A program made the translations under genes and the position numbers. A stretch of DNA of 64,000 bases, taken from the NCBI RefSeq assembly GCF_014269205.2, contig NZ_JABWRY020000001.1:992001-1056000 (forward strand). The letters run 5' to 3'. The stretch comes from Pseudomonas kermanshahensis. Its GTDB lineage: Bacteria > Pseudomonadota > Gammaproteobacteria > Pseudomonadales > Pseudomonadaceae. Positions 1-64,000 of the stretch are shown here, in pieces; position 1 is the stretch's first letter, and each line of letters begins with the position of its first letter. Under the pieces are notes generated by a model that was not told the DNA's origin, made no database searches, and saw only the letters and a list, made by a program, of their open reading frames with translations.

Positions 1-556
1 TGAGCGCTACCGGGTCGATCATCGGGTCGATGTCGCCGCCCTTGAGCAGGGCAGGCAGGGTCGAGGCAAAGCGCAGGCGCTCGCCGTTGCGCGACAGGTA
101 CAGCGGTTTGACGCCAAGGCGGTCGCGGGCCAGGAACAGGCGCTGGTTGTCGCGCTCCCAGATGGCCAGGGCGAACATGCCATTGAGCTTGGGCAGCAAG
201 GCCGCGCCCCAGGCGTGGTAGCCCTTGAGCAGCACTTCGGTGTCGCCATCCGACCAGAACGTGTAGCCCAGGTCTTGCAGCTCCTGGCGCAGTTCGGGGA
301 AGTTGTAGATGGCGCCGTTGAAGGCCAGCGACAGGCCGAGGGTGTTGTCGACCATCGGCTGAGCCGAACCGTCGGACAAGTCCATGATTTTCAGCCGGCG
401 GTGGCCGAGGGCGATCGGGCCCTGGCTATGGAAGCCCCAAGCGTCCGGGCCGCGAGGCGCCAGATGGTGGGTGATGCGCTCCACCGCGGCCAGGTCGGCC
501 GGGCGAGGGGCTTGGTCGAGGGGGGTGAAACGTAACTCTCCTGCTAATCCGCACAT
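1..556 (-). CDS. asnO: N-acetylglutaminylglutamine amidotransferase (asparagine synthase-like), 5' part
   Basis: The gene starts at 556 with MCGLAGELRF and stays open to the window edge (185 codons), so its 3' end is missing. Cys2 after the initiator Met is the class II glutamine amidotransferase nucleophile. RGPDAWG, FNGAIYNFPELR and LARDRLGVKPLY are glutaminase-domain motifs of the asparagine synthetase B family. The MCGLAGELRF start and the neighbourhood (mnmC, pap on the far side of the prophage) match the Pseudomonas enzyme that makes the osmoprotectant NAGGN; that assignment is from family knowledge. The prophage core overlaps the first codons, so the ATG is kept but all sequence upstream of it is phage DNA. 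The integrase gene ends 36 nt upstream on the same strand. Confidence 0.85.
   Translation of the reverse strand, partial: MCGLAGELRFTPLDQAPRPADLAAVERITHHLAPRGPDAWGFHSQGPIALGHRRLKIMDLSDGSAQPMVDNTLGLSLAFNGAIYNFPELRQELQDLGYTFWSDGDTEVLLKGYHAWGAALLPKLNGMFALAIWERDNQRLFLARDRLGVKPLYLSRNGERLRFASTLPALLKGGDIDPMIDPVAL
538..556. other. attL core (19 bp)
   Basis: The sequence CTCCTGCTAATCCGCACAT at 538-556 is repeated exactly at 39173-39191, and similarity stops on both sides. The core covers the first codons of the amidotransferase gene on the minus strand (ATG TGC GGA ...). Recombination therefore preserves the reading frame while replacing everything upstream of the start codon. Confidence 0.95.
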
Positions 557-592
557 GTAACGTAAACCCTTTGAGTTTCGGCACTCTTGGCG

Positions 593-1783
593 TTACTGGC
601 TTCTAGCTCGTACCATTTTTGTACCACTTTCTAGCGATTTCAGCTTATCAAGCTCAGCCCAATCATTCGGCGAGTTGATCCACTTCGCGTATGTAGAAAG
701 CAGCACCTGCACGCTATGCCCGAGTTGCGCGGCGATGAATGCCGGGTTCATGCCGGCCATCAGGCACATGGTCGCGTACGTGTGGCGCGTGTCGTACATC
801 CTGCGGCGCCTGATGCCAAGCTTCCGCAGGGCTGCCAGCCAGTAGCGTTTTTGACTCGTCTCAGAGCGAATGAACATCTCCGAGCGGTCACCTGTCCCAC
901 TGGGCGCGAACACGTAATCTGAACGGGCCTCGGTGAGCGGTCTGGCTTTTTCGAGCGCATGCAGGGCGCGATCGTTCAATAAAACTTTTCGGGAACGCTT
1001 CGTTTTGGTGCGATCCTGGATCACTCCACGGATCTGAATGCGGCAAACGTTGGCAGTCTTTACGCGCCTGTCGATCTCGCTCCAGCGCAGAGCCATCACC
1101 TCGCCTGGCCGCATGCCGGTGTAAAAACAGAACTCGAAATAGGCCGCGTAAATTGCCGTCAAACCGCTCGTCGTTTCGTACAGATGGGCAATGATCGAAT
1201 CCGCTTCCTCTTTGGTGAAAGGGTCGACCTCACGTTTCGGCACTTTGGCGCCTGGGATAGACAGGGCCGGGTTTCGGACGATCAGTTCGTCGGTGACCGC
1301 CTGCTGGAAGATCGACACCAGCAGGCCGACCACGCCCTTGCGGCGTACCGGGGAAGTCCACTTGATGTCGTTCATGATCTTGCGCAGGAGCACTGACGTG
1401 ATGGTATCGATCGGTTTCTCGGCCAGGTACGGAACCCAATACACCTGCAGGGCAGAGCGGTAGTTCTTCCGAGTACCCTCCACGATCTGCAAGCTGTTGA
1501 GCCAATCCTGCGCGTAATCGAAGAAGATCGGCGCTGTCTGCTCCTGCACCACCACGCTGCGGGTATTGGGAAACAGCTCGGCATACTTCTCTGCTGTCAG
1601 AGCGCCGAGCTTATCCAGGCCCTTTACTTGAGCACGTAGACTCGCTGCTGCTGCGATCCCTTTCGCGGTCTGAGGGAGGGGGAGCGTCTCGCAGCACCGC
1701 TTCTTGTTCCAGGTGAAGCGAATTCGGATTGAGCGCCCGACAAGCTCGACTCCGGCCGGCAGGTCCACAGGCTTTCGATCCAT
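593..1783 (-). CDS. int: Phage tyrosine integrase
   Basis: This 396-residue site-specific recombinase would catalyse integration and excision at the 19-bp core. The N-terminus (about residues 10-60, GRSIRIRFTWNKKRC) resembles the DUF3596 arm-binding domain. A SAM-like core-binding domain follows (about 85-175) and then the catalytic domain. Visible catalytic residues are Arg in YTGMRPGEVMALRW, the H-x-x-R-type box as DTRHTYATM, His in LGHS, and the Tyr nucleophile in LLSTYAKW. It is the last phage gene before attL and is read toward the amidotransferase gene. Its start lies inside the 3' end of the excisionase-like gene (160-nt overlap). Confidence 0.95.
   Translation of the reverse strand: MDRKPVDLPAGVELVGRSIRIRFTWNKKRCCETLPLPQTAKGIAAAASLRAQVKGLDKLGALTAEKYAELFPNTRSVVVQEQTAPIFFDYAQDWLNSLQIVEGTRKNYRSALQVYWVPYLAEKPIDTITSVLLRKIMNDIKWTSPVRRKGVVGLLVSIFQQAVTDELIVRNPALSIPGAKVPKREVDPFTKEEADSIIAHLYETTSGLTAIYAAYFEFCFYTGMRPGEVMALRWSEIDRRVKTANVCRIQIRGVIQDRTKTKRSRKVLLNDRALHALEKARPLTEARSDYVFAPSGTGDRSEMFIRSETSQKRYWLAALRKLGIRRRRMYDTRHTYATMCLMAGMNPAFIAAQLGHSVQVLLSTYAKWINSPNDWAELDKLKSLESGTKMVRARSQ
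607..626. repeat. Candidate integrase arm-type site, left end
   Basis: CTCGTACCATTTTTGTACCA lies 50 bp inside attL, within the 3' end of int. It recurs with one extra base, in the same orientation, at 39080-39100, 72 bp inside attR. Each copy holds two GTACCA words. A sequence shared by both prophage ends fits a recombinase or accessory arm site; this is inference. Confidence 0.4.
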
Positions 1784-1968
1784 TCGTCATATCTCCTTTT
1801 GCTGTACATGATCCTGCCGTTGATCTTCATCCACACCCAGTTGGGGATGATGCCTTTCTCGCGCTTTCGCTGAAGCGCCTTCGCTGTACACCCCACCAAC
1901 TCGCCCATCCGTTTTTCGGTGACCTTGTCGTGCACATGGTCTTCGGGCAGATTCTCTGCTGCTGCCAT
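1624..1968 (-). CDS. xis: Excisionase-like protein
   Basis: This 114-residue basic protein starts after a clear GGAGGAA site. The first 65 residues hold a MerR/Xis-type winged-helix pattern: VTEKRMGELVGCTAKALQRK, then IPNWVWMKINGRIMYSKRRYDEWIESLW. Such proteins bend DNA and direct integrase toward excision. It lies directly upstream of int, as is usual for xis. The C-terminal half is low complexity, basic and translated from the region that also encodes the int N-terminus, so it may carry little function. Confidence 0.75.
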   Translation of the reverse strand: MAAAENLPEDHVHDKVTEKRMGELVGCTAKALQRKREKGIIPNWVWMKINGRIMYSKRRYDEWIESLWTCRPESSLSGAQSEFASPGTRSGAARRSPSLRPRKGSQQQRVYVLK

Positions 1969-1970
1969 CG

Positions 1971-2498
1971 CTATTCCTCCTGGCGCGTCAGGTTGTGGTT
2001 GTCACGCTGATCTGTCACGTCAGTCGGCCGGCGCAGATCTCGCCGCGCATTCACCGCCCGCAACACCGTATTAACTGCCGAGCTGATCCGCGCCTTCTGA
2101 ACCTCGGTGAGCTGCTCCGCTGGGGTGTCGGCATAGTTGCTATCCAGGTGCAGTGCATCGCATGCCGCCTGGAAGTCAGACGTGTATAGGTGGCCCTCGG
2201 CGCTCTTGGTCCGCTGGCGCCAGTAGGCAGCCCGGTCGTGCAGCGCTTCAATCTCGGCCAGCAGGGCGAGTACATTGGCCGGATTGGCGCCAGCGATGAA
2301 AGCCGCATTGGCGCGGCACTCTTCATCCGTTTTGACCCGGCAGTTGGCGAAGGCCTCCGCGATCATCCCGCTGTTCTCATGAGCCACGTAGGCGTAAAGG
2401 ACGTTGCCGTGCTCATTGACGTACTCACCCTCTGTGACCCACTGGCCAGCAGTAGCAGCTTCGGCCAGCGCCTTCAGCTTGTCTTTGTCGATACTCAT
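1971..2498 (-). CDS. Ead/Ea22-like phage early protein
   Basis: This 175-residue acidic protein begins MSIDKDKLKALAEAATAGQW and contains ANAAFIAGANPANVLALLAE. That is the signature layout of the ead/Ea22-like family common in early-left regions of lambdoid phages. No catalytic motif is visible and the family's function is not established. The last codons contain the xis ribosome-binding site, and the start overlaps the phosphatase stop by 4 nt, so it is translated as part of the int operon. Confidence 0.65.
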   Translation of the reverse strand: MSIDKDKLKALAEAATAGQWVTEGEYVNEHGNVLYAYVAHENSGMIAEAFANCRVKTDEECRANAAFIAGANPANVLALLAEIEALHDRAAYWRQRTKSAEGHLYTSDFQAACDALHLDSNYADTPAEQLTEVQKARISSAVNTVLRAVNARRDLRRPTDVTDQRDNHNLTRQEE

Positions 2499-3229
2499 GG
2501 TCGATCCTCCCAGTCCCAGCTCAGCTTCGGATCAATCGGCGGGTGAGCCTGCAGGGTGTTCAGGTCCAGCAGCGTGAAGCGGCCATCCATCCAGCCACCG
2601 GTGTCGATGTGGTAGACGTTACCCAGCACCGCCGGGCGCCTAACCGGGGTGTGACCGACCACCACCGCCCGTATGCCGCCAACACCGTGGTGCTGATCGT
2701 GGGTGATTCTGCTGCGCGACCACTGCACCGCCTCCTCGACATTGCGCATGCCCGGCATGCAGCCTTCGGCCCAGGACTTGAGCATCTGCCAGGTCGGGAA
2801 AGGGCAGTCGGCGTGCACTATCCCGACCAGGCCCTGGGGGGACATGACCTCGATGATCAGCGGCAGGTCGGCCAGCAGTTCTACGTAGCAGGCCTGTTCC
2901 ACGGATGATCTGGCATAGAGCCATGCACCGCCGTTGGAAAGGTGCGCGTCACCTATGCGGCCCGAGGGATCAAACCGGTATGCCTCGATCGCCATCTGCT
3001 CGTGGTTTCCGCGCACGGCGTGGAACCATGGCCTGGCCAGCCAGGTGTCCACCTGGTCAGACTCGGGCCCGCGGTCGACCAGGTCACCTACCGAGAACAG
3101 CCGATCAGTGGCAGGATCAAAGCTGACCGCGTCCAGGGCGCGCTGCAGGCGGGTAAAGTGCCCGTGAATGTCGCCCACCGCGAGGTCGCGGCCGGCGGTG
3201 TTGATGGGGAAGTGCCTCAGGATGCTCAC
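2495..3229 (-). CDS. Calcineurin-like serine/threonine phosphoesterase
   Basis: The protein has 244 residues from a GTG start at 3229, chosen because it overlaps the stop of the upstream gene (GTGA) and removes a meaningless N-terminal tail. Metallophosphatase motifs appear in order: GDIHGH, GDLVDRGPES, RGNHE, a late VHAD and VVGHTPV. These are the metal-binding residues of the PPP family, like lambda phosphatase (NinI). It would dephosphorylate proteins or nucleotides in the cytoplasm; the substrate cannot be told from sequence. Confidence 0.88.
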   Translation of the reverse strand: MSILRHFPINTAGRDLAVGDIHGHFTRLQRALDAVSFDPATDRLFSVGDLVDRGPESDQVDTWLARPWFHAVRGNHEQMAIEAYRFDPSGRIGDAHLSNGGAWLYARSSVEQACYVELLADLPLIIEVMSPQGLVGIVHADCPFPTWQMLKSWAEGCMPGMRNVEEAVQWSRSRITHDQHHGVGGIRAVVVGHTPVRRPAVLGNVYHIDTGGWMDGRFTLLDLNTLQAHPPIDPKLSWDWEDRP

Positions 3230-3546
3230 GACAGCACCCCCGTGGCCCGTGCAGCGGAGGCGACGATGAAGAAGGACACCACGAAGGCAGAGGCAGCCAG
3301 CATGGGGTGGCCGCTGTAGATCAGCGCGTAGAGCTGGAATCCTGTGCTGGGCAAGCTGATCCACCAGTAGCGCAGAATTCGCTCGGCCACTTCACCGGTT
3401 ACGGTCCCTGATGCCCAGCCGATCCAGGCCATGGCGTTGAAGGCCACAGTGACGTAGAAGGCGAAGCGGCTGAGCGGGGCACCTCCGAACAGCAGTGACA
3501 GGCTGATGACGGCGCTGATAGCGGTGGAGATAAGGGTCTGGATCAT
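3226..3546 (-). CDS. Small phage membrane protein
   Basis: This 106-residue hydrophobic protein has about three predicted membrane segments: near residues 5-22 (ISTAISAVISLSLLFG), 28-48 and 80-100. No family motif is recognised. It overlaps both neighbours by 4 nt, so it is translationally coupled in the early-left operon. A role at the membrane, such as superinfection control, is possible but is inference from hydrophobicity alone. Confidence 0.6.
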   Translation of the reverse strand: MIQTLISTAISAVISLSLLFGGAPLSRFAFYVTVAFNAMAWIGWASGTVTGEVAERILRYWWISLPSTGFQLYALIYSGHPMLAASAFVVSFFIVASAARATGVLS

Positions 3547-4277
3547 GTCCGACCTCCCGCCAGCGCCGCCAGCTCAGCCACCAGCGCCTCTGCGCGCCCG
3601 TAGAACTTCCCGGTGTCCTCGTTCACGAACCGCTCGAGCACGGTGGCCACGGCTTGCTGGTTGGCCAGGCCGCGCAAATCGGCGTCGGGCATGGTCGCGT
3701 CGGTGGACGGCGCGTGCACAAAAGCATCCTGGCTGATCAGCAACGTGCGCACCGGCCTGATGCCCTTGCACTTGCTCACCCAGTTCGTGTCGGGCACGCA
3801 CCAAGGCAGCATGTGCATGCACCAGGCAGTAGCCGCGTTCGCCTTCTGGCTACTGGTCCAGTACTCGCTAAGGCCGAACGCCTGGGCCGCACCCCTGACT
3901 GTGTACGACCCGTCATGCCCCCAATCTGGAAGCTGCAAGAGATTGCAGCGCAGCACCTGCAGCTCCTCGATGGAAGGGATGTGCCAGCCCCAGGTGCCAC
4001 GGATATTCATGTCCAGCACCTTGCGGGCGATAGTGCTGCCCTCGGCGGCCATAGCCTGGGTGTTGGCCAGGCCGTCGAAACGGGACGTGGCACCGCGGAT
4101 TCGTGGGCGCGGGCCTTCCTCCTGCCACCAGTGGGCGGCTACTTCGAACTCCCGGCCTGCGTCGATGACTGCGTGCTCGGCGCCATCGAAGAAGAGACGG
4201 CCGGCGAAGAAGCCGCCCGCCAGCGGCTGTCCAACGGCGGGGAGGGCGGCGGGGTTGATTGCTCGGCGCTTGATCAT
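3543..4277 (-). CDS. DUF1566-like phage protein
   Basis: This 244-residue protein has a central part typical of DUF1566 (Lcl C-terminal-like, C-type-lectin-related) domains. GTWGWHIPSIEELQVLR is followed by EYWTSSQKANAATAWCM and GIRPVRTLL. The N-terminus (AALPAVGQPLAGGFFAGRL) is also usual for these phage proteins. The C-terminal 60 residues may be helical. Its function in an early operon is unknown. It overlaps both neighbours by 4 nt. Confidence 0.6.
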   Translation of the reverse strand: MIKRRAINPAALPAVGQPLAGGFFAGRLFFDGAEHAVIDAGREFEVAAHWWQEEGPRPRIRGATSRFDGLANTQAMAAEGSTIARKVLDMNIRGTWGWHIPSIEELQVLRCNLLQLPDWGHDGSYTVRGAAQAFGLSEYWTSSQKANAATAWCMHMLPWCVPDTNWVSKCKGIRPVRTLLISQDAFVHAPSTDATMPDADLRGLANQQAVATVLERFVNEDTGKFYGRAEALVAELAALAGGRT

Positions 4278-5062
4278 GCCGGCAGTCCTCCCGAGGTGAT
4301 GAGGTTTCGCGAAATGGCCACCATGCCGTCATGCTCAATGCTCTCGGCGTGCGCGGCGTAATCCAGGACGCGAAGGGCCTCAGCCTGGTTGCGCGGCTTG
4401 ATCTCCGACAGCTGGTCCTGGACAAACCATTCACGAGCAATGGCTTCGTGCATCCCGTCGCCCCATTCGCCAACTGCATGACGTAGGACATACAGCCGTC
4501 CCCAGTAGGCAATCTCGTGCAGGCAGTCATCGAGCGTGTGGGGCATCAGCTCTGCGTGTTTGCGGAATCGTTTGGCCACCTGACTCTTGTCGTTGTCGAT
4601 GTAGCTCTTGAAGCCCTTGCAGCGTTTCAAGGCCTTCTCGCAGAACTGCTCGGCGGGCGTATCTTCAAAGATCGTCTCACCTTCGAAGCGGGCCCGGGCC
4701 TCAGATACCAGGGCGGCCTTCTCCAGCGAACCCTTGGCCAGTCCCTCAAGGTCGGCAAATCCGAACGCGAACATCACCGCGAAGGGGCTGCCCCCGCTAC
4801 TACGCTTCACATAGTCGACGTACCGCTGCTCGATCTCCTTGAGCGGCGTCTTGATCTGCTTGGCGGCGTCCAGGGCAGTGGTGATCGGGCCGGCCTGACC
4901 GGTCTTGATCACCTCGCGAAGCCACAGTACGGCATCCACTTCCTTGTCGCCGGTGACGACCTTCTGCTCCGGTAGCACCTGAACTGCTGGCGCCGTCTCT
5001 GCGCTTGGTCGAATCGGGGGCAGGGTGAAGAGGGCGCGGTGCACCAGGTTGTCAGTGAGCAT
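4274..5062 (-). CDS. Hypothetical phage protein
   Basis: This protein of 262 residues starts at 5062 (MLTDNLVHRAL). That start follows a GGAG site and gives an 11-nt overlap with the upstream gene. It is mostly charged and helical, with a Lys/Asp-rich centre (CEKALKRCKGFKSYIDNDKS). It has no signal peptide or membrane segment. I recognise no catalytic motif. Its place between a DUF1566 protein and an Arc-type regulator gives only a general early-operon context. Confidence 0.55.
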   Translation of the reverse strand: MLTDNLVHRALFTLPPIRPSAETAPAVQVLPEQKVVTGDKEVDAVLWLREVIKTGQAGPITTALDAAKQIKTPLKEIEQRYVDYVKRSSGGSPFAVMFAFGFADLEGLAKGSLEKAALVSEARARFEGETIFEDTPAEQFCEKALKRCKGFKSYIDNDKSQVAKRFRKHAELMPHTLDDCLHEIAYWGRLYVLRHAVGEWGDGMHEAIAREWFVQDQLSEIKPRNQAEALRVLDYAAHAESIEHDGMVAISRNLITSGGLPA

Positions 5063-5261
5063 TGGGTGCCTCTCCAGATTCAGCAACGGCGCGCATGTGC
5101 AGCTTGATGCCGCAGGACTTGGCGAGCACCTGCAGCTCTGCCACCGTGGTGGACGGGCTTTGCAGGGCTTGACCGAAATCGACAAGCCGCTGACCCAGCC
5201 TCCCTAGTTCAGTTGTCAGGTGATCCGTATAGACGCGGGTGTCGGTTGTGGTGATGGTCAT
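5052..5261 (-). CDS. Small hypothetical phage protein (69 aa)
   Basis: It starts at 5261, overlapping the Arc-like gene stop by 4 nt (ATGA), and ends inside the next gene. The sequence is helical (TTELGRLGQRLVDFGQALQS) with one Cys. No family is recognised. The coupling to both neighbours is the main support for it being real. Confidence 0.5.
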   Translation of the reverse strand: MTITTTDTRVYTDHLTTELGRLGQRLVDFGQALQSPSTTVAELQVLAKSCGIKLHMRAVAESGEAPNAH

Positions 5262-5485
5262 GGCTGCTGCTCCTGCTGCGCCTGCATCTGGTTCGCCAGC
5301 ACAAGCGCACCGAGCAGGGCCTGCTGGCGCTGCTGCAGGCCCAGGTACTCCCGGATCGCCTTCACGATCAGCGAGTTCATGGAGCGATCGTCCGCGTCCG
5401 CAGCCTTGGCCACCTCGTCGCGCATCCCATCAGGGAGACGCACGACGAATTTGTCAGCCGTGCGCGAGCCGTATTCAAAGGCCAT
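5258..5485 (-). CDS. Arc-family DNA-binding protein
   Basis: This 75-residue ribbon-helix-helix protein has a beta strand with DKFVVRLPDGMRDEVAKAA followed by RSMNSLIVKAIREYL, the Arc/Mnt dimer fold that contacts DNA with the paired strand. A Gln-rich tail ends the protein. It probably represses a phage promoter; the operator is not identified here. It overlaps the CsrA-fusion gene by 11 nt and the next gene by 4 nt. Confidence 0.8.
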   Translation of the reverse strand: MAFEYGSRTADKFVVRLPDGMRDEVAKAADADDRSMNSLIVKAIREYLGLQQRQQALLGALVLANQMQAQQEQQP

Positions 5486-5897
5486 GGGACACCTCCAAAG
5501 GGTTCGCTGTCACGTTGTGCACCACCGGCTGCTCCAAGGCTTCCAGGCGCAGGGCGGTGTCGATCTCCTGATCCAGTTCTTCGGCAGAGAACCAGTTATC
5601 GCCGCGCACCACCAGCAGGTCTTCGTCGGGATCTTCGATGCGCTCGCGATTACGCAGCCAGCGATACCGGCGGGCATCGGCAGCCATGCGGACGTGGTCT
5701 TCGATGTCGAACGCTGGCGCCTCTTGGGCAGTGCCTTCGGCGACACGGCGCTGGTGGATCTCCTCGCGATCAACCACCACTCCACGCGGGGCCTCGATCC
5801 CCAGGCGGACCTGGCAGCCGTTAACCTGGGCCACGCTGACCCGGATGTTGCCGCCGATGATGACGGCCTTGCCGATGTTGCGGCTTAGCATGAGCAT
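5475..5897 (-). CDS. CsrA/RsmA domain fused to a phage-specific C-terminal domain
   Basis: The protein has 140 residues. Residues 1-58 match the CsrA fold: MLMLSRNIGKAVIIGGNIRV, then QVRLGIEAPRGVVVDREEIHQRR. This includes the Arg-rich first strand and the VDREEI(H/Y)QR strand that form the RNA-binding face for GGA loops. Free CsrA is about 60-65 residues; here about 80 more follow (ARRYRWLRNRERIEDPDEDL). The C-terminal part resembles a module found on other phage early proteins, of unknown role. A phage CsrA could rewire host GacA/Rsm control or bind phage RNA. The AAGGAG before its start contains GGA, so autoregulation is possible. Confidence 0.8.
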   Translation of the reverse strand: MLMLSRNIGKAVIIGGNIRVSVAQVNGCQVRLGIEAPRGVVVDREEIHQRRVAEGTAQEAPAFDIEDHVRMAADARRYRWLRNRERIEDPDEDLLVVRGDNWFSAEELDQEIDTALRLEALEQPVVHNVTANPLEVSHGL

Positions 5898-5982
5898 GTT
5901 TGAATCTCCTTATTTAAGGCGAGCGAGTACCCGCCGAGTAACTTGGCTTTCGATAAAAGTTGTTGATGTTGCTGTGCGGAAG

Positions 5983-6462
5983 TTATGCCTTGAACAGGCT
6001 GAATACTTCGCGCTTACTTTTGCCTACCATTCCGGCGATTGCTGAAACTTTCACTTGTGCGTCGGTGTGCCGCTTAATCTGGTCAACATCAAGTTCTCCG
6101 AGGCGAGTATGTTTCATGACCTTCTCGCATTTACTGAACTCGCGGCGAACACCTTGCATTGCGTTATCAACAGCGATGAATGCCTGGTCGCTCGGCGGAA
6201 CAATCCGATAACCCTTGCCGCGCACGCTAACAATGTAGATTTGATGTTGAGTTAACAGTGCTTCCTTGAACTGCTCTACACGGTCCAAGATTATGAACTG
6301 ACAGTTGACCATTTCCTTTGCGGTGCTGGGCTTCGGCAAGTTCAGCGCCCACTCAAGCCAGGCGTGGCTGATGAGCTGGCCATCCTCGAACTTGTCGGCA
6401 AGGAACTGCTCGACGGCCTTGTCCAGGCTCCAGCTGTTCGGCTTGAGCGGCACGACAGGCAT
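5983..6462 (-). CDS. Hypothetical protein with winged-helix-like segment, partner of the RAMP-like gene
   Basis: This 159-residue protein starts at 6462, sharing one base with the stop of the RAMP-like gene (TAATG). That indicates coupled translation. The middle part (FIILDRVEQFKEALL, then IYIVSVRGKGYRIVPP) resembles the end of an OmpR-type winged helix. The C-terminus is basic and helical (VSAIAGMVGKSKREVF). I do not recognise the family. Tight coupling suggests it works with the preceding protein and perhaps with the upstream array RNA. Confidence 0.55.
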   Translation of the reverse strand: MPVVPLKPNSWSLDKAVEQFLADKFEDGQLISHAWLEWALNLPKPSTAKEMVNCQFIILDRVEQFKEALLTQHQIYIVSVRGKGYRIVPPSDQAFIAVDNAMQGVRREFSKCEKVMKHTRLGELDVDQIKRHTDAQVKVSAIAGMVGKSKREVFSLFKA

Positions 6463-7028
6463 TACAGCACCTCCACGGCGAAGCGGCCGAATTTCGGGCG
6501 GTAGTCGCCGACACCGCAGTACTGGCCAGCGTCCTCGAGGCACTTCAACACCTGGTCGCGGTCGATGGACTCCTGGTCGTAGGCGATCTCGCAGACCACT
6601 GCCCAGGAGCGGAAGAGGGGGCGATATCGGGTGATTCGGGCGGTGCCGACCTTCACCGAGCGGGCATCGTAGAACTGCTCATCCCACAGGCCTTCTACGG
6701 TGCGCGGGCCTTCGTAAATGATCGGGCAGCGGGTATCCATGATCTCGACGGAGCGCTTGAGCTGGGTTCCCATCTTCGAAAGTTTGCCGCCTGCAACAAG
6801 TGCGGATTCGATGTTGATGCCAGGCAGGTATGGCCCGATATCTTCGGAGAAGTACAAGCCGCCGCGCCATTCGCTGCGAGCGATAAGCTCGTGGTCTTCG
6901 TCAGACTTTTTGCGCTTAGAAGTCAGTTGCTTGTGCGCTTTGGTCAATTTGTTCAAAGGGTCGGCGAACACGTCGGCGTGAACAAGAAGCGGACGGGTGC
7001 CTACGATTTTAACTTTCAAAGTTTGCAT
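6462..7028 (-). CDS. RAMP-like (Cas5/Cas7-type fold) phage protein, tentative
   Basis: This 188-residue protein starts at 7028 after TTGGAG. The first strand (LKVKIVGTRPLLVH), then YLPGINIESALVAGGK, resemble the first RRM strand and the 'PG..(I/L)..AL' helix of RAMP proteins. Near the C-terminus, AGQYCGVGDYRPKFGRF resembles a glycine-rich G-loop. A basic KLTKAHKQLTSKRKKS segment could contact nucleic acid. No nuclease residues are evident. It is the first gene downstream of the structured repeat array at 7135-7733 and on the same strand. The RAMP link comes from motif reading only and needs a profile or structure comparison; otherwise it is a conserved hypothetical. Confidence 0.5.
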   Translation of the reverse strand: MQTLKVKIVGTRPLLVHADVFADPLNKLTKAHKQLTSKRKKSDEDHELIARSEWRGGLYFSEDIGPYLPGINIESALVAGGKLSKMGTQLKRSVEIMDTRCPIIYEGPRTVEGLWDEQFYDARSVKVGTARITRYRPLFRSWAVVCEIAYDQESIDRDQVLKCLEDAGQYCGVGDYRPKFGRFAVEVL

Positions 7029-7134
7029 GTGAATCTCCAATAGATAGCTGCGTGTGCCTTTTCGCTCAATGCGATGCACGGTGCTTTGCGTGTTGGAACT
7101 TCAAAACAACCTCGGTGGAAGTTGCTTTGAGGTC

Positions 7135-7733
7135 GTCACTGGATTCAGCGCCAGTGACATCGCTGCGAGTTATCGCCCTTGCCGTGCCCGGCCGTGGCTC
7201 GCCATGCCTTACCCGGCCTCACCCCAAGTGCTTTCGCACCGCAATGACCACTCTATGAATGGGCATTACGCTGACCAGCAGCCCTTGCCGCGCTCTACCC
7301 GATCGCGCCAAGCCTCGCCTCGCACTGCCTCGTGGTACTCGGTACCGGAAAGCACCCTCTGCGAAGGTGCTGACCGCTACGTTGTAGCCCTTGCCACGCC
7401 ATGCCCAGCCAAACCACGCCCAGGGCTGCCCCGCAGTGCCGTGCCTCTTGATGGCTATCGCCACCGGACTACGCTCCCGAAGAAGTGCAGGCCGCTGATT
7501 ACAGCCCTTGCCTCGCCTAGCCATACCCCACCGGACCATACCCCACCGGGCCATGCCTAACCGCATAGTGCTATTTGCACTGATCTGCCCTCCCTAAGAA
7601 GGGCAGACCGCTGTAAACAGCCCTTGCCTCGCCATGCCAGAGCCAGTCCTGCCTGACCCAGCCCAGCCATACCCAGCCGAACCTCAAGATGCTTTCGCAC
7701 CGGACAACGCCCTCACCGAAGGCGCTCGCCGCT
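7135..7733 (-). ncRNA. Tandem structured repeat array (5 units plus terminal half unit), probably RNA
   Basis: Read on the minus strand, units begin with AGCG(G) at 7733, 7612, 7496, 7378 and 7272, with lengths 121, 116, 118, 106 and 108. A final half unit starts at 7164 and ends at 7135. Each unit has a junction hairpin, a second hairpin (often an 8-bp stem and 8-nt loop) and a short hairpin with GAAA, GATA or similar loops. A run of 9-13 GGNNN pentamers ending GGCAAGGGC follows. Junction stems differ but stay paired: GCTG/CAGC, GCTAC/GTAGC and GCGA/TCGC. Short-hairpin stems also covary: GTGC/GCAC, TGGC/GCCA and GGTAC/GTACC. Unit lengths are not multiples of three, so it is not coding. It starts at the LuxR-type stop codon and leads into the RAMP-like gene. 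Confidence 0.8.
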
Positions 7734-7734
7734 G

Positions 7735-8124
7735 CTATGCCACCAATTGTTGCTCAACCCGCCGTGCGGTAACTCGAAGCTCAACCCGCTTCTCGCCGCC
7801 GCTCCGGCGAACGCGAAGGAACTGGTCATCGCTGACTGCGCCGTGCACCGCGAGGACTGCGACCAGGATCGCGGCTGGCGAGATCATCCCGCGCCGAATC
7901 GCCTCGCCAACCAACGCTGCCCGGCGATTCACCCCAAGCTTGAACATCGCGTTGCTGACACGCTTCTTGACCGTCCCAGGCTCGATTGCGAAGCGCTTGC
8001 CGATTTCCTTATCGGTACGACCCGCAGCCACGTCCAACACAAACGCCAACTCCCTTGGGGCTAGACCGCGGCCAAGGTGTCCAATCCAACCCTCGGTGCT
8101 GGTGATCTGTGCTGCTGTGGTCAT
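7735..8124 (-). CDS. LuxR/GerE-type HTH protein
   Basis: This 129-residue protein starts after a GGAG site. Residues 20-85 form a GerE-like tetrahelical HTH (LAPRELAFVLDVAAGRTDKE, then PGTVKKRVSNAMFKLGV), without a receiver or autoinducer domain. A hydrophobic stretch (ISPAAILVAVLAVHGAV, about residues 87-103) may be a membrane anchor. The tail is basic. It is the first gene of the early-left operon, directly behind a CI-type operator. The array begins at its TAG stop codon. It probably regulates phage or host transcription. Confidence 0.72.
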   Translation of the reverse strand: MTTAAQITSTEGWIGHLGRGLAPRELAFVLDVAAGRTDKEIGKRFAIEPGTVKKRVSNAMFKLGVNRRAALVGEAIRRGMISPAAILVAVLAVHGAVSDDQFLRVRRSGGEKRVELRVTARRVEQQLVA

Positions 8125-8179
8125 GGTGGCGCTCCGTGCTGTGTGCTGGTGGTGTAAATCTACAACCTATTTAAGCGAA

Positions 8180-8198
8180 CTACAATATTAAATTGTAG
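8180..8198. promoter_or_regulatory. Palindromic operator upstream of the early-left operon
   Basis: CTACAATATTAAATTGTAG is a near-perfect palindrome 56 bp upstream of the LuxR-type start. A copy differing by one base lies at 8990-9008 in front of the cro-like gene. Identical operators at both places suggest that the CI-like repressor controls both early operons. A further half site (CTACAAC) lies at 8160-8166, and a likely -10 (TAGATT, minus strand) is next to it. Confidence 0.7.
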
Positions 8199-8206
8199 TC
8201 TTGTGC

Positions 8207-8236
8207 AAAAAAAGACCCCCGCTAGGAGGTCTTTTC
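8207..8236 (-). terminator. Rho-independent terminator after the repressor gene
   Basis: The stem AAAAGACC/GGTCTTTT (8210-8217 with 8228-8235) is followed on the minus strand by a run of seven T. It ends the repressor transcript 12 nt past its stop codon, separating it from the early-left operon. The stem is symmetrical enough to work weakly in the other direction. Confidence 0.85.
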
Positions 8237-8248
8237 TGGCCGCCAGGC

Positions 8249-8923
8249 TCAAAGGAAGGTGCTTTTGGGCATCTTTCCATCTACCACAGTGCCCACGATC
8301 TCCCACTCACTATCCATCGCAATGGTGGCGAATGCCGGGTTGAGAGGCCTTAGATAGAATCGCCCCGCGTCCCTCACGAATTGCTTGAACGTTGCCTCAT
8401 TCGAGTCAACCATTCTTGCAACCACGTACTGGCCAGATCTAGGCTCGGTCTCTGGCGCAACAAGGATCAGAAATCCCTCAGGAAATGAGGCGCCATTTTG
8501 GCTAGTCATGGAGTTGCCTACAACCCTCAGCCAGAAACCATCATGCCCAGCCCAAACATCTGAGGAATGAGACGGGCAAGCTTGCAGGTTAATAGCATCC
8601 ATCGCCTCAGAGGCTAGCCCTGCCTGAACCCAGCTTATCTCTGGATACATAAAGTACCTTGTGGGCGCTAGTGCCGAGGCAACGTTAGATATCTCATCCG
8701 GCGAATCTGTAGGCCTACCTATCTCGCCCATCAGATAAGCGGCAGACACGCCCAGCGCGTCTCCGATCTCCTTAAGACGCTTATGCCTGGGCGTGTTCCT
8801 GTCGGACTCCCAGGACTGAACCGACTGAGGTGTCACGCCAAGGCGGCGAGCCAGTTCGGATTGATTGAGGCCTAGCGATTCGCGCGCCAGAGCAATCATT
8901 TGACCAGTAGTTCGTTTTCTCAT
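8249..8923 (-). CDS. CI-like repressor (HTH + S24 autoprotease)
   Basis: The protein has 224 residues. Residues 8-65 are an HTH_3 domain (LNQSELARRLGVTPQSVQSW). Residues 95-215 are a LexA/CI S24 peptidase domain with Ser in GNSM and Lys in ATFKQF as the catalytic dyad, and a probable Ala-Gly cleavage site in WVQAGLAS. It should hold the prophage silent and self-cleave on RecA activation. It is divergent from the cro-like gene. No Shine-Dalgarno precedes the ATG, and a TGTAAT hexamer ends 11 nt upstream. The mRNA may therefore be leaderless, as for lambda cI from PRM. Confidence 0.93.
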   Translation of the reverse strand: MRKRTTGQMIALARESLGLNQSELARRLGVTPQSVQSWESDRNTPRHKRLKEIGDALGVSAAYLMGEIGRPTDSPDEISNVASALAPTRYFMYPEISWVQAGLASEAMDAINLQACPSHSSDVWAGHDGFWLRVVGNSMTSQNGASFPEGFLILVAPETEPRSGQYVVARMVDSNEATFKQFVRDAGRFYLRPLNPAFATIAMDSEWEIVGTVVDGKMPKSTFL

Positions 8924-8932
8924 GCTGCGAGA

Positions 8933-9008
8933 TTACAATTTGGCGTTGTACTGGTCATTGCAATTCTCCGTGGTAGTGGATAGGCTGTTCTGCAATATTA
9001 AATTGTAG
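8933..9008. promoter_or_regulatory. Divergent repressor/cro control region with operators
   Basis: The 93-bp gap between the repressor and the cro-like gene holds an imperfect dyad TTACAAT-N6-TTGTACT at 8933-8952. A palindrome CTGCAATATTAAATTGTAG lies at 8990-9008 and matches the operator at 8180-8198 at 18 of 19 bases. A TTGCAA (8958-8963) followed 17 bp later by TAGGCT is a possible cro promoter. TGTAAT on the minus strand (8939-8934) is a possible -10 for the repressor gene. Promoter elements are inference; the palindromes are seen directly. Confidence 0.65.
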
Positions 9009-9016
9009 GTCTGTTC

Positions 9017-9316
9017 ATGAAACCGATGACCGCGATCCAGATGGCGGTGAGAGCGGCGGGCGGCCAGTCAGCCCTTGCCCGCCTCATCAAATGCACACCC
9101 CAGCATGTTCAAAAAATGTGCGCTACCGGGCACGTACCTGCATGTCGGGTCGTCAGCATTGAGAGCGCTACTGGAGTTGCTCGCCATCACCTACGGCCGG
9201 ATCTTTATCCAGAAGCTCCGCCGACCTTGAAGCAAACGATACCCCTAACTGCCAATCTGCGCAGCACCACTGCGGTGGCTGTGAATTCATCCAGTACCAC
9301 GCAGGCCTCCCAATGA
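9017..9316 (+). CDS. Cro/YdaS-like HTH regulator
   Basis: This 99-residue protein has the YdaS/Cro pattern AVRAAGGQSALARLIKCTPQ, then HVQKMCATGHVPACRVVSIE and RHHLRPDLYP. That is a helix-turn-helix domain followed by the conserved HxLRPDLYP tail. It is divergent from the CI-like repressor, so it probably plays the Cro role of turning off repressor transcription. The last 30 residues are a Ser/Thr-rich tail with no obvious structure. Confidence 0.85.
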   Translation: MKPMTAIQMAVRAAGGQSALARLIKCTPQHVQKMCATGHVPACRVVSIESATGVARHHLRPDLYPEAPPTLKQTIPLTANLRSTTAVAVNSSSTTQASQ

Positions 9317-9368
9317 AACCTTACCCATCCCAGTTTTTGCTGAGCGGCTGAGCTTTTCGACCGCCCAC

Positions 9369-9396
9369 AAAAAAGCCCAGCCTTAGCTGAGCCTTT
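9369..9396. terminator. Bidirectional terminator-like hairpin
   Basis: AAAAGCCCAGC and GCTGAGCCTTT form a stem with one mismatch, with an A-run on one side and T-rich sequence on the other. It lies 53 nt after the cro-like stop codon. It could attenuate the early-right transcript, as lambda tR1 does. The plus-strand T tract is short, so it is probably weak in that direction. Confidence 0.55.
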
Positions 9397-9458
9397 AAGT
9401 CGCTACCAGTTCGTACCTGGTGGCTTGGGTACCACTTTGTCTGCAGAAGGACAAAACG

Positions 9459-9776
9459 ATGCAACAGGAAAATAACACCGCGCCATCACCGGCGCAACTT
9501 CCACTTCTCCGGTCGATGGATTTCGGCTCACATGAGCTTGAGGGAGATGCAGTCTTCTCTATCAAAGCCGATGTTGGCTTGATGGAAGGCATTGGCCTAG
9601 CTGTAGGGCTCACCGAGGGCATTCACCAACTCGCCCATCGCCTTGAGCTGGCCGCGAACATGGGCGAAACCATTCGCACCAATGAGCTTCGAGCGTTGGC
9701 ATTCTTGGCCGATGCCGCGAACACCCTGAATCGTAGCGCGCAGGTCGCACTGGAGAAATGGGAGGTGCAGCCATGA
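9459..9776 (+). CDS. Hypothetical phage protein (105 aa)
   Basis: The ATG at 9459 is chosen because AGAAGG lies 9 nt upstream; an in-frame upstream start lacks a site. The protein has a disordered N-terminus and a helical second half (VGLTEGIHQLAHRLELAANM). It resembles small DUF3077-type proteins of Pseudomonas prophages only loosely. It overlaps the next gene by 4 nt and begins a run of four coupled small genes. Confidence 0.6.
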   Translation: MQQENNTAPSPAQLPLLRSMDFGSHELEGDAVFSIKADVGLMEGIGLAVGLTEGIHQLAHRLELAANMGETIRTNELRALAFLADAANTLNRSAQVALEKWEVQP

Positions 9777-10078
9777 CTCGCCTGTCCACGCAAGAGGCGC
9801 GCTTTTTCTCCTCAGGGGTTGAATATCGGGTCAACGCCGGCACGTCCTGCAACACCGCCATCACCGCGGCAGGCGCCATGCTTTCGAGCGTCAACTGCCT
9901 GCTCGGCCAATTGATCGGCGATGGTGCTGACGGCAGTTGCGAGCTTTATGCGATCCGCGTCCTGACCGTCCAGTGCGAGGCTCTTCTTGAAGCGATTGAG
10001 ATCCCTGTGAGGGATATGGAAGACATCGCGCCACAAAACCAAGTCTCTTCAGTTCGTGGAGCAGAGGTGAGCCAATGA
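9773..10078 (+). CDS. DUF3077-like small phage protein
   Basis: This 101-residue protein starts at 9773 in an ATGA overlap. FSSGVEYRVNAGTSC followed by AITAAGAMLSSVNCLLGQL matches the layout 'f.v..g.s...AL..A..LL' seen in DUF3077 proteins of pseudomonads. Their function is not known. It is coupled to both neighbours by 4-nt overlaps. Confidence 0.6.
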   Translation: MTRLSTQEARFFSSGVEYRVNAGTSCNTAITAAGAMLSSVNCLLGQLIGDGADGSCELYAIRVLTVQCEALLEAIEIPVRDMEDIAPQNQVSSVRGAEVSQ

Positions 10079-10311
10079 CCACAACAACCAGCGAGCTGGG
10101 CGAAAAGGTCATGGCCCGCCTGCGTGTTATCGAGGGGTTAGCCTCCATCCTGATGGAGAACGACAGCCTCAAGGGGGATGCGCAGGCCGGGTTCGCTCCT
10201 CAACTCGATCATCTCAGCGAATCCACCATCCATGAATCGATGTTCATGCTGGCCGACCAGGCGTCAGACCAGTTGCTTCAGCTGATGAATGCAGCGGGGG
10301 ATAGCCAATGA
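10075..10311 (+). CDS. Hypothetical phage protein (78 aa)
   Basis: This small acidic, helical protein (VMARLRVIEGLASILMENDS) has 4-nt overlaps on both sides. No family is recognised. It resembles its two neighbours in size and character, which suggests a cluster of short regulators or host-takeover proteins. Confidence 0.55.
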   Translation: MTTTTSELGEKVMARLRVIEGLASILMENDSLKGDAQAGFAPQLDHLSESTIHESMFMLADQASDQLLQLMNAAGDSQ

Positions 10312-10598
10312 AAACCGTCCGCACCATAGCCGACGAGGCATACAACGACATTCTCTGCCTCCAGGCGCGCTTGGAAGATGCCCGTACTCTGTTCCGTTCC
10401 ATCAGCAAGATTGCAGAGGAATCGAGCCTGCCCACGAAGCTCGCGCTGATGGGTGATGAGCTCTGCGAGGAATGGGTGAACCATGCCGACGACTGGATGA
10501 AGAGGATGGATGCCAGCTTCACTGAAATCGACGCTGGAAGGGCCGCCGCGCCACAAAAACCTGCCGCTGCAAAACGTGGCGCAGGGGGTGCGGCATGA
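10308..10598 (+). CDS. Hypothetical phage protein (96 aa)
   Basis: This is a helical protein with an Ala/Pro/Lys-rich tail (AAPQKPAAAKRGAGGAA). No motif is recognised. It overlaps the antirepressor start by 4 nt. Confidence 0.55.
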   Translation: MKTVRTIADEAYNDILCLQARLEDARTLFRSISKIAEESSLPTKLALMGDELCEEWVNHADDWMKRMDASFTEIDAGRAAAPQKPAAAKRGAGGAA

Positions 10599-11365
10599 AT
10601 CTGATCCCCTTCAATTTCAATGGCCATGAAATCCGCGTCGTAAAGGATCATGCCAATGAACCTTGGTTTGTGGCCAAGGACATTGCTGATGATCTCGGCT
10701 ATTCGTGGGCTGGCACCAGCACTATCGCCCATGTGCCGGAGCAATGGCGGGGGGTCAGATCCGTTCTGACCCCCTCAGGCAACCAGAAAATGGCAGTGCT
10801 GAGCGAGCAGGGGCTCTACTTCTTCCTGGGCAGATCAGACAAGCCTGGCGCACTTCCTTTGCAGATGTGGGTGGCGGGGGAGGTAATCCCATCGATCCGC
10901 AAGACGGGCAGCTATCAGCGACCGATGACACCAGCTGAGCAACTGCTGGCGCAAGCGCAGACGATGGTCACGCTCGAGCGCCAGCAGGCCGAGCAGCAAG
11001 TGGCGCTGGAGCGCGTCGAGGACCGCACCACCAAGCTGGAACAGGTGCGCTATCTCGACTCCGTGCCCAGCGGCTTCGAAACCATCACCACGATCCGCGA
11101 CCGCATCAATCGCCGTCACGGCCTGCCGGCCTGGGTGGTGAATGCTGTGATGCGGGAGGTTTCCTGTGCGCCGCTGCCGTACGCCTTTGTCCGCAGTCGC
11201 CACGCTGATGAAGGCGGGCAGCCCTTCGCCATCTGGCCCAAGCCAGCCGTCACCCAGCGGTTCGACCGGTTCGTATCGGAATGCACCTACGAGACCGCTG
11301 AACGCGCAACCCATCCAGAGATCCCGCAGGGACGCTTCAAGATTCATCCGAGGCAGCAGCCATGA
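10595..11365 (+). CDS. Bro-N domain antirepressor-like protein
   Basis: The protein has 256 residues. Residues 1-100 form a Bro-N domain (IPFNFNGHEIRVVKD, then PWFVAKDIADDLGY and ALPLQMWVAGEVIPSIRKTG). This DNA-binding module is found in phage antirepressors and baculovirus BRO proteins. A coiled-coil stretch rich in Gln/Glu (about 115-145) and a C-terminal domain with basic residues follow. It probably counters the CI-like repressor or acts on early transcription. Its site between the switch and replication genes fits. It overlaps both neighbours by 4 nt. Confidence 0.82.
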   Translation: MNLIPFNFNGHEIRVVKDHANEPWFVAKDIADDLGYSWAGTSTIAHVPEQWRGVRSVLTPSGNQKMAVLSEQGLYFFLGRSDKPGALPLQMWVAGEVIPSIRKTGSYQRPMTPAEQLLAQAQTMVTLERQQAEQQVALERVEDRTTKLEQVRYLDSVPSGFETITTIRDRINRRHGLPAWVVNAVMREVSCAPLPYAFVRSRHADEGGQPFAIWPKPAVTQRFDRFVSECTYETAERATHPEIPQGRFKIHPRQQP

Positions 11366-11736
11366 AGAAACCAACCAAGCAGCAACTGATCGAGCGCATT
11401 GCCGAGCTGGCCGTTGAACACCGCCACGCCCATTACACGGTCACCTGCCTGCGAGAAGACTACAAGGGCGAGGTGTTTCGCTACTTCCGTGTTCATGGCG
11501 AGCCGTACCCGAACCGCCACGGCATCGATTATTCCGATCCTGCCTACGACGGGGTCATCCGCGCGACCGCCCAAAGCTATGAGCGCATGAGCAAGGCCAA
11601 GCAGCATCGGTACAACGTCAAGCGGCGTCTCGATACTGCTGTGCGAAACCTGATGGATAAAGCCGGCGACCAGCTAAAGCGCCCAGCGCCGGCAGTTGTG
11701 AAGCGCGCCACGCTGAGCGGGGATACTCTCCAATGA
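11362..11736 (+). CDS. Hypothetical basic phage protein
   Basis: This 124-residue protein is rich in Lys, Arg, His and Tyr (AHYTVTCLREDYKGEVFRYF; MSKAKQHRYNVKRRLDTAV). It is largely helical with no membrane segment and could bind nucleic acid. No family is recognised. It has a 4-nt overlap with each neighbour. Confidence 0.55.
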   Translation: MKKPTKQQLIERIAELAVEHRHAHYTVTCLREDYKGEVFRYFRVHGEPYPNRHGIDYSDPAYDGVIRATAQSYERMSKAKQHRYNVKRRLDTAVRNLMDKAGDQLKRPAPAVVKRATLSGDTLQ

Positions 11737-11960
11737 GCCCATCTACCCCCTACCAGGCGCTCCCGCAGCGCGCTGGCGCGACGATCATCCCAACGGGCTG
11801 GCCAGCCTACGGGGCAATGCAGGGTCAGCCCGAATCGGCCCGCTGGCAGCTCTACGAGTTCAGCAAGCGGCTACGTGCCGAGCTAGAGGGTCATGGCTGT
11901 CTGTTCGTCGAGCCCTACGAAGCCTTCGTGCGCCGCGTTTGTGAGGAGCTGCAGCTGTGA
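11733..11960 (+). CDS. Small hypothetical phage protein (75 aa)
   Basis: The protein has a Pro/Gly-rich N-terminus and a helical C-terminus (YEFSKRLRAELEGHGC; AFVRRVCEELQL). Function unknown. It sits just before the replication initiator and overlaps it by 4 nt. Confidence 0.55.
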   Translation: MSPSTPYQALPQRAGATIIPTGWPAYGAMQGQPESARWQLYEFSKRLRAELEGHGCLFVEPYEAFVRRVCEELQL

Positions 11961-12730
11961 GTAAGCCAGTGAACGTGGAAAAAGCTACCCCCACAACGTT
12001 CTACGCCAAGCAGGCGCCGTACAGTTCGTTGAGCAACGATGTGGTGGCCATGATCATCAATCCCGATGCCCTAGCTATCTGGACCTACCTGCAGACGCGC
12101 TCCAGCGACTGGAAGGTAATTGGCTCGCACCTGCAGGACAGGTTCGCAATCGGTCGGGAGCGCTATTCGAAGGCCATGGCCTGCCTCAAGGATTTGGGCC
12201 TGGTAAGCCACGAAGTCGTAAGGGAGGAGGGCACCGGCAAGGTGCTCGGCCGGCGTGTGATCGTCCATTACGAACCGAACCTACAGGTTTCCGAATATTC
12301 GGTTAACCGAAGTGTGGGTTTACCGAACTGTGGGCAAACCGACAACTACTTAATAAAGGATTCTATTACTCAATCAATAGAGAAAACACCAACGGTCACT
12401 GACGCTCCCTCCTTGGTCGAGTTTGATCGTTTCTGGAAGCTCTATCCCCGCAAGGTGGGCAAAGTCAAAGCCGTGAAGGCCTGGGCGAAGCTCAAGGTGG
12501 ACGCCTCCCTGTTCGCCCGCATCGGTACCGCTCTGGCTGCCTGGAGCAATTCTCACGACTGGACCAAGGACGGTGGCCAGTACATCCCGCACGCAGCCAC
12601 CTGGCTGAACGGAAAACGGTGGGAAGACGAATTGCCTGCAGCCGCTGGCGCAAATGCAAAGCCCCAGGTAAGCGCAGTGCTGCAGGTCCCGGCCCACCAC
12701 CAGGAGATGTACCCTGATGACTTCATCTAA
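11957..12730 (+). CDS. Phage replication initiator (lambda O-like)
   Basis: This 257-residue protein has an N-terminal winged helix typical of phage replication proteins: SNDVVAMIINPDALAIWTYL, DRFAIGRERYSKAMACLKDL and GLVSHEVVREEGTGKVLGRR. An AT-rich linker and a C-terminal domain (WKLYPRKVGKVKAVKAWAKL, KRWEDE) follow, as in helicase-recruiting initiators. The coding sequence contains an iteron-like origin (12283-12395). It is followed by a DnaC-like loader and a DnaB-like helicase. It should bind the internal origin and recruit the helicase complex. Confidence 0.85.
   Translation: MSKPVNVEKATPTTFYAKQAPYSSLSNDVVAMIINPDALAIWTYLQTRSSDWKVIGSHLQDRFAIGRERYSKAMACLKDLGLVSHEVVREEGTGKVLGRRVIVHYEPNLQVSEYSVNRSVGLPNCGQTDNYLIKDSITQSIEKTPTVTDAPSLVEFDRFWKLYPRKVGKVKAVKAWAKLKVDASLFARIGTALAAWSNSHDWTKDGGQYIPHAATWLNGKRWEDELPAAAGANAKPQVSAVLQVPAHHQEMYPDDFI
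12283..12395 (+). other. Candidate replication origin inside the initiator gene
   Basis: Two direct repeats, AACCGAAGTGTGGG (12305-12318) and TACCGAACTGTGGG (12321-12334), are flanked by partial copies (AACCGAACC at 12283 and AACCG at 12337) and a palindrome around CCGAATATTCGG (12291-12302). An AT-rich stretch (12341-12395) follows in this otherwise GC-rich region. Iterons next to an unwinding element inside the initiator gene is the lambda ori layout. The function is inferred. Confidence 0.65.
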
Positions 12731-13535
12731 ATTCAGGCCAGCCCCTGCCGAGCGCGCCACCGGCATTGCCAGCTGCGAAGTGCCTGGTCATGGCCAGTAC
12801 GAAACTAAGCAGGTCGAGCAGTTTGATGGCGAATGGAAGGCCACCGAGTGCCCGCGTTGCCGCTGGGAGGCGCTGAACCTCCAGTGCGAGGTAGGCGTGC
12901 GGAACGCTGCGCATGCAGACAAGGAATCCGACGAACTCAACCGTGACCTGTTTGCCACCGGCATCACTCCGCGGTTTCGTGGGTGCACGTTCGACAGCTT
13001 TATCAACAATGCCGAATCGGCCAAGGTTCGCGCCCAGTCTATTTGCCGGCGTTATGCCGAGGAGTTTGAGGAGCACTACCGAGCTGGCCGCGCCCTGATG
13101 CTGCTGGGTGAGGTCGGGAACGGTAAAACCCACTTGGCATGCGCCATCCTGCAGCACGTTGTGCGGGAATACGGCGCAAGGGGCCTGATTGTCACTGCCG
13201 AAGCGATCATGCAAGCGGTCACAGACAGCTTCCGCAGCAACGCCGGGCCCTCGAAGTCCGACCTGTTGTCCGAACTGGCTGCAGTCGACCTGCTGGTAAT
13301 CGACGAGGTGGGCATGCACACGCCGCGTCCAGGCAAGGACTTCATGCCCAGTCTGCTGCATGAGGTGATCGACCGACGTTATCAGCTTGTTCGACCGACG
13401 ATCCTGATCAGCAACCAGGACCGTGAGCAACTGCCGGCCTTCATTGGGCCGCGGGCCATGGACCGCCTGCGCGAGAACGGCGGCCTACTGGCTCCCTTCA
13501 CATGGTCGTCAGCGCGTGTTGGAGGGGTTGCATGA
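12717..13535 (+). CDS. DnaC/IstB-like helicase loader ATPase
   Basis: This 272-residue protein has an N-terminal Cys pair (CPRC) and a CxxxF linker before an AAA+ core. It shows Walker A LLGEVGNGKTH, Walker B VDLLVIDEVG and sensor-like PTILISNQD. That is the DnaC/phage loader arrangement. It should load the downstream DnaB-like helicase at the phage origin. It overlaps the initiator by 14 nt and the helicase start by 4 nt. Confidence 0.9.
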   Translation: MTSSKFRPAPAERATGIASCEVPGHGQYETKQVEQFDGEWKATECPRCRWEALNLQCEVGVRNAAHADKESDELNRDLFATGITPRFRGCTFDSFINNAESAKVRAQSICRRYAEEFEEHYRAGRALMLLGEVGNGKTHLACAILQHVVREYGARGLIVTAEAIMQAVTDSFRSNAGPSKSDLLSELAAVDLLVIDEVGMHTPRPGKDFMPSLLHEVIDRRYQLVRPTILISNQDREQLPAFIGPRAMDRLRENGGLLAPFTWSSARVGGVA

Positions 13536-14944
13536 TCAACCAAGATTATGTGGCTTGCACAAAGGATGTGTCACGGTTGCACAGCCCTGAGTCGGAGCAC
13601 GCCCTGATCGGCGCCATGATCCACCAGCCAGCGCTCATTGACGACGTGAAGCTTGAGGTCGGGGATTTCTACCAGGCCGACTGCGCTGAGCTGTTTGAGC
13701 TGCTGCTGGCGCTCAAAGCGAAGGGCCGGCAGATCGACGTGGTAACTCTGTCCGACGCCCGCCCGGCCTTGGCAGACGGTCGTGGCACGTTGGCAGTGGC
13801 TGCTCACATCGCTCACAACACGCCAAGCGTGGCGAACTTCACCGAGTACGCCAGGATCGTGAAGCAGCGTTCAGTTGCCCGCCGGGTGATAGCCGCCGCC
13901 CACATCATGTCGGAGCGGCTCAAGGATGGCGAGCCACTGGACGAGGTTCTGGCGCAGGGTCAGCAGGCCTGGATCGCGCTTGAGGCAGAGGGCCTGGATT
14001 CCCGCAAGCGGTACCGCTTCGTGGGCGAGATCCTGCCCGAAGCAATCGACGGGGTTGACCGGAGGTTCAACCGCGAGGTGGTGCTCGGGTTCGACACCGG
14101 GCTGCCATCCCTCGACAAGTTCATCCCAGGCATCTGCCCAGGGCACATGGTCGTCATTGCTGGCGCCCCAGGGAGCGGCAAGACCACCCTGGGTTTGGGG
14201 ATCGCTGAGCGTGTTGCCCTGGTGGCCAAGTCCACGTCCTTGGTGTTCAGCCTTGAGATGACGGATGTGGAGCTTACCAACCGCTCTCTGGCATCAGTGG
14301 GCAGCGTGCAGCTCAAGCACATCACCGAGGGGCATTCTATGGCTGACAGCGATTGGCCAGGCCTAACGGCTGCGGTTAACCGGCTCAACGGTGCGCCCCT
14401 GATCTTCTGCGACGATGCCTCGCTGACGATGCGCGATATCCGCCAGATCTGCCGGACGGTAAAGCGCGAGCACGGCCTTGGCTCCGTCACGCTGGACTAC
14501 ATCGGTCTGGTCAACGGCGAGAGTAAGTCGGCCAGTCGATATGAGCAGGTCACCGACATCAGCAAGTCGATCAAGCGGCTGGCCAAGGAACTGGGAGTGC
14601 CCGTGATGGTGCTGGCGCAGTTGAACCGCGGCCCAAACAACCGGGCGAACAAGCGCCCCACGAAGAGCGATCTGCGTGACTCTGGCCAGATCGAGGCCGA
14701 CGCCGACGTGGTGGTGCTGGTCCACCGTGACCCTGAGTCAGAAGAGGGGCAGTCGGGTGTCACCGAGTTGATCGTGGACAAGAACCGCCATGGTGAAACC
14801 GGTATCTGCCGCGTGCAGCACCAGGGCGCCTATCACAGGTTTGCCGAACTGGTCGGGTACCAGCCAAGCAACGAAGAAGTCGAAATGGGCAGGACATTTG
14901 CCGGCCGTCACCGCACCAAAGGAGCTCAGCATGAAACTTTCTGA
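13532..14944 (+). CDS. DnaB-like replicative helicase
   Basis: This 470-residue protein starts at 13532 (MINQDYVAC) after TTGGAGG, overlapping the loader stop (ATGA); an earlier in-frame start lacks a site. The N-terminal domain (HSPESEHALIGAMI) and RecA-like core show Walker A AGAPGSGKTTLG, EMTDVEL, Walker B-like LGSVTLDYIGL, VLAQLNRG, DLRDSGQIEADADVVVLVHR and DKNRHGETG. These are helicase motifs H1-H4 of the DnaB family. It probably unwinds phage DNA as a hexamer. Confidence 0.95.
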   Translation: MINQDYVACTKDVSRLHSPESEHALIGAMIHQPALIDDVKLEVGDFYQADCAELFELLLALKAKGRQIDVVTLSDARPALADGRGTLAVAAHIAHNTPSVANFTEYARIVKQRSVARRVIAAAHIMSERLKDGEPLDEVLAQGQQAWIALEAEGLDSRKRYRFVGEILPEAIDGVDRRFNREVVLGFDTGLPSLDKFIPGICPGHMVVIAGAPGSGKTTLGLGIAERVALVAKSTSLVFSLEMTDVELTNRSLASVGSVQLKHITEGHSMADSDWPGLTAAVNRLNGAPLIFCDDASLTMRDIRQICRTVKREHGLGSVTLDYIGLVNGESKSASRYEQVTDISKSIKRLAKELGVPVMVLAQLNRGPNNRANKRPTKSDLRDSGQIEADADVVVLVHRDPESEEGQSGVTELIVDKNRHGETGICRVQHQGAYHRFAELVGYQPSNEEVEMGRTFAGRHRTKGAQHETF

Positions 14945-15437
14945 TCTGTGGCCACGCGCTGGCGCTGGCAAACCTGCAACCCCGGTCGTCTCGGTGATCG
15001 TGACCAAGCGTGCTGGCGCCGGGCAGCCTGTTGCCACTGGCAATACCCCGAAACCCGAAGGCGTGCATCAGCGTTTGGTCGGCCCACGCGAGCTGCCAGA
15101 TACGCTTGAGGCCTGTGAGGCCCTGCATGAGCAACTGGTGGCCGACTCCATCCGCCTGGAGCTGGCGCTGGCTCAGGCGCAGGAGGGCGCCATCCAGGGG
15201 CGCCCATACGACCGCAGTTGGTATAACCGGGCCAAAGCCGCACTCAAGCACCTCAACCATGACCGCACCCGCCTGCTGTACCGCTGCGGGCAGATGCGCA
15301 AGGAGGCCAAGGCGCAGTCTCAGCTGCACATGGATCGCATCATCCTCGACGTGATCAAGGAGGCGATGCCAGCTGACCAGTTCTTGGGTTTTGTTCGACT
15401 TGCTGAGGCCCGCATGGCCCAAGGAGTAGCTCGATGA
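14931..15437 (+). CDS. Hypothetical phage replication-region protein
   Basis: This 168-residue protein starts at 14931 (MKLSDLWPRAG) after AAAGGAG, overlapping the helicase end by 14 nt. The N-terminus is flexible; the rest is helical and basic (YNRAKAALKHLNHDRTRLLY). The region 15150-15350 resembles small nucleic-acid-associated phage proteins, but I recognise no family. A role in replication is suggested only by position. Confidence 0.55.
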   Translation: MKLSDLWPRAGAGKPATPVVSVIVTKRAGAGQPVATGNTPKPEGVHQRLVGPRELPDTLEACEALHEQLVADSIRLELALAQAQEGAIQGRPYDRSWYNRAKAALKHLNHDRTRLLYRCGQMRKEAKAQSQLHMDRIILDVIKEAMPADQFLGFVRLAEARMAQGVAR

Positions 15438-15721
15438 GCAACGTTGCCGCGGCGCTACCGCGCAAAAGCATGACTGCCGTTGAGTGCAAGTTCCTCAAGG
15501 TTGGCAACCGCATGCTGCTGGAGCAGAACAATGGCCGAATCGCTTCGGCCGCCCTGATGGACATCGTGGCTGACTGGCACGCCGCGCGCGCCAATGTGGG
15601 CTTCGAGCAGTTCGCCAAGGGCTGGATCACCGAAGGCAACGCAAAGAACAAACACGCCGACAAGCTGCTGCGCGAACTGTTTGGCCTGGACACTGACCCA
15701 ACGCCCCGGAGGGCTGCATGA
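15434..15721 (+). CDS. Hypothetical phage protein (95 aa)
   Basis: This is a small helical protein (NNGRIASAALMDIVADWHAA; KNKHADKLLRELFG). No motif is recognised. It has 4-nt overlaps with the preceding gene and the Q-like gene. Confidence 0.55.
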   Translation: MSNVAAALPRKSMTAVECKFLKVGNRMLLEQNNGRIASAALMDIVADWHAARANVGFEQFAKGWITEGNAKNKHADKLLRELFGLDTDPTPRRAA

Positions 15722-16092
15722 AGAAACGCACCTACATGGACAAGCCGCTGGGCGACACCGAATGGCTGCTCGAGCAATGGGGTAGCTGGCGGATGGATGG
15801 TATGGGCGTTCCCCGGTACGTCTCGCCGTCGATCACTGCGGCAGCGGCTGGTGGTGGTTGCCAGTACTCCCTGACCGATGATCACGCGCTGGTGATCGAC
15901 TCGGCGGTGGCCAGGCTGACCAAGCGCAACCAGCAGATGGGTGATTTCGTGTGGCTCTACTTTGGGTCGAAGTGGACCATGGTGCGGATTGGCGAGGCAT
16001 CCAGAATGTCCGAGCGATCAGCCCGCGAGATAGTGAAGCAGGGCGTGGCCTGGGTGGATTCGTTCTTGGAACAATTTCGCGAAGCTGCGTAA
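15718..16092 (+). CDS. Antitermination protein Q-like
   Basis: This 124-residue protein begins with LGDTEWLLEQWGSWRMDGMG and continues PRYVSPS. That is the characteristic N-terminus of the phage antiterminator Q (phi-type) family. Near the end it has FGSKWTMVRIGEASRMSERS, a sigma-4/HTH-like element. It should modify RNA polymerase so that it reads through the terminators at 16166-16200 and 16356-16388 into the late genes. It is the last gene of the early-right operon. Confidence 0.82.
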   Translation: MKKRTYMDKPLGDTEWLLEQWGSWRMDGMGVPRYVSPSITAAAAGGGCQYSLTDDHALVIDSAVARLTKRNQQMGDFVWLYFGSKWTMVRIGEASRMSERSAREIVKQGVAWVDSFLEQFREAA

Positions 16093-16165
16093 ATAGTTCT
16101 TTCCGGACGGATAAACACCTGTTTTCATAGCAGCGTGTCCAGCTTGCAAGCAACGCGACACAGGG

Positions 16166-16200
16166 AAACCCCAGACATTGCGCTCTGGGGTTTTTCGTTT
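16166..16200 (+). terminator. Rho-independent terminator upstream of late genes
   Basis: AAACCCCAGA (16166-16175) pairs with TCTGGGGTTT (16184-16193) around an 8-nt loop, followed by a T-rich run. It is a strong terminator 74 bp after the Q-like stop codon and a likely target of antitermination. Confidence 0.88.
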
Positions 16201-16355
16201 CTGCGGATGACCCGCCCAGGCAGCTGGGCTAAGTCGGTAGTGGCGTCGCCTAATCCCGTGCGGACAATGGGCGGTTACGCGATGAGAGTTTGGGGTACGT
16301 GACCCAGCGATCCAGACCACCAAGCCGGGAAGCACCGGCCCTCCTCATATATTCC

Positions 16356-16388
16356 AAGGCTCGCCACAACGGCGGGCCTTTTCTTTTT
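16356..16388 (+). terminator. Second rho-independent terminator before the holin gene
   Basis: AAGGCTCGCC and GGCGGGCCTT form a stem with one unpaired base around ACAAC, followed by TTCTTTTT. It sits 28 bp before the holin start, so late transcription must pass it. That supports Q-type processive antitermination. Confidence 0.82.
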
Positions 16389-16415
16389 CCGCTCCCCGCA
16401 ACGGGAGGAATCGAG

Positions 16416-16742
16416 ATGGCCCCGATGCCCGAGAAAGACCCCGGCCTCTGGGCCGCCCTTATTGCCTGGGTAATTGCTCACCAGCCACAGCTGGGTGCTG
16501 CAGGACTATCCGTCGCAATCGCTGCTTTGCGCGTTGTGTATGGCGGCGGCAGTCGACGCCAGATGTTGCTGGAAGGTGCGCTGTGCGGCCTGATCACCCT
16601 GGCCCTTGTGCCACTGCTTGAGTGGATGGGTCTTCCCCAAGGAATGGCCACCTTCGCTGGTGGTGCCGTCGGCTTCATGGGAGTGGAGAAGCTTCGCGGG
16701 TACTCCGATTTGTTCATGTCTCGCCAGGCCAAAGGGCAATGA
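16416..16742 (+). CDS. Lambda-family holin (phage holin 3)
   Basis: This 108-residue protein starts after GGGAGG. MPEKDPGLWAALIAWVIAHQ, AAIAALRVVYGG-type sequence and GGAVGFMGVEKLR match the lambda holin superfamily pattern. It has three hydrophobic segments at about residues 15-42, 50-70 and 74-92. It would form membrane lesions at lysis. Here it is at the start of the late operon, far from the endolysin and spanins at 37722-38683. Confidence 0.85.
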   Translation: MAPMPEKDPGLWAALIAWVIAHQPQLGAAGLSVAIAALRVVYGGGSRRQMLLEGALCGLITLALVPLLEWMGLPQGMATFAGGAVGFMGVEKLRGYSDLFMSRQAKGQ

Positions 16743-16879
16743 GGCGCATCGATATTGTGATGGCTTGGGCCTGGGTTGCGGTCGGGGTGATTGGCCTATG
16801 TCGCGGGGAGCTGTCGCTGACGCTGATCATCTCTGCTGCCGCAGCCTGGGTGCTAAACCATCACTACAGGCAACCTTAA
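16739..16879 (+). CDS. Very small membrane protein (46 aa), possible second holin
   Basis: It starts at 16739, overlapping the holin stop by 4 nt (ATGA). It carries two hydrophobic segments, VMAWAWVAVGVIGLC and LTLIISAAAAWVLN, separated by RGEL. The coupling to the holin and the two-helix layout suggest an antiholin or accessory holin. No family is recognised. Confidence 0.55.
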   Translation: MRRIDIVMAWAWVAVGVIGLCRGELSLTLIISAAAAWVLNHHYRQP

Positions 16880-16937
16880 GTCGAGTAGTCCGCGCCACAA
16901 ATTCAAGTTGCGCCGTTTCGTGGCGCGAGGAAACAGC

Positions 16938-17150
16938 ATGGAAACGAAACCCCTGATTCTTGGCCAAGAGCTTGGCCAGACGGTGTGCCAGGTGCTCGGC
17001 CTTGACCCATCGAAGATCACATCCATCACGATCAAGATGGAAGCCAACACTGCCGCTTGCGTCGAGGTGGTTCGCACCATCAACCGTACGGAAGGCGAGC
17101 AGATTGCCGGCGCGCTGGAGGTCTACGGCCTGACCCGGCGCGGCATGTGA
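16938..17150 (+). CDS. Hypothetical phage protein (70 aa)
   Basis: The ATG at 16938 follows GCGAGGAA. The sequence METKPLILGQELGQTVCQVL, then ITSITIKMEANTAACVEVVR, resembles the small beta-alpha proteins seen near HNH and terminase genes in Pseudomonas phages. Function unknown. Its stop overlaps the next start (TGATG). Confidence 0.6.
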   Translation: METKPLILGQELGQTVCQVLGLDPSKITSITIKMEANTAACVEVVRTINRTEGEQIAGALEVYGLTRRGM

Positions 17151-17326
17151 TGGCCTGTAGCGGATGCGCCGATCGGCGCGAATGGATCAACAAGTGGATG
17201 AGGGTAGCCCGTGAACGAGCAAGCAGTCTCTTTGCTCCAGCAGATCTTGAGCCAACAGCAGAAGCAGACAAGCCTGCTCGAACAGATCGCGACCCAGAAC
17301 CTGGCGCTGATCGAAGCGCTGGCTGA
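17150..17326 (+). CDS. Small Cys-containing phage protein (58 aa)
   Basis: It starts at 17150, sharing one base with the preceding stop codon. MACSGCADRREWINKWMRVA has a CxxC pair followed by a basic helix; this N-terminus recurs in Pseudomonas phages. From 17211 it overlaps a second gene in another frame by 116 nt. The acidic C-terminus may therefore be a by-product of that overlap. Confidence 0.5.
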   Translation: MACSGCADRREWINKWMRVARERASSLFAPADLEPTAEADKPARTDRDPEPGADRSAG

Positions 17327-17390
17327 CGGCGATGATGCTGACCCTGACGCTGAGCCACGCACCTACCTGGATGGAACGCCATGCCGCTGA
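17211..17390 (+). CDS. Small coiled-coil phage protein (59 aa), GTG start
   Basis: The GTG at 17211 opens a frame that reads NEQAVSLLQQILSQQQKQTS, then LLEQIATQNLALIEALADGD. It is a regular amphipathic coiled coil followed by an acidic tail. The regular heptads and the 10-nt overlap with the HNH start (17381) support it as real. Function unknown. Confidence 0.6.
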   Translation: MNEQAVSLLQQILSQQQKQTSLLEQIATQNLALIEALADGDDADPDAEPRTYLDGTPCR

Positions 17391-17713
17391 GGCCGGGTAC
17401 GCACAAGCCACCCGGCGCGGTCACTGCTAAGCATCAGCCGCCAGAGCAGCGCGGGAGCAGCACAGAGCGCGGTTACGGCTACAGGTGGCAGCAGGCCCGA
17501 GCGGGCTATCTGCGCAAGCATCCGCTATGCGTGCACTGCCAACGAGAGGGAAGGGTAGAGCCAGCCACTGAGCTGGACCACATCACTCCTCACCGAGGCG
17601 ACAAGGACCTGTTCTGGTCCAGGGCGAACTGGCAGGGCCTGTGCCGTACTCACCACTCACGCAAGACGGCAGCAGAGGACGGCGGCTGGGGGAATCGGAG
17701 GGTTATCAAGTGA
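17381..17713 (+). CDS. HNH endonuclease (head-packaging type)
   Basis: This 110-residue protein has a basic N-terminus, then YGYRWQQARAGYLRKHPLCV. The HNH core follows: CVHCQREGRVEPATELDHIT and HRGDKDLFWSRANWQGLCRT, with HHSRKTAAEDGGWG. The CxxC, the D-H catalytic pair and N/H residues are present. Such phage HNH proteins next to the terminase genes assist DNA packaging of HK97/lambda-like phages. The position just upstream of the small terminase fits. Confidence 0.9.
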   Translation: MPLRPGTHKPPGAVTAKHQPPEQRGSSTERGYGYRWQQARAGYLRKHPLCVHCQREGRVEPATELDHITPHRGDKDLFWSRANWQGLCRTHHSRKTAAEDGGWGNRRVIK

Positions 17714-18210
17714 AGCAGATACCAGGGCATTCTCACTATTTCGCCACTACCGACGGATGGATTTTCTCCACTCGTCGCTATTCCCAAGGGAAGAAGCTGA
17801 GCGGATATGTGAATGAGGATGGATACCTGACAGTGACCATCACCGCCGATGACGGGGTCAAGAGGAAGACTTTGGTTCACCGCCTTGTCGCATTGGCATT
17901 CTTAGGTCCATGCCCCACAGGCGACCACTTAGTCAGGCATCTTGATGGAGACGGAACGAATAATCGCTCGGCCAATTTGGCGTGGGGTAATGAACTGAGC
18001 AACTTCCATGATGCTGTGGGGCACGGCACGCGCGAGCTTAGCCCTTGCGGCCAAGGCCGTGTGCTTGAAGCGACTTCGGTGCGCGAGGTTATGCGAAGTC
18101 TTGCGCTAGGTATGACTGGAGCCCAGGTCTCTGCCCTCACTGGTGTCAGCAGGTCTCAGGTGAGCAGGATCAAGAACGGCCGCCGCTGGCGACACCTCAC
18201 TGCCGCCTGA
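17710..18210 (+). CDS. NUMOD4/HNH homing-endonuclease-like protein
   Basis: This 166-residue protein starts at a GTG (17710) that overlaps the previous stop. VKQIPGHSHYFATTDGWIFS resembles a NUMOD4 motif. KTLVHRLVALAFLGPCPTGD, then VRHLDGDGTNNRSANLAWG, is an HNH_3 core. The C-terminus has an HTH (TGAQVSALTGVSRSQVSRIK). This order is typical of free-standing homing endonucleases. Local base composition is lower in GC than the neighbours, fitting a later insertion between the HNH and terminase genes. Confidence 0.82.
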   Translation: MKQIPGHSHYFATTDGWIFSTRRYSQGKKLSGYVNEDGYLTVTITADDGVKRKTLVHRLVALAFLGPCPTGDHLVRHLDGDGTNNRSANLAWGNELSNFHDAVGHGTRELSPCGQGRVLEATSVREVMRSLALGMTGAQVSALTGVSRSQVSRIKNGRRWRHLTAA

Positions 18211-18382
18211 TCGAAACCCTCCGCGCAGGTCTCGAAAACCGGCCAAAAACGGTGAAATGAGAATTTTTCTCGCTGCTTGGGCAGGGGTAGGGAAAAAGTC
18301 TGAGGCCTTTTGCTTCTAGACCGCGCCCGAAACCATTCTTTCGCGCCGTCAAAATTAGCATTTGAAAATTGAAGGTTGAAAA
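18211..18382 (+). other. Gap before the terminase genes, possible cos region
   Basis: This 172-bp stretch has no gene. It is relatively AT-rich with short symmetric pieces (ACCGGCCAAAAACGGT; GCGCCCGAAACC near TTTCGCGCCG). Lambda-like cohesive-end phages usually carry cos just before the small terminase gene. This is the natural place for it, but no known cos consensus is recognised. Confidence 0.3.
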
Positions 18383-18799
18383 ATGACCCGAGGACGGAAG
18401 CCAACGGCGCCCAACCTCAAGGTTCTGGCCGGTACCACTCGCCCGGATCGCGAGGAGAAGGACGCGCCAGAGTTCGACCTGATTGACGACTTCCCAGACG
18501 CACCTCAGCACCTGAATCGAGACGGTGCTGAGATGTGGGAGAGCTTGGGCCGGCAGTTGGTCGCCGCCAAGGTGCTGCAGGTGGTCGACCTGTATTCATT
18601 GGAGCAACTGTGCTTTGCCTGGCAGTGCTTCCGCAAGAAGGCCAAGGCCGACATGGAGGCCACAGCGGCAGAGACCACGGCACTGAAGGCGCTGTTTTCC
18701 GAGTTCGGCATGACGCCAGCAAGCCGCCGCAAGGTCTCGTCGGGTGGGGAGCAGAAAAAGGGCAACGCCTTCGCGGGTAATGGGCGGAAGAATGCGTGA
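18383..18799 (+). CDS. terS: Terminase small subunit (P27 family)
   Basis: This 138-residue protein begins MTRGRKPTAPNLKVLAGTTR, the standard opening of P27-family small terminases. A helical DNA-binding domain follows (AEMWESLGRQLVAAKVLQ; YSLEQLCFAWQCFRKKA) and a flexible tail (FGMTPASRRKV). It recognises phage DNA for packaging and stimulates the large subunit. It overlaps terL by 8 nt. Confidence 0.92.
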   Translation: MTRGRKPTAPNLKVLAGTTRPDREEKDAPEFDLIDDFPDAPQHLNRDGAEMWESLGRQLVAAKVLQVVDLYSLEQLCFAWQCFRKKAKADMEATAAETTALKALFSEFGMTPASRRKVSSGGEQKKGNAFAGNGRKNA

Positions 18800-20534
18800 C
18801 TTCGTCAAGATCGCTACCGACTACGCGAAGGGGGCTGTCGCCGACAAGAAGCGGAAACGCCACGGCAAGCTGATCCGCCAGGCTGCCCAGCGATTCCTGG
18901 ATGACCTGAAGCGTGCCAAGAAGAAGGACAGCCCCTTCATCTTCGACCCCTGGCACGCGAACGACCCGTGCGACTTCATCGAGAAGCTGCACCACGTTGA
19001 AGGCAAGTGGGAAAAGCCGACCATCGTGATGCACCCTTCGCACATCTTCTTTGTGGTCCAGCTGTTTGGATTCCGAAAACGGCAGTGGGTGTTCACCGAA
19101 GGCTGGGGCGACGACGGGAAGTTTCACCCGCGCCGGTTCACCTCGGCACTGTTTGCAGTAGCCCGGAAGAACGCCAAGAGCACGCTGTCCTCGGCCATCC
19201 TGCTGTACTGCGAATGCTGCGAGCCCGAAGAGGGCGCGCAGATCATCAGCGCGGCCACCACCTTTCCGCAGGCGTCGATCATCTTCAACGCCGCCAAGCG
19301 GATGACCGAGAAGAACGCCGACCTGCGCGAGCACTTCGGGCTCGAGGTCTGGGCCAAGTCCATCAGCCGCGTTCAGACCGGTGCCAGCTTCAAGCCGATC
19401 CACGCCAAGGCATCGACCCAGGATGGTCTGAACCCATCACACGTCGGCCTTGACGAGATCCACGCGCACAAGACCGCTGACCTGCTGAACGTTCTCCAGT
19501 CAGCAGCTGGTGCCCGGGGTAACCCGCTGTGGCTGTTCACGACCACCGAGGGCTACACCAACCCCGGGCCCTGGGCGGAAATTCGCATGTTCGCGAAGAA
19601 GCTGCTGGGCGGACTGTTCGGCACCACCGCCGATCACTACCTGGTGGTGTTCTATGCGGTGGATGACGAGGACAAGAGCCTCGGCATTAAGGCCGATGAA
19701 GACTTCGACGAGAAGGCCTGGATCAAGGCCAACCCGCTGATGGACGTTAACCCACACTTGATGGCGGCGATCCAGAAGGAAGCCATCGAGGCGAAGCAGA
19801 TGCCATCGAAGATGGCGGAGTTTCGCATCAAGCGATTGAACCGGCCGGCCTCTACGGCTGACGGCTGGGTCGACCTGAACAAGTGGCAGCAATGCGGCGG
19901 TGAGATCGACCTGGACTGGCTTGCACAGTACCCGTGCTGGGGTGGGCTGGACCTGGCGTCCACTCGCGACCTCACGTCGTTCCGCCTGGTGTGGGATGTC
20001 GACGGCGTTCTGTACACCTACGGGTGGCGCTGGGCTCCGGAGAGCGCCGTGGCTTTCCGCACCGAGCGCGGCACCGTGCCGTACGCCGCCTGGGTGGAAT
20101 CCGGCCTGCTCAAGCAGACCGAGGGCGACGTTACCGATTACGCGGTTATCGAGGCCGACGTGAAGGCGGTCTGTGAGCGCTTCAACGTCCAGGCCATTGG
20201 CTATGACCGTTGGAATGCCACCGACCTGGTGAACCGGCTGGTGGCTGCCGAGCTCCCGCTGGTTGAGTTCATCCAGGGGCCGAAGTCGTACCACCCGGCG
20301 ATGCAGACCCTGGAGCTGGCCTATATCTCCGGCAAGTTGGTGCATGGCGGCGACATGCTGCTGAACTGGTGCGCCTCCAACCTCATCGCCCGGCGCGACG
20401 ACAACATGAACATGGCCCCGGACAAGAAGCGTTCGGCGGACAAGATCGACGACATGACCGCTCTGCTTATGGCTGTGGGCGTTTCTAAGGCAGGGCAAGA
20501 GCAGCCCATAACTGACCTATGCGTGGTGCTGTGA
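18792..20534 (+). CDS. terL: Terminase large subunit
   Basis: This 580-residue protein starts at 18792 (MRDFVKIATDYAKGAV). The ATPase domain carries the deviant Walker A FAVARKNAKSTLSSA and Walker B-like HVGLDEIHAH. The nuclease half has GGLDLASTRDLTSF, VQAIGYDRWNATDL and KKRSADKIDDMTALL, with acidic metal-binding residues. This is the Terminase_1 layout of HK97-like phages. It translocates and cuts DNA at the portal. It overlaps the portal start by one base. Confidence 0.96.
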   Translation: MRDFVKIATDYAKGAVADKKRKRHGKLIRQAAQRFLDDLKRAKKKDSPFIFDPWHANDPCDFIEKLHHVEGKWEKPTIVMHPSHIFFVVQLFGFRKRQWVFTEGWGDDGKFHPRRFTSALFAVARKNAKSTLSSAILLYCECCEPEEGAQIISAATTFPQASIIFNAAKRMTEKNADLREHFGLEVWAKSISRVQTGASFKPIHAKASTQDGLNPSHVGLDEIHAHKTADLLNVLQSAAGARGNPLWLFTTTEGYTNPGPWAEIRMFAKKLLGGLFGTTADHYLVVFYAVDDEDKSLGIKADEDFDEKAWIKANPLMDVNPHLMAAIQKEAIEAKQMPSKMAEFRIKRLNRPASTADGWVDLNKWQQCGGEIDLDWLAQYPCWGGLDLASTRDLTSFRLVWDVDGVLYTYGWRWAPESAVAFRTERGTVPYAAWVESGLLKQTEGDVTDYAVIEADVKAVCERFNVQAIGYDRWNATDLVNRLVAAELPLVEFIQGPKSYHPAMQTLELAYISGKLVHGGDMLLNWCASNLIARRDDNMNMAPDKKRSADKIDDMTALLMAVGVSKAGQEQPITDLCVVL

Positions 20535-21832
20535 TGTTCAACTTTGGGAAAACAAAGAAGCTGGAACAGGACCTTGCCGCTATGCGCGAGGAACTGGGCG
20601 AGCTCAAGAACAAAGAGCTCACCTGGAACGAAATGGATCGCTCCCAGTGGGCTGACTTCTTTGGTGCCGTGCCTTCCTCGGCCGGCGTGGTTGTCACCAC
20701 CGAGACCGCCAAGCGCAGCGCCGCCGTGTATGCCTGCTGCCGACTGATCGCCGGTGCGGTGGCTTTGCTGCCGCTGCCGATCTATGAGCGCACCGAGAAC
20801 GGCGGCCGGGCTCGGGCGAATCACGACCTGTGGTGGCTGCTGAACGAATCGCCCTATCCAACGCTGACGGCCTGTTCATTCTGGGAGTGGATGCTGTCGT
20901 CCATGCTTTTGCGTGGCGATGGCCTCGCCCAGATCGTCCGCGATCGCTCCGGAAAGCCTGTGCGGCTCATGCCGCTTCCCCGGGAGTGTGTATCGATCGT
21001 GCGGGTTGGCGACACGCTGCACTACTACGTGAATGACGACGGCAAGTACTTCGGCCTGGAGTCGGAGGATGTCTTGCACTTCCCCGGCTTTGGGTTCGAC
21101 GGCACCAAGGGCGAGTCGGTGATTCGCTACGCCGCCCGCCAGGCCGTGGGTGCTGCTCTGGCCGCCGACGAGTATGCCGGCGAGTTCTTCAGCAACGGTG
21201 CAAGCCCGAGCATAGCCATCACCTACCCGGCAGGCGTATCACCCGGGACAGAGCAACAGGACTACCTGCGTCAGCAGTTCACCGAGAAGTACACGGGCCG
21301 CACCAACCACCATAAGCCGATGCTGCTGGTGAACGGAGGCGATATCAAGCCCGTGAGCCTCACGGCCGAGGACGCCCAGCTTCTGGAAACTCGCAAGTTT
21401 CAGGTGATCGAGATTGCTCGAGCATTTGGCGCACCGCCGCACATGATCGGTGAAACCTCCGCGTCCACCAGCTGGGGTACCGGCATCGAGCAGATGTCGA
21501 TCGGCTTCGTCCGCTACACCCTGGGCCCGCACCTGCGCCGCATCGAGCAGGAGCTGAACCGCAAGCTGTGGCCACGCTCGACCCGCTACTTCACAGAATT
21601 CAATCGCGAGGGCCTGCTGGCCGGTGACAGCAAGACCGAAGCGGACGTGCTCGGCAAGGCGCTGGGCGGGCCTGGCGCCCAAGGCTGGATGGTGGTCAAC
21701 GAGGTGCGGGCTATCAAGAACCTGCCTCCAGTCCCTGGCGGCGACAAACTCTACTTTTCGACTGCCAGCCAGAAGCCGGCCAAACCCCCAGAGGCTCAGC
21801 CAGATGAACCTGATCCAACTGTTCAAGAATAA
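20534..21832 (+). CDS. HK97-family portal protein
   Basis: This 432-residue protein starts at 20534 (MFNFGKTKK), sharing a base with the terL stop. Family motifs are TAKRSAAVYACCRLIAGAVA, LPLPIYER, LLRGDGLAQIVRD, ARAFGAPPHMIGE and SWGTGIEQMSIGFVRYTLGP. It forms the dodecameric ring for DNA entry. A short N-terminal coiled coil precedes the core. The 3' end overlaps the protease gene by 29 nt. Confidence 0.95.
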   Translation: MFNFGKTKKLEQDLAAMREELGELKNKELTWNEMDRSQWADFFGAVPSSAGVVVTTETAKRSAAVYACCRLIAGAVALLPLPIYERTENGGRARANHDLWWLLNESPYPTLTACSFWEWMLSSMLLRGDGLAQIVRDRSGKPVRLMPLPRECVSIVRVGDTLHYYVNDDGKYFGLESEDVLHFPGFGFDGTKGESVIRYAARQAVGAALAADEYAGEFFSNGASPSIAITYPAGVSPGTEQQDYLRQQFTEKYTGRTNHHKPMLLVNGGDIKPVSLTAEDAQLLETRKFQVIEIARAFGAPPHMIGETSASTSWGTGIEQMSIGFVRYTLGPHLRRIEQELNRKLWPRSTRYFTEFNREGLLAGDSKTEADVLGKALGGPGAQGWMVVNEVRAIKNLPPVPGGDKLYFSTASQKPAKPPEAQPDEPDPTVQE

Positions 21833-22508
21833 CCAGGCGGCCAAGCGCGAGTTTCGGATCGTCAGCGAGGCCCGCGAGGCGACCATCTACCTCTACGACA
21901 TCATCGGCGAGGACTGGTACGGCGGCGTGGCAGCCAAAGACTTCGTGCCGCAGCTGGCCGCGCTCGACGTTGACACCATCCATCTGAGGATAAACAGCCC
22001 CGGCGGGGATGTGTTCGACGCCCGCGCGATGGCCCAGGCCATCAAGTCGCACCCGGCCAAGGTGATTGCCCACATCGATGGCCAAGCCGTTTCGGCAGCC
22101 ACCTATGTGGCGGTGGCTGCGGATGAGGTGGAAATTGCCGAAGGCGGTTTCTTCATGATCCATAACGCCTGGACCATCCAGATGGGCAACGCCAAGGACT
22201 TCCGCGATCAGGCCGACCTGCTGGACAAGGTCGATGCCAGCATCAGTGCCGACTACGAGCGCAAGACCGGGAAGTCCGCCGAAGAAGTCCTGGCCTTGAT
22301 GGCGGCCACCACTTGGATGACCGCAGCGGAGGCGCTGGAAGGCGGGTTTGTTGATCGCCTGGCCGAAGGCAAGACCGCTACACAGAACCACTGGAACCTT
22401 GCCGCCTACGGCAATGCACCCAAGGCGCTGACCGAGCGCCCCGAACCAACAGTCAATCGCGAAGCCCTGGAGCGCCGCCTTTCGCTGTTGGAAAAAATCG
22501 CGCCGTAG
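21804..22508 (+). CDS. ClpP-like prohead maturation protease
   Basis: This 234-residue protein starts at 21804 (MNLIQLFKN). The S14/ClpP fold is visible: LRINSPGGDVFDARAMAQAI, catalytic Ser in GQAVSAATYVAVAADEV, His in GGFFMIHNAW and Asp in QADLLDKVD. It would cleave the capsid N-terminal delta domain during head maturation. It ends 24 bp before a terminator that precedes the capsid gene. Confidence 0.93.
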   Translation: MNLIQLFKNNQAAKREFRIVSEAREATIYLYDIIGEDWYGGVAAKDFVPQLAALDVDTIHLRINSPGGDVFDARAMAQAIKSHPAKVIAHIDGQAVSAATYVAVAADEVEIAEGGFFMIHNAWTIQMGNAKDFRDQADLLDKVDASISADYERKTGKSAEEVLALMAATTWMTAAEALEGGFVDRLAEGKTATQNHWNLAAYGNAPKALTERPEPTVNREALERRLSLLEKIAP

Positions 22509-22531
22509 GCCTCGCGCCGTCGCGTAAATCC

Positions 22532-22555
22532 AGCCCGCCCAGTGCGGGCTTTTTT
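22532..22555 (+). terminator. Terminator between protease and capsid genes
   Basis: GCCCGC (22533-22538) pairs with GCGGGC (22544-22549), followed by T6. It lies inside the late operon, so it may tune the protease/capsid ratio or require antitermination. It is similar in sequence to the ones at 25925 and 37683. Confidence 0.75.
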
Positions 22556-22572
22556 GCATCTGGAGAAAAGTT

Positions 22573-23796
22573 ATGACCATTCAAGCAATGCGCGAGCGCC
22601 GTAATGGCTTGGCCATCGAAGCCCGCAAGCTGCTGGACGAGACCAAGGACAAGCCTTGGACGCCCGAGCACCAGACCAAGTACGACACCCTCACTGGCGA
22701 CATCTCCGATCTCGATGGCCGGATCGAGCGTGAGCAAAAGGTGTTGGACCTCGCCGCCGAGCAGCATTTCAACAAGGGTGGCGATGGCAACAAGAAGCCT
22801 GGCAAGCGCGATACCGAAGACCTGCTCTCGGATATCGGCATCTTCGACACCTGGACCCGCCGCGGTGAGCGCGGGTTCACCAACGAGCAGGCCGCCAAGT
22901 TCTTCAACACCATGAGCACCACCACCGGCTCTGAAGGCGGCTACACCGTTCCGTCCGCCGTGGCATCCAGCCTCATCGACTCCCTGAAGCTGTTCGGCGG
23001 CATGCGCGCGGTGGCCGAGATCCTGAACACTGCCCAGGGCAACCCGCTGAGCTTCCCGTCTTCGAATGGCACCAGCGAAGAGGGTGAGATCCTCGCTGAG
23101 AACGCCCAGGCCAGCGCACTCGACCCGGCGTTCGGCACTGTCAGCCTGAACGTGTTCAAGTACAGCTCCAAAATCATCGCGGTGCCGATCGAGCTGCTGC
23201 AGGACAGTTCGATCGATATCGAGGCGTTCATTCGCAAGCGCATCATCGAGCGTGTCGGTCGTATCACCAACCGCCACTTCACCACCGGCACCGGTACTGG
23301 CCAGCCGCGCGGCATCGTCACTGCTTCGTCCTCGGGCAAGATCGGCACCACCGGCCAAACCCTGACCGTGGGTTACGACGACCTGGTCGACCTGCTGGAA
23401 TCGGTCGATGAGGCCTACCAGCTGGCCGGCAGCTGCAAGTTCATGTTCGCCCAGACCGTGCGCAAGCTGCTGCGCAAGCTGAAGGACACTGCAGGCCGCC
23501 CGATCTGGACCCCAGGCTACGAGGCCGGCATCACCGCCGGCGCCCCGGACCTGCTGCTGGGCAAGGAAGTGGCGCTGAACAACGACATGCCGGCGCCGGC
23601 GGCGAACGCCAAGTCGATCATCTACGGCGACCTGTCGAAGTACATGATCCGCGATGCCATGCAGGTCAACCTGATGCGCTTCGACGACAGCGCCTTCGCC
23701 TCGAAGGGGCAGGTCGGCTTCCTGGCCTTCATGCGCAGCGGCGGCAACCTGACCGACACCGACGCCGTGAAGCACTACCAGCACTCGGCGACCTGA
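22573..23796 (+). CDS. Major capsid protein (HK97 fold)
   Basis: This 407-residue protein has an N-terminal coiled-coil delta domain (about 1-95, MTIQAMRERRNGLAIEARKL), expected to be removed by the adjacent protease. The HK97 core follows: GGYTVPSAVASSLIDSL, QDSSIDIEAFIRKRI and NRHFTTGTGTGQPRGI. It also has the P-domain stretch TVGYDDLVDLLESVDEAYQ. GTGTGQPRGI is a hallmark loop of this family. It forms the icosahedral shell. Confidence 0.97.
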   Translation: MTIQAMRERRNGLAIEARKLLDETKDKPWTPEHQTKYDTLTGDISDLDGRIEREQKVLDLAAEQHFNKGGDGNKKPGKRDTEDLLSDIGIFDTWTRRGERGFTNEQAAKFFNTMSTTTGSEGGYTVPSAVASSLIDSLKLFGGMRAVAEILNTAQGNPLSFPSSNGTSEEGEILAENAQASALDPAFGTVSLNVFKYSSKIIAVPIELLQDSSIDIEAFIRKRIIERVGRITNRHFTTGTGTGQPRGIVTASSSGKIGTTGQTLTVGYDDLVDLLESVDEAYQLAGSCKFMFAQTVRKLLRKLKDTAGRPIWTPGYEAGITAGAPDLLLGKEVALNNDMPAPAANAKSIIYGDLSKYMIRDAMQVNLMRFDDSAFASKGQVGFLAFMRSGGNLTDTDAVKHYQHSAT

Positions 23797-23846
23797 TGCG
23801 CCTGGCGGGCTCCGGCCCGCCATCCCCCATCCAGAGGATATGAATC

Positions 23847-24080
23847 ATGGCTGCAAAGAAAGATTTGGTGCCGGTGCGCGTGCTGTGCGGCTTCCCGCTT
23901 GAGGGGCGCGAGTACAAGCCAGGCCAGCTGGTTGGCTTCTCAGCCGAGCAGGTTGAGCAACTGAAGGGCCTGGGCGCGGTCGACCCCGGCAAGGATGCCT
24001 TGGCCGCATGCAAGGCGGCGGGTTTCGAGCTGGTCGAGCATTCGCCGGCCGATGCGCCAGAGGCGGCGGAAGAGGGCTGA
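23847..24080 (+). CDS. Small head-region protein (77 aa)
   Basis: The protein reads MAAKKDLVPVRVLCGFPLEG, then GLGAVDPGKDALAACKAAG and an acidic tail. A beta-rich start with a KPGQLV turn, and its place between capsid and connector genes, suggest a head decoration or FI-like accessory protein. No family is firmly recognised. Confidence 0.6.
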   Translation: MAAKKDLVPVRVLCGFPLEGREYKPGQLVGFSAEQVEQLKGLGAVDPGKDALAACKAAGFELVEHSPADAPEAAEEG

Positions 24081-24084
24081 TCGT

Positions 24085-24657
24085 ATGGGGCTGCAACTGC
24101 TGGAAGCGGCCACGGCCCAGGCCGTATCGCTTGAGGTGGCGAAGAAGCACTTGCGTATTGCCCCTGACGATACGGATCTGGACGACGAGGTGGCGCGTAT
24201 CGTGCGTGCGGCAACCGCCTGGGCAGAGCGGATCACTCAGCGATCGCTTTGCCCGCAGCGCTGGAGGCTGCATTTGGATGGCTTCCCTTGCGGTGCGGTG
24301 CTGATCCCAAGGCCGCCCCTGCAGACCGTCGAGGCCGTCAGCTACACTGATGCTGTAGGGGCTGTACAAACACTCGACCCGGCGGGGTACGTCGTCAACC
24401 CGTTTGAGATTCTGGGGCGGGTATCGCTGGCACAGGGCGTGCGCTGGCCAGCGACACGCATGCAGGCCATGTCGGTGCGGATTGACTTCACCGCCGGCTA
24501 TGAGGCCGTGCCAGAAGACATCGTTTCGGCGATCCTGCTGCTGGTCGGCCATCTCGACCAGAACCGCGAGCAGGTGGTCACCGGTGCCACTCCGGCGGTG
24601 TTGCCGATGGGCGTTGACTCCCTGCTGGCGCCTTACTGTGTGCCGGGTGTGCCATGA
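24085..24657 (+). CDS. Head-tail connector (gp6-like)
   Basis: This 190-residue protein starts at 24085 (MGLQLLEAATAQAVSLEVAK). The pattern 'sl.eak.hLRi..dd.Dd.i..li.aA...aE..t.r' followed by a beta-rich half and AVPEDIVSAILLLVGHL is that of the HK97 gp6/YqbG connector family. It builds the adaptor ring under the portal. It overlaps the next gene by 4 nt. Confidence 0.85.
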   Translation: MGLQLLEAATAQAVSLEVAKKHLRIAPDDTDLDDEVARIVRAATAWAERITQRSLCPQRWRLHLDGFPCGAVLIPRPPLQTVEAVSYTDAVGAVQTLDPAGYVVNPFEILGRVSLAQGVRWPATRMQAMSVRIDFTAGYEAVPEDIVSAILLLVGHLDQNREQVVTGATPAVLPMGVDSLLAPYCVPGVP

Positions 24658-24992
24658 GGCTCGGCCGGCTGAACCACCTCATCACGATTGAACACCTGGT
24701 GAAGACCCGGGACCCGGCGACCCTGGAGTTCGGCGAACCTACTTGGCTGCCATTCGCCAGGGTATACGCCCAGGTGACCCCGCTGTCCGCGCGCGACTTG
24801 ATCGCCGCGCAGGCCGCGCAGTCGGAAGCAACTGCCCGCATGCTTATCCGGTATCGACCTGGTGTGCTGTCGACTATGCGAATCCTCTACCGAGGCGAGG
24901 TGTACAGCATCGAAGGGCCGCCGCTGGAGGACGCCAAGTCTGGTCTGGAGTACCTGACCATTCTTGTCTCAAAAGGTGTCAAGGATGAGTGA
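24654..24992 (+). CDS. Head-tail joining/head closure protein
   Basis: This 112-residue protein (MRLGRLNHLITIEHLVKTRD; YAQVTPLSARDLIAAQAAQS; MRILYRGEVYSIEGPPLED) matches the phage head-tail joining family (SPP1 gp16/HK97 gp7 type). The fold is a small beta barrel that closes the connector. It is coupled to the preceding gene by a 4-nt overlap. Confidence 0.87.
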   Translation: MRLGRLNHLITIEHLVKTRDPATLEFGEPTWLPFARVYAQVTPLSARDLIAAQAAQSEATARMLIRYRPGVLSTMRILYRGEVYSIEGPPLEDAKSGLEYLTILVSKGVKDE

Positions 24993-25022
24993 CGGCGTGC
25001 CGGCCGCGCCAGGAGAGAACAT

Positions 25023-25541
25023 ATGCGTGACGGTGTTGATTTCAAGATTACCGGCGCCGATCAGTTGGCCGGAAAGCTGTCATCGATCAAGGATGATATG
25101 CGCCGAAAGGGTGGCCGAGCCGCCCTGCGGAAGGCCGCGCAGGTTGTAAGGAGCGCCGCCATTGAGCGGGCGAAGAGGCTGGACGACTCCAAAACCCCGA
25201 ACAAGATTTGGGAGCATATCGACGTTCGTTGGTCCAACAAACGGTTTCGCCAAACGGGCGATCTTATGTTCCGGATCGGCGTTGAGGGGGGAGCCAGGCA
25301 GTACGCCAACACCGCTGATAACAGGCGTGCAGGGCGGGTCGGTAAGAGCTATGAGCTCAGCAGTATCGTGTGGTACTGGCGGCTGTTGGAGTTCGGTACC
25401 GAGCGAATTCGCGCCACTCCGTTCATGCGGCCAGCACTGACAGATAGCATCGCAGAAGTGACCAATACCTTTGTCAGTGAATACGACAAGGCCATTGATC
25501 GAGCGATAAAACGCGCAGCGAAGAAGGCAGCATCCTCATGA
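25023..25541 (+). CDS. HK97 gp10-like tail completion protein
   Basis: This 172-residue protein opens VDFKITGADQLAGKLSSIKD and continues RKGGRAALRKAAQVVRSAAI, with YWRLLEFGTERIRATPFMRP. That is the signature of HK97 gp10 neck/tail proteins. It attaches at the head-tail interface. It overlaps the DUF3168 gene by 4 nt. Confidence 0.88.
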   Translation: MRDGVDFKITGADQLAGKLSSIKDDMRRKGGRAALRKAAQVVRSAAIERAKRLDDSKTPNKIWEHIDVRWSNKRFRQTGDLMFRIGVEGGARQYANTADNRRAGRVGKSYELSSIVWYWRLLEFGTERIRATPFMRPALTDSIAEVTNTFVSEYDKAIDRAIKRAAKKAASS

Positions 25542-25906
25542 CCCCACCGATCGTACAGGCCTGCTTGAACAGCCCGGCCGTGACCGCGCTGCTTGGCGCT
25601 GGCACCGGCATGCGCCTCTACTCGTTCGGGGGGGCCGAGCAGGGAGTGGCCAAGCCATACGCTGTCTGGCAGATCGTCAGCGGAAGCCCCGAGAACTACC
25701 TGGCTGGCCGCCCGGATCTCGATAGCGTCACCCTGCAGGTCGATGTGTACGCCGCGACTGGCGATGCTGCCCGAAAGGTCCGTGACGCGATCCGTGATGC
25801 GGTTGAACTGGACGCCTACGTCACCCGGTGGGGCGTCGAAGGCCGCGACCCCGAGACGAAAAATTATCGAGCCAGCTTCGACGTGGACTGGATGGTTTCC
25901 CGCTGA
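25538..25906 (+). CDS. DUF3168 tail completion protein
   Basis: This 122-residue protein shows the DUF3168 pattern: LGAGTGMRLYSFGGAEQGV, AVWQIVSGSPENYLAGRPD, then LQVDVYAATGDAARKVRDAI. The family is the tail terminator (lambda gpU-like) that ends tail polymerisation and joins head to tail. Confidence 0.85.
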   Translation: MTPPIVQACLNSPAVTALLGAGTGMRLYSFGGAEQGVAKPYAVWQIVSGSPENYLAGRPDLDSVTLQVDVYAATGDAARKVRDAIRDAVELDAYVTRWGVEGRDPETKNYRASFDVDWMVSR

Positions 25907-25924
25907 AGTACCCATTTGACCCAT

Positions 25925-25948
25925 GCCCGCCGAGTGCGGGTTTTTTTA
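25925..25948 (+). terminator. Terminator before the tail tube gene
   Basis: CCCGC (25926-25930) pairs with GCGGG (25936-25940), followed by T7. It separates the head-tail connector genes from the abundantly needed tail tube gene. Confidence 0.7.
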
Positions 25949-25968
25949 TTTCTGACTGGAGATAACCC

Positions 25969-26460
25969 ATGTCGATGAAAGCCCAGGGCGCTCAGCTCTA
26001 TGCTTTGGTGCGGCCTTTGAGTGGCACAGGCCCAAGGACCGTGATGGAGGTTGAATGCCTCACCGCGTTCAACCCTGGCGGATCGCCGGCAGACCAGATT
26101 GACGACACCTGCTTGGCCGATACCGAGCGGAAGTACAAGAAGGGGCTGCGCACCCCTGGCCAGGCGACGGCCACCATCTTGGCTGACCCGCGCAATGCCA
26201 GCCACGTTCGCATGTTCCAGTTGTCTCAGGATGACGACGATGAGGACATTCTTTGGGCGCTCGGCTGGTCTGACGGCAAGGACATCCCACCCACGGTCAA
26301 CGCCGCTGGCGATGACTTCGAGCTACCCACCACCCGCACCTGGTGCCTGTTCGCCGGCTATGTCGCAGATTTCCCGTTCGACTTTGCCAGCAACACCTCG
26401 GTGAGCACTGCAGCGACCATTCAGCGCTCCGGAAAGCTCAACTGGGTCATCAAGGAGTAA
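25969..26460 (+). CDS. Major tail tube protein
   Basis: This 163-residue beta-rich protein carries [37 protein letters not shown] and [17 protein letters not shown]. The 'D.ie.T.l.d..r....Gl...g..t' layout is that of siphovirus tail tube proteins (gpV/TTP family). It polymerises into the tail tube. The G/GT chaperone genes follow directly, as is standard. Confidence 0.85.
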
Positions 26461-26463
26461 CCG

Positions 26464-26940
26464 ATGAAGTTGACACTCGACGCGCTCAAGGGCGTAGGCT
26501 CGTTCACTGGCCGGCCGGTGGAAAAGGAAATCAAGTGGCGCCAGGATGGTACGGATTACACCGCCACCGTCTACGTACGGCCGATGGGCTACCAGACGGC
26601 GGTGAGCGACGTGCTTTCGGCTACTGGCAGGCAGGACAGCATTGCGGGCCGAATTGCCGCGTCTATCTGCGACGAGCACGGCAACCCGGTGTTCAGCAGC
26701 CCGATGGACATCACTCACGGGCCGCTTGATCCGGTTGAGCTGGAAAAGGACCCGGAGAGCACCAAGCGCTTGGGTTCGCTTGACGGCGCCCTGTCCGTTG
26801 CCCTGCTGTTCGCCATCCAAGAGGTCAACGACCTGGGAAAGACGAAGAGCTCACCGAGCGAGACGAAATCTGGCACGAACTCGTCCTCTCCGGCATCGGG
26901 GGCTCGACGATCGCGCAAGCCAAGGAAAACCTCAGCCTGA
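26464..26940 (+). CDS. Tail assembly chaperone G-like (zero-frame product)
   Basis: This 158-residue protein is read without frameshifting. MKLTLDALKGVGSFTGRPVE and the helical 'PMDITHGPLDPVELEKD' segment resemble phage tail assembly chaperones in the lambda gpG position. The last 32 residues after the slippery site are low complexity (SSPSETKSGTNSSSPASGA). In lambda, gpG coats the tape measure protein during tail assembly and is absent from the virion. Confidence 0.85.
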   Translation: MKLTLDALKGVGSFTGRPVEKEIKWRQDGTDYTATVYVRPMGYQTAVSDVLSATGRQDSIAGRIAASICDEHGNPVFSSPMDITHGPLDPVELEKDPESTKRLGSLDGALSVALLFAIQEVNDLGKTKSSPSETKSGTNSSSPASGARRSRKPRKTSA

Positions 26941-27158
26941 GCGAATTCCGGTCGTGGGTGAAGTTCAGGAGACGCCGCGGCTCGCTGCATCTTGGCATGC
27001 GGGTAGAGCGCTCGGTGGCCATGCTGGCTGCGCTGACAGCCAGCCTGCACCGTGATCCGCAAAAGCGTCCGACCCCCTACAGCTGGAAGGATTTTGCGCT
27101 GCATGAGGATGAGGACGGGCCGATCACCCTTCAGGAAGCTATAGCATCATGGGATTAG
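26464..27158 (+). CDS. Tail assembly chaperone GT fusion by -1 frameshift
   Basis: Slippage at GGGAAAG (26835-26841) joins 126 zero-frame codons to 105 codons in the -1 frame, giving about 231 residues. The -1 part reads DEELTERDEIWHELVLSGIG, then LSLSEFRSWVKFRRRRGSL and PYSWKDFALHEDED. It is a well-formed T domain with no ribosome-binding site of its own. GT links the tape measure-chaperone complex to the tube protein. It is followed by the tape measure after a moron insertion. Confidence 0.88.
26835..26841 (+). promoter_or_regulatory. Programmed -1 frameshift site GGGAAAG
   Basis: The heptamer is positioned as G GGA AAG in the zero frame, so both tRNAs can re-pair as GGG AAA. It is the same heptamer as in lambda G/T. 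The -1 frame downstream is open for 105 codons and encodes a T-like domain, while the zero frame becomes low complexity. Confidence 0.9.
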
Positions 27159-27219
27159 ACGTTTTCTTTGATCAATGATGACATGGTAGATTGGCCCCTT
27201 TCGACTCAAGGGACTGGCC

Positions 27220-27543
27220 ATGGAATTTATCACCGGCACCTCCATTTTGCTGTTGGCTGTATCATTTTTTTTGTACTTGCTCCCAATGATGATTGCTTTC
27301 CATCGGCATCATGAAAATTACACTGCGATTTTCATGTTGAATCTATTTTTGGGCTGGACCGGGGTTGTATGGGTTGTCTGTCTTGTATGGGCATTCATAA
27401 GTAAGCCTGCTCCGCTTCGTCAGATTAACGAGTCTGGAAAGTCGTCAAAGTACGAAGAGCTGGAGAGAATTTCAGCCCTGAAAAATAGCGGTGTATTAAC
27501 CTCGGAAGAGTTCGATCGAGAGAAGTCTCGAATACTCAAGTGA
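27220..27543 (+). CDS. Superinfection immunity (T4 Imm-like) membrane protein with SHOCT tail
   Basis: This 107-residue protein has two membrane segments: residues 6-25 (GTSILLLAVSFFLYLLPMMI) and about 40-62 (FMLNLFLGWTGVVWVVCLVW). 'LNLFLGWTxxGW'-type sequence is the superinfection immunity family hallmark. A C-terminal SHOCT motif follows (ERISALKNSGVLTSEEFDRE). It would sit in the inner membrane and block DNA entry of related phages. It lies between GT and tape measure genes with lower GC and its own terminator, so it is a moron that may be expressed in the lysogen. Confidence 0.85.
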   Translation: MEFITGTSILLLAVSFFLYLLPMMIAFHRHHENYTAIFMLNLFLGWTGVVWVVCLVWAFISKPAPLRQINESGKSSKYEELERISALKNSGVLTSEEFDREKSRILK

Positions 27544-27548
27544 AGCAG

Positions 27549-27573
27549 AAACCCGCCAACTGGCGGGTTTTTT
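27549..27573 (+). terminator. Terminator after the Imm-like gene
   Basis: AACCCGCC pairs with GGCGGGTT around AACT, followed by T6. It is placed 6 bp after the stop codon, giving the Imm-like gene its own transcription unit inside the tail operon. Confidence 0.85.
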
Positions 27574-27590
27574 AATGCCCGGAGAAAACA

Positions 27591-30017
27591 ATGGCATCAA
27601 GATCTCTCGGCACCTTGACTCTTGATGTCATTGCCCAGGTTGGCGGATTCGTCGCCGGAATGGATAAGGCAGAGCGGAGCTCGGAGAAATGGCGAAAGCA
27701 GGTTGAGAAAAACGCTAAAGCCGTGGGTACGGCTATCGGCGCGGGATTGGCGACTGGTATCACTGCGATAACCGCAATGACTATCTCTGCCATTAACTCG
27801 GCCTCGGAAATAACCAATCTGGCGTCGGTGGCGAACGTCAGCACCACAGATTTCCAAAAGCTAGCAGTTGGGGCGAAAACTGTTGGTGTGGAGCAAGACA
27901 AGCTTGCTGACATCCTCAAAGACGTGAACGACAAAGTCGGTGATTTCCTAAACACCGGCGGCGGTGGCATGGCGGATTTCTTTGAGCAGGTCGCGCCGAA
28001 GGTTGGCGTTACGGCTGATCAGTTTCGCAACTTGAGTGGAAGTCAGGCATTGGGCCTGTATGTGTCCACGCTCGAGAAGGCGAAGGTCAGCCAGTCGGAC
28101 ATGACCTTCTATTTAGAGGCGATTGCAAGTGATGCGACTGCGTTGCTCCCGCTGCTACGGAACAATTCGGAAGGGTTCAAGCGATTCGGCGAGGCTGCGG
28201 AAGCAGCTGGTTCGATCATGGACGAAAAGACTATTCGGGCAGCTCAGGAATTAAAGGCTGCCAACTGGCTTGTTGAACAATCTGTTAGCGGGCTTGGTAA
28301 TCAAATTACAAGCGCTATGCTTCCGACGCTTGCGAATTTTGCAACCCGGCTTAGCGACACGACCATAAACGGAGTGCTAGCGAAGCGCGTCTCTGATGAT
28401 CTCGCTGCGAGTTTTAGGGCGCTTGGAAAGTTTGCTGTTGGCACTGTTGCAGGCATACATCTGCTAGGTGTAGGCCTCAAGACACTTTCTGATGTCGATA
28501 ACGCAATGGTCGGCGGAGATGAAGCAAAATGGTGGGATAAGTATCTGCCGCCGGTCAGGATCTACAACGCCTTCAAGAACGTTGATGCCATGGGCAAGAC
28601 GATCGTCGATGCGAAGGCGAAGATGGGCGAGTTGGCCGTCGGGTACGGCGACCTAATGGCCTCGTTCGACGAAAAGCCGGGGCAGGGAAGCACTAACCAG
28701 GTCAAAGAGCTTGCTGATTTGCTCGCAGAACTGCGCAAGGGCCAATCTGGCAGTTTCACCGCGTTGACGACTGATCAGCAAGCCGCCGCCAAAGCAGCCG
28801 AAGCGGCCGCCAAAAAGCTCCAGGGACAGTTCGACACGGCCGAGGAAGGCTACAAGCGGCAGATTGCGCTGATCAACACGGAAACCGACAAGCGCAAGGA
28901 GGCCACCGAGGTTGCCAAGCTGCAGTTCGAGCTGGAGTCGGGAAATCTCACGGGGCTGAGCGCCAAGCAGCAGGAGCGCTTAAAGGGGCTGGCTGCCGAG
29001 CTCGACCAGCTGAAAAAGCTGAAGCAGGCCAAGGAGGATGACAAGGCGGTCAGCGAGTTTGGTGCGAGCGTGAAGCGGCAGCTGGACATTGACCAGCGCG
29101 CACTGGATGCGCCGCTGTTGAATGCCTACAGCAGCGACGAGATGAAGCAGCGCGTCTTGGATCTGCTGGCCATCGAGCAGGATTACCAGGACCAGCTCGA
29201 GGACTTGCGGCAGCGTCATGAAGCCGGTGACGTTTCCGATTCAGCTTATGAGCGTGAAACAGAGATCCTCAACAAGGCCTTGGAAGAACGCCGGGCCATG
29301 CAGGAGAAGTACTACGAGGAAATCGACAAGCTTCAGCTCAATGGCACGGCTGGCTTCCTGAGCGGCTTCGCCACCCAGGCCGAAGCAGCGATGGACCTGT
29401 ACAGCAACATGCAGAACGTCGGCGCCGACACGTTCCAGAATCTCACCGACACGCTGACCCAGTGGGCAGAGACGGGAAAGCTGGACGTTCAAGGATTCGC
29501 CTCGACTTTCATCCAGTCTATGGGGCATGCGCTCATGTCCTATGCCGCCGCCCAGGTGGCCATGGCTGCGCTCAGTGCGTTCACCGCCATGATCGGTGTT
29601 CCGTTCGTGGGCCCTGCCATTGCACCTGGTGCCGCGATCGCTGCTGCCGGCGCCGCTGGCGTGCTGATGACGGCCGTGGGCGCTTCGCTCGATGGCCAGG
29701 CGCACGACGGTATCGATTATGTGCCGGCTGACGGTACCTGGAACTTGAAGAAGGGTGAGCGGGTGACCACCGCCGAGACCAGCGCCAAGCTGGACCGAAC
29801 GCTGGACAGCGTGGCGAACAACTCCACTCAGCCCGGGGCGCTGAAGATCATCAACAACGCACCACCGGTGCGTGCCCGCCGAGAGATGTCCGAGGGCGAA
29901 CTGGCTGTGATTCTTGATGCTGCTGAAGACAGGATCGCCAGCGGGTTCGCGCGTGGTACCGGCAAGGTGAGTCGCGCTGCCGGTGCGGCGTATGGCTTGA
30001 GGAGGGACCCGAAATGA
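27591..30017 (+). CDS. Tape measure protein
   Basis: This 808-residue protein has an N-terminal phage_TMP start (MASRSLGTLTLDVIAQVGGF; FVAGMDKAERSSEKWRKQV). Hydrophobic stretches near 40-65 and 685-720 and long charged coiled coils (about 400-600) follow. The C-terminal region (DGTWNLKKGERVTTAETSAK) is common in lambda gpH-like proteins. It sets tail length and helps DNA pass the inner membrane. It overlaps the DUF1833 gene by 4 nt. Confidence 0.93.
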   Translation: MASRSLGTLTLDVIAQVGGFVAGMDKAERSSEKWRKQVEKNAKAVGTAIGAGLATGITAITAMTISAINSASEITNLASVANVSTTDFQKLAVGAKTVGVEQDKLADILKDVNDKVGDFLNTGGGGMADFFEQVAPKVGVTADQFRNLSGSQALGLYVSTLEKAKVSQSDMTFYLEAIASDATALLPLLRNNSEGFKRFGEAAEAAGSIMDEKTIRAAQELKAANWLVEQSVSGLGNQITSAMLPTLANFATRLSDTTINGVLAKRVSDDLAASFRALGKFAVGTVAGIHLLGVGLKTLSDVDNAMVGGDEAKWWDKYLPPVRIYNAFKNVDAMGKTIVDAKAKMGELAVGYGDLMASFDEKPGQGSTNQVKELADLLAELRKGQSGSFTALTTDQQAAAKAAEAAAKKLQGQFDTAEEGYKRQIALINTETDKRKEATEVAKLQFELESGNLTGLSAKQQERLKGLAAELDQLKKLKQAKEDDKAVSEFGASVKRQLDIDQRALDAPLLNAYSSDEMKQRVLDLLAIEQDYQDQLEDLRQRHEAGDVSDSAYERETEILNKALEERRAMQEKYYEEIDKLQLNGTAGFLSGFATQAEAAMDLYSNMQNVGADTFQNLTDTLTQWAETGKLDVQGFASTFIQSMGHALMSYAAAQVAMAALSAFTAMIGVPFVGPAIAPGAAIAAAGAAGVLMTAVGASLDGQAHDGIDYVPADGTWNLKKGERVTTAETSAKLDRTLDSVANNSTQPGALKIINNAPPVRARREMSEGELAVILDAAEDRIASGFARGTGKVSRAAGAAYGLRRDPK

Positions 30018-30496
30018 CGGCGCTTGAAGTCGTTTATGCCTCGGGAGGCGATGACATTATCTCGACGCTGGAAATCTCCTGCCCGGCCTGGACCAAGACG
30101 CTTTACCTGGTTCAGGACTTTGAAGATTTCCGGGCAACGACCGAGGCCGGCAAAACGGTCACGTTTCTGGCCTCAGCCATCGACGTGTCCCTCCCGGCCA
30201 AGGACAACACCGGCGCCCAGACGCTGACCTTCGTTATCGACAACGTGACCGGCGAGGCCCAGCAGCTGCTGGACGCCTCGCTTGCGGCCGAGGCCAGGGT
30301 CACGATCGTTTACCGCGAGTACCTGTACAGCGTGCCGGGTGAGCCTGCAGACCGGCCGTACCGCATGACCTCGTTCGGTGGGACCATGGATGGTCCCACC
30401 ATCCAAGTCGAGGCTGGCTATTACGACCTGATCAACATGATGTGGAACAGGTCCCGTTACACCACCGACTTCGCACCGGGTCTTACCTATTTGTAA
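30014..30496 (+). CDS. DUF1833 minor tail protein
   Basis: This 160-residue beta-rich protein carries LEVVYASGGDDIISTLEIS, FLASAIDVSLPAKDNTGAQT and RPYRMTSFGGTMDGPTIQV, the DUF1833 layout. These proteins occupy the distal-tail position between tape measure and NlpC/P60 genes in lambda-like phages. Its coupling to the tape measure (4-nt overlap) fits. Confidence 0.82.
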   Translation: MTALEVVYASGGDDIISTLEISCPAWTKTLYLVQDFEDFRATTEAGKTVTFLASAIDVSLPAKDNTGAQTLTFVIDNVTGEAQQLLDASLAAEARVTIVYREYLYSVPGEPADRPYRMTSFGGTMDGPTIQVEAGYYDLINMMWNRSRYTTDFAPGLTYL

Positions 30497-30523
30497 TTGC
30501 CGGGAGGCTTAATCTGAACAGTT

Positions 30524-30769
30524 TCACTTAAGACCGTCGTAGGGTTCTATGGTGATTGTCAGATTCTTGAGGTGTTCAGGATCGCCCTTGATGAACTCCA
30601 GGGGCATGCCTGGGTGAAGCTTCTGCTCGACTATCCATCCTCCGGAGAACTCGAATCGTGCAGTGACAGGTGATGGCAATCCCTTGAATTCAATCCTGAC
30701 CTTTTCACCAACTCGCTTCTCGGAAATAAGTTCCGAGACCGATTTTTCAGCTTCATATTCTCTTGTCAT
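30524..30769 (-). CDS. Antisense cargo gene in the tail operon (81 aa), unknown function
   Basis: It starts at 30769 after AAAAGGAG on the minus strand, opposite to all late genes. MTREYEAEKSVSELISEKRV is followed by a beta-rich part (VRIEFKGLPSPVTARFEFSG; LTITIEPYDGLK). There are no membrane segments. No family is recognised. The opposite orientation, own ribosome-binding site and an upstream GATAAC/GTTATC dyad (30787-30808) make it a moron likely expressed in the lysogen. Confidence 0.6.
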   Translation of the reverse strand: MTREYEAEKSVSELISEKRVGEKVRIEFKGLPSPVTARFEFSGGWIVEQKLHPGMPLEFIKGDPEHLKNLTITIEPYDGLK

Positions 30770-30786
30770 AGCGCCACTCCTTTTTT

Positions 30787-30808
30787 GATAACGCTACTAC
30801 GGGTTATC
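30787..30808. promoter_or_regulatory. Dyad upstream of the antisense cargo gene
   Basis: GATAAC (30787-30792) and GTTATC (30803-30808) form a 6-bp inverted repeat with a 10-bp spacer, 17 bp upstream of the minus-strand start codon. It could be an operator or overlap its promoter. The reading is inference. Confidence 0.4.
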
Positions 30809-30847
30809 GGAGTTGCGTTACTGGCTATTTGCCCAGTTCGGATAACC

Positions 30848-31267
30848 ATGTACGACAAATATTTCACCGCGACGTATGAAGACGGAGCGCGGGGCGAGGT
30901 CGTGGGCGGCCGATACCTGCTCGACTGCTGGGGCTTGGTCCTGGCTATCCGCGAAGAAGTGCTCGGCCTCCCGCCGCTGCCGTCCTTCGGGCCGATCGAT
31001 CGCCGGGACCTTCGCTCATCCGCCAAAGCCTACGCCCAGTACTCCGACTTCATGCCAGTTGGCCCGCCCGTGCCGGGGGCAATCGCGGCCGTGATACATG
31101 GCGGCCTGTGCACGCACGTCGGCGTGGTGGTCCCGATTGACGGCGAATTGCGGGTCTTCGAAATCAACCCCATCGCGGGGGTGACCAACATGCGCCTGAT
31201 CGACTTCGAGCGGTCATATCCAAAGGTGAAATACCATCGTGATCGAGATCTTTCCGAGCAAGCTTGA
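30848..31267 (+). CDS. NlpC/P60 tail-tip peptidase-like protein
   Basis: This 139-residue protein starts at 30848 (MYDKYFTATYEDGARGEVVG). The catalytic Cys lies in LLDCWGLVLAIREEV and the His in CTHVGVVV, with an acidic/asparagine residue in EINP. This is the NlpC/P60 arrangement of phage tail-tip peptidoglycan hydrolases (lambda K-like). No good ribosome-binding site precedes this ATG. The cargo gene insertion may have displaced it, or translation may start at TTG 30785. It overlaps the tip attachment gene by 29 nt. Confidence 0.82.
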   Translation: MYDKYFTATYEDGARGEVVGGRYLLDCWGLVLAIREEVLGLPPLPSFGPIDRRDLRSSAKAYAQYSDFMPVGPPVPGAIAAVIHGGLCTHVGVVVPIDGELRVFEINPIAGVTNMRLIDFERSYPKVKYHRDRDLSEQA

Positions 31268-34200
31268 GGGCGGGGCGCTTGAGCGCCATCCACTGGATCA
31301 GGTCACGACTCTGGAGGCTTGGCTGAAGGCCAAGGTGCGTAGTTATGAGCCCCGGCCGGTGCCACCAATCAGCATCATGGTGAATGGCTGTTTGGTTGCC
31401 CCCGCCGCTTGGGCTGAAACCGAGGTTGGCCCAGACGACCAGGTGTCGATTTACATCGAACCGAAAGGCAGTGCCCTCAAGACCATCTTCAAGCCTGGCC
31501 CGCTGGCCAAGCTGTTTGGCCTGGGAAACCCGTTCGACCCGGTGAAGCCGGCAACGCCAAGCACCCAAAACCGGACTTCCAAAGAGCTCAACCTTTCCAC
31601 AGTGAAGGGCAACCAGCCCGCGCTGAACGATGTAATTCCGGAGCTGGCCGGTTCCCCGAAGCGCTTTCCCGACATGCTTGTGCCGGTTCACCGGTACTTC
31701 GGCGATCCAACCGAGCAATGGGCAGAGCTACTGCTGTGCATCGGCAAGGGCAAGTATCAGGTGCTTCCCAGCGATATCTCAGTAGGTGACACGCCGATCG
31801 CCTCCTTGGGCGGTACGGCCAGTTACGCGGTGTATGGGCCTGGTGAGGACTTGGCCAGCGAGACGGCTGCCCAGTGGTGGCACAGCGCAACCGAGGTAGG
31901 GGCGACCAACACCGGCAATGCCGGCCTGACGCTGACCACTACGGTGGCGGTTCAGCAGCAGTTCTCTGGCAATGCGGTCCAGGCCAACGACTTTGTGCTC
32001 ACTGTTCCTGAAGGGGCTGGGTGGTTCCCGGTGGGCTGGACGAGCGGCATGATCGCCCGCATCGAGGTGCCGTACCCGTACACCTTCACCGCGCCCGCCG
32101 ATGGCACCGCCACGGTGATCAGCGGTAAGTACCTGCCCATGTTGCAGCCTTTCGTGGGCATGAAGATCGAGATCGCCGGGGCCAACGCCGGCGATTACCT
32201 GGTGGCCACCTACGACCCTGAAGTGCCTGGCACTCCGGAAGTTCCCGGTAGCCCGTCCATGGTGACTGGTAGCGCTGCGCCAAACCGCTTCAACTTCGAT
32301 GTGGTGCCGCTCACCTTCACCGTTACCCGCGGTGCAAGCACGTACCCTGTAACGCTGAATGCCGACACCACTAATCTGGCGGGCCTGGTCTCAGCGGTAA
32401 ACAGCGGGTTGGCTGGCACACCGCTGCTGGCCAGCGCTTCGTCCGGTCGCCTGCGGATCGCCGAGCAGGCAGCGCCATACAGCGGTGTTGCGCTGGGACT
32501 CACCGGCTCCACCTCAGATATTTTCGGGGCCAGCCCGGTTTTTGCCACCGGCACCAAGTCCGAAGCTGCCACCGATGGCCAGCTCGCCAAGATGACCCTG
32601 GCTTACGACGGCGGCGCGCCGGCGATTGGTCTGCAGGTTGGCGAGTTGCTCTCGACTATCGGTTATCGCGACCTACGCTACCGGATTACCGCCGTCTCCG
32701 ACGACTCCGAGGAGGATGACGAGGGCACGCCCGAGAACGAAGCGCATGGGCCGTCAGCCATTACCGTCACGCGGCTCACCGACACCGGCGCTGAAGATGA
32801 CGACTGGGATGGCTTCGATCCGATCCAAAGCAATGACGTGAATATCGTCCTCGACGGTTCCACGACCGAAGGCGACTGGTCCGGCCCGATTGCTGCGCTG
32901 CCGGACGGGGAGGTTACCCGCCGCCTTGAGGTGGACTTCTTCTTCCCGCAAGGCCTGATCCGCTACACCGACAAGAACGGCAACCCCCGGCAGGTCAGCG
33001 TCAAGGTCGAGATCCAGTACCGCGATATCGCCACTGCCGGCGCTTGGACTTCCGTCACAACGACCTACACGGCGACATCGCCGGATCAGATGGGCTACAC
33101 CCGGAAGATCTCGCTGCCGACCGTCATGCGTCCGGAAGTGCGCGTGCGTCGAATCGGCGAGGAGTCGACCAGCTCTAACAAGCAAGACCGCGTGCAGTGG
33201 TTTGGCTTGCGTGCCCGGATTGAGCGCGTGCCGCGCCGCTATGCCGACGTGACGGTCATGGTCGTCTACATCAAGGGCAGCAACCGGCTGTCGGCGCAAT
33301 CTCAAACCATGGTGTCGGTTCGTCCTACCCGGGTGCTTCCAGTACGAAGCGGCGGTGCCTGGGCGGTCGAGACGCCGACTCGGGACATTGTGCCGTGGGT
33401 TGCCCATGTGGCCAGGACCATCGGCTACACCGACGACGACCTTGATCTGGTCGAACTGGACCGCCTGGATGCAATCTGGCGGGCCCGTGGCGACAAGTTT
33501 GATCTGGAGGTCAACGGGCAGGAGACGGTGCTTGAGGCATTAAACACGGTGCTGATGGCGGGCTTTGCTGAGCTGACGATTGACCGCGGGTTGATACGCC
33601 CAGTGCGCGACGAGCCGCGATCGGTGTACGAGCATCTGTACACGCCGCAGAGCATGGTGGCGAGGCTGGTCCGCAAGTTCACCACGGTGCGCCCAGATGA
33701 CTATGACGGGGTCGATGTTGAGTACACCGACGAGGACACCTGGCAGAAGGAAACCGTGAAGTGCCGGCTGCCGGGCGACCAAGGCCTTAAAACCGAGAAA
33801 ATCACGCTGAAAGGGGTGATCAATCGGGATCGGGCCTGGCGCATCGGGATGCGGCAGCGGCGGCGCTACAAGTACCAGCGTCACGGCTACACGTTCTCGA
33901 CGGAGCTCGCCGCGATGAACAGCCGGTACAAGAGCTATTGCGCCGCTTCCGACGACATCCCAGGCTACGGCCAGAGCGCGCTACTTGTCGACTTCCAGGT
34001 AGGGAACAACCTGACCCTGCTGGAGAGCTCGGAGCCGTTGCCGTGGGAGGAGGGGGCCAGCCACGTTGTTGGCCTACGCCGACCAGATGGCACGCTCAGC
34101 GGCCCATGGCCCGCAACCCGGGTCGACGACACCAGGTTGACCGTGCCAGAACTGGACTTCGTACCGGACCTGTCCTGGGACATTGAGCCGCCACACCTGC

Positions 34201-34337
34201 AGTTCGGCACAACCACCAGGTGGAGCTACCCGATCCTTATCGAATCCATCACCCCGGAGGACTTCACCGCCGATGTCGAGGCCGTGAACTACGACGTGCG
34301 GGTGTATGCCGACGACGACAATTTCGCACCGACCTGA
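31239..34337 (+). CDS. TipJ-family host specificity protein (central tail fibre, J-like)
   Basis: The protein has 1032 residues from a GTG at 31239 (IEIFPSKLEGGALERHPLDQ). N-terminal features (PPISIMVNGCLVAP; DQVSIYIEPKG) are followed by membrane-proximal helices (KTIFKPGPLAKLFGLGNPFD). A very large beta region with PRRYADVTVMVVYIKGSNRL and LDLVELDRLDAIWRARGDKF completes it, as in TipJ phage tail proteins. It caps the tail and contacts the host receptor. It is the largest gene of the prophage. Confidence 0.9.
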   Translation: MIEIFPSKLEGGALERHPLDQVTTLEAWLKAKVRSYEPRPVPPISIMVNGCLVAPAAWAETEVGPDDQVSIYIEPKGSALKTIFKPGPLAKLFGLGNPFDPVKPATPSTQNRTSKELNLSTVKGNQPALNDVIPELAGSPKRFPDMLVPVHRYFGDPTEQWAELLLCIGKGKYQVLPSDISVGDTPIASLGGTASYAVYGPGEDLASETAAQWWHSATEVGATNTGNAGLTLTTTVAVQQQFSGNAVQANDFVLTVPEGAGWFPVGWTSGMIARIEVPYPYTFTAPADGTATVISGKYLPMLQPFVGMKIEIAGANAGDYLVATYDPEVPGTPEVPGSPSMVTGSAAPNRFNFDVVPLTFTVTRGASTYPVTLNADTTNLAGLVSAVNSGLAGTPLLASASSGRLRIAEQAAPYSGVALGLTGSTSDIFGASPVFATGTKSEAATDGQLAKMTLAYDGGAPAIGLQVGELLSTIGYRDLRYRITAVSDDSEEDDEGTPENEAHGPSAITVTRLTDTGAEDDDWDGFDPIQSNDVNIVLDGSTTEGDWSGPIAALPDGEVTRRLEVDFFFPQGLIRYTDKNGNPRQVSVKVEIQYRDIATAGAWTSVTTTYTATSPDQMGYTRKISLPTVMRPEVRVRRIGEESTSSNKQDRVQWFGLRARIERVPRRYADVTVMVVYIKGSNRLSAQSQTMVSVRPTRVLPVRSGGAWAVETPTRDIVPWVAHVARTIGYTDDDLDLVELDRLDAIWRARGDKFDLEVNGQETVLEALNTVLMAGFAELTIDRGLIRPVRDEPRSVYEHLYTPQSMVARLVRKFTTVRPDDYDGVDVEYTDEDTWQKETVKCRLPGDQGLKTEKITLKGVINRDRAWRIGMRQRRRYKYQRHGYTFSTELAAMNSRYKSYCAASDDIPGYGQSALLVDFQVGNNLTLLESSEPLPWEEGASHVVGLRRPDGTLSGPWPATRVDDTRLTVPELDFVPDLSWDIEPPHLQFGTTTRWSYPILIESITPEDFTADVEAVNYDVRVYADDDNFAPT

Positions 34338-34348
34338 GGAGGGGCTTG

Positions 34349-34831
34349 ATGCTTTCGATACCTGACAACCTTCCGCTGGCGTTGCGCGAGGGGTATGGGT
34401 TCTCGCCGGTGAGCCCTATCGAGCGGACGCCGCTGGTAACCGGCAGGGCCATGCAGCGCCGGCGCTACCGGACGGTACCTACCCTGGTGAACGTCTCCTG
34501 GATGTTCACCGCCACGGAGGCAAAGCTGTTTGACGGCTGGCGCAAGTGGGGGATCAAGTGGGCTGACTGGTTCCTGTGTCCGTTACTAACCCCGCTGGGG
34601 CTGCAGCCTACCCGGGCTCGGTTCACGGATACACCGGTGGTCCCGGAGCTGGTTGGCGTCAATCTCTGGCGCTACACGGCCGAGCTGGAGCTATACGAAC
34701 TGCCCATCGTTGACGAAGCGGAGTTCACTTCGCTACTCGCCGGCATGCCGATCACGGTGATGACAGCGCAACTGCGCGCCCTGCTGGAGCGTTGGTACAC
34801 GAAGTCTTGGCCAGGCGCCACGGCTACTTAA
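34349..34831 (+). CDS. Minor tail-tip protein (160 aa), unknown
   Basis: It starts at 34349 after GAGGAGGGG. LPLALREGYGFSPVSPIERT, RRRYRTVPTLVNVSWMFTAT and LFDGWRKWGIKWADWFLCPL are conserved-looking motifs seen in proteins that follow J-like genes in Pseudomonas phages. Its function is unknown; a tail tip or fibre-attachment role is likely from position. A terminator follows 4 bp after the stop. Confidence 0.65.
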   Translation: MLSIPDNLPLALREGYGFSPVSPIERTPLVTGRAMQRRRYRTVPTLVNVSWMFTATEAKLFDGWRKWGIKWADWFLCPLLTPLGLQPTRARFTDTPVVPELVGVNLWRYTAELELYELPIVDEAEFTSLLAGMPITVMTAQLRALLERWYTKSWPGATAT

Positions 34832-34835
34832 TTCC

Positions 34836-34860
34836 TGCCCACTTCGGTGGGCTTTTTTTC
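34836..34860 (+). terminator. Terminator after the tail-tip module
   Basis: GCCCAC (34837-34842) pairs with GTGGGC (34847-34852) around TTCG, followed by T7. It is a strong hairpin with a stable tetraloop that separates tail tip from receptor-binding genes. Confidence 0.85.
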
Positions 34861-34873
34861 GCCTGGAGTAAAC

Positions 34874-36817
34874 ATGAGCGGAGCCGAAGACCTCGCGCGC
34901 TTGACCCAAACGATCGACAAGGCAGACGAGTTACTTTTGTCGCCCGAAGTGAAGATGATGGACGTTGGCAGCGGCGTAATGCGTCCCACCAACGCCATGG
35001 TGATGACCAACCTGGCAACGCAGCTTGGTGGAGCAATGCCCTACACCTCGGTGGCAGAAGGCCTGTCGGCCACAGTTGATGGAACCAACTTCAGCGTGCT
35101 GTCCAGTGCGCAAGACGAGTACGTTACGGTCTTTCGTAACGAGAGTGGGTCTGCAGTATTCGTTGACGCTTACCCAAACGCGGACGCCATGCGAATGACC
35201 AAAGGCGTAGCAGATAGCGCAAGGGATGCGGGCCTTTCGGGCTTTGATCTGGCTGATCCGTTCATGCTCTCCTCAAGCATGGCAACTGGTTACACCGATC
35301 AAGACGGAAACCCGATTCTTGGGGTGAGGAAGGACGGCGTTGCATTCGCGCTCCTCGATGAGCTCCCAGGCCTGGGCATGTTGTCCAAGTTCGCCTGGGC
35401 GATCGTTGACAGCGAGCACTACGTGATCTTCGGCATTCGCTGGGACGGCTCCGTTTACATGTTCGGCGAGGCCACCGGCGATGTCAGCGTTTACCTGGAA
35501 AATGGCGATGTGTTCTGTCTGGTTGGTGGCGTGCCGTACCAGATCACCTCGACAGGCTTGAACTACAACCCGGAAGTGTCGGGTGCGGGTATTGCCTATC
35601 TGTCCCGGTCTGGCCCGATCGTCAAGCAGTTGGCCCAGATCCCTGTGCCTGGTTCTCGAGCGCCGTTCGCGGTCAAGTTCTTGCATATTGTTGGCGGTGG
35701 GCAGTCGCTTGTAATGGGCGCTCAGTCGGCGGTTACAACTGTCTTACCTCCGATTGCAAACCGGCTGTTTACTATCCAAAACGGCGTTCGGCTTGCCAAT
35801 CAGGACGACACGCTGACTTCGAATGATGTAGCGCCATTCAAGCCAATGATCGCTGTCTACACCGAGACCCCGATCGTTCAGCATGCCGCCCAGCTTGGTC
35901 GCCGGGGAACCCTGCCATCCGACGTGGCGGTCCTAGTGAGCCTTCATGGTCGTAACGGCTACACCATCTCCCAGCTCTCGAAAGGCTCGCTTTACTACCA
36001 GAACAGCATAACCGCAATTACGGCCGCCAAGGCTGAATGCGATGCCTTGGGCGTCGAATACGATGTTCCGTACATCGACTGGATTCAGGGCGAGGCGAAC
36101 AACGCCATGCCTGAAGAAGAGTATTACCAGGCCTTGATCCAGCTGCAGGCTGACTACGAAGCGGACCTCAACGCCATAATCGGGAGATCGAAGCGCCGTC
36201 CGCTCCTGCTCTCTCAAATCAGCAACTGGACTGCCTACAACCGTGCCGAGAGCGGTGTGCCGTTTGCGCAGATCCGGGCTGCTCTGGATTTCCCCGACAG
36301 GTTTGTCTGTGCCGGGCCGAAGTACTGGCTGCCTACAGTGCCTGATGGCATCCACCTGCCGGCGGAATCATCCATGCGGCTCGGCTGCATGCACGGTATG
36401 GCTGGCGAACGGGTTATCAACGGTCGCTCTTGGCTGCCAACCCACTGCACCCGAGCAGTGCGGGTTGGCCGGGTAGTAACTCTCGACTTCCACACCCCAC
36501 ATGGCGAGCTGGCATTCGATACGTCGGCTGTTTCGGACCCAGGCAACTGGGGGCTCCGCTATGTCGACTCAGCTGGTCCTGTAGCAATTTCCAGCGTTCG
36601 TCTGCTAGGCCGTGGTCGGGTTGCCGTAACTCTGTCGGCAGACCCTACCGGAACCGGGGCCTACGTCGGTATTGCCGACATCGGCACCTCCGGTGCTGCT
36701 GGTGGGCCAACTACGGGCGCCAGGTCCTGCCTGCGCGATAGCGAAATCATCAAAGATGGCTATGGCCGTCCTTTCTATAACTGGGCTGTGCACCAGCGTG
36801 TGACAGTGGAGAATTGA
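34874..36817 (+). CDS. Tail protein with sialate O-acetylesterase-like (SGNH/SASA) domain
   Basis: The protein has 647 residues from 34874 (MSGAEDLARLTQTIDKADEL). The N-terminal 260 residues look structural, with a helical particle-attachment start and beta repeats. Residues about 265-530 carry esterase blocks: VGGGQSLVMGAQSA (nucleophile Ser), WIQGEANNAMPEEEYYQ and DGIHLPAESSMRLGCMHG (Asp/His). These are the SASA-family positions. A beta-rich tail follows. It probably deacetylates host surface polysaccharide during adsorption; the specificity is inference. Confidence 0.78.
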   Translation: MSGAEDLARLTQTIDKADELLLSPEVKMMDVGSGVMRPTNAMVMTNLATQLGGAMPYTSVAEGLSATVDGTNFSVLSSAQDEYVTVFRNESGSAVFVDAYPNADAMRMTKGVADSARDAGLSGFDLADPFMLSSSMATGYTDQDGNPILGVRKDGVAFALLDELPGLGMLSKFAWAIVDSEHYVIFGIRWDGSVYMFGEATGDVSVYLENGDVFCLVGGVPYQITSTGLNYNPEVSGAGIAYLSRSGPIVKQLAQIPVPGSRAPFAVKFLHIVGGGQSLVMGAQSAVTTVLPPIANRLFTIQNGVRLANQDDTLTSNDVAPFKPMIAVYTETPIVQHAAQLGRRGTLPSDVAVLVSLHGRNGYTISQLSKGSLYYQNSITAITAAKAECDALGVEYDVPYIDWIQGEANNAMPEEEYYQALIQLQADYEADLNAIIGRSKRRPLLLSQISNWTAYNRAESGVPFAQIRAALDFPDRFVCAGPKYWLPTVPDGIHLPAESSMRLGCMHGMAGERVINGRSWLPTHCTRAVRVGRVVTLDFHTPHGELAFDTSAVSDPGNWGLRYVDSAGPVAISSVRLLGRGRVAVTLSADPTGTGAYVGIADIGTSGAAGGPTTGARSCLRDSEIIKDGYGRPFYNWAVHQRVTVEN

Positions 36818-36821
36818 GTAA

Positions 36822-37622
36822 ATGATTGGGAAATTGATCAGGCTTGACGGCATCAAGATCGGTGGCGGAAGTGGCGCAGAGCGGATCGAGGTGTCTAACT
36901 CGGATGTCGTGGCGACAAAGATTGCCAATCTCTGCAACTTCATGAGCCCCCGCTCTATGTCCAACACCCAGGCAGGCGGTGTTTCCGGGCTTTGTCTGCG
37001 CACCGGAAAGCCCCTGGTGGAGAAGGGTACCCCGAACAGCTTCACGCGCACCGCCTACAACGGCCACGCTGCCGTTGCCCTCAAGACCAACGGGGCAGCT
37101 GCGGCGATCGCCCTACCAGGTGGGAGCTTGAATTCGTCCTACTGTGTGGTCAGTGCAGTGGCAATCCAGCCTTTGTCTTCCGGTACCGTGAACATCCTTT
37201 CGGGGTTCACCAGCGCTGACGCCTATGTGAACTGCCCGCTTCGTCACACTGGCGTGCCGGAAGGGTCTCAAGCGTACGTCTCGGCTTATGGCCCCAATGC
37301 CACCATTCCAAACGTCCAGGCACCGGTTCAGCGCAGCAAGTGGCAGATCGTCGTTTCTGACTTCAACAACGACACCAAGACCACATCCATCGGGGTGAAT
37401 GGCCTCTCCGCACTTTCCAGCATGGAGAAGGACGTGACCCTGTTCCCCGGCCCCGACGACTACCTGGAAATCGGATACCACCTTGGCGCGAACGGTCTGC
37501 GGACCACGTTGGTTGGGGACGTGTATGTCTTCAACACCAGCATGCTTCGTTCGGATTTCCTCAAGGGTCAGCTGGCTGCGCTGGTTGCAAGCATGGTCGC
37601 TGACTACGGCATCACCGCCTAA
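36822..37622 (+). CDS. Lectin-like tail fibre protein (concanavalin A-like fold, tentative)
   Basis: This 266-residue protein starts MIGKLIRLDGIKIGGGSGAE. Beta-rich blocks such as KWQIVVSDFNNDTKTTSIGV, LEIGYHLGANGLRTTLVGDV and YVFNTSMLRSDFLKGQLAAL resemble LamG/concanavalin-like domains used for carbohydrate binding. It directly follows the esterase-like tail gene. The two may form one receptor-binding unit. No enzyme motif is seen. Confidence 0.6.
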   Translation: MIGKLIRLDGIKIGGGSGAERIEVSNSDVVATKIANLCNFMSPRSMSNTQAGGVSGLCLRTGKPLVEKGTPNSFTRTAYNGHAAVALKTNGAAAAIALPGGSLNSSYCVVSAVAIQPLSSGTVNILSGFTSADAYVNCPLRHTGVPEGSQAYVSAYGPNATIPNVQAPVQRSKWQIVVSDFNNDTKTTSIGVNGLSALSSMEKDVTLFPGPDDYLEIGYHLGANGLRTTLVGDVYVFNTSMLRSDFLKGQLAALVASMVADYGITA

Positions 37623-37644
37623 TCACCCGCATTGCTGACCAGAT

Positions 37645-37707
37645 ACCGCCAAGAGCGGTTTTTTTGTGCCTGAAATTCCTGCAGCCCGCCACGTGCGGGC
37701 TTTCTTT
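37645..37707 (+). terminator. Two tandem terminators before the endolysin gene
   Basis: ACCGC/GCGGT (37645-37659) with T7 is followed by GCCCGC/GCGGGC (37684-37700) with TTTCTTT. Two hairpins in 63 bp would strongly separate tail-fibre from lysis transcription unless antiterminated. Confidence 0.75.
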
Positions 37708-37721
37708 CGTCTGGAGAAACC

Positions 37722-38168
37722 ATGTCCACACCGCGCGGCGTCCGCAACAACAATCCCGGCAACATCGATTTCAACCCACGGAACGCTTGGCAGGGCCAGC
37801 TTGGCGTGGAGGTAGGCGTTGCCAGTCCGCGATTCGCCCGTTTTGACCAGGCCGAGAACGGCATCCGTGCCCTGGGCAAGCTTCTGCTCAACTATCGGGG
37901 CAAAGACGGCATGCCAGGCGTCGGGCGCCCTGGCATCGATACCCCTTTGGAATTCATCAGCCGCTGGGCCCCATCCAGCGAGAACAACACGTTGGCCTAC
38001 GCGCAGGCCATTGCCAAGCGCCTCGGCGTTGGCGTGCGCGACTCTCTCGACATCTCCAAGCCGCAGGTGCTGCGCGAAGCCGTGGTCGGCATTATTGTCC
38101 ACGAGAACGGCGGCAACCCGTACAAGCCCGAGGTGATCGACGAGGGTGTGCGGCGGGCGCTGGCATGA
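37722..38168 (+). CDS. Endolysin-like peptidoglycan hydrolase
   Basis: This 148-residue protein begins RGVRNNNPGNIDFN, then FARFDQAENGIRALGKLLLN and FISRWAPSSENNTLAYAQAI. This RNNNPGNI family is widespread in Pseudomonas phages as lysis or virion-associated muramidase. There is no signal peptide, so holin is needed for export. It overlaps the i-spanin gene by 4 nt, which supports the lysis role. The catalytic residue is not evident from motif reading alone. Confidence 0.78.
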   Translation: MSTPRGVRNNNPGNIDFNPRNAWQGQLGVEVGVASPRFARFDQAENGIRALGKLLLNYRGKDGMPGVGRPGIDTPLEFISRWAPSSENNTLAYAQAIAKRLGVGVRDSLDISKPQVLREAVVGIIVHENGGNPYKPEVIDEGVRRALA

Positions 38169-38683
38169 TCTGGCTCAGAGCGGTACCGGTCTGGTGCTGG
38201 TGGATGATCGCCCTCGTTATGGTTTTTTCGGTGCAACAACACCGCATTCAGGAGCAGAGAGATGCCACTACAGCTGCTCGAGACGAGTTTCGGGCTTACC
38301 GGGTCGAGATTTCCGAACGTAATCGGTTGGCGATGGCTCAGGCCAGAACAGAAGAGCAGCGCCGCGCCGCGGCGCAACAAGAGGCGAGGGTAAAAGGGCA
38401 TGAAGAAAGAACGATTGCTGATGCTGGCGCTACTGACGCCGATGCTGCTGGCCAGCGGCTGCGCAGTGACGCCGCCCAACTCGCTGCCTCCGTCAGTTGC
38501 CCCGGCACGGATACCGCCGCTATCGCCAGAGGCAAGGCAGCCACCCGCGCCGCCATGGTGCTCTCCGACCTGCTCACACGGGCTGATGCTCGAGCGGGAG
38601 AGCTGGCGAAAGCTTATGACCAAGCCCGAATAGCCGGTGAGCAGTGTGAGCGGGAGTACGACGGCCCAAGGCCTTCCGGTTGA
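38165..38683 (+). CDS. i-spanin (Rz)
   Basis: This 172-residue protein has one N-terminal membrane segment (VPVWCWWMIALVMVFSV) and a long charged coiled coil in the periplasm (ERNRLAMAQARTEEQRRAAA). The C-terminus carries a Cys pair region (SCPG; GEQCEREYDG). That is the Rz layout. Together with the o-spanin nested in its sequence it would fuse inner and outer membranes at the end of lysis. Confidence 0.88.
   Translation: MIWLRAVPVWCWWMIALVMVFSVQQHRIQEQRDATTAARDEFRAYRVEISERNRLAMAQARTEEQRRAAAQQEARVKGHEERTIADAGATDADAAGQRLRSDAAQLAASVSCPGTDTAAIARGKAATRAAMVLSDLLTRADARAGELAKAYDQARIAGEQCEREYDGPRPSG
38400..38633 (+). CDS. o-spanin (Rz1) lipoprotein nested in Rz
   Basis: This 77-residue frame lies wholly inside the Rz gene in another frame. 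It has a lipoprotein signal, MKKERLLMLALLTPMLLASG followed by Cys, with lipobox LASGC. A Pro-rich mature part follows (PPNSLPPSVAPARIPP). Nested Rz1 is a classical arrangement in lambda-like phages. It would be anchored in the outer membrane and pair with Rz. Confidence 0.88.
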   Translation: MKKERLLMLALLTPMLLASGCAVTPPNSLPPSVAPARIPPLSPEARQPPAPPWCSPTCSHGLMLERESWRKLMTKPE

Positions 38684-38697
38684 CAGTGCCAGAATGG

Positions 38698-38937
38698 CTA
38701 TTCTGGGTTGGATTCAATGACTCGTCGGACTTCGAGCTCTTTGGTTCTCTTCGCCAGAGGCTTGCCTACGTGAGTGTCGAAGACATATTTCTGCTTCGGG
38801 CTCAGACTGTCATATCCCTCATTGATCACTTTCTGAGCAATTCCATAGCCTGGCGTGCCTTCCGCTAAAAGCCCTTCATCCAGTAGATCTTGAATTGCGT
38901 CGTTCAACTCCCAGTTAACGTGATCATTCCAGCCCAT
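38698..38937 (-). CDS. Hypothetical cargo protein (79 aa)
   Basis: This is a minus-strand gene between the lysis cassette and attR. MGWNDHVNWELNDAIQDLLD, then GTPGYGIAQKVINEGYDSLS and KQKYVFDTHVGKPLAKRTKE are its parts. It is helical, soluble and acidic. The pattern 'L...G.L..GT..GIA..V...G...L...Q..V' recurs in small proteins of prophages and islands; no function is known. Its site at the prophage edge, opposite to late genes, marks it as a moron. Confidence 0.6.
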   Translation of the reverse strand: MGWNDHVNWELNDAIQDLLDEGLLAEGTPGYGIAQKVINEGYDSLSPKQKYVFDTHVGKPLAKRTKELEVRRVIESNPE

Positions 38938-39079
38938 AGTTTTCTCCGGTTTCGAGCGCTATCGACAAGGTAGCCTGCCTGTCATTTGATGGCAAACAGC
39001 CGTCACGGGATATGGAAACGATTCGTGAATAAGCAGCACCTGTATGGTGCTGGTTTCTGGTGAGGAACGGTGCGGAGTG

Positions 39080-39100
39080 CTCGTACCACTTTTTGTACCA
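39080..39100. repeat. Candidate integrase arm-type site, right end
   Basis: CTCGTACCACTTTTTGTACCA matches the left-end copy at 607-626 apart from one inserted base. It lies 72 bp inside attR and in the same orientation. Its role in recombination is inferred from position. Confidence 0.4.
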
Positions 39101-39172
39101 AAACAGGTTTTTTATGGGGGAATCAGGGGGAAATATGGCCCCTGCAGGCCTTTAAAACCCCCTTTTCCAATA

Positions 39173-39191
39173 CTCCTGCTAATCCGCACAT
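39173..39191. other. attR core (19 bp)
   Basis: This is an exact copy of the attL core at 538-556. On the minus strand the sequence just upstream is GGTAAGGACTT directly before the core ATG. The bacterial ribosome-binding site of the amidotransferase gene therefore remains on this side, detached from its coding sequence. Confidence 0.95.
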
Positions 39192-39605
39192 AAGTCCTTA
39201 CCGGTTTTTCCGTTGGGGAGGCGGTGCCCAGAATCAGGGCGCCGTAAGGAACTGACCGGTGAGGTTTGCAGGAGTTTTAGAACGATCTGTTATATGGGGG
39301 AGGGTGCTGGGTGTTTGGTTTAGCATTTGTTGCGCCGGTGAGATCGAGCGCCGCACGCGCGGCGCATCGCGAGCAACGCTCGCTCCTACGTTTGTTTCGG
39401 GCCAATTATTCCTGGGGTAAATGCGCGCGACTGCCTTGGGGCATGACGCGATATGGCGTCGAACAAACAAGGCGGTCGCGCGCGCCTGTCACAGGCGTTA
39501 TTGGCCAAAAACAAACGTAGGAGCGAGCGTTGCTCGCGATGCGCCGCGCGGGCGGCGCTCGATCTCAAAGGCGCAACCTATCCCCAGCCATGCACCCCAG
39601 CCCTA
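39192..39605. other. Chromosomal intergenic region, former upstream region of the amidotransferase gene
   Basis: This 414-bp stretch without a gene held the promoter and ribosome-binding site of asnO before integration. A site reading TAAGGACTT (minus strand) lies 39192-39200. An inverted repeat element occupies 39341-39565. I see no convincing sigma-70 hexamers. The short frames here are by-products of the repeat. Confidence 0.6.
39341..39565. repeat. Large inverted repeat (REPIN/MITE-like)
   Basis: Arms of about 57 bp (39341-39397 and 39509-39565) are reverse complements with a few mismatches: AGATCGAGCGCCGC... and ...GCGGCGCTCGATCT. They surround a 111-bp centre that itself contains shorter symmetric pieces. 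Each arm holds GAGCAACGCTCGCTCCTACG, a REP-like hairpin ending CTCCTACG. It is longer than the other REPINs in the window. It could be a composite REP cluster or a small non-autonomous element. Confidence 0.75.
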
Positions 39606-41573
39606 TCACTTACCCCGAACCAACCTGCGCAAGGCAAACCGGTTCGGATGGCACGCCTCAGCCACCGCCCGTGGTACCGGCAGCGGCTCCCCGCACACCC
39701 AGGCCGCAATCAATTCGCCCGACAGCGGAGCCGTGATCAACCCCCGCGACCCATGCCCGCTGTTCACATACAGCCCATCGAGCCAAGGGCACTCCACCTC
39801 CGGCACCTGCCGCGCGTCCTTGCCCAGCACGGCGAAGGCTTCGGCAAACGCCTGCGGGTCGGCCATGGGCCCGACGATTGGCAGGTAATCCGGGCTGGTG
39901 CAGCGAAACGCCGCCCGGCCCTGCAACTGCTCAGGGTCGAGCGCAGCGGTGTCCAGGCGCTGGGCCAGGTCCACGGAAATATCGTCCAGCAGCGCCAGGT
40001 TGCCCTTGTGCTCGGCAACGGTCGGCGCCAGGTCGTCACTGTGGAAGTCGAAGCTGGCGCCCAGGGTGTGTTCGCCCTCGCGCGGCGGCGCCACATAACC
40101 GTCCGCACACACCACCGTACGCAGGGCGCGGCTGCTGTCGGTGGCCGGCAGGCGGGTGATCTGCCCGCGGATGCGCTTGAGCGGCAGCTGTGCGCAGGGC
40201 GCGAAATGCCGCACATCGGCAGCACCGGCCAGCACCACCAGCGGCGCGCTGGCCAGCAAGCGTTCGCCGTCCCAGGCCTGCCACAGGTCATCGACCTTGC
40301 GCAGTTCGATCACCTCATGGTGCACCCGAACCTGGATCCTGGGGTGTTGCAACTGCGCCTGGCACAAGGCCGGCGGGTGTACCCAGCCGCCCTCCGGATA
40401 GAACAGGCCACCTGCGGGCAATGCCACCCCGGCGATGGCTTCGGCCTGGTCACGGTCAAGTGCGTGCAGCAGGTCGTGGTCGAACGCCTCGGCCAGTTTG
40501 CCCTGGCGTTCGGCCTCCTTGCTGTCGAACGCCAACTGCAGCACCCCGCAAGCATCCCAGTCGCGGCCGCGCTGCAAGTGCGCTAGTTGGCGCCGGGTGT
40601 AGCCGAAGCCGGCCAGGATCATCTGTGAAAGGGCCGTACCATGGGCAGACAGCTTGAGGTACAGCACCCCTTGTGGGTTGCCGGAGGCTTCCTGAGCAGG
40701 CGCCGCATGGCGCTCCAGTACCGTGACCTGCCAGCCACGCCTGGCCAGGCTCGCGGCACTGGCACTGCCCGCTAGCCCGGCACCGATCACCAGCGCCTCG
40801 CGTGGCCCCGCAGCACTGCGCGGGCGGCCATACCAGGGCAGCTGTTTACGCAGGGCGGTCGGCCCGGTGTAGGCACCGCTCATCACCTCCCACTTTTTGC
40901 CAATGCCCGGCACCTTCTTCATGGCGAAGCCGGCCTCGACCAGGCTGCGCCGCACCCAGCCGGTGGTGGTGAACGTGCCCAGCACGGTGCCTGGGTGTGA
41001 CAGCTGCGCCAGTTGCGCGAACAGCTCTGGGGTCCACATGTCGGGGTTCTTGGCCGGGGCGAAGCCGTCGAGGAACCACACGTCGATGCGTGCATCAAGC
41101 TGCGGCAACTGCTCGAGCACATCGCCAATCAGCAGGGTCAGGGTCACCCGGCCGTTGGCGAAGGTGAACTGCTGAAACCCTGGGTGCACAGCCACGTACT
41201 GCTCAAGCAGTGGCTCGGTATAGGCCGCCAGCTCTGGCCACAGGCGCACCGCCCGGGCCATGTCGTCGTGGCCGAGCGGGTATTTTTCGACACTGACGAA
41301 GTGCAGGCGGGCGTCGGCGTGGGCGTGCTGGTCGAATAACTGCCAGGCGCAGAAAAAATTCATGCCGGTGCCGAAACCGGTTTCGCCGATCACCAGGCAG
41401 GTGTGCGGCGTTAGGTCGGCGAAACGCTCGGCCAGGCGGGTCTGGCCGAGGAAGACGTGTTTGGTTTCTTCGATGCCTTCGTTGACGGCGAAGTACACGT
41501 CGTCGTACTGCCGCGAATGAGGGCGGCCCTGGTCGTCCCAGTCGATCTGGGCATGTTGGAGGAGGGTGGACAT
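39606..41573 (-). CDS. mnmC: Bifunctional tRNA wobble-uridine modification protein MnmC
   Basis: The protein has 655 residues from 41573 (MSTLLQHAQIDWDDQGRPHS). The N-terminal methyltransferase domain shows LVIGETGFGTGMNF and DVWFLDGFAPAKNPDMW. The C-terminal FAD oxidase domain has the Rossmann motif VIGAGLAGSASAASLARRGW and the late YVNSGHGSRGL. It completes mnm5(s2)U34 synthesis in tRNA: oxidative removal of carboxymethyl, then SAM methylation. The two-domain length is normal. Its 3' end faces the attR region. Confidence 0.95.
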   Translation of the reverse strand: MSTLLQHAQIDWDDQGRPHSRQYDDVYFAVNEGIEETKHVFLGQTRLAERFADLTPHTCLVIGETGFGTGMNFFCAWQLFDQHAHADARLHFVSVEKYPLGHDDMARAVRLWPELAAYTEPLLEQYVAVHPGFQQFTFANGRVTLTLLIGDVLEQLPQLDARIDVWFLDGFAPAKNPDMWTPELFAQLAQLSHPGTVLGTFTTTGWVRRSLVEAGFAMKKVPGIGKKWEVMSGAYTGPTALRKQLPWYGRPRSAAGPREALVIGAGLAGSASAASLARRGWQVTVLERHAAPAQEASGNPQGVLYLKLSAHGTALSQMILAGFGYTRRQLAHLQRGRDWDACGVLQLAFDSKEAERQGKLAEAFDHDLLHALDRDQAEAIAGVALPAGGLFYPEGGWVHPPALCQAQLQHPRIQVRVHHEVIELRKVDDLWQAWDGERLLASAPLVVLAGAADVRHFAPCAQLPLKRIRGQITRLPATDSSRALRTVVCADGYVAPPREGEHTLGASFDFHSDDLAPTVAEHKGNLALLDDISVDLAQRLDTAALDPEQLQGRAAFRCTSPDYLPIVGPMADPQAFAEAFAVLGKDARQVPEVECPWLDGLYVNSGHGSRGLITAPLSGELIAAWVCGEPLPVPRAVAEACHPNRFALRRLVRGK

Positions 41574-41694
41574 GGTGGGCTCGGTTGCAGCGGATGGCGG
41601 GATTTTATGCCATCTGCGGTTTTTACGCTGGTTGCACGAACACAGCCCCAGCACAAATCCGCTAGTCTTGGTTATCCAATGAAGGAGCCACTGC

Positions 41695-43188
41695 ATGTTC
41701 GAATCCGCTGAAATCGGTCACAGCATCGACAAGGAGACCTACGACGCCGAAGTGCCCGCCCTGCGCGAGGCGCTGCTCGAAGCCCAGTACGAGCTCAAGC
41801 AGCAGGCGCGCTTCCCGGTGATCGTGCTGATCAATGGCATCGAAGGCGCCGGCAAGGGCGAGACGGTCAAGCTGCTCAATGAGTGGATGGACCCGCGCAT
41901 GATCGATGTGCTCACCTTCGACCAGCAGACCGACGAAGAACTCGCCCGGCCACCGGCCTGGCGCTATTGGCGGGCCTTGCCGCCGAAAGGGCGGATGGGC
42001 GTGTTTTTTGGCAACTGGTACAGCCAGATGCTGCAGGGGCGTGTGCACGGGGTGTTCAAGGACGCCGTGCTCGACCAGGCCATCACCGGTGCCGAACGCC
42101 TGGAGCAGATGCTGTGCGACGAAGGCGCGCTGATCATCAAGTTCTGGTTCCACCTGTCCAAGAAGCAGATGAAAGCCCGCCTGAAGGCGCTCAAGGACGA
42201 CCCGCTGCACAGTTGGCGCATCAGCCCACTGGACTGGCAGCAGTCCGAGACCTACGACCGTTTCGTGCGCTTTGGCGAGCGGGTGCTGCGCCGCACCAGC
42301 CGTGACTACGCGCCCTGGCACGTGGTCGAGGGGGTCGACCCTTACTACCGCAGCCTGGCGGTGGGGCGCATTCTGCTGGACGGCCTGCAAGCCGCCCTCG
42401 CCAACAACCCCAAGGGCAAGCACCAGGGCAACGTCGCGCCGTTGGGTCGCAGCATTGACCAGCGCAGCTTGATCGGTGCCCTGGACATGACCCTGCGCCT
42501 GGACAAGCAGGATTACCAGGAACAACTGGTCACCGAGCAGGCACGCCTGGCCGGCCTGCTGCGCCACAAGCACATGCGCCGGCATGCCCTGGTGGCGGTG
42601 TTCGAAGGCAACGACGCGGCAGGCAAGGGCGGCGCGATCCGCCGCGTGGCGGCGGCGCTGGACCCACGCCAGTACCGCATCGTGCCGATTGCCGCGCCCA
42701 GCGAAGACGAACGCGCGCAACCGTACCTGTGGCGTTTCTGGCGGCACATCCCGGCGCGGGGCAAGTTCACTATCTTCGACCGCTCCTGGTATGGGCGGGT
42801 GCTGGTGGAGCGGGTCGAGGGGTTCTGCAGCCCGGCCGACTGGATGCGTGCCTACAGCGAGATCAACGATTTTGAAGAGCAGTTGGTGAATGCCGGTGTG
42901 GTGGTGGTCAAGTTCTGGCTGGCGATCGACCAGCAGACCCAGCTGGAACGTTTCGAAGAGCGTGAGCAGATCCCCTTCAAACGCTACAAAATCACCGAGG
43001 ACGACTGGCGCAACCGCGAAAAGTGGGACCTGTATACCGAGGCCGTGGGCGACATGGTCGACCGCACCAGCAGCGAGATCGCGCCATGGACACTGGTCGA
43101 GGCCAATGACAAGCGCTGGGCCCGGGTGAAGGTATTGCGCACCATCAACGAGGCGCTGGAAGCGGCGTTTGCCAAGGACAAGAAATAG
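41695..43188 (+). CDS. pap: Polyphosphate:AMP phosphotransferase (PPK2 class II)
   Basis: This 497-residue protein has two PPK2 domains in tandem. Walker A motifs are INGIEGAGKGETVKLL (about residues 50-65) and FEGNDAAGKGGAIRRV (about 302-317). Walker B/lid stretches are GVFFGNWYSQ and TIFDRSWYGRVLVERVEGF. Two-domain PPK2 enzymes phosphorylate AMP to ADP with polyphosphate. It is divergent from mnmC with 121 bp between the starts. Confidence 0.93.
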   Translation: MFESAEIGHSIDKETYDAEVPALREALLEAQYELKQQARFPVIVLINGIEGAGKGETVKLLNEWMDPRMIDVLTFDQQTDEELARPPAWRYWRALPPKGRMGVFFGNWYSQMLQGRVHGVFKDAVLDQAITGAERLEQMLCDEGALIIKFWFHLSKKQMKARLKALKDDPLHSWRISPLDWQQSETYDRFVRFGERVLRRTSRDYAPWHVVEGVDPYYRSLAVGRILLDGLQAALANNPKGKHQGNVAPLGRSIDQRSLIGALDMTLRLDKQDYQEQLVTEQARLAGLLRHKHMRRHALVAVFEGNDAAGKGGAIRRVAAALDPRQYRIVPIAAPSEDERAQPYLWRFWRHIPARGKFTIFDRSWYGRVLVERVEGFCSPADWMRAYSEINDFEEQLVNAGVVVVKFWLAIDQQTQLERFEEREQIPFKRYKITEDDWRNREKWDLYTEAVGDMVDRTSSEIAPWTLVEANDKRWARVKVLRTINEALEAAFAKDKK

Positions 43189-43222
43189 CCACCTGTGTCC
43201 GTTGGTCATTGGGGCTGCTGTG

Positions 43223-43310
43223 CAGCCCATCGCCGGCAAGCCGGCTCCCACAGGTGGGGCGTGGATCTCAGAGGCGGTGTATCTGTGGGAGCCGGCTTGC
43301 CGGCGATGGG
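43223..43310. repeat. REPIN (inverted REP pair)
   Basis: CAGCCCATCGCCGGCAAGCC...CACAG and its reverse complement CTGTGGGAGCCGGC...GATGGG flank a 29-bp spacer between pap and the EamA gene. Each arm is a hairpin with core GCCGGCAAGCCGGC and tail GCTCCCACAG. It is mobile only in trans, through a REP-associated tyrosine transposase elsewhere. Confidence 0.9.
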
Positions 43311-43455
43311 GCGCGCAGCGGCCCTTTCGGACTGCCCGTCCAGCCATGCCGCGGTGGAATGACCTGATGAATTCTTTTCCCGGCACTTAGCCCCGCGCCA
43401 GCCGCCAAGCCCGTAGAATCCAAGCACCCCCACCACGGGCTTGATCGAGGGCTTT

Positions 43456-44421
43456 ATGCACACCACTTCCGGACGCTGGGTCTATGGCCTGCTGTTGGCA
43501 CTTCTGACCGCGCTGCTGTGGGGCATCCTGCCGATCAAGCTCAAGCAGGTGCTGCAGGTGATGGACCCGGTCACCGTCACCTGGTACCGCCTGTTGGTGT
43601 CTGGCGGGCTGTTGTTCGCCTGGCTAGGGGCCAAGCGCCAGTTGCCCTCGTTCGGCAAGCTCGGGCCCAAGGGCAAGGGGTTGGTGGCCGTGGCCGTGCT
43701 TGGCCTGATGGGCAACTACGTGCTCTACCTGATCGGCCTCAGGCTGCTTAGCCCTGGTACCGCGCAACTGGTGGTGCAGGTAGGCCCGGTGCTGTTGCTG
43801 GTGGCCAGCGTGTTCGTGTTCAAGGAGCGCTTCAGCCTGGGGCAGGGGCTGGGCCTGGTGGTGTTGATCGGCGGTTTCGGGCTGTTCTTCAACCAGCGTC
43901 TGGAAGAGCTGCTGACCTCACTCGGCACCTACACCACTGGCGTGCTGACCATTTTGCTGGCGACCAGCATCTGGGTGTTCTACGCCTTGAGCCAGAAGCA
44001 GCTGCTGACGGCATGGCATTCGCAGCAGGTGATGATGGTGATTTACCTGAGCTGCGCCGCGCTGCTCACGCCTTGGGTGCATCCACTGGAAGCGTTGCAA
44101 CTGACGCCGCTGCAAGGCTGGCTGCTGTTGGCTTGCTGCCTGAATACCCTGGTGGCGTATGGCGCCTTTGCCGAGGCACTGGCGCACTGGGAGGCCTCAA
44201 GGGTGAGCGCGACGCTGGCGTTGACGCCGTTGGTGACCTTTGTGGCGGTGGCGCTGGCGGCCTGGGTGTGGCCCGACTATGTGCATGCCGAGGACATCAA
44301 TGCCCTGGGGTATCTGGGGGCGGTGACGGTGGTGCTGGGGTCGGCGCTGGTGGCGCTGGGGCCTTCGTTGGTTGCCGGTTGGCGCGCCAGAAAGGCACGG
44401 TTGGCGCAGGTCCATCAATAG
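43456..44421 (+). CDS. EamA/DMT-family transporter
   Basis: This 321-residue protein starts at 43456 (MHTTSGRWVYGLLLALLTAL). It has ten predicted membrane helices in two EamA repeats; examples are LLWGILPIKLKQ, VAVLGLMGNYVLYLIGL and VSATLALTPLVTFVAVALAAW. The RarD-like features (LLWGxLPxxxK; TWYRLLVS) suggest a metabolite exporter of the inner membrane. The substrate is unknown. The tail is basic and cytoplasmic. Confidence 0.85.
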   Translation: MHTTSGRWVYGLLLALLTALLWGILPIKLKQVLQVMDPVTVTWYRLLVSGGLLFAWLGAKRQLPSFGKLGPKGKGLVAVAVLGLMGNYVLYLIGLRLLSPGTAQLVVQVGPVLLLVASVFVFKERFSLGQGLGLVVLIGGFGLFFNQRLEELLTSLGTYTTGVLTILLATSIWVFYALSQKQLLTAWHSQQVMMVIYLSCAALLTPWVHPLEALQLTPLQGWLLLACCLNTLVAYGAFAEALAHWEASRVSATLALTPLVTFVAVALAAWVWPDYVHAEDINALGYLGAVTVVLGSALVALGPSLVAGWRARKARLAQVHQ

Positions 44422-44524
44422 CATGCGCTAACCACCGTCCTTGTAATCGATGGACTCGCCCCCGCCGAGGCATCACAGTGCCACGGTGGCGTTCAAAGAA
44501 GCCAACGGCAGCGAGGGCGAGACC

Positions 44525-45628
44525 ATGAAGAAGCATAGTTCGAAGCACGATCCCCTGTCTTCCACTGATGTGGAGCTTTGCACAACCCTCTGCGTAGACC
44601 TGGCCAAACAGGTCTTCCAGTTAGCAGGCGAGGATGCTACCGGGCGGGTGATCTACGAAAATCGCATCAAATCCCGTCAAAATTTCCATGATTTTCTAAT
44701 CAAGCTGCCAGTGACGGTGACTGTCTTAATGGAGTGCGGTCCTGGTGCTCAAGCCTGGGCCAGACTACTGCAGGCCAAGGGTAATCCGGTTCGGATCCTG
44801 CCTGCGCAACGCGTTGCCGAACACCGCAGCGGCGCGAAGAATGACCGTAACGACGCCCATGCCATTTTGCGTGCCGGTCGCGATACCAGTATTGCCTCAA
44901 TCCCGATCAAGAGCACTACAGCACTGGCTATTCAAGCGCTGCACCGTGTCCGGCGCGGCAACATCAAGCGGCATACAGCGCTGGGTAATCAGATACGTGG
45001 CCTGCTGCTAGAGCATGGCGTCTCCATGCCTCAAGGCGATGCGGCGATCAATTCGCATGTGCCACGGGCTCTTGAAGATGCCTCTTTACCTCTGCCCGAC
45101 TTGTTGCGCGAGTTGCTCGATGAGCTGCTGACTGACTGGCTCTCTCTGGGTGAACGCATTGCGACGCTGAGTAGGCGGCTTGAAGCGACAGCCCAGGAAG
45201 ATAAGGTCGCACAGCGGTTGATCACCATTCGTGGCGTGGGCCCAATCATTGCCACGGCGATCGTGGCGAAACAGACCGAGCCTAGCCGCTTCGCCAGTGG
45301 CCGAATGTATGCCGCCTTCTTCGGTATCGTGCCCGACCAGCACAGCAGCGGAAACAAAATCAGGCTGGGCAGGATGAGCAAGCGAGGTGATGGCTACATA
45401 CGCAGCCTGATGATCCAGGGGGCGCATGCTGTCTTGAGTCAGCTAAGGCCTGATTCCGATCAGCCAGACGATCACCGCCTTTTACGCTGGCTATCCCGCC
45501 TTGGACGCAAGGAGGCGGCGATCAGACTGGCTAATCGAAATCTGCGCATTATCTGGGCCTTGTTGCAGAGCGATCAGGTATATCAGCGCAAACCGAACAG
45601 CAACTCGGAGGCTGCTATGAGCCTCTGA
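44525..45628 (+). CDS. IS110-family (IS1111 group) transposase
   Basis: The protein has 367 residues from 44525 (MKKHSSKHDPLSSTDVELCT). The N-terminal DEDD RuvC-like domain has Asp in CVDLAKQVFQLAG, Glu in LMECGPGAQAW and Asp residues in AKNDRNDAHAI. The C-terminal Tnp domain has TIRGVGPIIATAIVAKQ, FFGIVPDQHSSGNKIRLGRM and SKRGDGYIRSLMIQGAHA with its serine. It uses an RNA-guided recombination mechanism in this family. The gene appears intact. Confidence 0.93.
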   Translation: MKKHSSKHDPLSSTDVELCTTLCVDLAKQVFQLAGEDATGRVIYENRIKSRQNFHDFLIKLPVTVTVLMECGPGAQAWARLLQAKGNPVRILPAQRVAEHRSGAKNDRNDAHAILRAGRDTSIASIPIKSTTALAIQALHRVRRGNIKRHTALGNQIRGLLLEHGVSMPQGDAAINSHVPRALEDASLPLPDLLRELLDELLTDWLSLGERIATLSRRLEATAQEDKVAQRLITIRGVGPIIATAIVAKQTEPSRFASGRMYAAFFGIVPDQHSSGNKIRLGRMSKRGDGYIRSLMIQGAHAVLSQLRPDSDQPDDHRLLRWLSRLGRKEAAIRLANRNLRIIWALLQSDQVYQRKPNSNSEAAMSL

Positions 45629-45865
45629 TCAACCGAGCAATGCCACCGGGGCGCCGAGCGCTCCAACCCCTGCTAGTGAACATTGACCCCTGGTAAGACC
45701 GTCGCAGACAGATGCCTCTGCTCCTACAGGCCTGATGAATGGCCTCAATGTAAACGGCACGCTGCGAGCTCACCACGATGTTGGCCAGAAGCAAAAAGCT
45801 TCCTCGAATAGGCCTGATACATAGATGCAACCGGGTTCCTAAGTTCAAAAGCAGCTAGACAGTGT
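45629..45865 (+). ncRNA. Candidate bridge RNA region of the IS1111-group element
   Basis: This 237-bp non-coding stretch lies between the transposase stop and the right inverted repeat, where IS1111-group elements encode their guide (bridge) RNA. It contains CTGCTCCTACAGG (45718-45730). That is identical to the REP tail at 45964-45976 and nearly identical to the reconstructed target (GCTCCTACAAGG). This fits a target-binding loop. Exact RNA ends and fold are not determined. Confidence 0.6.
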
Positions 45866-45880
45866 GGGCGAGTCCATACA

Positions 45881-45976
45881 TAGGAGCAGCCTTGTGCTGC
45901 GAAGAGGCCGGTGCAAACACAGCGATTTTTCGCTACTTTCACCGGCCTCTTCGCAGCACAAGGCTGCTCCTACAGG
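45881..45976. repeat. REPIN at the right flank of the IS element
   Basis: The left arm TAGGAGCAGCCTTGTGCTGC...GGTG (45881-45913) and right arm CACCGGCCTCTTCGCAGC...CTCCTA (45940-45972) are exact reverse complements over 33 bp. The left arm's tail is cut at TA by the IS. It lies between the IS and fumC. Confidence 0.9.
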
Positions 45977-45991
45977 GGAGGGGCGAGCGGG

Positions 45992-47386
<1,395 letters not shown>

Positions 47387-47540
47387 TCTGCACTCACTCC
47401 TTTGTGGTTCGAAATCGCAGTTTAGGCCCTGATTCGACAGCGCGGTTCCCTCGCTCGTCGTGCCCACTTGAGCACATCGCCACCACAGCGCAGAATGCTC
47501 TACTCTGAGGTACCCGCCTCCCTCTCTTGAAGGAAATGCA

Positions 47541-48065
47541 ATGACCCGTCTCCGTGTCCTTTGTGCCGCCGTCGCCCTGGCCTGTGCCAGCGGCCAGGTA
47601 CTCGCTGCCACCGCCAGTCACAACGCTGCCGCCGAGAAATTCCTGACCCTGGCCAACGCCGACAAGCTGGGCACCCCGGTCTATATGCAGGTCCAACAAA
47701 TGTTCGCCCAGCGCTTCGCCCAAACCAAGGCGCCTGCGTCCAAGCAACCGGTGCTGCAAAGCTACCAGGCCAAGGCCAACGCCGCCCTGGACAGCGCCAT
47801 CGGCTGGAACAAGCTGAAGCCGAAAATGGTCGACCTGTACACCGCCACCTTCACCGAGGCCGAGCTCAAGGACCTGGTCAAGTTCTACGAGTCGCCGCTG
47901 GGCAAGAAAGTCCTGCGCGAAATGCCTAAGGTTACCCAGCAGTCGGCCCAGCTGACCCAGCAGAGCCTGGAGCCTGCGGTACCGGTGGTCAACAAGCTGC
48001 TCGAAGACATGACCAAAGAGCTTGATCCGAACGCTGGCAAGGCCGCCGCCCCCGCCAAGAAGTGA
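47541..48065 (+). CDS. DUF2059 periplasmic protein
   Basis: This 174-residue protein has a Sec signal peptide ([20 protein letters not shown], cleavage near VLAA). The mature part is helical with the DUF2059 pattern: [20 protein letters not shown], preceded by [13 protein letters not shown]. The C-terminal tail is Ala/Lys rich. The function of DUF2059 proteins is unknown. It lies 10 bp before bolA and probably shares its transcript. Confidence 0.88.
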
Positions 48066-48075
48066 GTAACGCGTG

Positions 48076-48372
48076 ATGAGCATGCAGCACCGCATCGAGC
48101 AACAACTGGCCGCGCTGGCGCCGCAACACCTGGAAGTGCTCAATGAAAGTCACATGCACAGTCGTGGTCAGGAGACCCACTACAAGGCAGTGATCGTCAG
48201 CGAGCAGTTTGCCGGGCTGAACAGCGTCAAGCGTCACCAGAAGGTCTACGCCACCATGGGCGAGCTGATGGGCCAGATCCACGCCCTCGCGATCCACACC
48301 TACACCGCTGAAGAGTGGGCCAAGGTCGGGGTCGCACCGGCCTCGCCGGTGTGTGCGGGCGGTGGGCACTGA
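48076..48372 (+). CDS. bolA: BolA family protein
   Basis: This 98-residue protein reads HRIEQQLAALAPQHLEVLNE, then SHMHSRGQETHYKAVIVSEQ and GLNSVKRHQKVYATMGELM. The FxGx-SRHRxVY-like helix and invariant His are those of BolA. BolA works with monothiol glutaredoxins in iron-sulfur/iron handling and can regulate morphology genes. The start is ATG 48076 rather than the preceding GTG. Confidence 0.92.
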   Translation: MSMQHRIEQQLAALAPQHLEVLNESHMHSRGQETHYKAVIVSEQFAGLNSVKRHQKVYATMGELMGQIHALAIHTYTAEEWAKVGVAPASPVCAGGGH

Positions 48373-48413
48373 ATCCTTTCTAGCGTTCTGGTAGAATCCG
48401 CAACAATCCCAAA

Positions 48414-48509
48414 GGGGGCCGCTTTGCGGCCCATCGCAGGCAAGCCAGCTCCCACACCCTGTACCTGTGGGAGCTGGCTTGCCTGCGATGGGCTGCGAAG
48501 CAGCCCCCT
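48414..48509. repeat. REPIN between bolA and trhO
   Basis: Arms 48414-48456 and 48466-48508 are inverted copies around a 9-bp centre (CCCTGTACC). Each contains CATCGCAGGCAAGCCAGCTC and the outer GGGGGC(C)GCTTTGC extension. It may also act as a transcription barrier for bolA. Confidence 0.9.
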
Positions 48510-48565
48510 GTTTTTGTTACCCCGGTCCGCCCTTTACGAGGGCAACCACCTGGAGATTCACGTTC

Positions 48566-49498
48566 ATGTCACAACCGATCGTCGTCGCGGCGCTGTACAA
48601 ATTCGTCACCCTGCAGGACTACGTCGAGCTGCGCGAGCCGCTGCTCAAGGCCATGCTCGACAATGACGTCAAAGGCACCCTGCTGCTGGCCAACGAAGGC
48701 ATCAACGGCACCGTGTCGGCCACCCGCGAAGGCATCGACGGCCTGCTGGCCTGGCTGCGCAACGACCCACGCCTGGTGGATGTCGACCACAAGGAATCCT
48801 ACTGCGACGAACAGCCGTTCTACCGCACCAAGGTCAAGCTGAAGAAAGAGATCGTCACCCTTGGTGTGCCGGGCGTGGACCCCAACCAGCAGGTGGGCAC
48901 CTACGTCGAGCCCAAGGACTGGAACGCCCTGATCAGTGACCCTGAAGTGCTGCTGATCGATACCCGCAACGACTACGAAGTGGCCATCGGCACGTTCAAG
49001 GGCGCCATCGACCCCAAGACCGAGACCTTCCGCGAGTTCCCCGAGTACATCAAGGCCAACTTCGACCCGAGCAAGCACAAGAAAGTGGCGATGTTCTGCA
49101 CCGGCGGTATCCGTTGCGAAAAAGCCTCCAGCTACATGCTCGGTGAAGGCTTCGAGGCGGTCTATCATCTTAAAGGTGGCGTCCTGAAGTACTTCGAAGA
49201 AGTGCCTCAGGAAGAAAGCCTGTGGGACGGCGACTGCTTCGTCTTCGACAACCGCGTCACGGTGCGCCATGACCTGAGCGAAGGCGAGTACGACCAGTGC
49301 CATGCCTGCCGCCACCCGATCAACGCAGAGGAGCGTGCGTCCGAGCACTATTCGCCAGGTGTCAGCTGCCCGCACTGCTGGGACAGCCTGAGCGAAAAAA
49401 CTCGCCGCAGCGCCATCGACCGGCAGAAGCAGATCGAGCTGGCCAAGGCCCGCAACCTGCCGCACCCGATCGGTTACAACTACAAAGCCGAGGCCTGA
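48566..49498 (+). CDS. trhO: tRNA uridine(34) hydroxylase (rhodanese-like)
   Basis: The protein has 310 residues from 48566 ([20 protein letters not shown]). The N-terminal ferredoxin-like domain contains [20 protein letters not shown]. The rhodanese domain has the active Cys loop [19 protein letters not shown]-terminal Cys cluster follows ([16 protein letters not shown]). It makes 5-hydroxyuridine at tRNA position 34. Length and layout match TrhO/YceA. Confidence 0.94.
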
Positions 49499-49501
49499 TG
49501 C

Positions 49502-50134
49502 ATGACTGCACGCCTGCTGTATGTGATGGACCCCATGTGCTCCTGGTGCTGGGGTTTTGCGCCGGTGGCCGCGGCCCTGATCGCCCAGGCGCGTGAAGCC
49601 GGCGTGCCAACCCACCTGGTGCCAGGCGGCCTGCGCACCGGTGGCAGCGCCTTGGATGCGTCGACCCGCAAGTACATCCTCGAGCATTGGCAGGCGGTGG
49701 CCGACGCCACCGGCCAGCCGTTTCGTTTCGAGGGCGCCATGCCTGACGGTTTTGTCTACGACACCGAGCCTGCCTGCCGCGCCCTGGTCACCGCCCGTGA
49801 GCTGGACGCCGAGCGCGTCTGGCCACTGCTGGCGTTGATCCAGCGCGCGTTCTACGAGGCCGGCGTCGACGTTACCACTGCGCCGCACTTGGTTGAGCTG
49901 GCCGAACAGGCAGGCTTCGACCGTGCGGTGTTTGCCGAGGCCTTTGCCCGCGCCGATACGCGTGTAGCAACCGCAGCCGATATTGCGTGGGCGCAAGACC
50001 TGGGCATCGCCGGTTTCCCCACCCTGCTGGCCGAGCGTAACGGCCAGCTGGCGCTGCTGACCAACGGCTACCAGCCGCTGGAGCGCCTGCAACCCTTGCT
50101 CGGCCGCTGGCTGCAGCAGGCTGCCTGTGCTTGA
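49502..50134 (+). CDS. DsbA-family (FrnE-like) thioredoxin-fold protein
   Basis: This 210-residue protein has a CSWC redox motif in MDPMCSWCWGFAPVAAALIA and the cis-Pro loop LGIAGFPTLLAERNG. It has no signal peptide, so it is cytoplasmic like the FrnE/2-hydroxychromene isomerase-like branch of DsbA. It probably reduces or isomerises disulfides; the substrate is unknown. It starts 4 bp after trhO and overlaps the ABC exporter start by 8 nt. Confidence 0.85.
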   Translation: MTARLLYVMDPMCSWCWGFAPVAAALIAQAREAGVPTHLVPGGLRTGGSALDASTRKYILEHWQAVADATGQPFRFEGAMPDGFVYDTEPACRALVTARELDAERVWPLLALIQRAFYEAGVDVTTAPHLVELAEQAGFDRAVFAEAFARADTRVATAADIAWAQDLGIAGFPTLLAERNGQLALLTNGYQPLERLQPLLGRWLQQAACA

Positions 50135-51959
50135 TGTGCCCGGGTCGCCCGACCCTGTGCCAGGGAAACCCCACAGTGCGGCCGATCGACTGAGCTGGGC
50201 GGAAATCCGCCGCCTGGCACTGCACCACAAGAAAAACCTTTGGTCTGCCAACCTGATTGCCGTGCTCGCGGCGTGCTGCAGCGTGCCGATCCCCTTGCTG
50301 CTGCCGCTGCTGGTGGATGAAGTGCTGCTGGGCCACGGCGACGCCGCGCTGAAGTGGATGAACCAGCTGCTGCCGGCCAGCTGGCAGGTCGCGGCCGGCT
50401 ATATCGGCCTGATGCTGGCGCTGACGTTGTGCCTGCGCCTGGCCGCCCTGGCCTTCAACGTGGTGCAGGCCAAGCTGTTTGCCGGGCTGGCCAAGGACAT
50501 CGTCTACCGCCTGCGTATTCGGCTGATCGAACGGCTCAAGCGGATTTCCCTCAAGGAATACGAAAGCCTGGGCAGCGGCACGGTGACCACTCACCTGGTC
50601 ACCGACCTGGACACCCTCGACAAATTCGTCGGCGAGACCCTCAGCCGTTTCCTGGTCGCCATGCTGACCCTGACCGGCACGGCGGCCATCCTGATCTGGA
50701 TGCACTGGCAACTGGCGTTGCTGATTTTGCTGTTCAACCCGCTGGTGATCTACTTCACCGTGCAGTTGGGCAAGCGCGTCAAACACCTGAAAAAGCTCGA
50801 AAACGACAGCACCGCGCGCTTTACCCAGGCGCTGTCGGAAACCCTCGACGCCATCCAGGAGATCCGCGCCGGCAACCGCCAGGGCTATTTCCTGGGGCGC
50901 CTGGGCGTGCGCGCCCGGGAAGTGCGTGACTACGCCGTGGACTCGCAATGGAAGAGCGATGCCAGCGGCCGCGCCAGTGGTTTGTTGTTCCAGTTCGGCA
51001 TCGACATCTTCCGCGCCGCGGCGATGCTCACTGTGCTGTTTTCCGACCTGTCGATCGGCCAGATGCTGGCGGTGTTCAGCTACCTGTGGTTCATGATCGG
51101 CCCGGTGGAGCAACTGCTCAACCTGCAGTACGCCTACTATGCCGCCGGTGGCGCCCTGAGCCGGCTCAACGAGCTGCTGGCGCGTGCCGACGAGCCGCAG
51201 TACCCCGCGGCCAGTGACCCATTCGTGGGCCGCGAAACAGTGGGCATCGAGGTGCGCGACCTGCGCTTCGCCTATGCCGACGAGCCGGTGCTCGAGCACC
51301 TCGACCTGTCCATCGCCCCAGGCGAGAAGGTGGCCATCGTGGGCGCCAGCGGTGGCGGCAAGAGCACCTTGGTGCAGCTGCTGCTTGGCCTGTACAGCGC
51401 CCAGGCGGGGACCATCCGCTTTGGCGGTGCCAGCCTGCAGGAAATCGGCCTGGAAACCCTTCGTGAAAACGTCGCGGTGGTGCTGCAGCACCCTTCGTTG
51501 TTCAACGACAGCGTGCGCGCCAACTTGACCATGGGCCGCGAGTGCAGCGACGAAGCCTGCTGGCAGGCGCTGCGCATTGCCCAGCTGGACGCCACCATCG
51601 CCGCCTTGCCGCAAGGCCTGGACAGCGTGGTCGGGCGTTCCGGCGTGCGCCTGTCCGGGGGGCAGCGGCAACGGCTGGCGATTGCCCGGATGGTCTTGGC
51701 CGAACCCAAGGTGGTGATTCTCGATGAAGCCACGTCGGCGCTGGATGCCGCCACCGAGTACAACCTGCACCAGGCCCTGGCACGCTTCCTCAGCGGCCGC
51801 ACCACGCTGATCATCGCCCACCGCCTGTCGGCCGTGAAACAGGCCGACCGGGTGTTGGTGTTCGATGGCGGGCATGTGGCCGAAGATGGCGACCATCAGC
51901 AGTTGATTGCCGAGGGTGGTTTGTACGCCAAGCTGTACGGGCATCTACAGCAGACCTGA
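50127..51959 (+). CDS. ABC exporter (fused permease and ATPase)
   Basis: The protein has 610 residues from a GTG at 50127. The transmembrane domain has about six helices (residues 40-330). The nucleotide-binding domain shows Walker A VGASGGGKSTLVQLL, signature LSGGQRQRLAIAR, Walker B VVILDEATSALD and H-loop IIAHRLSAV. It would act as a homodimer exporting an unknown lipid, peptide or drug. It overlaps the DsbA-like gene, suggesting a trhO-dsbA-abc operon. Confidence 0.9.
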   Translation: MLDVPGSPDPVPGKPHSAADRLSWAEIRRLALHHKKNLWSANLIAVLAACCSVPIPLLLPLLVDEVLLGHGDAALKWMNQLLPASWQVAAGYIGLMLALTLCLRLAALAFNVVQAKLFAGLAKDIVYRLRIRLIERLKRISLKEYESLGSGTVTTHLVTDLDTLDKFVGETLSRFLVAMLTLTGTAAILIWMHWQLALLILLFNPLVIYFTVQLGKRVKHLKKLENDSTARFTQALSETLDAIQEIRAGNRQGYFLGRLGVRAREVRDYAVDSQWKSDASGRASGLLFQFGIDIFRAAAMLTVLFSDLSIGQMLAVFSYLWFMIGPVEQLLNLQYAYYAAGGALSRLNELLARADEPQYPAASDPFVGRETVGIEVRDLRFAYADEPVLEHLDLSIAPGEKVAIVGASGGGKSTLVQLLLGLYSAQAGTIRFGGASLQEIGLETLRENVAVVLQHPSLFNDSVRANLTMGRECSDEACWQALRIAQLDATIAALPQGLDSVVGRSGVRLSGGQRQRLAIARMVLAEPKVVILDEATSALDAATEYNLHQALARFLSGRTTLIIAHRLSAVKQADRVLVFDGGHVAEDGDHQQLIAEGGLYAKLYGHLQQT

Positions 51960-52090
51960 GCCTCTTGTTACGGGCGGTGCGAATCGCCCCATTCCTTGTC
52001 ATAAAAAACCCCTCCACGCAGATGGCAAATGGCCTACGCTGTGCTTGTCTGGGTTGATTCGAGCCTTATCTGCTCTGTGACAGGGACTCC

Positions 52091-54547
52091 ATGAAGGGAC
52101 ATCGCACTCTAGAAGCGCCGAAGCTGCTGGGTATCATCTGGCCCTTCATTGCCGTCGTGATCTTCCAGGCGGCATTGGCCGGTCTCAGCCTCTATACGCT
52201 ATCGGCGGTACGCGCCTATGTCGCGGGCGAGAGCTTGTGGTCCAAGGCTCAGAAAGACGCCATCTACTACCTCAACCTGTACGCCGACAACCGCGACGAA
52301 AGCACTTACCAGCGCTATCGCCAGGCCATCACCGTGCCCCATGGCGATCACCAGTTGCGTGAAGTGCTCGACCAGCCCAATCCGGACTTGAACGCCGCGC
52401 GCGATGCCGTGTTGCAGGGGGGCAACCACCCCGACGACGTCGAACGCATCATCTGGTTCTATCGCAACTTCCGCAGCATCAGCTACATGCAGACGGCCAT
52501 CGATTATTGGGACATCGGCGACCGCTACCTAGGCCAGCTGGATGTGCTGGCGGATGAGATGCGCACAGGCTTTGCCGGTGGCCAGGTCGATGCCGGCACG
52601 ATCAGCGACTGGAAGGCCCGCATCGTCGCCATCAACGAAGGTGTGACGCCGGCCGCCAGGGCTTTCAGCGATGCCCTGGGCGAGGGTTCGCGCATGCTGC
52701 TGCAGGTGCTGCTGATCACCAACCTGCTGACTGCCTTGTTCCTCATTACCATTGCCTGGCGCCGCTCCAGCAAGTTGCTGGCCCAGCGCCAGGCGTTCGC
52801 CAGTGCCCTGCAGGCCGAAAAGGAGCGGGCGCAGATCACCCTGCAGGCGATTGGCGATGCGGTCATCACCACCGATGTCGATGGCTATATCGGCTACATG
52901 AACCCGGCGGCCGAGCAACTTACCCACTGGCAGGCCGGCCAAGCCCAAGGGCTGCCACTTTCGGCGCTGTTCAGCCTGGTGGACGAGCAGGCCGAAGAGG
53001 ACGGCCGCAGCCTGGTCGAGCAGGTGCTCAGTGGCAGCCTGAAGGGCGGCGCCGAGCATGCCCGGTTGATCCAGCGCCTGGACGGCAGCACCGTGTCGAT
53101 CAACCTGGTGGGCTCGCCCATTGTCAATGACGGGCAGGTCAGCGGCATCGTGCTGGTGCTGCACGACATGACCCAGGAGCGCCAGTACATCGCCAACCTG
53201 TCCTGGCAAGCGACCCATGACGCCTTGACCGGCCTGGCCAACCGCCGCGAGTTCGAATACCGCCTGGAGCAGGCGCTCAACGGCCTGGCACGTCAGGCTG
53301 GGCGGCATTCACTGATGTTCCTCGACCTCGACCAGTTCAAGCTGGTCAACGATACCTGTGGCCACGCGGCGGGCGACGAGTTGCTGCGCCATATTTGCGC
53401 CGTGTTGCAGTCGGGGCTGCGCGAAGGGGACACCCTGGCCAGGCTGGGTGGCGATGAGTTTGGCGTGCTGCTGGAAAACTGCCCGCCGGACCAGGCCGAG
53501 CGAATTGCCGAGCAGCTGCGCCAGATGGTCCAGAGCCTGCACTTTGTGTGGAAGGGGCGCCCGTTCGTCACCACCGTGAGCATTGGCCTGGTGAACATGG
53601 CGCAGGCCCCCGGTACCCTGGAGGCCTCGCTGCGCGCCGCCGACATGGCCTGCTACATGGCCAAGGAAAAGGGCCGCAACCGGGTGCAGGTGTACCACGC
53701 CGACGACAGCGAGCTGTCCATGCGCTTTGGCGAGATGGCCTGGATCCAGCGTTTGCACGTGGCCCTGGAAGAAAACCGCTTCTGCCTGTACGCCCAGGAA
53801 ATCGCCGCGCTGAAGACCATCGAAGGCCCTGGCCATATCGAGATTCTGCTGCGCCTGCACGATGAGAGCGGGCGCACCATCCTGCCCAGCAGCTTCATCC
53901 CCGCCGCCGAGCGCTATGGCCTGATGACCGCCCTTGATCGCTGGGTGGTGCGCAATGTGTTCCAGGTGATTCGCCAGTGCCTGGACGAAGGGCGCGAAGG
54001 GCCGTTGTCCATGTGCGCGATCAACCTGTCGGGGTCGAGCATCGGCGACGACAACTTCCTCGAGTACTTGCAGCGCTTGTTCGTCGAGTACGCCATCCCG
54101 CCACGCATGATCTGCTTCGAGATCACCGAAACCAGCGCCATTGCCAACCTCGGCAGTGCTATTCGTTTCATCAACGAACTGAAAGGGCTGGGGTGCAGGT
54201 TCTCGCTAGACGACTTCTGTGCCGGCATGTCGTCGTTCGCCTATTTGAAGCATTTGCCTGTGGATTTCCTCAAGATTGACGGCAGTTTCGTCAAGGACAT
54301 GCTCGACGACCCGGTCAACCGGGCCATGGTCGAGGTCATCAACCACATCGGCCATGTCATGGGTAAGCGGACCATCGCCGAGTTTGTCGAAACCCCCTTG
54401 ATCGAACAGGCCCTGCAGGAAATTGGCGTGGATTACGCCCAGGGCTACCTGATCGAACGGCCCCAGGTGTTCACCTGTGACAGCCTGCAGCGCCAACGGA
54501 TCGCCGCACGGCCTCTGTTGCAGCGGGCACCTGGCACGTTTCGTTAG
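52091..54547 (+). CDS. Membrane-bound PAS-GGDEF-EAL cyclic-di-GMP protein
   Basis: The protein has 818 residues. Membrane segments at about 15-38 and 200-222 enclose a periplasmic sensor region. A PAS domain follows (about 245-355, ITLQAIGDAVITTDVDGYIG). GGDEF is about 365-530 with an intact LGGDEFGVLL. EAL is about 550-800 with EILLRL in place of EALLRL, and FEITET, LDDFCAG, KIDGSFV and QGYLIERP retained. Both cyclase and phosphodiesterase could be active. It is a probable sensor for biofilm/motility control. Confidence 0.92.
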   Translation: MKGHRTLEAPKLLGIIWPFIAVVIFQAALAGLSLYTLSAVRAYVAGESLWSKAQKDAIYYLNLYADNRDESTYQRYRQAITVPHGDHQLREVLDQPNPDLNAARDAVLQGGNHPDDVERIIWFYRNFRSISYMQTAIDYWDIGDRYLGQLDVLADEMRTGFAGGQVDAGTISDWKARIVAINEGVTPAARAFSDALGEGSRMLLQVLLITNLLTALFLITIAWRRSSKLLAQRQAFASALQAEKERAQITLQAIGDAVITTDVDGYIGYMNPAAEQLTHWQAGQAQGLPLSALFSLVDEQAEEDGRSLVEQVLSGSLKGGAEHARLIQRLDGSTVSINLVGSPIVNDGQVSGIVLVLHDMTQERQYIANLSWQATHDALTGLANRREFEYRLEQALNGLARQAGRHSLMFLDLDQFKLVNDTCGHAAGDELLRHICAVLQSGLREGDTLARLGGDEFGVLLENCPPDQAERIAEQLRQMVQSLHFVWKGRPFVTTVSIGLVNMAQAPGTLEASLRAADMACYMAKEKGRNRVQVYHADDSELSMRFGEMAWIQRLHVALEENRFCLYAQEIAALKTIEGPGHIEILLRLHDESGRTILPSSFIPAAERYGLMTALDRWVVRNVFQVIRQCLDEGREGPLSMCAINLSGSSIGDDNFLEYLQRLFVEYAIPPRMICFEITETSAIANLGSAIRFINELKGLGCRFSLDDFCAGMSSFAYLKHLPVDFLKIDGSFVKDMLDDPVNRAMVEVINHIGHVMGKRTIAEFVETPLIEQALQEIGVDYAQGYLIERPQVFTCDSLQRQRIAARPLLQRAPGTFR

Positions 54548-54609
54548 CTAGACAGCGGCTTTCGCTGACACAACACGTCCGAAAAATCACAAGGAACAAG
54601 GAGCTGAAA

Positions 54610-55395
54610 GTGATTGATGCATTCGTTCGTATCGGGCCATTGATGGACCCCGCCAGTTACCCTCAATGGGCCCAGCAATTGATTGAAGAGTGCCGCGAAA
54701 GCAAGCGCCGGGTGGTCGAGCATGAGTTTTACCAGCGCCTGCGTGATGGCCAGCTGAAGCCTTCGACCATCCGCCAGTACCTGATCGGCGGCTGGCCGGT
54801 GGTCGAGCAGTTCTCCCTGTACATGGCCCATAACCTGACCAAGACCCGCTATGGCCGCCACCCCGGCGAAGACATGGCGCGGCGCTGGTTGATGCGCAAC
54901 ATCCGCGTCGAGCTCAACCATGCCGACTACTGGGTGCACTGGTGCCATGCCCATGGCGTTCACCTGCATGACCTGCAGGCGCAAGAGGTGCCACCCGAGT
55001 TGAATGGGCTCAATGACTGGTGCTGGCGGGTGTGTGCTACTGAAAACCTGGCGATTTCCATGGCGGCGACCAACTACGCCATCGAAGGCGCGACGGGGGA
55101 ATGGTCGGCGGTGGTGTGCGCTAATGACACCTACGCCCAAGGCTTCCCGGAGGAGCAGCGCAAGCGCGCCATGAAATGGCTGAAGATGCATGCGCAGTAC
55201 GACGATGCGCACCCGTGGGAAGCGCTGGAAATCATCTGTACCTTGGCGGGGGAGAACCCGACGCTGGGGTTGCGTACCGAATTGCGCCGGGCGATTTGCA
55301 AGAGTTACGACTGCATGTACCTGTTCCTGGAGCGCTGCATGCAGCTGGAAGGGCGTCAGCAGGGGCGGGTGCGGCCGGCGTTGGCGGCGGGTTGA
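54610..55395 (+). CDS. TenA/PqqC-fold (heme-oxygenase-like) protein
   Basis: The protein has 261 residues from a GTG at 54610 preceded by AAGGAGC. It is all-helical with IEECRESKRRVVEHEFYQRL, RVELNHADYWVHWCHAHGVH, CATENLAISMAATNYAIEGA and MHAQYDDAHPWEALEIICTL. The repeated E/H pairs resemble di-metal or PQQ-type sites of the TenA/PqqC superfamily (iron-containing redox enzyme group). The substrate is unknown. It lies 62 bp after the GGDEF/EAL gene on the same strand. Confidence 0.75.
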   Translation: MIDAFVRIGPLMDPASYPQWAQQLIEECRESKRRVVEHEFYQRLRDGQLKPSTIRQYLIGGWPVVEQFSLYMAHNLTKTRYGRHPGEDMARRWLMRNIRVELNHADYWVHWCHAHGVHLHDLQAQEVPPELNGLNDWCWRVCATENLAISMAATNYAIEGATGEWSAVVCANDTYAQGFPEEQRKRAMKWLKMHAQYDDAHPWEALEIICTLAGENPTLGLRTELRRAICKSYDCMYLFLERCMQLEGRQQGRVRPALAAG

Positions 55396-55407
55396 TGGTT
55401 TACTGTG

Positions 55408-55506
55408 CTGGCCTCTTCGCGGGCAAGCCCGCTCCCACAGGGTAGTCACTGCTTTCTGGCATAGTATAAATCCTGTGGGAGCCGGCTTGCCGGCGATAGG
55501 GCCAGT
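55408..55506. repeat. REPIN after the TenA-like gene
   Basis: The left arm (CTGGCCTCTTCGCGGGCAAG...ACAGG, 55408-55441) and right arm (CCTGTGGGAGCCGGCTTGCC..., 55472-55506) are inverted, although their cores differ. It appears to pair two REP subtypes. It sits between convergent genes. Confidence 0.85.
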
Positions 55507-55521
55507 ACAGGCCACCCAAAA

Positions 55522-56262
55522 TCACTGGGCGTTGAACGCCTGCCCATTCACCCCAGTGCTGTCTGGCCCCATCAGGTACAGGTACACCGGCATGATCTCT
55601 TCAGGCAGCGGGTTGTTCTGCGGGTTCTCGCTCGGGTAAGCCTGGGCCCGCATCGCGGTGCGCGTGGCGCCTGGGTTGATGCTGTTGGAGCGCACCGGCG
55701 CAACCCCTTCCAGTTCGTCGGCCAAGGTCTGCATCAGGCCTTCGGTGGCGAACTTCGACACCCCGTAGGCGCCCCAGTAGGCCCGGCCTTTGCGCCCGAC
55801 GCTGCTGGAGGTGAACACCACCGAGGCGTCCTCCGACAGCTTGAGCAGCGGCAGCAGGGTGCTGGTGAGCATGAAGGTGGCATCGACGTTGATGTGCATT
55901 ACGCGCATGAAGTTGTCACCCGACAACTGCTCCAGGGGCGTGCGCGGGCCGATGATCGAGGCGTTGTTGAGCAGGCCATCCAGGCGCCCGAACTGGTCTT
56001 CGATCATGACCGCCAGCTCGTCGTACTGGTGGGGCAGGGCGGTTTCCAGGTTGAACGGGATCACCACCGGTTGTGGGTGCCCGGCGGCCTCGATCTGGTC
56101 GTAGACCTCGTTGAGGTTGGCCTCGGTCTTGCCCAGCAGCAGCACGGTGGCACCGAGCGCGGCGTAGGCCTTGGCAGCGGCGGCGCCGATGCCGCGGCCG
56201 GCTCCGGTGACCAGGATGACCCGGCCTTGCAGCAGGTCGGGGCGGGCGGTGTAGTCGAACAT
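55522..56262 (-). CDS. yciK: YciK-family short-chain oxidoreductase
   Basis: This 246-residue protein has the NAD(P) motif VTGAGRGIGAAAAKAYAALG, then NNASIIGPRTPLEQL. The catalytic Ser is in FTSSSVGRKGRAYWGAYGVS with Tyr-xxx-Ser/Lys (YGVSKFA). The YciK-type start (MFDYTARPDLLQGRVILVTG) is distinctive. Its physiological substrate is not established. It is downstream of mupP in the ubiG-mupP-yciK cluster, separated by a REPIN. Confidence 0.9.
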   Translation of the reverse strand: MFDYTARPDLLQGRVILVTGAGRGIGAAAAKAYAALGATVLLLGKTEANLNEVYDQIEAAGHPQPVVIPFNLETALPHQYDELAVMIEDQFGRLDGLLNNASIIGPRTPLEQLSGDNFMRVMHINVDATFMLTSTLLPLLKLSEDASVVFTSSSVGRKGRAYWGAYGVSKFATEGLMQTLADELEGVAPVRSNSINPGATRTAMRAQAYPSENPQNNPLPEEIMPVYLYLMGPDSTGVNGQAFNAQ

Positions 56263-56299
56263 CAGATTTTTCCCTTGTTCATTGGGCAGCGCCGATCAT

Positions 56300-56386
56300 T
56301 GTGGGAGCGGGCTTGCCCCGCGAAGCAGGCGGCGCGGAGGATGGCACGGGCTTCGCCCGCGTTCGCGGGGCAAGCCCGCTCCCACA
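56300..56386. repeat. REPIN between yciK and mupP
   Basis: TGTGGGAGCGGGCTTGCCCC...GAA (56300-56324) and its exact reverse complement (56362-56386) flank a 37-bp centre. It interrupts the ubiG-mupP-yciK gene order without breaking a gene. Confidence 0.9.
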
Positions 56387-56410
56387 GGCCCTGCTGACTT
56401 CAGGTCTTGA

Positions 56411-57082
56411 TCAGCAGCCGCACAGCGCGCTGTCGATCACCTTGCGCAGTTCCAGCGGGTGGTCCACCACCACGTCGGCACCCCAGTTGTTCGGGTTGTC
56501 CTCTGGATGAATATAGCCGTAGCGCACCGCCGCCGTGCGGGTGCCGGCATCGCGGCCAGACTCGATGTCGCGCAGGTCGTCGCCGACGAACAGCACACTG
56601 GCCGGGTCCAGGTTCAAGGTTTTGCAGGCCAGGATCAGCGGCTCGGGGTCGGGCTTGCTGTTTTTCACGTGGTCCGGGCAGATCAGCAGCGCCGAGCGCT
56701 CGGCCAGGCCCAGGCGCTGCATGATCGGCTCGGCAAAACGTACCGGCTTGTTGGTGACCACGCCCCACAACAGGTTGCCTTTCTCGATGTCGGCCAACAG
56801 CTCGGCCATGCCGTCGAACAGCTTGCTGTGCACCGCGCAGTCGCGCTGGTAGCGCTCGAGAAACTCCAGGCGCAGGGCCTCGAAGCCTTCGGCCTCCGGG
56901 TCCATGGCGAAGGTGGTGGCGACCATGGCACGGGCACCGCCGGAAATCACCCCGCGAATCAGGTTGTCGTCCACGGCCGGCAAGCCGCGCTCGGCGAGCA
57001 TGGCCTGGCAGATAGCGATGAAGTCCGGCGCCGTGTCGAGCAGGGTGCCGTCCATGTCGAAGAGTACTGCTCGCAAACGCAT
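56411..57082 (-). CDS. mupP: N-acetylmuramic acid 6-phosphate phosphatase (HAD family)
   Basis: The protein has 223 residues from 57082 ([20 protein letters not shown]). That ATG is preferred over 57088 because GAGGA lies 6 nt upstream. HAD motifs are [15 protein letters not shown] in NSKPDPEPL and [12 protein letters not shown]. In pseudomonads the enzyme next to ubiG dephosphorylates MurNAc-6P in the cell-wall recycling bypass and influences fosfomycin resistance; this is from family knowledge. It abuts the ubiG stop. Confidence 0.9.
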
Positions 57083-57084
57083 GC

Positions 57085-57783
57085 TCATTCCTCGCGCAGG
57101 GTCTGGATCATGTAGTTGACGTCCACGTCGTTGCAAAGCTTGTAGTGCTTGGTCAACGGGTTGTAGGTCAGGCCGATGATGTCCTTGACTTCAAGGCCGG
57201 CAACACGGCTCCAGGCGCCCAGCTCGGAGGGGCGGATGAACTTCTTGAAGTCGTGGGTGCCGCGCGGCAGCATCTTCAGGATGTACTCGGCGCCGACAAT
57301 GGCCAGCAGGTAGGCCTTGGGGTTGCGGTTGATGGTGGAGAAGAACACCTGGCCGCCAGGCTTGACCATGCGGTAGCAGGCGCGAATCACCGACGACGGG
57401 TCGGGGACGTGCTCGAGCATTTCCAGGCAGGTGACCACGTCGAACTGCCCGGGCATCTCTTCGGCCAGTGCTTCGGCGGTGATCTGCCGGTATTCAACCT
57501 CGACGCCGGACTCCAACTGGTGCAACTGGGCCACCGCCAGCGGGGCCTCGCCCATGTCGATGCCGGTTACCGAGGCGCCACGCAGGGCCATGGATTCGCT
57601 GAGAATGCCGCCGCCGCAGCCCACGTCCAGCACTTTCTTGCCAGCCAGGCCGACCCGCTCGTCGATCCAGTTGACGCGCAACGGGTTGATTTCATGCAGC
57701 GGCTTGAACTCGCTTTCACGGTCCCACCAGCGGTGGGCCAAGGCTTCGAACTTGGCAATTTCGGCGTGGTCGACGTTGCTCAT
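57085..57783 (-). CDS. ubiG: Ubiquinone biosynthesis O-methyltransferase
   Basis: This 232-residue protein has SAM motif [17 protein letters not shown], motif post [28 protein letters not shown] and [20 protein letters not shown]. These are standard for UbiG. It performs both O-methylations in ubiquinone synthesis. The opening [20 protein letters not shown] is typical. It is divergent from mtnA over 110 bp. Confidence 0.96.
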
Positions 57784-57893
57784 TTAAGAGTCCTCTGAAA
57801 CTTCGCTAAATTGGGCCGGAGTATACCCGAGCGCTCAAGGCCGAGGGTCGCTATAATCGCCGGCTTTTGATATCCGAACGACGGGGAGAGGCG

Positions 57894-58970
57894 ATGCGCG
57901 AGCGACTTTTGGCGGCGGAGAAGGTGACCGCGATCCGCTGGCAAGGCGGCGTTCTGCATCTGCTCGACCAGCGCCTGCTGCCCGCGCAGGAGGTCTGGCT
58001 GGCCTGCGACAATGTCGCGCAGGTGGTGGACGCGATCCGTGACATGGCTGTGCGCGGTGCGTCGGCCATCGGCATTGCCGCGGCCTACGGCCTGGTCCTC
58101 GCCCTGGAAGAGCGCCTGGCCGAGGGCGGCGACTGGGAGCAGGACCTGGAAGAAGACTTTCTCAGCCTGGCCGAGGCGCGCCCCACCGCCGCTAACCTGT
58201 TCTGGGCGCTGAACCGCATGCGCGAGCGCCTGCAGCGCTTGCGCCCGGAGGAAGACGTGCTGGCGGCGCTGCAAGCTGAGGCGGTAGCGATTCATGAAAG
58301 CGACCGTGAAGCCAACCTGACCATGGCCCAGTACGGCATCGAACTGATTCGCCGCCATCAGGGCAACGCCCAGACCCTGCTCACCTACGGCAATTCCGGG
58401 GCCCTGGCCAGTGGCGGTTTTGGCACCGCGCTGGGGGTGATCCGCGCGGGTTACCTGGAAGGCATGGTCGAGCGGGTGTATGCCGGCGAAACCCGCCCCT
58501 GGCTGCAAGGCTCGCGCCTGACCGCCTGGGAGTTGGCCAACGAGGGCATTCCGGTGACGTTGTGCGCCGATTCGGCCCTGGCCCACCTGATGAAGAGCAA
58601 GGGCATCACCTGGGTCGTGGTCGGTGCCGACTGCATCGCGGCCAATGGTGATGTGGCGAGCAAGATCGGCACCTACCAGCTCGCGGTCAGTGCCATGCAC
58701 CACGGCGTGCGCTTCATGGTCGTGGCGCCGAGCACCAGCATCGACCTGAACCTGGCCACCGGCGAGGACATCCCCCTTGAAGAGCGCGATGCAGACGAGC
58801 TGCTGGATTACGCCGGCACCCGCGTGGCGCCGCAGGTGGAGGTGTTCAACCCAGTGTTCGACGTGACCCCGGCCGACCTGATCGACGTGATCGTGACCGA
58901 GAAGGGCATCGTTGAACGCCCGGATACCGCCAAGCTGGCTCAGTTGATGTGCCGCAAGCGTTTGCACTGA
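57894..58970 (+). CDS. mtnA: Methylthioribose-1-phosphate isomerase
   Basis: The protein has 358 residues from 57894 after GGGGAGAG. Family motifs are [32 protein letters not shown] with the catalytic Cys position replaced locally, [19 protein letters not shown] and [20 protein letters not shown]. It acts in methionine salvage, converting MTR-1-P to methylthioribulose-1-P. A TATAAT hexamer at 57853-57858, about 36 bp before the ATG, is a likely -10. Confidence 0.94.
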
Positions 58971-58992
58971 GGGGTGTGGCTGCACATTTCTC

Positions 58993-59088
58993 TGTAGGAG
59001 CAGCCTTGTGCTGCGAAGAGGCCAGTACCGGCGCCGGGTATTTCTGCTGCTTGCATCGGCCTCTTCGCAGCGCAAGGCTGCTCCTGCA
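58993..59088. repeat. REPIN between mtnA and gyrA
   Basis: TGTAGGAGCAGCCTTGTGCT...GGCC (58993-59023) and GGCCTCTTCGCAGCGCAAGG...TGCA (59058-59088) are inverted copies. The rest of the 356-bp gap (59089-59326) probably holds the gyrA promoter and leader; no clear hexamers are picked out. Confidence 0.9.
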
Positions 59089-59326
59089 TGAGCCTTGCAC
59101 AACCTGTAGTGTCAAGGCCTGCCACATCTCCCCACCCGCACTGCCTTTGTGATAACATCCGGCAGTTTCCAAGACCGCCCATCACGGCGGCCAAATTTGC
59201 GCAGATCCATGGCACAACTCATTGATTTGTCGTAAGTCGTCGCAGCACTGCGCGTCGCGACGGCGAGCTTCGTTCGGCCCTTGATGGCGCTGCGAAGTTT
59301 CACCAGAAAAAGGAATCAGGCTTCTC

Positions 59327-62089
<2,763 letters not shown>

Positions 62090-62108
62090 GCAAGCGCAAC
62101 AACCCGAG

Positions 62109-62186
62109 CGGGGCGACCAAGGTCGCCCCGTTTGACTGATTACAGCAGGCAACGCTGGATCCTCCCATTAGTGGGGGCGTTTTTTG
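62109..62186 (+). terminator. Two terminator-like hairpins after gyrA
   Basis: CGGGGCGACC (62109-62118) pairs perfectly with GGTCGCCCCG (62121-62130), followed by only three T. A second hairpin (CTCCCA/TGGGGG near 62163-62179) is followed by TTTTTT. Together they should end gyrA transcription. A REPIN follows directly. Confidence 0.75.
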
Positions 62187-62302
62187 TAGGAGCGGCCTTG
62201 TGTCGCGAAAGGGCTGCAAGGCAGCCCCCAGGATTTCAGCGACGCTGCAAAAAGCTGGGGGCCGCTTTGCGGCCCTTTCGCGACGCAAGGCTGCTCCTAC
62301 AA
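62186..62302. repeat. REPIN between gyrA and serC
   Basis: TGTAGGAGCGGCCTTGTGTC...CCCCCA (62186-62231) and its near reverse complement TGGGGGCCGC...CTCCTACA (62257-62302) have 46-bp arms. They are longer than most REPINs here. It separates the gyrA and serC-pheA transcription units. Confidence 0.9.
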
Positions 62303-62361
62303 AGAGCGGTGCGCGGCGTGCGAGAAACGATTTTGTTCTATTTGGCAGAGCGAGAGTGGAT

Positions 62362-63447
62362 GTGAGCAAACGAGCCTTTAACTTCTGCGCAGGCCCTGCT
62401 GCGCTTCCTGACGCTGTCCTGCAGCGCGCCCAGGCCGAAATGCTGGACTGGCGCGGCAAGGGCTTGTCGGTGATGGAAATGAGCCATCGCAGCGACGATT
62501 ACGTGGCCATCGCCGAGAAGGCCGAGCAGGACCTGCGTGACCTGCTGTCCGTCCCCTCCAACTACAAGGTCCTGTTCCTGCAGGGCGGTGCCAGCCAGCA
62601 GTTCGCCGAGATCCCGCTGAACCTGCTGCCGGAAAACGGTACCGCCGACTACGTCGAAACCGGTATCTGGTCGAAGAAGGCGATCGAGGAAGGGCGCCGT
62701 TTCGGCAACATCAATGTCGCCGCCAGCGCCAAGCCTTACGACTACCTCGCCATCCCAGGCCAGAACGACTGGAACCTGACCAAGAACGCTGCCTACGTGC
62801 ACTATGCGTCCAACGAGACCATTGGTGGCCTGCAATTCGACTGGGTGCCAGAAACCGGTGACGTTCCGCTGGTGGTCGACATGTCGTCCGATATCCTCTC
62901 TCGCCCGATCGACGTCTCGCAGTACGGCCTGATCTACGCCGGCGCGCAGAAAAACATCGGCCCGAGCGGCCTGGTGGTGGTGATCGTGCGCGAAGACCTG
63001 CTGGGCCATGCCCGCAGCAGCTGCCCGACCATGCTCGACTACAAGGTGTCGGCCGACAACGGCTCGATGTACAACACCCCGGCCACCTATTCCTGGTACC
63101 TCTCGGGCCTGGTGTTCGAGTGGCTCAAGGAGCAGGGTGGCGTCGAGGCCATGGAGCAGCGCAACCGCGCCAAGAAAGACCGCCTGTACAGCTTCATCGA
63201 CGCCAGCGACTTCTACACCAACCCGATCAGCGTCAACGCCCGTTCGTGGATGAACGTGCCGTTCCGCCTGGCCGACGAGCGCCTGGACAAGGCCTTCCTG
63301 GCCGGCGCCGACGCCCGTGGCTTGCTCAACCTCAAGGGCCATCGTTCGGTCGGCGGCATGCGTGCCTCGATCTACAACGCCCTGGGCCTGGAAGCGGTTG
63401 AAGCCCTGGTTGGCTACATGGCTGAATTCGAGAAGGAGCACGGCTGA
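62362..63447 (+). CDS. serC: Phosphoserine aminotransferase
   Basis: The protein has 361 residues from a GTG at 62362 (SKRAFNFCAGPAALPDAVLQ); no in-frame ATG fits the family N-terminus. Motifs are VLFLQGGASQQFAEIPLNLL, PLVVDMSSDILSRPIDVSQY and the PLP lysine in LIYAGAQKNIGPSGL. It makes phosphoserine in serine synthesis and also acts in PLP synthesis. It overlaps pheA by one base, as in other pseudomonads. Confidence 0.96.
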   Translation: MSKRAFNFCAGPAALPDAVLQRAQAEMLDWRGKGLSVMEMSHRSDDYVAIAEKAEQDLRDLLSVPSNYKVLFLQGGASQQFAEIPLNLLPENGTADYVETGIWSKKAIEEGRRFGNINVAASAKPYDYLAIPGQNDWNLTKNAAYVHYASNETIGGLQFDWVPETGDVPLVVDMSSDILSRPIDVSQYGLIYAGAQKNIGPSGLVVVIVREDLLGHARSSCPTMLDYKVSADNGSMYNTPATYSWYLSGLVFEWLKEQGGVEAMEQRNRAKKDRLYSFIDASDFYTNPISVNARSWMNVPFRLADERLDKAFLAGADARGLLNLKGHRSVGGMRASIYNALGLEAVEALVGYMAEFEKEHG

Positions 63448-64000
63448 TGTCCGAACACGAGCTCAAGGCGCTGCGCGTGCGCATCGACAGCCTCGACGAG
63501 AAGATCCTCGAGCTGATCAGCGAGCGCGCCCGTTGCGCCCAGGAAGTGGCGCGGGTCAAGACCGCCTCGCTCGCCGAAGGTGAAAAGCCGGTGTTCTACC
63601 GCCCCGAGCGTGAGGCTGCGGTACTCAAGCGGGTCATGGAGCGCAACAAGGGGCCGCTGGGCAACGAAGAGATGGCGCGGCTGTTCCGCGAAATCATGTC
63701 GTCCTGCCTGGCCCTGGAAGAGCCGCTGAAAATCGCCTACCTGGGCCCTGAAGGTACCTTCACCCAGGCAGCGGCGATGAAGCACTTCGGCCATGCCGTA
63801 ATCAGCCGCCCAATGGCGGCCATTGACGAAGTGTTCCGCGAAGTGGCGGCCGGTGCCGTCAACTTCGGCGTGGTGCCGGTGGAAAACTCCACCGAGGGCG
63901 CGGTCAGCCACACCCTGGACAGCTTCCTTGAGCACGACATGGTGATCTGCGGTGAAGTCGAGCTGCGCATCCACCACCACCTGCTGGTGGGTGAGAGCAC
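63447..64000 (+). CDS. pheA: Bifunctional chorismate mutase/prephenate dehydratase, 5' part
   Basis: It starts at 63447 (MSEHELKALRVRIDSLDEKI) and runs off the window after about 184 codons. The AroQ chorismate mutase domain (residues 1-90, ISERARCAQEVARVK; FYRPEREAAVLKRV) is complete. The dehydratase domain begins IAYLGPEGTFTQAAAMKHFG and FGVVPVENSTEGAVSHTLD. The C-terminal ACT regulatory domain lies outside. It catalyses two steps toward phenylalanine and is translationally coupled to serC. Confidence 0.96.
   Translation, partial: MSEHELKALRVRIDSLDEKILELISERARCAQEVARVKTASLAEGEKPVFYRPEREAAVLKRVMERNKGPLGNEEMARLFREIMSSCLALEEPLKIAYLGPEGTFTQAAAMKHFGHAVISRPMAAIDEVFREVAAGAVNFGVVPVENSTEGAVSHTLDSFLEHDMVICGEVELRIHHHLLVGES

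Follow-up and report, generated by a model that had tools for sequence, protein, structure and literature searches.

The locus lies on the minus strand of the window, i.e. the whole stretch of 64,000 nucleotides of Pseudomonas kermanshahensis DNA that was analysed, and comprises a regulator gene, a tandem array of five structured units and two overlapping genes. These features are listed from 5' to 3', with V1 to V5 denoting the putative vrRNAs and NN the variable dinucleotides of their YNNGG repeats:

7735..8124, minus: phrog_3282 regulator gene (LuxR/sigma-r4-like HTH), directly 5' of the array; PHROG E 1.5e-49, Pfam GerE E 4.9e-7
7690..7733, minus: leader half-tail, hairpins 2 and 3 with no guide; from sequence, fold and a loose text pattern
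7622..7686, minus: putative vrRNA V1 guide tract, 13 YNNGG repeats, NN GA-TC-TG-AT-TG-TG-CA-AG-TG-CT-AT-GA-AA
7567..7621, minus: V1 tail, three hairpins
7506..7565, minus: putative vrRNA V2 guide tract, 12 repeats, NN GC-TA-AT-CC-GG-AT-CC-GG-AT-TA-GA-AA
7450..7505, minus: V2 tail, hairpins 1-3 assigned by comparison; the single-sequence fold favours a different pairing
7389..7448, minus: putative vrRNA V3 guide tract, 12 repeats once trimmed, NN GA-AC-AC-GG-AG-TG-GT-TT-TG-AT-GT-AA
7334..7388, minus: V3 tail; locus L001 has an identical tail
7283..7332, minus: putative vrRNA V4 guide tract, 10 repeats, NN GA-AG-GA-GA-TT-GC-CG-AG-GC-AA
7228..7282, minus: V4 tail; L001 has an identical tail
7177..7226, minus: putative vrRNA V5 guide tract, 10 repeats, NN GG-GA-CG-AA-AT-GA-AC-CG-AC-AA
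7135..7176, minus: V5 (terminal) tail, hairpins 1 and 2
7098..7134, minus: terminal hairpin 3, a long stem replacing the short third hairpin; compensatory changes among 14 terminal tails
6462..7028, minus: vipr gene, 188 aa, phrog_4652; PDB 36pp_D E 2.6e-52, PHROG E 1.2e-78
5983..6462, minus: vap-like gene, phrog_5926, its start overlapping the vipr stop; PHROG shared with SUSP1 and LESphi2

Beyond vipr and the vap-like gene on the 3' side lies a gene with a CsrA domain and a C-terminal extension (5475-5897, minus; E 2.7e-16). A scan for promoters and terminators performed no better than on shuffled sequence, returning 2 promoter-like sites against 1.2 expected and 2 terminator-like sites against 2.1.

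The product of the gene adjoining the array matches a solved structure, PDB chain 36pp_D ('SUSP1 Vipr protein'), along its entire length (residues 1-188, E 2.6e-52), and phrog_4652 is common to both proteins; Pfam, NCBIfam and PADLOC give it no name. The window's vap-like gene and the gene 3' of vipr in SUSP1 and LESphi2 all belong to phrog_5926, the products from the window and SUSP1 being 28% identical (E 6e-18), and from its position we infer that the SUSP1 gene is vap1. A PADLOC match of the vap-like protein to SIR2 (E 0.00096) was weak and is not credited. VIPR (Viral Interference Programmable Repeat) was presented in a bioRxiv report of April 2026 (PMC13142463) as a system composed of a small ancestral RAMP protein, a vap gene and vrRNAs in which 9-16 YNNGG repeats precede a structured 3' tail; the system reads double-stranded DNA through the NN dinucleotides with one base skipped; a literature search found no other paper describing such a system.

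The vipr reading frame is open in the window, and relatives of its product were found by tblastn in 134 named phage records. Close relatives occur in 24 viral contigs (72-100% identity), in 2 genome contigs (Pseudomonas juntendi and P. mendocina) and in 4 of 398 genomes of the genus, the window's own included. More distant homologues (32-39% identity) were seen in 6 plasmid records from Azospirillum and Bradyrhizobium (H81-H86), and the P. aeruginosa prophage LESphi2 (L027, OQ594955.1) carries a Vipr relative annotated as hypothetical with three guide tracts 5' of it. Comparisons were made across 31 loci (L001-L032 without L025, which is the window's own) plus the window; L028 and L030 share one array and may be one genome, and the Vipr of L001 is 100% identical to that of the window.

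The five tracts of YNNGG repeats (GGY/NN) in the array contain 10-13 repeats each, within the range of 9-16 given for VIPR, and score 22.5-36 on a simple scale with a threshold of 13, a score reached by chance by 16 tracts in 200 Markov-shuffled copies of the array region and by 6 in 5 shuffled copies of the window. Two other tracts in the window score 13, a level that chance attains in the shuffles, and were treated as noise. The GG is preserved in 11/13 repeats of V1, 12/12 of V2, 10/13 in the stretch counted for V3, 7/10 of V4 and 9/10 of V5. Tracts of this kind are present in all 31 loci and the window (132 tracts, 96 distinct NN series). The information of each unit lies in the dinucleotides of its tract, and the hairpins are its tail. 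The original prediction had described tandem hairpin units, with direct repeats now found to be spaced at 106, 106, 117 and 116 nt; the hairpins are real, but the YNNGG tract, i.e. the other half of each unit, had been overlooked. The half unit that it placed at the end of the array exists as well, but is the most 5' element (7733-7690) and has counterparts in siblings, and the structured region continues past the proposed boundary to about 7098 by way of the long terminal hairpin.

All of the hairpins named in that prediction are present at their minus-strand positions, including the two with 8-bp stems and 8-nt loops (7607-7584 and 7158-7135) and one with a TTCG loop (7490-7469), and the five tails fold better than their shuffles (z -6.57, -3.17, -3.33, -2.76 and -4.55). 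Covariation was assessed on an alignment (A1) of 61 internal tails, all distinct, drawn from related loci as well as the window. Of 88 unique tails, 27 were left out; 19 of these were terminal, 2 were false tract ends and the other 6 were internal (L004:2608, L012:2045, 2163, 2408 and 2623, and L021:2841), the last group chosen by eye as near-duplicates except for the degenerate-looking L012:2408. Paired cells amount to 93.2% in these 61 tails against 72.7% after shuffling, and the covariation score is 0.522, which none of 500 shuffles reaches (shuffled score 0.160); displacing the partner by 1-3 columns brings it down to 0.103 or less. The proposed covariation is upheld by this score, whilst two of five measures are not clearly above shuffles: pairs changed on both sides number 10 against 9.5 shuffled, no clear excess, and further pair types 31 against 27.9, with 30 of 500 shuffles reaching 31. 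RNAalifold recovers hairpins 1 and 2 of the 61 tails unaided, with double changes in 11 of 16 pairs. The third hairpin was scored per sequence because its register shifts; a perfect stem of at least 5 pairs is found in 55/61 tails, a count for which the best hairpin was picked and no control made. In terminal tails (n=14) hairpin 3 is a long stem, and across the entire tail 9 of 28 pairs show double changes. A pseudoknot has been reported for the tail of the SUSP1 clade (PMC13142463).

In 26 of 32 arrays a guide-less half-tail comes ahead of the first guide, as judged by a loose text pattern without a control; the pattern is absent from L020, L021, L022, L023, L026 and L029. It follows from this leader that most arrays apparently have one tail more than guides, i.e. 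seem to consist of N guides and N+1 tails.

Structured hairpins of this kind might also sequester an RNA-binding protein as a sponge, one candidate being the CsrA-like protein encoded at 5475-5897, whose gene is the third 3' of the array (E 2.7e-16). Against this, the loops of the tails differ among relatives, which makes a case by argument rather than by measurement, and we give this explanation a negligible probability. In Rfam at the gathering score, the sole match in the whole window is the gyrA RNA motif (RF01740, 59230-59315, plus strand, 72.8 bits), and no family matches the array. The earlier view that no named RNA family has such an architecture has since been overtaken by VIPR (PMC13142463), whilst the suggestion of a guide or scaffold RNA for the adjacent protein was right in kind, because the adjacent gene is a Vipr homologue and the units are built like vrRNAs. 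Very probably, the array at 7135..7733 encodes the vrRNAs of a type-II-like VIPR system in a Pseudomonas-type prophage. The RNA is not undescribed: the array is a further case of VIPR, a kind first described in April 2026 (PMC13142463), and we place the locus among the VIPR systems of that report's P. fulva prophage clade.

The reading rule was examined with the NN series of all arrays. In a first test of the 96 series, best matches averaged 0.753 with one base skipped, against 0.705-0.710 in controls (skips of 0, 2 or 3, shuffled NN and parallel reading), in which single short guides also reached up to 0.92. For a refined test the series were cut to their last 13 repeats, the last repeat was removed and series of fewer than 9 repeats were dropped, leaving 89 of the 96 guides; these were searched against the window and each of the 31 loci, array tracts being masked. 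A match of at least 90% to another locus was obtained for 13/89 guides with skip 1, and for none with skips of 0, 2 or 3 or in any of five NN-shuffled sets; at a threshold of at least 83% the count was 24/89 with skip 1, against 2, 0 and 2 with skips 0, 2 and 3 and 4, 1, 1, 0 and 0 in the five shuffled sets. Taking the codon position from the longest covering ORF, the skipped base falls at position 3 in 18 of these 24 matches, at position 1 in 4 and at position 2 in 2, an excess at position 3 with a simple binomial probability of 3.6e-5, although related guides are not independent. At the level of predicted pairing, the published 1-nt-skip code (PMC13142463) is reproduced in the window's clade.

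Among the 13 strong pairs, the match is near chance (0.31) for the repeat adjoining the tail, rises to 0.69 one repeat further in and reaches 0.88-1.0 over repeats 2-10, the figures for all repeats but the last being partly a product of selection. Since the last repeat played no part in choosing the pairs, its low match is a fair sign of non-reading, and this repeat seems to be unread. Neither the leader half-tail nor the seemingly unread last repeat appears in the main text of PMC13142463.

Guides also recur between arrays, V3, V4 and V5 being found in L001, V3 in L010 and L011 and V4 in L008, L010 and L011, with V1 and V2 recurring in none of the 31 loci compared; by this recurrence VIPR arrays look like mosaics. 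This recurrence bears on a further explanation, that the array is a cis-acting, put/nut-like antitermination element of the leftward operon. The array is indeed a structured RNA between two genes of the same strand and no terminator-like site was found inside it, but its NN series are variable and have skip-1 matches elsewhere, the guides recur at differing places in different arrays, and the neighbouring gene is vipr, all of which make antitermination exceedingly unlikely. No finding favours either antitermination or a sponge.

For the guides of the window itself, the predicted pairing gives candidate targets for V3 (an ORF6N antirepressor), V2 (a KilA-N gene) and V5 (a phrog_3282 regulator or a methylase), those of V1 and V4 being less certain. 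V3 matches exactly (20/20) in 10 viral stretches; in 8 of these the longest covering ORF is antirepressor-like, with the site at the gene start and the skip at codon position 3, and in the other 2 a longer ORF on the opposite strand is listed. An ORF6N domain was detected in one V3-target protein (E 1.5e-12), and one scrambled V3 returned no match, this control scan covering V3 only. With up to 2 mismatches, V3 has matches in few genomes of the genus, 4 of 199, against none for the reversed control and none in its own genome; a protein search places 3 of these 4 in ORF6N relatives, the fourth lying in none found. Relatives of the ORF6N gene occur in 7 of 298 genomes of the genus, where V3 scores 18, 18, 18, 17, 16, 14 and 13 of 20, and the window's own genome holds no relative of this target at E 0.001.

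The V2 site is palindromic, lies in the KilA-N gene (L001 protein, E 2.6e-19) with the skipped base off codon position 3, and is matched 20/20 in L033, 19/20 in L001 and 17/20 in L010, L011, L038 and L057. V5 has exact matches in two stretches, where the gene encodes a DNA methylase domain, and also matches at 17/18 in L038, L041 and L043, 16/18 in L036 and L037 and 15/18 in L040. At the site in L041 the protein belongs to phrog_3282, and the frames in L036 and L037 end alike; other frames are listed for L038, L040 and L043. The gene directly upstream of the window's own array also belongs to phrog_3282, and there V5 matches at most 11/18. V4 matches exactly (18/18) in 14 stretches, in 10 of which the longest ORF is of one recurrent family, with the skip at position 3 and no match in Pfam or PHROG; these 14 matches may represent one event in a conserved gene. 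The exact pattern of V1 has no hit in the viral contigs, and its best match of 18/22, reached by 2 of 2000 NN shuffles, occurs in a phrog_14643 gene, at 5 of its 14 loci, with position 3 skipped. Sites co-occur in some stretches, L041 and L037 carrying those of V1, V3 and V5 and L038 those of V2, V3 and V5; L041 has no megablast match among named phages.

No VIPR tract was found within the stretches examined (L033-L077), and the targets in L033-L063 are accordingly not established as VIPR-bearing rivals. L065, L066, L068, L070 and L076 share contigs with the VIPR loci L011, L010, L009, L001 and L002, respectively.

These matches also bear on whether the array, a VIPR array by descent, could now be defunct or reused, e.g. 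in regulating the prophage's own genes. The targets of V1 are imperfect only and some GG positions in the tracts are degenerate, as this would predict; degenerate GG is, however, also seen in strongly matching sibling guides, V2-V5 have exact or near-exact matches, and the vipr frame is open, with a product 72-100% identical to those of 24 viral contigs. Self-matches in the window outside the array are low, the best for V1-V5 being 15/22, 15/22, 14/20, 14/18 and 13/18. Loss of function or reuse is, on this evidence, improbable. Two more phrog_3282-like genes occur in the window's own genome (G000:C1:3003609-3003968 and 1824670-1824885; L079 and L080), perhaps in other prophages, and around them V1-V5 match at most 14/22 (V2) and 13/18 (V4).

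Targeting in the opposite direction was assessed with 86 sibling guides, which gave 7 matches of at least 80% to the window against 3, 1, 0, 1 and 2 in shuffled sets. The window's CI repressor gene (8274-8308) is matched 23/24 by a guide of L014, its vipr (6964-6995) 21/22 by guides of L010 and L011, and an early gene (10225-10253) 18/20 by a guide of L007. Between siblings, a gene of L003 that is CsrA-like by eye is matched 22/24 by a guide of L010.

With the published VIPR systems (P. fulva clade and SUSP1 type II) the locus shares Vipr and a neighbouring gene of the vap family, vrRNAs built of YNNGG repeats and ending in a structured 3' tail, location in a prophage and skip-1 matches to related prophages, lysogeny regulators being among the targets and some guides matching other VIPR genes. 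In the P. fulva prophage clade, 48 of 66 vrRNA targets are in resident Pseudomonas prophages (PMC13142463). Whereas SUSP1 has one guide 5' of vipr and three 3' (PMC13142463), the five guides of the window are all 5', between the phrog_3282 gene and vipr. Class 1 CRISPR-Cas resembles this arrangement in its tandem guides parted by structured elements, which in most of the arrays analysed here outnumber the guides by one, and in that the VIPR protein is of RAMP type according to PMC13142463. For the Vipr of the window, a putative RAMP fold is suggested by its sequence match to the solved chain 36pp_D. Unlike CRISPR-Cas, however, the window has no Cas family in the 8 proteins scanned, its tails vary and covary rather than being identical, and its code is one of dinucleotides with gaps. 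TIGR-Tas proteins have a Nop domain; Vipr is of a different protein family, and no Tas-type domain was found in the 8 proteins scanned. The likeness to TIGR-Tas (PMC12045711) is that phages carry guide RNAs in a tandem array together with a protein associated with them.

By analogy with the published system, the precursor would be cut into about five vrRNAs that Vipr would bind, the NN dinucleotides would pair with double-stranded DNA, skipping one base per two, and the bound complex would repress the target gene, so that a lysogen might silence early and regulatory genes of related phages, whether in superinfection or in conflict between prophages. For the window, this mechanism and role rest on homology and sequence matches. 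It is quite possible, if somewhat short of probable, that the array encodes superinfection exclusion in RNA against early and lysogeny genes of heteroimmune siblings, some of them related to the prophage's own neighbouring genes but diverged enough to escape self-targeting; the cassettes, of CRISPR-like layout (N guides, N+1 tails and a half-tail leader), would then swap guide-tail units by recombination, and the siblings would in turn target CI and vipr.

The analysis provides an independent, sequence-only confirmation of a guide-RNA code that is unusual and was described very recently, and it decodes natural guides, with their candidate targets, from a family of temperate phages of Pseudomonas type. 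Predictions follow, namely that V3 would act at the start of an ORF6N antirepressor gene and sibling guides on CI and vipr, together with an anatomy for checking: the leader half-tail, the apparently unread last repeat and the putative mosaic exchange of guides.
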